Positions 1 through 35,246 of a DNA stretch of 35,246 bases are shown here, one piece after another. The notes below the pieces were generated by a model. The model had not been told where the DNA came from. It did not search any database and saw nothing but the letters and a program-made list of their open reading frames with translations. Position 1 is the first letter of the stretch. Each line of letters begins with the position of its first letter. This DNA is from Deltaproteobacteria bacterium. Its GTDB lineage: Bacteria; Desulfobacterota; Desulfobulbia; Desulfobulbales; VMSU01. The DNA is taken from the NCBI GenBank assembly GCA_013151175.1, contig JAADIV010000117.1, positions 1 to 35,246 on the forward strand. Direction: 5' to 3'. The position numbers and the translations under genes are program-made.

Positions 1-1338
1 ATCCACGCTTTCGCTATAAAAATCAAGGACTGCGGCATTGGTCAGATCACCGATATGCTGACTGAGGAAGGCCTCGCTGCTGCGGGTTAAACAAAAGGTA
101 TTCTTTAACTCCGCCCCACAGGCAATAATCTCCGGCAGGCGGCGGGGCAGACGGACAGCCCGCGGCACATAGCCCCTTCCGCGTCTGAAGATATGATAAG
201 CGCCGGCCATATGACGACCTACCGAGTCATCAGCCCTGGTCAGAATTTCCCGATTATGCAATAAAAAAAAGTCCGCTATACCGGATAGTTGTTCCAAGGC
301 CTGCTCATTGGTAATACATATCGGCGCCCCGTTCTGATTACCGCTAGTCATCACCAGGACGGCCGGAGAATCAGGGGCGGCGAGAAGTAAATAATGAAGA
401 GGGGTATAGGGCAGCAAACAGCCCAACTCCATGATGCCCGGCGCCAAATTCGGGGCCAGGGTTGTCCCCACTTTTTTCGGCAGCAGCATAATGGGCCGCT
501 CCGGCGAGGCGGCAAAGGCTGCTGCTGCCGGACTTAGATGGCAATAACGCCGCATGGCCGCCAGATCGTTAACCATCACCGCCAGGGGTTTTGCGAGCCG
601 TCCCTTACGCCGCCGCAGTTTATCCACTGCCGCCTCATTTTCGGCATCCACCACCAAATGAAACCCGCCCAAGCCCCGAATAGCGACAATCATGCCGTCT
701 TTAAGGGCGCGTGCCGCCTGGAGAACGGGGTCAGGAGAGGCCAAGGGAACACCTTCGGCGTTATGCCAACTTAAACCAGGGCCACAGTCAGCACAGGCAT
801 TAGGCTCGGCATGAAAACGCCGGTTGTCGGGATTCTCATACTCAGACAGACAGGGGCCGCACATCTTAAAATGTTGCATGGAGGTGTTGGGCCGGTCGTA
901 GGGAATCCGCGAGATAATCGTAAAACGGGGGCCGCAATTGGTGCAGTTAATAAAGGGATAACGGTAACGCCGGTTGCCGCGATCAAACAATTCCCGCCGA
1001 CAATCCGGGCAGATAGAGGTATCCGGCGGAATTACACCATGAGAACCAAAACCGGCCCGGCTTTCCCGAATAACGAAGGCGGCAGCCGCGACCCGGCAGG
1101 AATGCTGAGTAATGGCCGTGATCCGGGCCATGGCCGGGGCCTTATCTCGCAGGGACGAGACAAAACCGGCCAGTTTCCCGCCTGGCGCACAAAGCTGGAT
1201 AATCACACCATCGGCGGTATTGGCCACATTGCCGTTGAGGGAAAATTGCCGGGCCAGGCGGTAAACAAAGGGCCTGAACCCTACCCCCTGGACAACGCCC
1301 CGTATATGCAGTTCAATATCTATATTTTCCAGCGGCAA
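1..1338 (-). CDS. hypF: Carbamoyltransferase HypF, [NiFe]-hydrogenase maturation (N-terminal part; runs off window start)
   Basis: Reverse-strand translation from a TTG at 1338: MPLENIDIELHIRGVVQGVGFRPFVY (acylphosphatase motif), then CPDCRREL...NCTNCGPRFTI...CGPCLSEY...CADCG zinc-finger pairs and LPYTPLHYLLL...VLVMTSGN (YrdC-like). Start abuts the stop of the upstream cytochrome gene. Not in the supplied ORF track. Confidence 0.93.
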   Translation of the reverse strand, partial: MPLENIDIELHIRGVVQGVGFRPFVYRLARQFSLNGNVANTADGVIIQLCAPGGKLAGFVSSLRDKAPAMARITAITQHSCRVAAAAFVIRESRAGFGSHGVIPPDTSICPDCRRELFDRGNRRYRYPFINCTNCGPRFTIISRIPYDRPNTSMQHFKMCGPCLSEYENPDNRRFHAEPNACADCGPGLSWHNAEGVPLASPDPVLQAARALKDGMIVAIRGLGGFHLVVDAENEAAVDKLRRRKGRLAKPLAVMVNDLAAMRRYCHLSPAAAAFAASPERPIMLLPKKVGTTLAPNLAPGIMELGCLLPYTPLHYLLLAAPDSPAVLVMTSGNQNGAPICITNEQALEQLSGIADFFLLHNREILTRADDSVGRHMAGAYHIFRRGRGYVPRAVRLPRRLPEIIACGAELKNTFCLTRSSEAFLSQHIGDLTNAAVLDFYSESVD

Positions 1339-1986
1339 TTACCCCTGTACTTTTCGTTCCTTAAATTTATATCCGCCCAACATGGAGGAAAGCATACCAT
1401 CCGGCGTTTTAATCTCATTCCAGATAGTTATGTAGACATGCACCAAGGTAAAAATGGCAAAATACCACATGCCCAGATGATGAACATAGCGGGCCGTCTG
1501 TTGGGGGCCAAAGATGGCAAGTCCCCAACTCTGCCAGAAAGCGCTTTCCGGGAAAAGCAGATAAAAACCACTGATTATCTGTGAAAGAGCGATGATAAAG
1601 GTCAGGAAATAGGCCATCGTGGCCAGACCATTATGCCCCAGGCCGTCATGCCGGTATTTTTCAATATAGAGGTACCCCCGCAGGGCGTGCCAGGCATCAG
1701 CTATATTCGCGGGCAGGTGCCGGACATAGCCGCAAAGACTCTCCTGGCGATTGCCAAAGAGGGCCAGGTAAATTCTGGCAATAATAGCGCCGCTGAAAAT
1801 AAAGGCGCAAATAAAATGGATGTAGCGAATATCGGCCATGGGGAAATGACCGCCGCCGGTAAGACTGCTGGTTACGGGATGACTAATATAAAGCCCTGTA
1901 AGGGCCAGAACAAGAACGGACAACGCCATGGCCCAATGATAGAGACGAAGCAGCCAACTCCAGGCAAATTTCTTTTCATATTGCAT
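1339..1986 (-). CDS. Ni/Fe-hydrogenase b-type cytochrome subunit
   Basis: ORF 1339..2067; likely start MQYEKKFAWSWLLRLYHWAMALSVLVLALTGLYI; multiple TM helices with conserved His; follows hydrogenase large subunit. Confidence 0.9.
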   Translation of the reverse strand: MQYEKKFAWSWLLRLYHWAMALSVLVLALTGLYISHPVTSSLTGGGHFPMADIRYIHFICAFIFSGAIIARIYLALFGNRQESLCGYVRHLPANIADAWHALRGYLYIEKYRHDGLGHNGLATMAYFLTFIIALSQIISGFYLLFPESAFWQSWGLAIFGPQQTARYVHHLGMWYFAIFTLVHVYITIWNEIKTPDGMLSSMLGGYKFKERKVQG

Positions 1987-2071
1987 GACCAAACTCCCTC
2001 GTTTTTGTTGCGGGTTTCCTGCCGGGCACCCCCTCCAATAGCCCGTCATGATACCAGGAGGCACCACACAC

Positions 2072-2092
2072 GGGCAGGTTTCAAACCTGCCC
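2072..2092. repeat. Perfect hairpin gggcaggttt-c-aaacctgccc (dispersed repeat copy 1)
   Basis: Perfect 10-bp stem read directly; second copy at 31277-31297. Confidence 0.8.
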
Positions 2093-2101
2093 CTACACTA
2101 T

Positions 2102-3802
2102 CTAAACCACCTTAACATTAATCATCTCTTTGCCGTCCGGATCAAGCATATGAACGGCACAAGCGATACAGGGGTCAAAGGAATGAATGGTTCGCAGGAC
2201 TTCAAGGGGCCTTTTGGCATCGGCTATGGGGGTGCCAACCAACGATGCCTCGTAAGGGCCGGGCTGACCTGCCTGATCCCGCGGGCCGGCATTCCAGGTG
2301 GACGGCACCACGCATTGATAATTCTTAATCCGGCCATCCCGAATAACAATCCAATGCGACAAGGCGCCGCGCGGGGCCTCATGGAAACCGTAACCACGTT
2401 GTTCTCCCTTGGGGAAGGTGGGCGGATTGAAAATCTCAAAATCGCCCCGGCCGATATTATCCACCAGAAGCTGCCAGTGTTTAACGGCCAGATCAGAGAG
2501 CATCGCCGCCCGAATAGCGCGGGCCGCGTGCCGGCCAATGGTAGAGTGCAGCGCCGCAGGCCCCACCTGAACGCCTGCCACGGCGCTTATCCTCTGTAGA
2601 GTACTATCGACATATTTTTTGGTTAATTCATGGCCAGTGGCATAGCCGACAAGAACCTGGGCCAGGGGGCCGACCTGCATGGGCTTGCCTTGAAAACGCG
2701 GGGCTTTGAGCCAGGAGTATTTACCGTCATCCTGAAAATCGGTGTATTTGGGAACGGTATCCTCTTCGTAGGGGTGGCGACTCCAATCGCCGTCATACCA
2801 AGCGTGGGCAATGGACTCAACAACGTTATCACGAAAATAGGCGTCGTGGAAACTTTTTATCGACTTTACCGTGCCAAGATCGCCATTCATGATAGTGCCG
2901 CCGGGCAAGTCGAATTTAGTGCCTGCCGTGTCCAACACCATATCCGGCACCGCCAGATAATTTGTTACTCCCGCCCCGTATTGCGTCCAATCCTTATACA
3001 AGGCGCCAATGGCAATCACATCAGGCAGATAGACCTGCTTAATAAAACCACGCACCTCCCCTATGAGTTGTTTCATCCAGTAAAGCCGATCCATATTGAG
3101 CGTGGTCTCATTGTCGGGATTAATGGCCGTGGTAACGCCGCCAACAGCAAAATTTTGGATATGGGGGCTCTTACCGCCGATAATGGCTATAGCCTGATTG
3201 GCCTTGCGCTGATAATCCAGGGCTTCAAGATAATGAGATACCGCCATGAGATTGACCTCCGGCGGCAGGGTCATGGCCGGATGCCCCCAATAACCGTTGG
3301 CAAAAGGGCCAAGCTGACCGCTGTCCACCAGGGCCTTGATCTTCGCCTGTACCGCCCGAAAGCGTTTCGCCCCGTTGCCCGGCCATTCGGAAAGACCGGC
3401 GGCCAGAGCGGCGGTCTTTTGGGGATCGGCTTTAAGGGCTGAAACCACATCCACCCAGTCTAGGGCGGACAAGGCATAAAAATGGACAATATGATCGTGG
3501 AGGGTATGAAGAGCCATAACCATATTTCTGATATATTGAGCGTTCAGGGGAATTTCCATCCCCAGGGCGTTTTCCACCGTCCGTACTGAGGCCAAGGCAT
3601 GCACAGTAGTGCATACCCCGCAAATCCGTTGGGTAAACAACCAGGCATCACGCGGATCACGGCCCTGCAGAATTAATTCAATACCACGCCACATCTGGCC
3701 GGAGGACCAAGCCTTGTTTATCTTGCCGGCTGCGATCTCGGCATCAATTCTCAGGTGTCCTTCAATCCGGGTAATAGGATCAACTGTAATTCTCTGTGCC
3801 AT
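2102..3802 (-). CDS. [NiFe]-hydrogenase large subunit
   Basis: 566 aa; RICGVCTTVHALASVRTVENALG (L1) and C-terminal DPCIACAVH (L2) followed by a short tail; Cys, not Sec, at the Ni ligand. Confidence 0.97.
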   Translation of the reverse strand: MAQRITVDPITRIEGHLRIDAEIAAGKINKAWSSGQMWRGIELILQGRDPRDAWLFTQRICGVCTTVHALASVRTVENALGMEIPLNAQYIRNMVMALHTLHDHIVHFYALSALDWVDVVSALKADPQKTAALAAGLSEWPGNGAKRFRAVQAKIKALVDSGQLGPFANGYWGHPAMTLPPEVNLMAVSHYLEALDYQRKANQAIAIIGGKSPHIQNFAVGGVTTAINPDNETTLNMDRLYWMKQLIGEVRGFIKQVYLPDVIAIGALYKDWTQYGAGVTNYLAVPDMVLDTAGTKFDLPGGTIMNGDLGTVKSIKSFHDAYFRDNVVESIAHAWYDGDWSRHPYEEDTVPKYTDFQDDGKYSWLKAPRFQGKPMQVGPLAQVLVGYATGHELTKKYVDSTLQRISAVAGVQVGPAALHSTIGRHAARAIRAAMLSDLAVKHWQLLVDNIGRGDFEIFNPPTFPKGEQRGYGFHEAPRGALSHWIVIRDGRIKNYQCVVPSTWNAGPRDQAGQPGPYEASLVGTPIADAKRPLEVLRTIHSFDPCIACAVHMLDPDGKEMINVKVV

Positions 3803-3805
3803 TAT

Positions 3806-4903
3806 TTAGTCCTCCTTTGTCCGGTCGCTGCCAGCCCCTTTTATAATCCGCCTGCCGATCCCCACTGCGGCGTGAATACCAATGGCAGCGCCGGTAACAG
3901 CCAAAATTTTCTTGCCGGCAGAATCCGCCCCAACCACAATTCCCTGACCGCCGCCGGGAATCTCAACACCTGGCAGCCGCTCGTAGAACGGCGTCATGGT
4001 ATCCCAAAAACCAGGCTCAGTACAACCAATACAGCCATGCCCAACTCCCACCGGCCAGGCGCCTACATCGCAGAAACGCACCACCGGGCAATTGGAGAAG
4101 GTTTCCGGCCCCTTGCAGCCCACCTTGTAAAGGCAATAGCCCTGTCTGTGGCCGCTGTCACCGAACTGCTCGACAAAACGGCCCTCATCGAAATGAGGAC
4201 GGCGCTCACATTGATCGTGAATCTTGCGGCCATAGGCAAACATGGGGCGGCCCAACTTATCCAAAGCGGGGAATTTTTTATAGGTAAGAAAGTGGAGAAC
4301 CGTACCCAAAAACGAAATGGGATTGGGGGGACAACCAGGGATATTAACAATCACCTTATCCTTAACCAGATCCTGAACACCCACGGCACCGGTAGGGTTA
4401 GGAGCCGCGGCCTGAATACCGCCAAATGAGGCACAGGCGCCAATGGCGATAATTGCCGCGGCGTGCGGGGCGGTATCGGCCAGAATATCCACAGCAGTGC
4501 GATTGCCAATTTTGCAATAGATGCCGTTATCCTTAGTGGGGATGGCGCCTTCCACCACTAAAATAAACTTACCGTTATATTTTTTGATGGTCTCTTGCAG
4601 GACATCTTCGGCCTGATAGCCGGCGGCGGCCATTACCGTTTCGTGATAATCCAGGGAAATGAGATCGAGAATAAGACGGGCAAAATCGGGATGAGAGGCC
4701 CGCAACAGGCTCTCGGTACAGCCGGTGCATTCCTGAAAATGGAGCCAAACAACCGGTGGCCGGGCGGGACTGGCCGCCGCTGCCGCCAATCGGGGAATCA
4801 TGGCGTCCGATAATCCCATGGCCGCCGCAACCGTGGCACAAACCTTGAGGAAATCACGGCGGCTTAATGGGGCCAATTCGGATTCGCTGAATGTTCTTGG
4901 CAT
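3806..4903 (-). CDS. [NiFe]-hydrogenase small subunit with Tat signal and C-terminal anchor
   Basis: MPRTFSESELAPLSRRDFLKVCATVAAAMGL Tat motif; ECTGCTESLLR; GCPPNPISFLGTVLHFL; C-terminal hydrophobic helix. RBS ggagg upstream of ATG at 4903. Confidence 0.96.
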   Translation of the reverse strand: MPRTFSESELAPLSRRDFLKVCATVAAAMGLSDAMIPRLAAAAASPARPPVVWLHFQECTGCTESLLRASHPDFARLILDLISLDYHETVMAAAGYQAEDVLQETIKKYNGKFILVVEGAIPTKDNGIYCKIGNRTAVDILADTAPHAAAIIAIGACASFGGIQAAAPNPTGAVGVQDLVKDKVIVNIPGCPPNPISFLGTVLHFLTYKKFPALDKLGRPMFAYGRKIHDQCERRPHFDEGRFVEQFGDSGHRQGYCLYKVGCKGPETFSNCPVVRFCDVGAWPVGVGHGCIGCTEPGFWDTMTPFYERLPGVEIPGGGQGIVVGADSAGKKILAVTGAAIGIHAAVGIGRRIIKGAGSDRTKED

Positions 4904-5011
4904 AACAACCTCCTTCTGTAGGCCGCCGGAGAACGGATAGCGCCTCCTCCGGGGCAATGTTTGGCGGGAGGGGAGATGTTTGCGGGTTAAAACAACTCCC
5001 CTGTCACTCTC

Positions 5012-5038
5012 TTATTACTAATCATAAACGGTTGTCAA
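5012..5038 (-). promoter_or_regulatory. Candidate sigma70-like promoter for the hydrogenase operon (TTGACA-N15-TAATAA)
   Basis: Reverse strand ttgacaaccgtttatgattagtaataa upstream of the small-subunit gene; spacing is short. Confidence 0.35.
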
Positions 5039-5073
5039 GAACTTTTTAGGTATTTATACTTAATTTAAATAGA

Positions 5074-5730
5074 TTATGAGCTTACATTAATTTTAACCTC
5101 TATTTCCCTGGCATCCTCCGTACCATTGAGAGACTTGACGAAGCCGGCAACAGTCTTGGAAAGGGCGTCCTGCACAAAGGATTTCAGCGGAACACTGCAG
5201 CCGTTGACCCAAAGCATGGTTTTTTTTGGGCCTCTCGGCGCGGCATCGGCGAGGAAATGGTTCTTGATAAAATCAGCGATGACGCGGCTGTCATTGATAT
5301 CGAAGAGACAGTCATATTCTATTGGCAGGTCGGTGGCCACGGCAATAACTCCCTTTTCGCTCTCCCGCAGCTTCTGTTTGGGGTCACGCGCCACCTCAAT
5401 CTTGGCCACACCACTAGCGGTCTTGAAGCCCTCACCAATAACAATATCAACATCGGCAAAATAACGATGGGCCAGGGTGGTGAGCGGCTCCTGCCGGTTT
5501 TCGGTCATCATGACCATCTGGTCGGGGGCAACAAAAAGGACGGAATCCGCCCCGGCCTGCCGGTGTTTATAAGAGTCCGTGCCCGGCGTGTCAAAGGCGA
5601 TACTGGTCTCTTCGCTTGATTTGATCACCGCCACCTGATAACCCGTCTCCTTCAGATGCCTGACCACCTGACTGACCAAGGTAGTTTTACCACTGTCGTG
5701 CCAACCAATAAATGTGACTATTTTAGGCAT
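5074..5730 (-). CDS. mobB: Molybdopterin-guanine dinucleotide biosynthesis protein MobB
   Basis: MPKIVTFIGWHDSGKTTLVSQVVRHLKETGYQVAVIKSS P-loop plus DTPGTDSYKHRQAGAD and VIGEGFK motifs. Confidence 0.9.
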   Translation of the reverse strand: MPKIVTFIGWHDSGKTTLVSQVVRHLKETGYQVAVIKSSEETSIAFDTPGTDSYKHRQAGADSVLFVAPDQMVMMTENRQEPLTTLAHRYFADVDIVIGEGFKTASGVAKIEVARDPKQKLRESEKGVIAVATDLPIEYDCLFDINDSRVIADFIKNHFLADAAPRGPKKTMLWVNGCSVPLKSFVQDALSKTVAGFVKSLNGTEDAREIEVKINVSS

Positions 5731-5809
5731 TTGCCAACCTCTGCTGTTTTAATTATACTACGGCCGCAGTTTCGTATGTAAACCCCATTAAATACACACA
5801 GTCAAGCCT

Positions 5810-6379
5810 ATGTCTTTTAACGCTGTTCTTCTCATCGCCGTAGCTCTGGCAGTTGATGCCTTTGCGGTTGCCCTGGTTGCCGGCATTACCCTGCCGCGGG
5901 TAACCATGCGCCATACCCTAAGACTGGCCTGCTATTTCGGCATATTTCAGGCGGGGATGAATTTTATCGGCTGGGGCCTCGGGCTATCGGTACGATCTCT
6001 TATTGGCCGATTCGATCATTGGATAGCCTTTGCCCTTTTGGCCATCATTGGCGGCAAAATGATTATTGAAGCCTTACAGGACAAGGAGAGCAGGGCCGAA
6101 CCCGGCGACCCCACCAGAGGACGTACCGTGGTTATTTTGGCGGTAGCTACCAGCATTGACGCCCTGGCTGTGGGGCTCAGCTTTGCGATCCTAAAGGTGG
6201 ATATCTGGTTTTCGGCCCTGGTGATCGGCATTGTCGCCGCTACTTTTACTGCCATCGGCATCAATCTGGGGCATTTTGTCGGCAATTCGTCCCGACTAGG
6301 CTCCAGGATAGAGATTATCGGCGGCTTGGTATTAATTATTATCGGCCTGAATATCCTGCGGCAACACGGGGTGTTCTAG
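5810..6379 (+). CDS. mntP: Manganese efflux pump MntP
   Basis: 189 aa, six predicted TM segments, duplicated motifs ALAVDAFAVALVAGI and ATSIDALAVGLSFAIL. Confidence 0.92.
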   Translation: MSFNAVLLIAVALAVDAFAVALVAGITLPRVTMRHTLRLACYFGIFQAGMNFIGWGLGLSVRSLIGRFDHWIAFALLAIIGGKMIIEALQDKESRAEPGDPTRGRTVVILAVATSIDALAVGLSFAILKVDIWFSALVIGIVAATFTAIGINLGHFVGNSSRLGSRIEIIGGLVLIIIGLNILRQHGVF

Positions 6380-6541
6380 GAGTCTGTCGGACTTAGACAA
6401 AATCTACTGCAAATTCGAGAAATCGGCCCATATTCCCATGGATTTTCGTTAAATAGCCCTGCTATTCGCCTCAAATCCATGAAAATCTGGTCTCGATTTC
6501 TCAAATTTTCGCTACGATTCTCTAAGTCCGACAGACTCCTA
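6377..6541. repeat. 165-bp imperfect palindrome with 21-bp perfect terminal inverted repeats
   Basis: Left arm taggagtctgtcggacttaga (6377-6397), right arm tctaagtccgacagactccta (6521-6541); inner halves also partly complementary; centre hairpin aatagc-cct-gctatt at 6452-6466. Confidence 0.9.
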
Positions 6542-7774
6542 ACAACCCCATCTATCCCGAAGCCGTTTTACCGCCTCCTTAACATCTTCCACATCACCAA
6601 AGGCCGAAAGGCGAAAATAGCCCTCGCCGCTTGGCCCAAAGCCGCTACCGGGTGTCCCCACCACATGACATTCACTCAACAGTTTATCAAAAAAATCCCA
6701 ACTGGCCATTTCTTCCGGAGTTTTTAACCATATATAGGGCGAGTTCTCCCCGCCAAAACAGGTAATTCCCGCTGCCGTCAAGCCTTCACGAATGAGCCGG
6801 GCATTGTGCAGATAATAATCGATGGTTGCGGTAATTTGCGTCCAGCCTTCATCGGAGTAAACCGCTGCCGCTGCTTTCTGTACCGGGTAAGAAACACCGT
6901 TGAACTTGGTGCCTTGCCGCCGATTCCATAACTGATTCAAGGCGATTTTTTCACCCCCGAAGGTGCGGGCGCCAAGTTCTTCCGGCACAATGGTCAGGCC
7001 GCAGCGCACCCCGGTAAAACCGGCGGTCTTGGAAAATGAGCGGAATTCAATGGCGCAATTTTTAGCACCTGGTATCTCGTAAATGGAGTGAGGAATGCCG
7101 GGCTGGCGAATAAAGGCCTCATAGGCGGCATCGAAGAGAATTATCGACTCATTGGCAACAGCATAATCCACCCAGACCTGCAACTGTTCCCTGGTTGCCA
7201 CAGTGCCGGTGGGATTATTGGGATAACAGAGATAGATGATATCAACTTTTTCGACAGGCAGAGCCGGGGTGAAATTATTCTCCGCCGTCATGGGCAGATA
7301 GGTTATGCCCTCGTAATAGCCACGGCTGTCGGCCTCACCGCTGCGGCCAATCATCACGTTGGTATCAATATAAACGGGATAAACCGGATCACAGATGGCA
7401 ATCTTATTATCCAGGGCGAAGATATCTAAAATATTAGCGGTATCACATTTAGAGCCGTCAGAGATAAACACCTCGGCGGCCTTAAGCTCCACCCCCAACG
7501 GCTTATACGCCTTCTCTATGATGACTTCGCTCAACCATTGATAGCCATGCTCCGGGCCATAGCCATGGAATGACTCCCGCCGGGCCAGATCATCTATACC
7601 GGCATGAAAAGCCTCAACAACTGCCGGGGCCAACGGCCTGGTAACGTCACCAATTCCCAGGCGAATAAGCCTGGCATCGGGATTGGCAGCCGCAAATTGC
7701 TGCACCCGGCGGCCAATTTCCGGAAAGAGATAGCCGGCCTGTAACTTCAGATAATTGTCATTAATATGTGCCAT
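6539..7774 (-). CDS. dapL: LL-diaminopimelate aminotransferase
   Basis: 411 aa; [68 protein letters not shown] (PLP Lys motif). Confidence 0.93.
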
Positions 7775-7791
7775 ATTGATTCCTGATAAAG

Positions 7792-7945
7792 TAACTGCTC
7801 ACAGGGTACCGAATCTACTTCGTTATCGCCCTGCTCACGTACAGGGAGTACGCTTCACAGGACGATGCCTCGCATCTCCGGCACCCTGTGAGCAGTTACA
7901 AGTCCTGGGTTATTGATTATTGCTGATCAGGGGGTGAGTAGTTAC
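7792..7945. mobile_element. MITE-like palindromic element, copy 1
   Basis: TIRs taactgctca / tgagtagtta; internal inverted repeat (g)taactgctcacagggt / accctgtgagcagttac centred at 7845; flanking direct repeat cctgataaag (7782-7791 and 7946-7955). About 103/108 bases identical to copy 2 over the palindromic part. Confidence 0.85.
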
Positions 7946-8089
7946 CCTGATAAAGTAATTTATTGTCTGCCATAAAGCCCGATACAGGCAATTTCCCTCG
8001 TAACGCAACCCCGTTATATTATCCGAAAATGGGGCAAAAAGACATATATATTCATCTGCCCCACGCATTAATTTAATGCTTATTTGGGC

Positions 8090-8118
8090 TTGACAAATAA
8101 ACCGGCCCCGCTTATTTT
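8090..8118 (+). promoter_or_regulatory. Candidate sigma70-like promoter (TTGACA-N17-TATTTT)
   Basis: ttgaca at 8090-8095, tatttt at 8113-8118, upstream of CDS 8168. Confidence 0.5.
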
Positions 8119-8167
8119 AGTGAGCATATACACAAAACATCAAACCATAAAAGGAGTTTAAAAGTAA

Positions 8168-8548
8168 ATGAAAAACGGTAAAATTGCGATCCCCTCAGAT
8201 GGGAACGGCGGTCTTGACGGCACGCGGTCAAACCATTTCGGCCATTGTGATATATTCACTGTTGTCGAGGTGAAAGACGGCGTTATCGAGAAAGTTTCAA
8301 CGCTAAAAAACGTAGAGCATGGCCAGGGCGGCTGCATGGTGCCGATTGACCTTCTGGGACAGCACCGAATTAACGCCATAGTGGTTGGCGGCATAGGCGC
8401 TCGACCCCTCATGGGTTTTAAACAGGCAGGTATCGAAGTTTACTACGATGACAAACAGGCTGAAATCCGGCCCGTTGTTGAAGATCTCATAGCCGGCAAT
8501 CTGGCGGTCATGGCCGACAACCAGGCATGCGGCGGCCATTGCCATTGA
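8168..8548 (+). CDS. NifX/NafY-family (dinitrogenase iron-molybdenum cofactor) protein
   Basis: MKNGKIAIPSDGNGGLDGTRSNHFGHCDIFTVVEV...VVGGIGARPLMGFKQAGIEVYY; C-terminal CGGHCH; RBS aggag upstream. Confidence 0.85.
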   Translation: MKNGKIAIPSDGNGGLDGTRSNHFGHCDIFTVVEVKDGVIEKVSTLKNVEHGQGGCMVPIDLLGQHRINAIVVGGIGARPLMGFKQAGIEVYYDDKQAEIRPVVEDLIAGNLAVMADNQACGGHCH

Positions 8549-8580
8549 GCGGCACGACAACGATCGTATGCGCAGAAAAC

Positions 8581-8619
8581 ATGAAAATAGCTGTAACCGC
8601 AGAGGGCGCTGATCTGTAG
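8581..8619 (+). pseudogene. Possible truncated remnant of a second NifX/NafY-like gene
   Basis: ATG frame reads MKIAVTAEGADL then TAG; resembles the N-terminus of this family. Confidence 0.4.
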
Positions 8620-8871
8620 GCGGCACAGAGTAGAAGGCCGGAATAGGTTTTAAAGGTGTGCGTAAATTTTATAGGCTTGCAAAAAATCTGAAATTGATTA
8701 ATACCCCCTGAGAATTGATTTTTTTGTTAAAAGTTGAGAAACCAATTACGTCCAGGTACCCCCATCAGGGAGTGAACGGGGAACATTTTGCCCATTGTTC
8801 TCGGATGACGGTTGGCCCTGGGCGGCCTATAACTTCGGCATATATGCCGGCAATAAATTAGGGAGAATACC

Positions 8872-9573
8872 TTGCGGACAACCAGAGCGGCTGATGCCAT
8901 GCGGCCAGTGGAAATCATCCATGATATTCAGCCACAGGCCGGTGCCTCGTTGATGATAAAAATGGGCGGCACCCATGTTATATGCGCCGTCAGTGTTGAA
9001 AATACCGTGCCGCCTTTCCTGCGGGACAGCGGCCAGGGTTGGATTACCGCAGAGTATGGCATGCTGCCTACCTCGACAAACACCAGGATGAAACGGGAAG
9101 CAGGGCGAGGACGCTCCGGCCGCACCTATGAAATTCAGCGTCTAATTGGCCGTTCACTCCGCATGATGGTGGATCTGCATAGTCTGGACGGGAAAACATT
9201 TCGGGTGGACTGCGATGTGATTAATGCCGATGGCGGCACCCGAACCGCATCCATAACCGGAGCGGCTCTGGCCCTGCGCCAGGCAATCAAAAGGGAATTC
9301 GAGCAGGGTAATCTCGCCGCCATGCCGGATATTTTACCCATTGCCGCCATTAGCGCCGGTCTGGTTAACGGCCAGGCCCTCCTGGATCTGGAGTATAGCG
9401 AAGATTCCAGGGCCGATGTGGATGCCAACTTTGTCATGACCGCTGACGGCCGTTGGATTGAGGCGCAGAGTACCGCCGAAGGTCGTCCCTTCAGCCCGGA
9501 AGACTTTACCGCCATCGCCGGCCTGGCCCGTAAGGGAATTAATGAGCTTCTGGCCCTCTGGGAGTGCGCCTAG
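8872..9573 (+). CDS. rph: Ribonuclease PH
   Basis: [86 protein letters not shown] start with agggag RBS. Confidence 0.95.
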
Positions 9574-10695
<1,122 letters not shown>

Positions 10696-10765
10696 TGTCC
10701 ACGGGTTTGGAGTTCATGAAAAGACCCACAATTGATCAATAATAAATCTATAGCGAGGATCATCT

Positions 10766-11107
10766 ATGTTTGCAGTTAATATTGCGCACGCGGCAGGCAA
10801 GGCGGCTAGCAGCTCCGGGGCAGGGTTCATCTCATTTGTGCCGCTGATTCTGATTTTTGGGGTCTTTTATTTCCTGCTAATCCGCCCTCAGCAAAAAAAG
10901 ACCAAGGAGCAACAAGCCTTCCTGAGTAATCTGAAAAAGGGCGATGCAGTTGTTTCGCAGGGCGGCTTGCACGGCGTGATTACCGGCCTCACAGATACCG
11001 TAGCTACCCTGGAAATTGCCGATAACGTGCGGGTTAAGGTAGCACGGCCCTATATAATGGGCACAGTCAGCTCCCAGAAAAAAGAGGCCGGCAATACTAG
11101 CGGCTGA
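10766..11107 (+). CDS. yajC: Preprotein translocase subunit YajC
   Basis: FVPLILIFGVFYFLLIRPQQKKTKEQQAFLSNLKKGDAVVSQGGLHGVI. Confidence 0.93.
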   Translation: MFAVNIAHAAGKAASSSGAGFISFVPLILIFGVFYFLLIRPQQKKTKEQQAFLSNLKKGDAVVSQGGLHGVITGLTDTVATLEIADNVRVKVARPYIMGTVSSQKKEAGNTSG

Positions 11108-11202
11108 AAATTACCGTGAGTTTAACCCCATCGGCGATGGGGCATTTACTGTTGCTGGTTTTTGCATTTTGGAGTATTAGTCCAACCATTGAGATCATCC
11201 AA

Positions 11203-11279
11203 GCGCCCGTAGCTCATCTGGATAGAGTATCTGACTACGAATCAGGGGGTAGCAGGTTCGAATCCTGCCGGGCGCACCA
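11203..11279 (+). tRNA. tRNA-Arg (anticodon ACG)
   Basis: Cloverleaf by eye: acceptor gcgcccg/cgggcgc, anticodon arm ctgactacgaatcag (ctACGaa loop), T arm caggttcgaatcctg, encoded CCA. Confidence 0.95.
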
Positions 11280-11283
11280 ATTT

Positions 11284-11321
11284 AAAGGGGGTTAAGCTAT
11301 ATAGCTTAACCCCCTTTTTTT
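11284..11321. terminator. Rho-independent terminator after tRNA-Arg
   Basis: Perfect 17-bp palindrome aaagggggttaagctat/atagcttaacccccttt followed by T-tract. Confidence 0.9.
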
Positions 11322-11463
11322 GTCTCCATAAATACTGGCTCACCATATTTGGGCCAAAGCCTATGAATGACGATAGTCATGGCAAACAAAAAAATACTTG
11401 CGCAAAACCTTTTTTTATTGCAAAAGTGGACAATGCGGAGGGTAACGCATTAAAATTGCGGAG

Positions 11464-11910
11464 ATGGGCATTATGGGAAAGTTCTGTCGCAGCAAGAGGT
11501 ATGACAAAAATTTGACCATCGACCTGTTTTTACGGGACGATTCAGCATCGTCCCTTTTGGCAGGCCCCGTACCTTGTTCCGTCCATGGTTTGTCATCTTG
11601 CGGCGTAGATCTTATTCTCGACCATATCCATTTTAATGGCCATCATATGTTCTACGCGCCGCAGGATAAACCAGGTTATCAGCTATATATCGGACAGCAG
11701 GATGACGATAAAGGGTTAGCGCCAATACCCGTGCGGCCGATATGCTTTAATATTGATGACAGCGGCAGTGTACATTATTTCCAACTTGGGGTGGAATTTA
11801 TGACCCGGCCGGAGGGTGGCTGGCTCACAATTTTAAAAAATGCAGCCGCTGTTAATGCAGATGTGTCTTGTTGTTGGCTCAAAGAGCTGCTGCTTAAATT
11901 TTGGCGATAA
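11464..11910 (+). CDS. Hypothetical protein, possibly a divergent PilZ-like domain
   Basis: 148 aa ORF; PCSVHGLSSCGVDLIL...FQLGVEFMTRP weakly resembles the PilZ layout; no canonical RxxxR seen. May start at the ATG 11464 or the in-frame ATG at 11473. Confidence 0.45.
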   Translation: MGIMGKFCRSKRYDKNLTIDLFLRDDSASSLLAGPVPCSVHGLSSCGVDLILDHIHFNGHHMFYAPQDKPGYQLYIGQQDDDKGLAPIPVRPICFNIDDSGSVHYFQLGVEFMTRPEGGWLTILKNAAAVNADVSCCWLKELLLKFWR

Positions 11911-11920
11911 TCGGAGACTC

Positions 11921-12670
11921 TCATTTAATCAGGCGGTGACGCAAAAGCGGGGGGGCAATGGAGGCGGCGGCAAGGGTAATCAGCAAAAGCCAGATAATTT
12001 GCCAGAGCCAAGTACCGTTGATCTCGCCGTAGCAGAGCATCCTGGCCAGATTCACCACCGGAGTCAGAGGTAAAAGCCGCATAACCAATCTGGCCGCAGC
12101 GGGCATGTCTTTTAGGGAAAAGAAGATCCCGGAAAAGAGAAACAGCGGGGTGATAACCAGGGAAATAAAATAATTGAAGAACTCGTAACTCCGAGCCAGA
12201 GCCGTCATAATAAGCCCAATGGCGGCAAAAAATATGCCGGCCACAAAGAGAACCGGGATTAAGGCCAAGGCCCATAGCGAAGGCCAAAGGCCGAAAAGCG
12301 GCATAACCGCTAGCATAATTCCACCCGCCAACAGCCCCTTCAACGCACCCCAGATCATCTCTCCCCAAGCCAGTTCAGTGGTGGTTATTGGGGTTGAAAT
12401 AATTCCTTCAAATGTACTTTGTGTGCCCAGGCGGGTAAAAGAGCCATAGGTGGTCTCAAAGGCCGCGCTGTACATCATCGCCGAGGCCGCCAATCCCGGG
12501 GCGATAAATTGCAGATAGGAATAGCCGGCAACGGGATGCACCTCCTGACCCATACCAAAGCCGAAGGCCAGTAAGAAGAGGAGGGGTTGGCCAAGGTTGC
12601 CAACCAGGCTAGAAACCATAAATTTCTTCCAGACCCTGGCGTTTCTCATGACAATGCGTAAGGCGCCCAT
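11921..12670 (-). CDS. ABC-2 type transporter permease (NodJ-like)
   Basis: Six-TM permease; GTQSTFEGIISTPIT, LFLFSGIFFSLKDMP; adjacent to its ATPase. Confidence 0.88.
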   Translation of the reverse strand: MGALRIVMRNARVWKKFMVSSLVGNLGQPLLFLLAFGFGMGQEVHPVAGYSYLQFIAPGLAASAMMYSAAFETTYGSFTRLGTQSTFEGIISTPITTTELAWGEMIWGALKGLLAGGIMLAVMPLFGLWPSLWALALIPVLFVAGIFFAAIGLIMTALARSYEFFNYFISLVITPLFLFSGIFFSLKDMPAAARLVMRLLPLTPVVNLARMLCYGEINGTWLWQIIWLLLITLAAASIAPPLLRHRLIK

Positions 12671-12671
12671 G

Positions 12672-13634
12672 TCAGGACTCCCTCAATGAACGGCCGGTTA
12701 ATTTAATAAAGAGGTCCTCCAGATTGGCAGGACGACGCAGCCATTGCGGCAAAGATCGTATCTCGGAATCCAACCTGGAGCAGGCATTTCTGGTATAGAT
12801 AAAAATCCCATCGGCCATTATTTCGGCCCTGGCCTGACAGGCGGCAGCCACTCCGGCCAACATGCGGGCTTCCCGCTCATCGCAAATCACCTCAAAAACA
12901 TCGGCTCCCACCATGTCATCAATCATCTGCTGCGGTTTGCCCTGCGCCACGATCAGTCCCTGATCCATAATCACCACCCGACTAGCCAGACGACTGACCT
13001 CATCCATATAATGACTGGTAAGCAGCATGGTCAAACCATTCTTCTGCAACTGCCGGAGACGCTGCCAGATCAAATACCTGGCCTGAGGGTCAAGCCCCAC
13101 GGTTGGTTCGTCCAGGATCAATAATTCCGGTTGATGAACAAGGGCACGGGCCAAAAGTAGACGCCGCCGTTGACCACCGGAAAGATGTTGGATAATTTCA
13201 TCACGGCGATTATCGAGGGCGAAGAAACGCAGTAATTCATCAACTCTGGGCCGGATATGTTTCGCCGTGATACCGTAATAAGAGGCATAAATCAGCAAAT
13301 TTTCCAAAACCGTTAAATCTGGATCAAGGTTATCATTCTGCGGCACAACCCCGATCCGCCGTTTTATCTTGACCAGATCCTGCGGCACAGAAAGACCGAA
13401 AACCCGCAGATCACCAGCCGTTTTTTCCGCCAGACCAATAATCATCTGGATTGTCGTGGTCTTGCCGGCCCCATTGGGCCCCAAAAAGCCAAAACATTCA
13501 CCCTGATAAATATCAAGGTCAATGCCGCGTACCGCCTGGCGGCTGCCAAAGGTTTTTTGGAGACTGCGGGCAGCTAAAATGATGTTTGCTGAATTCAAGG
13601 TAAATTTCGCGAAGTTCAAAGATTGAGTATTCAT
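12672..13634 (-). CDS. ABC transporter ATP-binding protein (NodI-like)
   Basis: Walker A GPNGAGKTT, signature LSGGQRRRLLLARAL, Walker B LLILDEPTVGLD. Confidence 0.95.
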   Translation of the reverse strand: MNTQSLNFAKFTLNSANIILAARSLQKTFGSRQAVRGIDLDIYQGECFGFLGPNGAGKTTTIQMIIGLAEKTAGDLRVFGLSVPQDLVKIKRRIGVVPQNDNLDPDLTVLENLLIYASYYGITAKHIRPRVDELLRFFALDNRRDEIIQHLSGGQRRRLLLARALVHQPELLILDEPTVGLDPQARYLIWQRLRQLQKNGLTMLLTSHYMDEVSRLASRVVIMDQGLIVAQGKPQQMIDDMVGADVFEVICDEREARMLAGVAAACQARAEIMADGIFIYTRNACSRLDSEIRSLPQWLRRPANLEDLFIKLTGRSLRES

Positions 13635-13785
13635 GCTAGCCTCACATTATTACACCAAAATCGGCCTTAATAAAACGCAAAACTTGCAATTTTAGCATGG
13701 TTTTCATGGTAAAATTTCGTTACAATTGCGTTGCTCCCCGATAAACGGGAGAACAAATTACAGGGCGTTAAATTCTACCAGGGAT

Positions 13786-15108
13786 ATGAATATGATTATA
13801 GAAGCCGTTGAGGTCTCGTCCGCACAAGGGCAAAAGTTGGTTAACAATCTGCGGGATCGTTACCAGACCGCCGGAGACGAACGCCGCCAGATTGTTGAGG
13901 ATATTATCACGGCGGTACGCCAACGTGGTGATGATGCCCTGTTGGAATATACCAATAAATTCGATGCCGCCTCACTTACCATTGACCATCTCCGGGTAAG
14001 CGAGGCGGAGATGACCGCCGCCGGAGCCGAAGTACCGCCTGCTTTAAAGAGGACAATCACCAGGGCAATCGCTCGGATTCGCGCCTTCCACGAACATGAG
14101 AAACAGGAATCATGGCTCGTTACCAGAGACGATGGCGCGATCACCGGCCGCCTGGTTAATCCGGTTGATTCTGCCGGACTTTATGTACCCGGCGGTCAGG
14201 GCGGCAAGACACCGCTGGTTTCCTCGGTGTTGATGAATGGCATTCCGGCGGTCATTGCCGGGGTTCGGCGTCTGGTGATGCTTACCCAGCCGGCCGCCGC
14301 CGGCACGGTTAACCCCGCCCTGCTTTACGCCGCTAGCCAGGTTGGCATTAATGAAATTTATAAGGCCGGCAGCGCCTGGGGGATTGCCGCCCTAGCCTAC
14401 GGCACCGACAGTATTGCCCCGGTCGATGTAGTGGTAGGGCCGGGCAATCAATTTGTTACCGAGGCCAAGAAACAGGTTGCAGGCCGGGTACGCATTGATA
14501 TGATCGCCGGACCGAGTGAGGTTCTCATTGTTGCCGATGACTCCGCCAATCCCGCCTATATTGCCGCCGATATGCTAGCCCAGGCGGAACATGACCCCAT
14601 GGCTCTGGCGATGTTGATAACCACCTCGAAAACAGTGGCCGCCGGAGTAACGGCCCAGTTGACAAATCTCCTGCCGCAATTGTCCAGACAGAAGATCGCC
14701 CGGCAGTCGCTACGTGAGCGGGGGGCCATTCTCATTGCCCAGGATCTTGATGAAGCGGTTGAACTTGCCAATATGCTGGCCGCGGAGCATCTGGAGTTGA
14801 TGATTAATAATCCCTTTCAGTGGCTGCCCCGCATCAAACACGCTGGCGCCATCTTTTTGGGCAGCAACTCCCCGGAGGCCACCGGCGATTATCTGGCCGG
14901 CCCCAATCATGTCCTGCCAACTATGGGTACGGCCCGTTACTCGTCATCTCTGGGAGTTGAAACCTTTTTGAAGAAAAGCAGTCTGATCTCGTATTCGCGG
15001 CAGGCCCTGCTTGCCGATGCCGATGACATTCAGGCTATTGCCAATCTTGAAGGCCTGACGGCTCATGCCTTGTCAGTGGCCATTCGGGTAAAAGATGGCC
15101 AAGACTGA
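13786..15108 (+). CDS. hisD: Histidinol dehydrogenase
   Basis: AGLYVPGGQGG, GPGNQFVTEAKKQV, DMIAGPSEVLIVADDSANP, AEHLELM, GPNHVLPTMGTARYSSSLGV. Confidence 0.96.
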   Translation: MNMIIEAVEVSSAQGQKLVNNLRDRYQTAGDERRQIVEDIITAVRQRGDDALLEYTNKFDAASLTIDHLRVSEAEMTAAGAEVPPALKRTITRAIARIRAFHEHEKQESWLVTRDDGAITGRLVNPVDSAGLYVPGGQGGKTPLVSSVLMNGIPAVIAGVRRLVMLTQPAAAGTVNPALLYAASQVGINEIYKAGSAWGIAALAYGTDSIAPVDVVVGPGNQFVTEAKKQVAGRVRIDMIAGPSEVLIVADDSANPAYIAADMLAQAEHDPMALAMLITTSKTVAAGVTAQLTNLLPQLSRQKIARQSLRERGAILIAQDLDEAVELANMLAAEHLELMINNPFQWLPRIKHAGAIFLGSNSPEATGDYLAGPNHVLPTMGTARYSSSLGVETFLKKSSLISYSRQALLADADDIQAIANLEGLTAHALSVAIRVKDGQD

Positions 15109-15820
15109 CAACAAGGTGGATTTTGCCGGCATCCTTTGCCAGGGCTGGCGGGCAGCAGTACGCCAACAATCGTACGCAGATGTTTGCGGTCTGGATGACA
15201 ATACGCTGCGGGAGCTGACGGTCTATTTCGGCGAATTGGATAAATGGCGCCGGAAGATAAATCTGGTGGCCAGGGCCGAGCCGGCCCGGATCATCGAGAA
15301 TCATTTTCTTGACTCACTGACCCTGCTGCCGGAATTGACGCCATATAAAGAGGAAGAGGCCCCGTCTTTACTGGATATAGGCAGTGGCGCGGGGTTCCCC
15401 GGCCTGGTAATCAAGATCGCCTGTCCCTGGCTGCGGGTTATCCTGGTTGAACCGCGACAAAAACGGGTTTCTTTTTTACAGCATATCATCAGGTCGTTGC
15501 AACTTACGAATATCACCGTCCGGGAGGAGAGACTGGCCGAAGACAAACGGCAATTCCAGGAAAACTATGGCAGGCCCAATATCATCACCAGCCGGGCCGT
15601 GGCCGATATCAGGACTTTTCTCCAGATGCTCACCGGCGCCCCGGCCGGGAGCAAAATTATCTGCATGAAAGGCCCAGGGGCGGCGGCGGAAATAGAGGCG
15701 TGGCAGAACTCCCCCGACAACGTCTTCACAATCGTCAGCCGGCGGCGCTTTGTGCTGCCAGTATCCGGCGCGGCCAGGGAATTAATAGTATTCACCCAAA
15801 TGGATCAGGAGAACAGATGA
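15095..15820 (+). CDS. rsmG: 16S rRNA (guanine527-N7)-methyltransferase RsmG
   Basis: ENHFLDSLTLL, LLDIGSGAGFPGLVIKIA, SRAVADIRTFLQ; overlaps hisD end. Confidence 0.93.
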   Translation: MAKTDNKVDFAGILCQGWRAAVRQQSYADVCGLDDNTLRELTVYFGELDKWRRKINLVARAEPARIIENHFLDSLTLLPELTPYKEEEAPSLLDIGSGAGFPGLVIKIACPWLRVILVEPRQKRVSFLQHIIRSLQLTNITVREERLAEDKRQFQENYGRPNIITSRAVADIRTFLQMLTGAPAGSKIICMKGPGAAAEIEAWQNSPDNVFTIVSRRRFVLPVSGAARELIVFTQMDQENR

Positions 15821-16614
15821 CGTTCCGCTATCTTGGTAAACATTTGCACCAATCCCGAACAGAGGGTGAAGATTGCCTTTATATGTAAGTTTTGCCCGCA
15901 ACACCGGTCAAAAAAGATGGTAAGCGCCGACTCCATATCTTCCTCCGGGGCCTGATAGCAGATAAGAATGGGGATGTGAGGCAGAGGGTGCAGGATCAGG
16001 GCAATATCGGCCTGGTACCAGTCAATGGCTTGCCCCATGAACAGGTCGATTAAATCTTCCAAAAGGGCCGGATTGGCATCAGCGAGTTTTCTAAGCGGCG
16101 TCTCACAGCGGCTAGTAAAGAGACCCTGCCAGTCGATACCGCCCTTTATTTCCCGAAACGAAATCCAACTGCCGGTGATTTCCCCATGGGTCTTGTTGGT
16201 AATATATGCCAACAACGGTATCTGCACCCAGGGGATGAGATGACACTCCGAGTTTAAATTACCTCTGGCATCAACGATAAAATCCTTGCCCAGAGAGTTC
16301 ACCACCAAACCGTTATCCCGGTAAACCGCCCCAATGACAGGGGCGATTGCCGCCAGATCAAGCGCCGTGACCCGGCGCTGTAATTTGTCAACAAAGCCCG
16401 CCTGCTCAATCTCACTAGCCACGGGCTTACGGCATATCCCGGCCATTTTAGCCAACAGGGCGGGAGAGATATCCGGACAGTCGCACAATTTTTTCTGACC
16501 GGCCGCCACTGCCGCAGCAAAGGCCAGGCAGGATGGCAGTAGGCATTTGCCACAGTTATTGCGCGGCAATATCCGGTAAATCTCCAGGGGAGCAGCGGCC
16601 TTAGTTTCCGGCAA
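15805..16614 (-). CDS. DUF3786 protein with N-terminal [4Fe-4S]-binding domain
   Basis: [38 protein letters not shown] resembles the Fe-S domain of the corrinoid/iron-sulfur protein large subunit; the remainder resembles DUF3786. Confidence 0.75.
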
Positions 16615-17398
16615 TTATACGCCCTATACCGCCCAACACGGAACCTTCGCCCTGCTGATTGCCGCCGTATGACGGGGCGCTGGCCATAATTCTGTCGGCC
16701 ATGCGGGAAAAGGGCAGACTTTGCAGCCAAACCCTGCCGGTGCCGCTGAGGGTCGCCAAAAACAACCCCTCTCCGCCCAGCACCATGCTTTTCAGGTTGC
16801 CCGCCCTCTCTATGCTATAGTTGATGGATGGCTGAAACGCCACCAGACAGCCGGTATCCAGGCGCAGGGTTTCACCATGCAGCTCTTTCTCAATAACGGT
16901 GCCGCCGGCATGGATAAAAACCATCCCATCACCCAACAGCCGCTCCAGAATAAATCCCTCACCGCCGAAAAAACCGGCGCCCAGGCGTTTGGTAAAGGCA
17001 ATATCCAACTGCGTTCCCCGGGCGGCACAGAGAAAGGCGTCTTTTTGACATAAAATTTCGCCGCCAAGGCTAGCCAAATCAACAGGAATAATAGAACCGG
17101 GATACGGCGCGGCAAAGGCCACATGGCTTTTCCCCATACCCCGATGAGTGAAATGGGTCATAAATAACGATTCACCGCTAATTACCCTTTTTCCGGCCTG
17201 CAGCAACTTGCCAAAAAAACCGGCATCCGCCGCCGAGCCGTCACCCATCCTGGCCTCAAAATCAATGCCTTCCTCCATATAAGTCATGGCGCCGGCCTCA
17301 GCAATTACCGTTTCACCGGGGTCAAGCTCCACCTCCACTAGCTGCATATCGTGACCAATAATCCTATAATCCACTTCATCACATCGTTTTGTCATAGT
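16601..17398 (-). CDS. TIGR00266/AIM24-family protein
   Basis: [64 protein letters not shown]; gggaggaggact RBS before ATG at 17398. Confidence 0.88.
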
Positions 17399-17432
17399 CC
17401 TCCTCCCTGTATAACCGGTGGCATAACCGCAA

Positions 17433-19082
17433 TTATGCACCACCGTAAGCCGGCAGAGTTACAGTAAAGGTTGCGCCCTGGCCCTGGACGCTTTCCGCCT
17501 GCACCCGGCCCTTGTGGTTTGTTATTATGCCATGCACCACGGACAATCCCAGACCGGTACCCTCGCCTTCCTCTCTGGTGGTGAAATAGGGGTCGAATAT
17601 TTTCTCCAGATTGGCCGGGGAAATACCCTCGCCAGTATCACTGAATGCCAGTTTAACGGAGTTTTGCGTCTCGCCAGACACATCGATATCCTGTTTTTCC
17701 TGGCTGAGGGTAATCGTTAAGACCCCGCCGGACTTGGGTATGGCGTGAATGGCATTAGTACAAAGATTAACAATTACCCGTTGCAGTTGTACTGCGTCCG
17801 CCCACACCGCCGGGCATTGCGGATCGACATGGGTTACAACTTTTATGTCCGGCGGCACCGAAGGCCGCAATAATGCCAGCGTTTCACCAATGAGAAGAGG
17901 GAGCCGGACAAGCGAAAATTCCTGCTCAACCGGTTTACTGAATGTCTTTATCAGGCCGATTAACTCCTTGGCCTGAGAACCAGCCTTGGTAATATGATCC
18001 AGGCTAGAGAGGACTTGGGAGTTGCCGCCCGCATCCAGTCGCAATAGAGAGACATAACCAAGCATGGCGGTAAGAATATTGTTAAAATCGTGGGCTATGC
18101 CCGTGGCCATGGTGCCAAGGGCCTCCATCTTGCGGGTTTGTCCCAACTCCTTTTTCAGGGCCATTTTTTCGTGGGCCAGTTGCCGCCGTTCGGCAATTTC
18201 ATCCTCTAACTCCCTGTTTTTAGCGGCAAGCTTGGCAGTGCGCCGCCGTACTGTCTCCTCAAGATGCTCCCGGTATTTTTGTAATTCCTGCTCAGCGCGT
18301 TTGCGGGCCGTAATATCCTGAATAATGATAATAACACTGTCCTGCCGGGCGATCCCGGCAATGGTCATGGCCAAATATCTGTTATTAACAATGAAAGGCG
18401 ATGTTTCACCAATTACCCGACGTTTGTCACCCAGATTGATGAGCGCCGCCGTAATATCATCCCGCTTACTGCCGCTGAATAGACTGGTAAAATCAACGGC
18501 TAGCAGTTTTTCTTCGGGGCAGCCAAACAGGTCAGCCGCCTTTTGATTGACATAAACGATGCGGCCATCCCCGGTAAGCTCGACAAAACCCTCGGCCATA
18601 TTTATAAGGGTTACTTCAAAATGCTCCCTATTTAACAATAACTCGGTAGTGATAACTCTCTCGTAAACATCCTCACCACCAATTATCTTACCCGCCAGAT
18701 CGGTCAGCTGACCCGCCAAAATTTTCTGCAGGACAAAATTGATATGCTTCTCAACCCCTTTGAAAGGCCCCTTGGCGATACAGGCATCAGCGCCAAAGGA
18801 TTTGAAATCTATTTTTTGCTCCAGGGCGGCGGCAGACAACATAATTATCGCGACACCTGCCATTTTTGGCATTTTACGCAGCATTTTACAGAGTTTTTCA
18901 CCCGAAATTTTCGGCATAATTATATCCAAAAATATAACTTCCGGCTGAAAAGTTTTTATAATTTTAATAGCCTCCAGACCGCCAATTGCTGTTTTAACCA
19001 GGTACCCACTCTTGCCCAAAAAATTGGCCATTAATTTCAGGATAACCGGATTATTATCAACAACAAGAATATTTTTGCACAT
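17433..19082 (-). CDS. REC-PAS-histidine kinase (receiver at N-terminus)
   Basis: [14 protein letters not shown]...[10 protein letters not shown] receiver; PAS segment [26 protein letters not shown]; His[21 protein letters not shown]; HATPase [31 protein letters not shown]. Confidence 0.93.
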
Positions 19083-19148
19083 TAGTTATGTCCTCTCAGA
19101 AGTTGCCACAGTAACAGCCGGGACCGACGCGCATCATAACTTCATGAT

Positions 19149-19916
19149 TTAATCAAATACCCTGGCCAAAGTCAAGACCTCCACGTTTCCAGCCCCATTT
19201 TGCCGTAATACCCTGGCACATTCATTGACGGTTGAACCGGTGGTCAGGACGTCATCAATTAAAAGAATTCTTTGCCCCTGAACGCGACGCGCGTCCCTGA
19301 CCTGAAAGGCGCCGGCCAAATTTCGGCGGCGATGTTTACCGTCCAAACCAGTTTGCGGAGTGGTCCAACGGCTGCGGAGAAGAATTGTCGGTTGAATGCG
19401 CCTCTTCTCCCCGGGGAAAAAGAGGCGGGCTAGCTCAAGGGCCTGATTGAACCCCCGCTGCCGCAGACGTTTTTTATGCAGCGGCACCGGAATAATCAGA
19501 TCCGGTTTTTCCCGCAAATCACCGAGGGTCGGTACTCTTGCTAGCAGGACGGTAAAGGTACGCATGGCCGTAGTGCATCCCTGGTATTTGAAAGAATATA
19601 TCAGGGGGGCAGTGAATTTGTTATAACGGAAAATGGCCCTGGCCCGGCTGAAAGACGGCGGATTTCTGAGACAGGCGCCACAAAGATGATTACCGGCGGC
19701 GGCATCGGGAAACTCCCGACCGCAACAGCTGCAGACCGGCGGCCGTATCAGTGGCATTTGCGCGGCGCAACCGGGGCAGAGAAGAACATCTGCCGCCCGG
19801 CCCAAGCCTTGGTGACAGAGCAGGCAGGCGGCAGGAAACAGAATATCCTTCAGAGCCGCATAAAGGCCGGAGGGGACGCCTTTCTTCACTCTACATATTG
19901 GCAATAATCGCCGCAC
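19149..19916 (-). CDS. ComF-family phosphoribosyltransferase (probable real start GTG at 19889)
   Basis: Zn-ribbon CLLC...CPGC/CSCC..CGAC, then [26 protein letters not shown] motif and [13 protein letters not shown]. Confidence 0.9.
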
Positions 19917-21116
19917 CGAACTCAGAGCATTTCAGCTTTGTCGCTCCTGTCATAAGGCGGGCCAGGTCATAGGTTACAGTTTTTTGGGATATGGTAATCT
20001 CAATGGCCTTCTGAATGAGATCGCCCGCCTCCTGCCAGCCCAGGTGTTCCAACATCATAACCCCGGACAGGAGCAGAGAACCGGGATTGACCTTGTCCAG
20101 TCCGGCATATTTGGGGGCAGTGCCATGGGTGGCCTCAAAGAGAGCGATCTTATCGCTGATATTGGCACCAGGCGCCAGTCCCAGGCCGCCAACCTGCGCC
20201 GCCAGACCGCCAGAGCGTCACTGATAAAATCGCCGGTAAGGTTGGGCAGGGCCAAAACACCGTACTCGGCGGGCCGCAACAGGATCTGCTGAAACATGGC
20301 ATCGGCAATTCTATCCTGAATAACCACCTTGCCGGCCGGCCGCCGACCATCATATTTATCCCACAATTCCTGCTCGGTGATGCATTGCTCTGGGAACTCA
20401 TCCCTGGCAAGTTCGTATCCCCAACTACGGAAAGCACCCTCGGTAAATTTCATAATATTACCCTTGTGTACCAGGGTAACGTTGGCTTTATTATGTTTGA
20501 CGGCGTACTGAATGGCCTTGCGAACCAGGCGTTTGGTGCAAAAAGCGCTGATGGGCTTAATGCCAACGCCGGATGCCGGCCGAATCGTCTTGCCCAATTC
20601 CTGCCCGATGAAGTCGATAAGCCTTTTAGCACCGGGGCTGTCACTCTGCCACTCAATGCCTGAATAGACATCTTCGGTGTTTTCCCGAAAGATGATCATA
20701 TTGACCTTTTCCGGCTCCTTTACCGGGCTGACCACCCCCTGGAAATAACGCACCGGCCGCACACAGGCGTAAAGATCCAGTTCCTGACGCAGACTGACAT
20801 TCAGACTGCGAATGCCCTCACCCACCGGAGTGGTGAGCGGCCCCTTGATGGCAACGGCGTATTCCCGCAGGGTGGCAAAGGTGGATTGCGGCAACCATTC
20901 ACCGGTCTTGGCGTGGGCCTTATCTCCCGCGTAGGTCTCCAACCAGTTGATTTTACGTTCACCGTTGTATGACTTGGCGACAGCGGCATCCAATACCTTC
21001 TGGGCGGCAGCCCAGATGTCCGGGCCGATACCATCTCCCTCAATAAAGGGTATAGTGGGATGATTTGGGACATTCAAAGAGCCATCGTCATTTACGGTTA
21101 TTTTTGCAGCTGCCAA
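19891..21116 (-). pseudogene. icd: NADP-dependent isocitrate dehydrogenase, frameshifted by an 8-bp tandem duplication
   Basis: Frame 1 (20055..21116, TTG start): [37 protein letters not shown] then off-frame. From about 20200 another frame continues [56 protein letters not shown]...[16 protein letters not shown]...IIANM* to 19891. Confidence 0.92.
20199..20214. repeat. 8-bp tandem duplication ccgccaga x2 inside icd
   Basis: ccgccagaccgccaga read directly; removing one unit restores SDALAAQVGG. Confidence 0.95.
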
Positions 21117-21299
21117 AATTATTCTCCTTTTTATTTATTTGGTATAGTTCGTGTTCAACAAACCACACTCCCGTGATTACAAAACTAGCGCAGAGTGCTT
21201 TGCCTAAGGCCGGCCTGACAGGCGGATATCGTAGGCCTTGAAACAAATTGGTTTTTCTGGTCTATTTACCATCACTTAATAACTTCACTTGATATTTCT

Positions 21300-21890
21300 A
21301 TGCAAAAGCCAACAATAACAACCAATCTGGCCGCCCTCGCCTCCCTCTATGAAGAGATGCAGGAGGCCTATGAGCAAACTGCCAGACTGCTTGATTTTTC
21401 CTGCCACGGCTGCCCGGATAATTGCTGTGACAGCTATTTTCTCCATCACACCTATATCGAGTGGGCCTATTTGCGGGTGGGCCTTTTCAAACTTACTCAG
21501 AAAAAGCGGGATAAATATCTGGCGCGGGCGGCAGACTACGATAAGCAATGTGAGCTTGATCTAGCCGCAGGACGACGACCGGAGATCATGTGCCCGGTTA
21601 ACGACAAAGGCCGCTGCGGCCTGTATGACCACCGTCTGTTGATCTGCCGCCTGCACGGCGTACCAGGCGGTATGACCATGCCAAATGGTCAACAGCGCAG
21701 TTTCCCCGGCTGCTTCCGCTGTCAGGAAATTACCGCCGACCGCCGGAATGTCACGGCCATGGATCGCACCCTGTTTTTTAAAAAGATGCTGCAATTGGAG
21801 CGTAAATTCACCGGCCCCCGCCCGCAAGCCCCACCAAAGGTAAAAATGACCCTGGCCCGGATGCTGCTCACCCCACCGCCTAACTTCTAA
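21300..21890 (+). CDS. YkgJ-like cysteine-cluster protein (putative zinc/iron-chelating)
   Basis: CHGCPDNCCDSYF, CPVNDKGRCGLYDHRLLICRLHGVP, CFRCQ. Confidence 0.75.
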   Translation: MQKPTITTNLAALASLYEEMQEAYEQTARLLDFSCHGCPDNCCDSYFLHHTYIEWAYLRVGLFKLTQKKRDKYLARAADYDKQCELDLAAGRRPEIMCPVNDKGRCGLYDHRLLICRLHGVPGGMTMPNGQQRSFPGCFRCQEITADRRNVTAMDRTLFFKKMLQLERKFTGPRPQAPPKVKMTLARMLLTPPPNF

Positions 21891-23226
21891 TCATCTCGGC
21901 AATCTGAAAGGCAATCTCCAGGCTCTGCTCGGCATTAAGACGCGGATCGCAGTTGGTCAGGTAGTTTTCCTGCAGGTTTTTGTCCATAATATTACGACCG
22001 CCGCCCGTGCATTCGGTAACATTTTCACCCGTCAATTCAAAATGGATGCCACCGGGGATGGTACCCTCGGCCAGATGAATCTCAAAAAATCGCCGTATTT
22101 CCTGAAGAATATCATTAAAATTCCTGGTCTTGTGCTTAGTTTCGGCGGTATAGGTGTTGCCGTGCATGGGATCACAGCTCCAGAGCAGATTATACCCCTC
22201 TCCTTTGAGATTCCTCAGCAGGGACGGCAGATATTTATCAATTTTTCCGGCCCCAAATCTGGTTATCAGGGTTAGACGCCCTGGCTCGTTTTGCGGATTT
22301 AATTTATCTATAATCCGCTTCAACTCATCAATGTCATGATTGGGGCCAACCTTCATACCGAGGGGATTTAATACCCCGCTGAGAAACTCAATATGCGCCC
22401 CATCAAGCTGACGGGTGCGGTCACCAATCCACAGCATATGCGCACTGCAGTCATACCAGAGACCAGTAGTGGAGTCCTGCCTGGTCAGGGCCTCTTCATA
22501 GCCCAGTAACAGAGCCTCATGCGAGGTGAAGAAACTTGCCTGATTCAGTAGCGGCCCTTCCACATCCAGGCCGATTACCTCCATAAAATGCAAGGCTCGA
22601 TCAATCTGCCTGGCCAGACGTTCGTATGAACGCCCCATGGGTGAGGTTTTTATGAACTCGTTATTCCAGGCAGTAACCCGGTTCAATGCTGCGTAGCCAC
22701 CCTTGGTAAAGGCCCGCAGGAGATTCATGGTGGAGGCTGCCAGATAATAGCCCTTTACCATTCGGCTCGGATCCGGAGTTCTGGCCTCCGGTGTCGGCAC
22801 CGGGCTATTGACCATATCACCACGATAACTGGAAAGTTCAATACCATTGACGTTTTCGGTGTCTGATGAGCGGGGCTTGGCATATTGCCCGGCGATTCTC
22901 CCGACCTTGATTACCGGTTTACCACCGGCATAACTCAAGATCACCGCCATTTGGAGAATTACCTTCAAACTCTCCCTGATGCCAGGCGCCGTGCAATTGT
23001 CAAAATCTTCCGAACAATCACCACCCTGCAATAAAAAAGCCCGCCCCTGAGACGCATCCCCCAGAAGCTGTTTCAACGCCCTGATTTCACCGGCAAATAC
23101 CAACGGCGGCAATTTACTTATGGTGGCCAGAGACGCTTGCAGCTCATCCTTATCCGGCCATTTTGGCTGTTGTAAGACAGGATAATTCTGCCAGCTTGAC
23201 CTTGTCCATGTGCTAGTTTTTGTCAT
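21880..23226 (-). CDS. Class II (plant-type) 3-deoxy-7-phosphoheptulonate synthase
   Basis: LPPLVFAGEIRALKQLLGDASQGRAFLLQGGDCSEDFDNC, KVGRIAGQYAKPRSS, WSCDPMHGNT, GGIHFELTGENVTEC; aaggag RBS before ATG at 23226. Confidence 0.96.
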   Translation of the reverse strand: MTKTSTWTRSSWQNYPVLQQPKWPDKDELQASLATISKLPPLVFAGEIRALKQLLGDASQGRAFLLQGGDCSEDFDNCTAPGIRESLKVILQMAVILSYAGGKPVIKVGRIAGQYAKPRSSDTENVNGIELSSYRGDMVNSPVPTPEARTPDPSRMVKGYYLAASTMNLLRAFTKGGYAALNRVTAWNNEFIKTSPMGRSYERLARQIDRALHFMEVIGLDVEGPLLNQASFFTSHEALLLGYEEALTRQDSTTGLWYDCSAHMLWIGDRTRQLDGAHIEFLSGVLNPLGMKVGPNHDIDELKRIIDKLNPQNEPGRLTLITRFGAGKIDKYLPSLLRNLKGEGYNLLWSCDPMHGNTYTAETKHKTRNFNDILQEIRRFFEIHLAEGTIPGGIHFELTGENVTECTGGGRNIMDKNLQENYLTNCDPRLNAEQSLEIAFQIAEMIRS

Positions 23227-23824
23227 TATTTTTATCTCCTTCGTAACCACCTTCCCGGGCCGAGGGCAAGGCACAAGCGCCGCCGACACAACATTCCTCC
23301 TGGTCAAAGGTGTTTAAAATACGGAATTCACGCTCCCGTTTTGCTCCGGCAGGGGGCGAGGCGAATTCACAGCCCGCAAGCAAGCTCAGAGCCTCTTCTC
23401 TGGTGGGAATTCCCGCCAGACCCCGCGCCAGAACCTGTCCCCGGCCAGTCTCTAAAAATTCAGCGTCTTCACCGTTGGTAACCACGGCGTAAGGTATTTG
23501 ATATTCAGGGTGCAGCACCCTGGCGGCGGCTATGGCCGAGCGTTCACGGGTTACCAGTGAACCTGGGCCATAGCGCAGAACAACAAGCCGCTGTCCCGCC
23601 AGATTTATCACCAGATCAATCGTTGAGACAACAAAATTATGATTGAATAAGGTCTCTATCCGCAGGCGTGGAATCAGCTCATCTCTGCTGTAACCCTTTG
23701 CAGTCACCAGAAAACGGGCAATTTTCTGCCGATAGCGTTCATCGTCCGTGTCAACGATGGATTGGCCGCTGAGATAATCCACCAGTGTCCCATAGATCAT
23801 ATGATGACTAGGGATATCGGCCAT
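23213..23824 (-). CDS. Stand-alone HsdR N-terminal-domain (HSDR_N_2)-like protein
   Basis: YRQKIARFLVTAKGYSRDELIPR...STIDLVINLAGQRLVVLRYGPGSLVTRERSAIAAARVL; C-terminal EECCVGGAC. Overlaps the next gene by 14 bp. Confidence 0.65.
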   Translation of the reverse strand: MADIPSHHMIYGTLVDYLSGQSIVDTDDERYRQKIARFLVTAKGYSRDELIPRLRIETLFNHNFVVSTIDLVINLAGQRLVVLRYGPGSLVTRERSAIAAARVLHPEYQIPYAVVTNGEDAEFLETGRGQVLARGLAGIPTREEALSLLAGCEFASPPAGAKREREFRILNTFDQEECCVGGACALPSAREGGYEGDKNNDKN

Positions 23825-23835
23825 TGCTTCGCCGC

Positions 23836-24729
23836 TTATAATTCCAACCAGGATTCAGAAAATACCGATTTGCCGGTCAGAACATTGTAGGTCTTGTAAT
23901 GTTGCAATTCGCTCTCTGACAATTTACCCAGATCTGGTTCATTGCCGTCCATCATGCCGAATACAAGGTCAACCAAATTCTGACGCTGACCGGTGGCAAT
24001 GGCCATCAACTCCGGATCATAGGCGTTGACAATGGCGGTTTGCAAGCCGTTCTGCATCAACATAATCAGATAAGTGCGATCCAGATATTTACGCAGATGA
24101 TCGGCGACACCATTGGAGACATTGGAGAGACCGATGGTGGAACTGGCACCGGGGGCAATATCCTGCACCATACTCATAAATTCCAGCCCGGAATTTATCT
24201 GGTCAACTCCAAGGGTGATGGGAGTAGCAATGGGATCGAAAAACATCTTCTCGTTGGGAATACCCGCTTCGCTCAGAGCCATCATCAGATCAACCGCCAT
24301 GGCCGCCCTTTCGTTTGAATCACGGGGCATACCGTCCGGCCCCCAAAGCAGAGCGACAACATTACAGCCCATCTCGGCGGCCACCGGGATTAATTTTTCC
24401 ATTCTCTCCGGCTGAGCGGAAATAGAGTTCATCAAGGCCCCCGCCTTATTTTTGACCGCCTTGAAACCGGCGGCCATGGCATCGGTATTGGTGGTATCCA
24501 GACACAGAGGGGTATCGGTTACAGCCTGCACTGTTTCAACCACCCAGGGCAGCAACTCGACCCCGTCCTTACGGGCCGGGCCGATGTTGAGATCCAGGAA
24601 GGCCGCACCGGCGGCACTTTCCTCTTTGGCCATTTCCTGAACAGGCCCGGCCTCTCTGGCCTTCATGGCGGTGCCACTTCTGGTTCCCATGATATTGATA
24701 CTCTCGGCAATGGGTTTAATCTGGGTCAT
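23836..24729 (-). CDS. acsE: Methyltetrahydrofolate:corrinoid/iron-sulfur protein methyltransferase (AcsE-like)
   Basis: Pterin-binding fold: FLDLNIGPARKDGVELLPWVVETVQAVTDTPLCLDTTN, MNSISAQPERMEKLIPVAAEMGCNVVALLWG, STIGLSNVSNG. Confidence 0.85.
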   Translation of the reverse strand: MTQIKPIAESINIMGTRSGTAMKAREAGPVQEMAKEESAAGAAFLDLNIGPARKDGVELLPWVVETVQAVTDTPLCLDTTNTDAMAAGFKAVKNKAGALMNSISAQPERMEKLIPVAAEMGCNVVALLWGPDGMPRDSNERAAMAVDLMMALSEAGIPNEKMFFDPIATPITLGVDQINSGLEFMSMVQDIAPGASSTIGLSNVSNGVADHLRKYLDRTYLIMLMQNGLQTAIVNAYDPELMAIATGQRQNLVDLVFGMMDGNEPDLGKLSESELQHYKTYNVLTGKSVFSESWLEL

Positions 24730-24756
24730 TGTTTCCTCCTGATTTTTCTTTTTATA

Positions 24757-24912
24757 TAACTGCTCACAGGGTACCGAACCTGCTTCGTTATCGCCCTGCT
24801 CACGTACAGGGAGTACGCTTCGCAGGACGATGCCTCACATCTCCGGCACCCTGTAAGCAGTTACAAGTCCTGTGGTTATTGATATTAAGGTACCTACGGG
24901 GTGAGTAGTTAC
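24757..24912. mobile_element. MITE-like palindromic element, copy 2
   Basis: Same element as 7792-7945; flanking 9-bp direct repeat ctttttata at 24748-24756 and 24913-24921. Confidence 0.85.
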
Positions 24913-24996
24913 CTTTTTATATTAAAACCGCGATAGTAATGATAAAAATATGAACTTCGAAAAATAGCGTGAATGGCCGATATTGTCAAAGTTTTT

Positions 24997-25773
24997 TCAA
25001 CGCAACCACTTTTTTTTCATGAATTTTACCGCAGCCGGCAGTGAAAATGGCCGGCCGGCCAGACGAGGATCATAACGCAGAGGATTGGTATGAAGAACCG
25101 TGGCGGCATGAATATAAAAATTATGCCAACCCGCTTTTTTGGCTCTGAGCGCGTATTCCATATCGGCAAAATAGGGCGGCATGGCCGCATCCGGCAGGCC
25201 AATATCTTCAATCAGTTCCCGCCGGATAATTTTAGCGCCACTCCAAAGCCAATCGACCTCCGCATCGGCCTTATAAGCAAAAAATGGCGCCAAATGTTTA
25301 TCGTGCCTGCCGCTATAGCCAGAAGTCCTGGGTAAAAATTGCCGCACCAGGGAAAAAAGAGAATGAAAAGCCCGGACGGTGCGCTCCGGCTTACCGTAGG
25401 CATCAATAATACGGGGAGCGGCAAGGCCCGCGTACGGATTGTCGTCCATGAACTCCACCAAACGCAGGAGGCATTGCGGCTGTATCTGAACATCATGACT
25501 AACAACCATAATATAGCGCCCGGCGGCCAGGGCCGCAGCCTGATTACAGGCCCCTACCTCCGTTTCTCCGGGCAGGGCGAAGATATTCAAGGCCGGGAAC
25601 TCACTCAGCAGCGCTGAGTCGCTGTCCCCGCCGCGATTGACAAGAAAGATTTCAATTGCCACGGGATCAGCGGTCTCAGCTAAAGAACACAGTAAACTGC
25701 GGGCCGCCGGTGGCTGCCACTTGATGGCGGTGCAAACCGTTATATCCGGCTGAATATGCGGCGGAGATTCCAA
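24997..25773 (-). CDS. Glycosyltransferase family 2
   Basis: GACNQAAALAAGRYIMVVSHDVQIQPQCLLRLVEFMDDNP, WLWSGAKIIRRELIEDIGLPD, YFADMEYALRAKKAGW. Confidence 0.85.
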   Translation of the reverse strand: MESPPHIQPDITVCTAIKWQPPAARSLLCSLAETADPVAIEIFLVNRGGDSDSALLSEFPALNIFALPGETEVGACNQAAALAAGRYIMVVSHDVQIQPQCLLRLVEFMDDNPYAGLAAPRIIDAYGKPERTVRAFHSLFSLVRQFLPRTSGYSGRHDKHLAPFFAYKADAEVDWLWSGAKIIRRELIEDIGLPDAAMPPYFADMEYALRAKKAGWHNFYIHAATVLHTNPLRYDPRLAGRPFSLPAAVKFMKKKWLR

Positions 25774-25801
25774 AATATATTCCCTTTATGGTGCCGCTCC
25801 C

Positions 25802-27730
25802 TCAGGTAGTTAAGGCCCTCTGCACCGATGGAAATAGCGCCATATTGGTGTGGGGCAGAAACAGAGCGGCCATGTAGTGGCTCATAAATTTATGGTTTTC
25901 ACTAAGCTCCATATTGGTCATTAAACTGCTGACCTGATTACGCTCCCGAAAACGTTTATGATCAACCAGGCTGATCTGCGCGCCCATCAACGAAGCGTTG
26001 CCCAGGTAATAGAAGCGTTCCCGGTCAATATCGGGCAGCAGGCCGATGGATATGGCACGCTCCAGATCAATATAGGCCCCGAAATTCCCGGCCAGGATGA
26101 CCCGTTCCAAATCAGTAAACCCCATTCCCACCGTTTCAAGCAGGCTCACATAACCGGCGAACATAGCCCCCTTGGCCCTGATCAGATTGTCAAGATCCAC
26201 CTCGGTTATGACTATATCCTCACCGAGCATGGTGTTTTTGGCCCAGGCCAGGACATATTCAAAATTATCAACACCCTCTCTGATTCTGGGGTGATTCAGG
26301 CTACGGTTGAACTTGCCCTGCTGATCAATAACTCCGGCATCAAACAATTCGGCGGCAATGCTGATGAGACCGGAGCCGCAGATACCGCAGGGCTTGCTGT
26401 GACCAATAGTAATAATCATCGGATCCAGGGTATCAGGATCAAGGTGAAAATTTTCGATGGCACCGGCTGAGGCCCGCATACCGTACTTAATACCGCCGCC
26501 CTCAAAGGCCGGGCCAGCCGAACAGGCGGCACAGATCATCCAATCGCTGTTGCCGACAACAATTTCACCATTGGTGCCAATATCAATAAATAGAGTAACT
26601 TCAGAACTTTTATGCATCTGACAGGCATGTACCCCGGAGGTGATATCGCCCCCCACGTAACTGGCCACAGAGGGGTAAAGAAAGAGACGCACCGATGGAT
26701 GGGCATCAATCCCTATTGCCGCCGCCCTGGTCAGGGGCATCTGATTACATATGGGCACATAGGGCGTTTCTCTGATGAACTTGGGGTTCAAACCCAGCAG
26801 CAGATGGGCCATGACAGTATTACCCGCCGCCATGATATAGGTGATATCTCGGGCGGCAATGCCCTGTTTACCGCAGACAGAGGCGATGATCTGATTGATG
26901 GAGCCTACCACCTTTTCCCGCAGGGCCTGCAAACCACCGGGCCGCTGCGAATAGATGATTCGGGAAATTACGTCTTCACCATAGCCGATTTGGCCGTTAT
27001 AACACGAGGCATCGGCTAACACCTTGCCGGTATTAAGATCCAACAGAATACCGCCCAGAGTTGTGGTGCCAATATCCAGGGCAAGGCCATAAAATTCGCC
27101 CGTAGTATCACCCGCCTCCACGGCAATAATACGATCCGGCTCCTCAGGCCGTTTACCGCGCAACATGATGACCGTTACCTGCCAGTCTGCCTGGCGCAGA
27201 ATAAAGGGCAGCTCCTGCAACAGAGCAGGGTGGTCATAGGTGGGTTCCTCGCAGTCGTAACAGCCCTTTTTGATTGCCCGCATCAGTCGTTGGAGATCCG
27301 GCGCGTTGTCCTCGGCGGTGGGCGGATCGAGTTGCAAAAAACGCTTTTCCACCGGGGGATCAACATCCCATTTCCCCACCAGGGAATCCAGGCTGCGGGC
27401 CGGTATGGCCCGGGTGGTTTTGGGCTTACGCTTCAGGGCGGTGCCATCGGCCCTGGTCTTGACTGGAACCTGAACTTCCAAATCGCCGGTAATGGTTGAT
27501 GAACAGGCTAGTTGATAGCCCTGAGCCCGTTCCCCGGCCGTGATTTTATGACCTTTTTCGGTGGGCGCGGTGCCTGCCAATATTTTGACCTTGCATTTAC
27601 CGCAGACCCCTTCACCGCCACAAAAGGCGTGAATATAAACCCCGGCCCTGGCCGCCACATCCAAAAGATTTTCCCCCTTGGCCGCCGCAACTTTGATATT
27701 ATCCGGTAAAAAATGTACAGTGTATTCCAT
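25802..27730 (-). CDS. acsV: ASKHA-domain corrinoid activation protein with N-terminal [2Fe-2S] domain (AcsV/RACo-like, DUF4445)
   Basis: AGVYIHAFCGGEGVCGKCKVKILAG ferredoxin motif; GLALDIGTTTLGGILLDL; LFIDIGTNGEIVVGN; LAGNFGAYIDLERAISIGLLPD. Confidence 0.85.
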   Translation of the reverse strand: MEYTVHFLPDNIKVAAAKGENLLDVAARAGVYIHAFCGGEGVCGKCKVKILAGTAPTEKGHKITAGERAQGYQLACSSTITGDLEVQVPVKTRADGTALKRKPKTTRAIPARSLDSLVGKWDVDPPVEKRFLQLDPPTAEDNAPDLQRLMRAIKKGCYDCEEPTYDHPALLQELPFILRQADWQVTVIMLRGKRPEEPDRIIAVEAGDTTGEFYGLALDIGTTTLGGILLDLNTGKVLADASCYNGQIGYGEDVISRIIYSQRPGGLQALREKVVGSINQIIASVCGKQGIAARDITYIMAAGNTVMAHLLLGLNPKFIRETPYVPICNQMPLTRAAAIGIDAHPSVRLFLYPSVASYVGGDITSGVHACQMHKSSEVTLFIDIGTNGEIVVGNSDWMICAACSAGPAFEGGGIKYGMRASAGAIENFHLDPDTLDPMIITIGHSKPCGICGSGLISIAAELFDAGVIDQQGKFNRSLNHPRIREGVDNFEYVLAWAKNTMLGEDIVITEVDLDNLIRAKGAMFAGYVSLLETVGMGFTDLERVILAGNFGAYIDLERAISIGLLPDIDRERFYYLGNASLMGAQISLVDHKRFRERNQVSSLMTNMELSENHKFMSHYMAALFLPHTNMALFPSVQRALTT

Positions 27731-27854
27731 TGATTTTTGCTTTCTAATAAATATTTATCCCTGTATAGTTCGTGAAACTCCTGCTGCGTCTTGCAAGTCG
27801 CACGATAATGGAGTTTTTATAACAGAAATACAGCTATAAGGCACTAAACAAAAA

Positions 27855-29126
27855 ATGACATTGGTAAAGAGAATTAAGGTTCCCACCGCAGCTGGTATTG
27901 TCCAATTTGAGGTTACGCCGGCCGATTACCAGGCCAATCTGACCAGGGTGCAGAATTCCCTGGCCCGGCTCCAGCCCACTCCCGGTACCCTCGTTGTTCT
28001 GCCGGAATTATGGGGCGGCGGCTTTGCCTATGCTGACCTGATCAATCTGGCGCGCCGGTCTCCTGAGCTACTTGATAGCCTGCGGCAGCTAGCCGCAAAT
28101 TACGATATTATCATTGCCGGTTCTCTGTGGGAGGAAGACGGCGGCGCATATTTTAACACCCTGTTTGTAAGCGGCGCTGCCGGGATTATGGGCCAATACC
28201 GCAAGCAGCATCTTTTCGAACCGATGGCAGAAGACCGCCATTTACAACCCGGTTGCAACCCGTCTCCCATTACAACACCTTACGGTCTCTGCGCCGGTCT
28301 GGTCTGTTATGATCTGCGTTTCCCGGAGCTTACGGCCTCGCAGGTTGGCCGGGGAGCGGCCTGCATAATTGTAACGGCCCAGTGGCCGGCGGCCCGTCTC
28401 GGCCACTGGCAGACGCTGCTCCAGGCCAGAGCCATCGAAAATCAGGCCTTTGTAGTGGCCTGTAACAGTTCCGGCATAGCCGGCGGCATTAAATTCGCCG
28501 GCCATTCAATGATCATCGCACCCGATGGCTCAGTCCTGCGTGAAGCCGGGAACACAGAGACAGAATTTATAGCAAAACTGGACGGCCAAATACTAGAGGC
28601 TGTAAGAACGGACTTTAATACCGTAGCGCCAGCACCGTATCACCCTGCCGCCCGTGCCAAGATTCTGAGCCGCAAGGATTTACAGCAGCATATTGCTATG
28701 TTGCGGGCCATTGGTAAACGGGTGGTTTTCACCAACGGCTGCTTTGATATCATCCATCAAGGCCATACCACCTACCTTGAGGAGGCCAGGCGCCAGGGCG
28801 ATTGTCTGGTGGTGGGCCTAAACAGCGATGCCTCCGTCCGGGCAATAAAAGGCCCGGAGCGGCCGGTAAATTCGGCAGACAGCAGGGCTGTAGTGCTAGC
28901 CGCCCTGGGCTGCGTGGATTACATCTCTATTTTTGCGGAGGAAACACCTCTCGACTTGATAAAGACTGTGAGGCCGGATATTCTGGTCAAGGGAGCAGAC
29001 TGGCCGGTAGAGAAGATTGTCGGAGCCAGGGAGGTTATGGCTCGGGGCGGCCGGGTCATTAATATTCCAACCGTGCGGGGATTTTCCACCACCAGTACGA
29101 TCGGGGCGATCAGGGAGCGGAGCTAG
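27855..29126 (+). CDS. Fusion: nitrilase-superfamily amidohydrolase + RfaE2-like heptose-1-phosphate adenylyltransferase
   Basis: N-half with E (LPELWGG), K (YRKQHLFEP) and C (VCYDLRFPE) triad; C-half RVVFTNGCFDIIHQGHTTYLEEARRQGDCLVVGLNSDASVRAIKGPERPVNSADSRAVVLAALGCVDYISIF...VKGADWPVEKIVGA. Confidence 0.92.
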   Translation: MTLVKRIKVPTAAGIVQFEVTPADYQANLTRVQNSLARLQPTPGTLVVLPELWGGGFAYADLINLARRSPELLDSLRQLAANYDIIIAGSLWEEDGGAYFNTLFVSGAAGIMGQYRKQHLFEPMAEDRHLQPGCNPSPITTPYGLCAGLVCYDLRFPELTASQVGRGAACIIVTAQWPAARLGHWQTLLQARAIENQAFVVACNSSGIAGGIKFAGHSMIIAPDGSVLREAGNTETEFIAKLDGQILEAVRTDFNTVAPAPYHPAARAKILSRKDLQQHIAMLRAIGKRVVFTNGCFDIIHQGHTTYLEEARRQGDCLVVGLNSDASVRAIKGPERPVNSADSRAVVLAALGCVDYISIFAEETPLDLIKTVRPDILVKGADWPVEKIVGAREVMARGGRVINIPTVRGFSTTSTIGAIRERS

Positions 29127-29132
29127 TACCTT

Positions 29133-31241
29133 ATGGCTAAAAAATTTGATATCTCGGCATATGTCAAAACCATGGAGGATCATCTTGGCGGTCAGGACGG
29201 CCCGGCTAAATGTTTCTGGAAGGCCTTGAGTTTCGCAGTTGATGCCCATCAAAATCAAACCCGTAAATCCGGAGAGGCCTATATAAGCCACCCCTGCCGC
29301 GTGACTCAGATTCTGGTAGATGAATTTGGAGTTAATGATCCTGAAACCCTGGCCGCGGCCATACTTCATGATACCATAGAAGACGTTCCAGACGTTACCA
29401 CAGAGGTAATCGGCGCGCTTTTCGGCCGCAAGGTCTTATCAATCGTTGATGGCTGTACCAAGATTACAGATTTTTATGGCGATCAGCAGTCTTTTTACAA
29501 GCTTGTTCACCGAAAAATTTTTTCCGTGGCGGCCTCCCGCGTTGAAGTGATGCTGGTAAAGCTGGCTGATCGTCTGCACAATATGCGCACCTTAAATTCC
29601 ATGCCCCGCCATAAACGCCAGAAGATTGCCGAGGAAACATTGAGGGTATATGCGCCAATGGCACATATAATGGGGCTTTTTGAGCTAAAAAGGGAGCTGT
29701 ATAATCTGGCGATTAAGTATAAATTCCCCCGGCAAAGCCAAAAACTTGAGGCGCATATTGCCAGGATTGCCGGCAAGGTAAAAGAACTGGGCATCAAGAG
29801 CAAGTTGCAGACCGTTTTTGATGAAACCTGGATCACCGCCGATATCTTTATTGTTGTCAAGGGCCTGTCATCGTATTTTGATCCAATTAAAATGGCTCTG
29901 GCCCGTGAAATCGAAACGCCGGTGGAGATTATCATCTCGGTGGCAGACCGCCAGACCTGTTATCGAACCCTGGGTGTGGTGAATCAGCTTTTCCCGCCAA
30001 TTCCCCGAACCATCAGAGATTTTGTCGCCAATCCCAAGCCTACGGGATACCAGAGTTTACACGCCAGAGCCAATTTCCGGGGTCAGACCTACCTGTTTAA
30101 ATTCAGGACACCGCAGATGTATCAATGCGGCCGGCAAGGTATTGTGCGTCTGTGGCTTGAACATCGAGAAGACCCCTCTGAATTTGAAGAGGAAATTCGT
30201 GAATTATTCAATATCCTTGGTGAAAACGAGGGTATTTCCTACACCGGTGTAATTGCCGCCAGTGGTAAAAAGGAGATTTACACCTATACCCCCAAGGGCG
30301 AACGTATCTGCCTGCCCAGCCAGAGTGTGGCGCTTGATTTTGCCTTCAATGTCCATTCCGAGGTTGGTATGCGCTGTGTGGCGGCGATGGTGGGCAGCAA
30401 ACATGTGGGGCCGGACTATATTCTCCACGATGGTGATCGGGTAAGGATTATCACTCAGGATGAGGCGGTGGAATTTGAGCCGGATATGCAGGGCCTTTGC
30501 CAGACGCCCAAAGCCCGCTCCATGTTGGCCAGGACCTTCCGCTATCGCAGGTATATGCTAGCTCAAGATATAGGAAAATCTGTAATGCGGCAGGAACTTA
30601 AAAGGTACGGACTGCCCGGCGAGATTCTGGAATCGGCCGGCATGACCAAAGTTTTGCAACACTTTGAGATTTCTGACATGAAAGGTTTATTCCAACGGGT
30701 TGGCACGGGGCAGCTACGGTTAAAAAAGGTAGTAGCCGCTGTGATTTCAATGTCGGCGGAGGGGCACACCCTCCTGGAGTCTCCAACCGGAGCCTTTAAC
30801 CATATTTTTCTGGACAATCTGGATCCAGCGTGTATTAAGATGTCGCAATGCTGCACGCCGCTGCCAACAAACAAGGGACTTTACGGCCTGCTCAGTGAAC
30901 GCGGCCTGTCGATTCATCACAAAAATTGCGGGCGTCTTAAGTCTCTTGCCCTGCAACGGGAAGACGTGGTTGAGGTGCGTTGGAACCTGAAAAAAACCAG
31001 GATAAATAAACCGCAAATTCTTTTTATTCCGCAACCGATAAATCGGCACCGTATCTTTATGCTCCTGAGCGTGGCGCCAACCGAGATGGTAATTCTTAAT
31101 ATTGTCGCTCTATCGTCCCAGATAGACGGGACCTCAGCCTGGGAGATAAATTTTTCTGTGGATAATCTGTGGCAGCTGAAAAATTCATTGAGCCATTTTG
31201 ACAAAAGCGGCCTGCCCTATGAAATCGTTTTAGAGCAATAA
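29133..31241 (+). CDS. RelA/SpoT homolog (RSH): intact HD hydrolase, degenerate synthetase, TGS and CC/RIS-like regions
   Basis: AAAILHDTIEDV and LVKLADRLHNMRTL; CYRTLGVVNQLFPPIPRTIRDFVANPKPTGYQSLH; YTPKGERICLPSQSVALDFAFNVHSEVG (TGS); CCTPLPTNKGLYGLLSERGLSIHHKNC. Confidence 0.93.
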   Translation: MAKKFDISAYVKTMEDHLGGQDGPAKCFWKALSFAVDAHQNQTRKSGEAYISHPCRVTQILVDEFGVNDPETLAAAILHDTIEDVPDVTTEVIGALFGRKVLSIVDGCTKITDFYGDQQSFYKLVHRKIFSVAASRVEVMLVKLADRLHNMRTLNSMPRHKRQKIAEETLRVYAPMAHIMGLFELKRELYNLAIKYKFPRQSQKLEAHIARIAGKVKELGIKSKLQTVFDETWITADIFIVVKGLSSYFDPIKMALAREIETPVEIIISVADRQTCYRTLGVVNQLFPPIPRTIRDFVANPKPTGYQSLHARANFRGQTYLFKFRTPQMYQCGRQGIVRLWLEHREDPSEFEEEIRELFNILGENEGISYTGVIAASGKKEIYTYTPKGERICLPSQSVALDFAFNVHSEVGMRCVAAMVGSKHVGPDYILHDGDRVRIITQDEAVEFEPDMQGLCQTPKARSMLARTFRYRRYMLAQDIGKSVMRQELKRYGLPGEILESAGMTKVLQHFEISDMKGLFQRVGTGQLRLKKVVAAVISMSAEGHTLLESPTGAFNHIFLDNLDPACIKMSQCCTPLPTNKGLYGLLSERGLSIHHKNCGRLKSLALQREDVVEVRWNLKKTRINKPQILFIPQPINRHRIFMLLSVAPTEMVILNIVALSSQIDGTSAWEINFSVDNLWQLKNSLSHFDKSGLPYEIVLEQ

Positions 31242-31276
31242 CCACAAAAGTAAGCGCCAAGATTTATTAGGAGTAG

Positions 31277-31297
31277 GGGCGGGTTTCAAACCCGCCC
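31277..31297. repeat. Perfect hairpin gggcgggttt-c-aaacccgccc (dispersed repeat copy 2)
   Basis: Same hairpin as 2072-2092 with one paired substitution; both also share a gtaggggc flank (copy 1 in reverse orientation). Confidence 0.8.
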
Positions 31298-31369
31298 ACG
31301 GTGTTGCCAACCATGGGAGTGTGGTTTATTGATCGCTCACCCACAAAATATAACTTCAAGGAGAAAAAT

Positions 31370-32392
31370 ATGTTAAGGAAAATTTTAATGATGTTTGCCG
31401 GTCTGTCTTTATGCCTGACCTCAGCAGCGGCGGCCGGCCAGAACAATCTGGCCGCGGGTCTCTATGCCAATATGGCCACTAGCAAGGGTAATATATTACT
31501 GCGGCTAGATCAGGACAAAACTCCTTTGACAGTGGCCAATTTTGTCGGCCTGGCAGAGGGTACCAAGGATTCCAACCGGGGTAAGGGAGTGCATTTTTAT
31601 GACGGCCTTACCTTCCACCGGGTGATAAGTAATTTTATGATCCAGGGCGGCGACCCGCAGGGCACGGGGCGCGGTGGGCCGGGATATACCTTCCCCGATG
31701 AATTTAACCCCTCTCTGCGTTTTGACGGCCCCGGTGTTTTGGCTATGGCCAATGCCGGCCCGAATACCAACGGCAGCCAGTTTTTTATCACCCATGTGGC
31801 CACGCCATGGCTTAATGGCAAGCACACCATCTTTGGCCAGGTTGTCAAGGGCCAGGACGTGGTAAATGCCATCCGCAAGGGTGACAAAATAAATAAAGTT
31901 ACCATTATTCGGGTGGGGGCCAAGGCCAAAGGTTTTAAGGCCGATCAGCAGGCATTTGCCAAACTGCTGCGCCAGGCCAAGGCCAAAATTAAAGATCAAA
32001 TGAGGGCCAAAATGACCAAAGATGAGACTATTATCCATAAAAGATGGCCCAACGCGATTACTACCCCGTCTGGTCTAATGTATGTGGTCACCCACGCCGG
32101 CAGCGGCGATACCACCCCGCCCAGAGGAACTTTGATTACCACCAATTACACGGGCTATCTGCTAAACGGCACAAAATTCGACAGCTCCGTTGACCGCGGC
32201 CAACCATTTAAATTCCGCGTGGGAATGCATCGGGTAATTAAAGGCTGGGACGAGGCATTTCTCTCGATGAAAAAGGGTGAAAAAAGAACGCTGATTATCC
32301 CGCCGGATCTGGGATACGGGGCGAGAGGCGCGGGTGGGGTAATCCCGCCCAACGCCACCCTGGTATTTGACGTGGAATTGCTGAATTTTTAG
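31370..32392 (+). CDS. Exported cyclophilin-FKBP fusion peptidyl-prolyl isomerase
   Basis: Signal peptide [22 protein letters not shown]; cyclophilin [36 protein letters not shown]...[64 protein letters not shown]. Confidence 0.95.
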
Positions 32393-33213
32393 CGCAGAAC
32401 CACGGCCCCGGCATAATCGTTGAGTTGAATACAGAAAAAGGGAATGGCGGCCGGCATATCCCGGCGCCGACAGGATAAATGGCCGCTGAAGCCGCCGGCA
32501 CGAGCTTCGAAACACTGTAATTGCAACTGCATAAAGCCCGGCAGAGGTTGGCGGGGAAAGGCCTTGCGAACCGCTTCTTTGACCGACCACAAGATGGTAA
32601 GCAAGGCCGTTTCAGAGAGGCCGTAGTTATTTTCACATAATATTTGTTGTTCCGCAGCAATGGCGAAACGACTTTTGACTCTGGCCACGGTGGGGTTTAT
32701 TTTTTGAAAATCGATGCCGCAGAGGCACGAAAAAGCCAGGGCGGCGGCAATTGAACCACTGTGGGTGATGGAGATATCCGGCATTTTTTCTGTGGCGCGG
32801 CCGGGCAGTTGACAAAACGGCCTCCCGGCGGCGTCCGTGTATATTTGCACCTGCCAACCGTACTCAGCGGCAATATCAGGCCGGAGCGCCAAAACCGCCG
32901 ATTTGGCGGCAATGCGGCCTGCTAGCCATTCGGCTCCGCGTTTAGCGGATTTAAAGCCCGCAAAAACATCCTCCTGCCGCTGCAGATAAAACTCGACAAG
33001 TCCCCTTAGTTCATCACCACTCAGGTTTTTCACGGTGGCCAGATCAACGCCGCTGACGACAAAATCAGGTCTTAGACCCAAAAAAGTCTTAATGCCGCCC
33101 AACTGTTTTGCCGTGAACAGGGGCGGGGTATATAGGTGCGGAATCGGCGGCAGCGCTGAAAACAACTTGCTATTTTGTCGCAAATATAGTCTTTCCTTGA
33201 TGGGGACGGTCAC
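32389..33213 (-). CDS. 4'-phosphopantetheinyl transferase superfamily protein
   Basis: [26 protein letters not shown] and [11 protein letters not shown] motifs. Confidence 0.85.
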
Positions 33214-33310
33214 TTCTCCAAGTGTGGCTTGTTGATTGTTTACGTTATTTTAGCCGGATCGTTGCCGGTATTTTTTATTTACAGGCGCTAAAGCCTGATA
33301 ACAGAGAATT

Positions 33311-33874
33311 ATGACTGCCTTAGATATTGGTGTTATCGTTATAACGGTGTTTTTTCTGGTGCGGGGAATATGGATCGGTTTTGTCCGCCAGATTGCCTTT
33401 GTCCTGGCTCTGTCCATGGGCTACCTAGCCGCCGGGGCCAATTACAGCCTGTTTTCCCGCTATATAGTCAAGTGGGTCTCCGATCCGCAGCTCCGCTTTG
33501 TTATCACCTATATGATACTTTTTCTGGCAACCTATGTCATTATAATGCTGTTGGGGGCGGGGCTGAAAAAGGTTATGCAGGTTACATTCCTAGGCTGGTT
33601 CGACCGTCTCATGGGCGGGGTGTTCGGTCTGGCCAAAGCGGCCTTTATCGCTACCCTGGGGTTTATGGCCCTGGCCGGTGTTTTTTCCAATTCAAACCCC
33701 ATAATCCAAAAATCATTCAGCAGCAAATATCTTACGCAGAGCGCTAAATTTGTCACATCTTTCATTAAGGATAAAAATCTCCAACAGTCCCTTTTGCCGC
33801 ACCAACCCGCAATCTCAGCCTTCCTCGCCAATCCCGTACCAGCCCTTAAGAAGCTGGGGGGCAAGACCAAATAG
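33311..33874 (+). CDS. CvpA family protein
   Basis: MTALDIGVIVITVFFLVRGIWIGFVRQIAFVLALSMGYLAA; GWFDRLMGGVFGLAKAAFI. Confidence 0.88.
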   Translation: MTALDIGVIVITVFFLVRGIWIGFVRQIAFVLALSMGYLAAGANYSLFSRYIVKWVSDPQLRFVITYMILFLATYVIIMLLGAGLKKVMQVTFLGWFDRLMGGVFGLAKAAFIATLGFMALAGVFSNSNPIIQKSFSSKYLTQSAKFVTSFIKDKNLQQSLLPHQPAISAFLANPVPALKKLGGKTK

Positions 33875-34522
33875 ATAACCTAGCATGATCTTTTGATTGA
33901 TTAAGGTGGTCTTGACTATTCCCAGTCTTTGCCAACGCCTGCCTGAGGTTAGTACCGCCGCCCGCGCGATTCTTATTTTCCCCAATTTCTGCAGCCGCTT
34001 AATTAATAAAACATCCTCCAGAATCGGTTCCTGGGGGTAACCGCCAATTGCATTGAAATTTCGGCGGCTGATAAAAATGGCCTGGTCACCGTAGGGCAGC
34101 TGCCAAAACCGGCTGCGCAGGTTGGTGAAAAAGGCGATCATGCGGGCGGCCGAGCCGGGCAGATCAAAGCCAAAGCGGAAGGCGCCGGCCGCCGTCTCCG
34201 GCCGCGCGATAATTTTTTTTATTTGCCGATGAAAATTCTCCGGCAGGATGGTATCGGCGTGCAGGAACAGAAAAATCTCACCTCTGGCCGCCTGAGCGCC
34301 AAAATTCATTTGGGCGGCCCGGCCTGGGGCCGAGGTATAGACCCGGGCGCCGCAGGAGACGGCAATGTCGGCGGTGGCGTCCCGGCTGCCGCCATCAACA
34401 ACAATAATCTCCCTGGTGGCCGGCCCGGCCGCCCGCCGGATCGTTGCGGCAATATTGTCCGCCTCGTTAAGGGCGGGTATAATGACGGAAATATTTGAGG
34501 TCTTCCGGGCGGTCGATGTCAT
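33815..34522 (-). CDS. TIGR04283-family glycosyltransferase
   Basis: ISVIIPALNEADNIAATI...EIIVVDGGSRDATADIA...GRAAQMNFGAQAARGEIFLFLHADT; GDQAIFISRRNF. Confidence 0.88.
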   Translation of the reverse strand: MTSTARKTSNISVIIPALNEADNIAATIRRAAGPATREIIVVDGGSRDATADIAVSCGARVYTSAPGRAAQMNFGAQAARGEIFLFLHADTILPENFHRQIKKIIARPETAAGAFRFGFDLPGSAARMIAFFTNLRSRFWQLPYGDQAIFISRRNFNAIGGYPQEPILEDVLLIKRLQKLGKIRIARAAVLTSGRRWQRLGIVKTTLINQKIMLGYLFGLAPQLLKGWYGIGEEG

Positions 34523-35117
34523 GGAGAGGCTCCATTTGCCTGATAATCAATTTTCGGCAGGCGGCTTTATCAATAGTCTGTATCAAAACCCGTGCCGTAC
34601 CCCAGGCGATATTTACAAACAATTCGGGGTGAAGCCCATGCATACCGATGAGATAATAGCCGCCGTCCAGGGCCGGGCCGATCACCAGATCGGCCTGCGG
34701 CATAGCGTCAAAAGCCGCTCCTAAAATAGCCGGGGATACGTCCGGACAATCGGCGCCAACAAGGATTATTTTAGACCTTTTTGCCCGAAAACCAGAGACA
34801 AATGAGGCCGCCAGGCGCCGGCCCATATCACCAACCGCCTGGAGATGATAGATAAGATCATCGCCAAGCCAGGCCGTCATTTCGGCTAACGTGGCGCCAT
34901 CGTAGTGAATCTGAAGATCAATGGCCCGATGCCGCGCCAATTCACGGCCCTGCGCGACAATATGCTCGGTCATCTGCCGTTGACAAGACGCCGCCGCCTC
35001 GTCACCCATGACTCGGCTCAACCTGGTCTTTGTCTTGCCAGGCCGCGGAAATCGGGTAAAGATAACCAGGAGATCGGCGGCCTGAGGCGAAATTGAACTG
35101 CTTAATTGCTGATCCAC
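34467..35117 (-). CDS. TIGR04282-family glycosyltransferase/nucleotidyltransferase-like protein
   Basis: LVIFTRFPRPGKTKTRLSRVMGDEAAA, GADCPDVSPAILGAAFDAM, VIGPALDGGYYLIGMHG, DIDRPEDL. Confidence 0.9.
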   Translation of the reverse strand: MDQQLSSSISPQAADLLVIFTRFPRPGKTKTRLSRVMGDEAAASCQRQMTEHIVAQGRELARHRAIDLQIHYDGATLAEMTAWLGDDLIYHLQAVGDMGRRLAASFVSGFRAKRSKIILVGADCPDVSPAILGAAFDAMPQADLVIGPALDGGYYLIGMHGLHPELFVNIAWGTARVLIQTIDKAACRKLIIRQMEPLHDIDRPEDLKYFRHYTRP

Positions 35118-35246
35118 TTTGCCATTATATCCTGGGGCAGCACAGCGGGATCGCCAACAATGACCGGTTTGGGTTTTGCCGCCGGGGATTCTGCCGAAAC
35201 TGATATAGTGGCTGCCGCCTTTGCCGGCGGCACGACCGTGCCATCC
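35102..35246 (-). CDS. C-terminal end of an unidentified CDS (runs off window end)
   Basis: Open reverse frame DGTVVPPAKAAATISVSAESPAAKPKPVIVGDPAVLPQDIMAKWISN*, overlapping the start of the TIGR04282 gene. Confidence 0.5.
   Translation of the reverse strand, partial: DGTVVPPAKAAATISVSAESPAAKPKPVIVGDPAVLPQDIMAKWISN

Follow-up and report, generated by a model that had tools for sequence, protein, structure and literature searches.

The acsE-like gene in the window (the whole 35,246-nucleotide stretch of contig JAADIV010000117.1 that was analysed) is preceded by a short mobile element made of a long imperfect palindrome and a tail. The element is a member of a MITE superfamily, previously undescribed as far as searched, that has a strand-specific hairpin. 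It is most probably (probability about 0.6) a MITE that has entered the acsE leader, has ends of IS66 type and keeps its palindrome as a stem-loop on the tail-first strand. The search of the open literature turned up neither this family nor IS66-type MITEs from Desulfobulbales. MITE palindromes are usually regarded as relics of transposon ends. A preference for pairing on one strand, with the tail of the same copies as a neutral control, offers a testable bacterial case in which the RNA (or single-stranded DNA) of a MITE would matter to the element itself.

The window contains two copies of the element, located as follows.

24756..24912, plus strand: element copy 2 (MITE), 157 bp, palindrome first and tail last
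24756..24865, plus strand: 110-bp imperfect palindrome of copy 2
24866..24912, plus strand: 47-bp tail of copy 2, with the terminus GTGAGTAGTTAC
24748..24755, unstranded: target duplication CTTTTTAT, left copy
24913..24920, unstranded: target duplication CTTTTTAT, right copy
7791..7945, plus strand: copy 1 of the element (155 bp in length), 16 bp ahead of the start of an aminotransferase gene
6539-7774, minus strand: the aminotransferase gene downstream of copy 1

The two copies show 96% identity over 116 nt in a repeat search of the window. The 110-bp palindromes have 6 differences, transitions only, and one of these is a G to A change at the first base of copy 2. The original prediction, made from the sequence of the window, had placed copy 2 here with about 95% identity to copy 1, which is confirmed, and its 5 differences, all transitions, over 108 bp are essentially right. 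It had also assigned copy 2 a 9-bp target duplication (ctttttata). A duplication is indeed present, but the length in the family is 8 bp and copy 2 carries CTTTTTAT; the ninth base counted is the first base of the element itself, which is mutated in copy 2. The duplication of copy 1 has 9 bp, CCTGATAAA. The view of copy 2 as MITE-like and independently inserted is borne out by the different target duplications, the many copies, and the acsE leaders without the element in most relatives, including the congener (G002), where the leader is short.

The draft genome to which the window belongs (2.2 Mb, 236 contigs) has 41 matches to the element, corresponding to about 30 separate copies or fragments, and a chance origin is therefore excluded. 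Copies in this genome lie between genes resembling rpsS and rplV, sdhA and sdhB, and pyrB and pyrC, as read from the flanking translations. One element locus is found on two contigs with small differences (L004 on C173 and L005 on C215), which suggests that the draft contains mixed strains or overlapping contig ends.

With a profile made from 22 seeds, 91 distinct full-length copies of the palindrome-plus-tail plan were detected in about ten Desulfobulbales genomes. Matches are present in 17 of the 38 genomes searched, and the carriers are spread across the order, including Desulfobulbaceae and Desulfurivibrionaceae MAGs. Most copies have 155-159 bp, with terminal inverted repeats GTAAC...GTTAC and without a transposase gene. 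Target duplications sit immediately outside the GTAA...TTAC ends; among 89 testable copies they match at 8 of 8 positions in 51 and at 7 of 8 in 15 more (total 66). Short length, terminal inverted repeats and a target duplication of fixed length are the marks of a MITE. One genome (G022) contains a group of nearly identical copies, almost all with perfect duplications, which indicates recent transposition. There are also mini copies (53-62 bp) and palindrome-only copies, several with 8-bp duplications. A sister family with GTAACTATTCAG ends, the identical palindrome-plus-tail plan and the same strand asymmetry has many copies in the genome of the window (C1:10950-11104, C18:28525-28678, C20:6747-6898, C54:8354-8506 and others).

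The ends and the duplication point to the IS66 family, which is defined by GTAAGCG ends and 8-bp repeats (PMC11946415); two IS66 elements of Paracoccus have an 8-bp duplication as well (PMC3281130). IS66 elements inside Desulfobulbales likewise have GTAAGCG-type ends and 8-bp duplications. The G012, G037 and G005 subfamilies of the present element have GTAAGCG ends and the window copies have GTAACTG. The first 11 bases, GTAAGCGCTCA, are common to the G012 subfamily and two IS66 elements of the order. The element shares with the IS66 family and its derived MITEs the 8-bp target duplication and the terminal repeats GTAA/GTAAGCG. It differs in being devoid of transposase genes and in having a long strand-asymmetric hairpin and a tail, and the search found no IS66 parent with identical ends. 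The search for a parental transposase used the end motif together with PF03050 and PF05717 and covered the genome of the window, element-rich relatives and 243 genomes of the order. IS66 is present in 94 of the 243, but no autonomous parent sharing the ends was found in any of these drafts, and an IS66 with the exact ends of the element is absent from all 30 loci read. TnpC and TnpB were not detected in the element-rich genomes G022 and G010. The genomes compared are mostly MAG drafts, in which an autonomous partner may be hidden. The marks of ends and duplication, taken without a parental element, suggest the IS66-type assignment.

There is a large predicted difference between the two strands of the element. 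Folded as RNA, copy 2 gives -77.8 kcal/mol (z -8.8) on its tail-first strand (minus, acsE-sense) and -57.4 kcal/mol (z -2.9) on the other, both for the whole element. The tail-first strand is more stable in 88 of the 91 copies (median 16.5 kcal/mol), a raw count that is inflated by shared ancestry among copies. With clustering at 80% identity the fold direction is identical in 13 of 14 representatives (by pair counts), and at 70% 6 representatives are left, with the asymmetry in 5. Six copies of the sister family and the element in the acsE leader of G005 likewise favour the tail-first strand. The asymmetry comes from G-U pairs, which become A-C mismatches on the opposite strand. Across 24 divergent sequences, 33 pairs are 96.7% intact, and covariation amounts to 52 double-change cells versus 14 in shuffles; the observed pairing and covariation values are reached by 0 of 500 shuffles.

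Recent changes show the same preference. Among within-cluster transitions at paired sites, 34 make G-U and 10 make A-C, counted as distinct sites, while the tail of the same copies, a built-in control, gives 27 versus 32 (Fisher p = 0.002 against paired sites). Clusters are not a phylogeny, and distinct-site counting reduces the effect of shared ancestry in these numbers without removing it. The excess arises through both C>T and A>G, and strand-specific deamination is rejected as its cause, since a mutational strand bias would have marked the unbiased tail as well. Selection on host mRNA is disfavoured, as copies in both orientations show the excess. The asymmetry itself is present in both classes of orientation to host genes and therefore belongs to the element. 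This pattern of substitutions implies that selection acts on a single-stranded hairpin of fixed polarity. The molecule is probably RNA; single-stranded DNA is possible because DNA energy parameters give an asymmetry in the same direction, weaker, in 87 of the 91 copies. A described Rfam RNA family is rejected, no covariance model having a match in the element at gathering score.

The position of the copies relative to host genes is also non-random. Gene calls came from a simple codon-score procedure that was checked on the window, and 0 of the 91 copies lie inside a predicted gene. The palindrome end of 25 copies is found within 15 bp after a stop codon, compared with 5 copies for the tail end (p = 3e-4). 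Of the copies that lie between co-directional genes, 32 run along the genes and 19 are opposed (p = 0.09). No uniform orientation bias over all groups is seen, the MAGs JANTFJ and JANTGB being without the trend; omitting these two, a grouping chosen after seeing the data, the stop-codon counts are 23:0 and the orientation counts 26:8. The original prediction had held that both window copies face their downstream gene in the same way, and had named random position and orientation among genomic copies as the result that would count against a role there. The two copies do both turn the palindrome end toward a minus-strand start, but this is the rarer arrangement in the family, where the end facing a start is the tail in 40 cases and the palindrome in 26. 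A same-orientation rule is rejected on these counts. Both position and orientation are non-random, but the bias is opposite to that of the window copies.

The acsE locus of the window has the following features.

23836..24729, minus strand: acsE-like methyltransferase (Pterin_bind; Pfam)
24997..25773, minus strand: GT2 glycosyltransferase (Pfam)
25802..27730, minus strand: acsV-like RACo protein (Fer2 and RACo domains; Pfam)
24961..24989, minus strand: conserved sigma70-like acsE promoter, TTGACA-N17-TATTTT, upstream of the element

The Pfam domains agree with the earlier assignment of acsV, GT2 and acsE. A predicted promoter of the TTGACA-N17-CTATTTT type is located between GT2 and acsE in all 12 loci compared. 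Its distance to the acsE start is 117-190 bp in the loci without an element, rising to 260 bp in the window and to 380 bp in G005. As this conserved promoter stands upstream of the element, the insertion lies in the acsE leader, and the predicted signals put the insertion point between this promoter and the ribosome-binding site. An acsV-GT2-acsE operon in which the element decouples acsE, as had been proposed, is rejected, the promoter being native and conserved in 12 of 12 loci. The suggestion of an outward promoter is not supported either, as neither a promoter-like nor an intrinsic-terminator-like site is present inside the element. What is found is a Wood-Ljungdahl gene with its own conserved promoter in Desulfobulbales and an element in its leader, not an operon joint.

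A gene with an HSDR_N-like domain (23213-23824) follows acsE in the window and precedes a DAHP synthase gene, an arrangement that most of the relatives read have kept.

In an independent event, a sister element has inserted into the acsE leader of G005 as well (L261, G005:C1), oriented like the window copy and with the ends GTAAGCGTTCACC and the duplication ACAATAAA. That one leader was hit twice independently may be a coincidence, or may reflect recruitment or a site that tolerates insertions. Beyond a longer and structured leader, there is no support for a regulatory effect on acsE, and a role in mRNA processing would fit the modelled strand-specific hairpin.

In the preferred explanation, a non-autonomous element with IS66-type ends has inserted between the acsE promoter and the ribosome-binding site, and an IS66-type transposase, presumably now absent or unassembled, would have mobilised it in trans. 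The palindrome would be maintained as a stem-loop of the tail-first strand, the acsE-sense strand in the window. The selected molecule would be RNA and the benefit would go to the element itself, because the asymmetry exists in copies of either orientation relative to host genes. The likely consequence for acsE would be a long leader in which a strong predicted hairpin stops 26 nt short of the start codon (copy 2 ends 26 bp from the ATG), and any effect on expression would be post-transcriptional. A more general, speculative form of this explanation appears doubtful: throughout the Desulfobulbales superfamily a structured RNA whose polarity is fixed, with the tail 5' and the hairpin 3', would be selected because it helps the element to spread, for instance as a transcript that is required or protected during IS66-type mobilisation, and the elements would prefer sites that place the hairpin just behind stop codons.

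A plain neutral MITE would account for the ordinary MITE marks, with the palindrome as a relic of transposon ends, its pairing maintained by templated quasi-palindrome correction and the hairpin without function. Templated repair of quasi-palindromes can yield compensatory double changes without selection. However, such correction gives perfect pairs and has no preference for G-U over A-C, whereas the paired sites show 34:10 against 27:32 in the tail, and the asymmetry extends to 88 of 91 copies. This neutral explanation is strained by the paired-site G-U excess and is considered unlikely. Alternatively, the hairpin could act as single-stranded DNA, with one strand recognised by a protein during mobilisation. 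The attC sites and the hairpins of IS200/REP type are recognised in this manner, on one strand as single-stranded DNA, and the DNA parameters agree in direction for 87 of 91 copies. The 8-bp duplication and terminal inverted repeats suggest instead a transposase that cuts double strands, and near-invariant G-U pairs are better accommodated in RNA than G-T in DNA, making a DNA hairpin quite improbable. It is very unlikely that acsE has recruited the insertion for regulation, as an attenuator, a processing site or a stabilising leader hairpin. The G005 insertion and the coincidence of the strong hairpin strand with the acsE-sense strand would agree with recruitment, but the element is free of promoter- and terminator-like sites, the promoter upstream of it is native, most relatives have the leader without it, and the orientation in the window is the less common one.

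The stem-loop MITE favoured here was compared with other bacterial palindromic repeats. The Correia/NEMIS elements of Neisseria have species of 107 and 155 bp, and their transcribed stem-loops are proposed RNase III substrates (PMC2229807). They are alike in size class, palindromic structure and mobility, the strong RNA stem of the present element being a prediction, but differ in ends, duplication and host. ERIC sequences are 127-bp enterobacterial repeats with an orientation-dependent effect on mRNA (PMC2229807). They share the intergenic imperfect palindrome, but differ in sequence and host, and the polarity of the hairpin is intrinsic to the present element. The REP sequences of E. coli are enriched within 15 nt after stop codons (PMC12306157), similar to the enrichment of the present family there, and have a size of 20-40 bp (PMC3733652). 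In comparison, the present elements are about 157 bp (modal length 156-159 bp), with target duplications and terminal repeats, and an identity with REP is rejected by size.

Several loci depart from the common plan. One copy (L002, G000:C9:15051-15207) has a 27-bp direct repeat, CTGAACAAGGAATATAATTGATGAAAA, on its two sides instead of 8 bp. This repeat covers the stop codon of one gene and the start codon of the next, and as a result both genes are intact. In L019/L040 (G000:C40:2101-2198) another palindrome, GTAGAGACGCACGGCCGTGCGTCTCTAC, is located in place of the long hairpin and the ends are unchanged. Additional GGAGTCTCGCAGG...CTCGCTTACC segments are found in the left arm of L008, L010, L014, L016, L023 and L038; in L023 and L038 they are present in both arms and the stem stays palindromic. 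A sister-family element (L279, G000:C29), with ends at 1500 and 1856, has an internal ORF with weak, below-cut-off likeness to the N-terminus of IS110 transposase (E 0.022).
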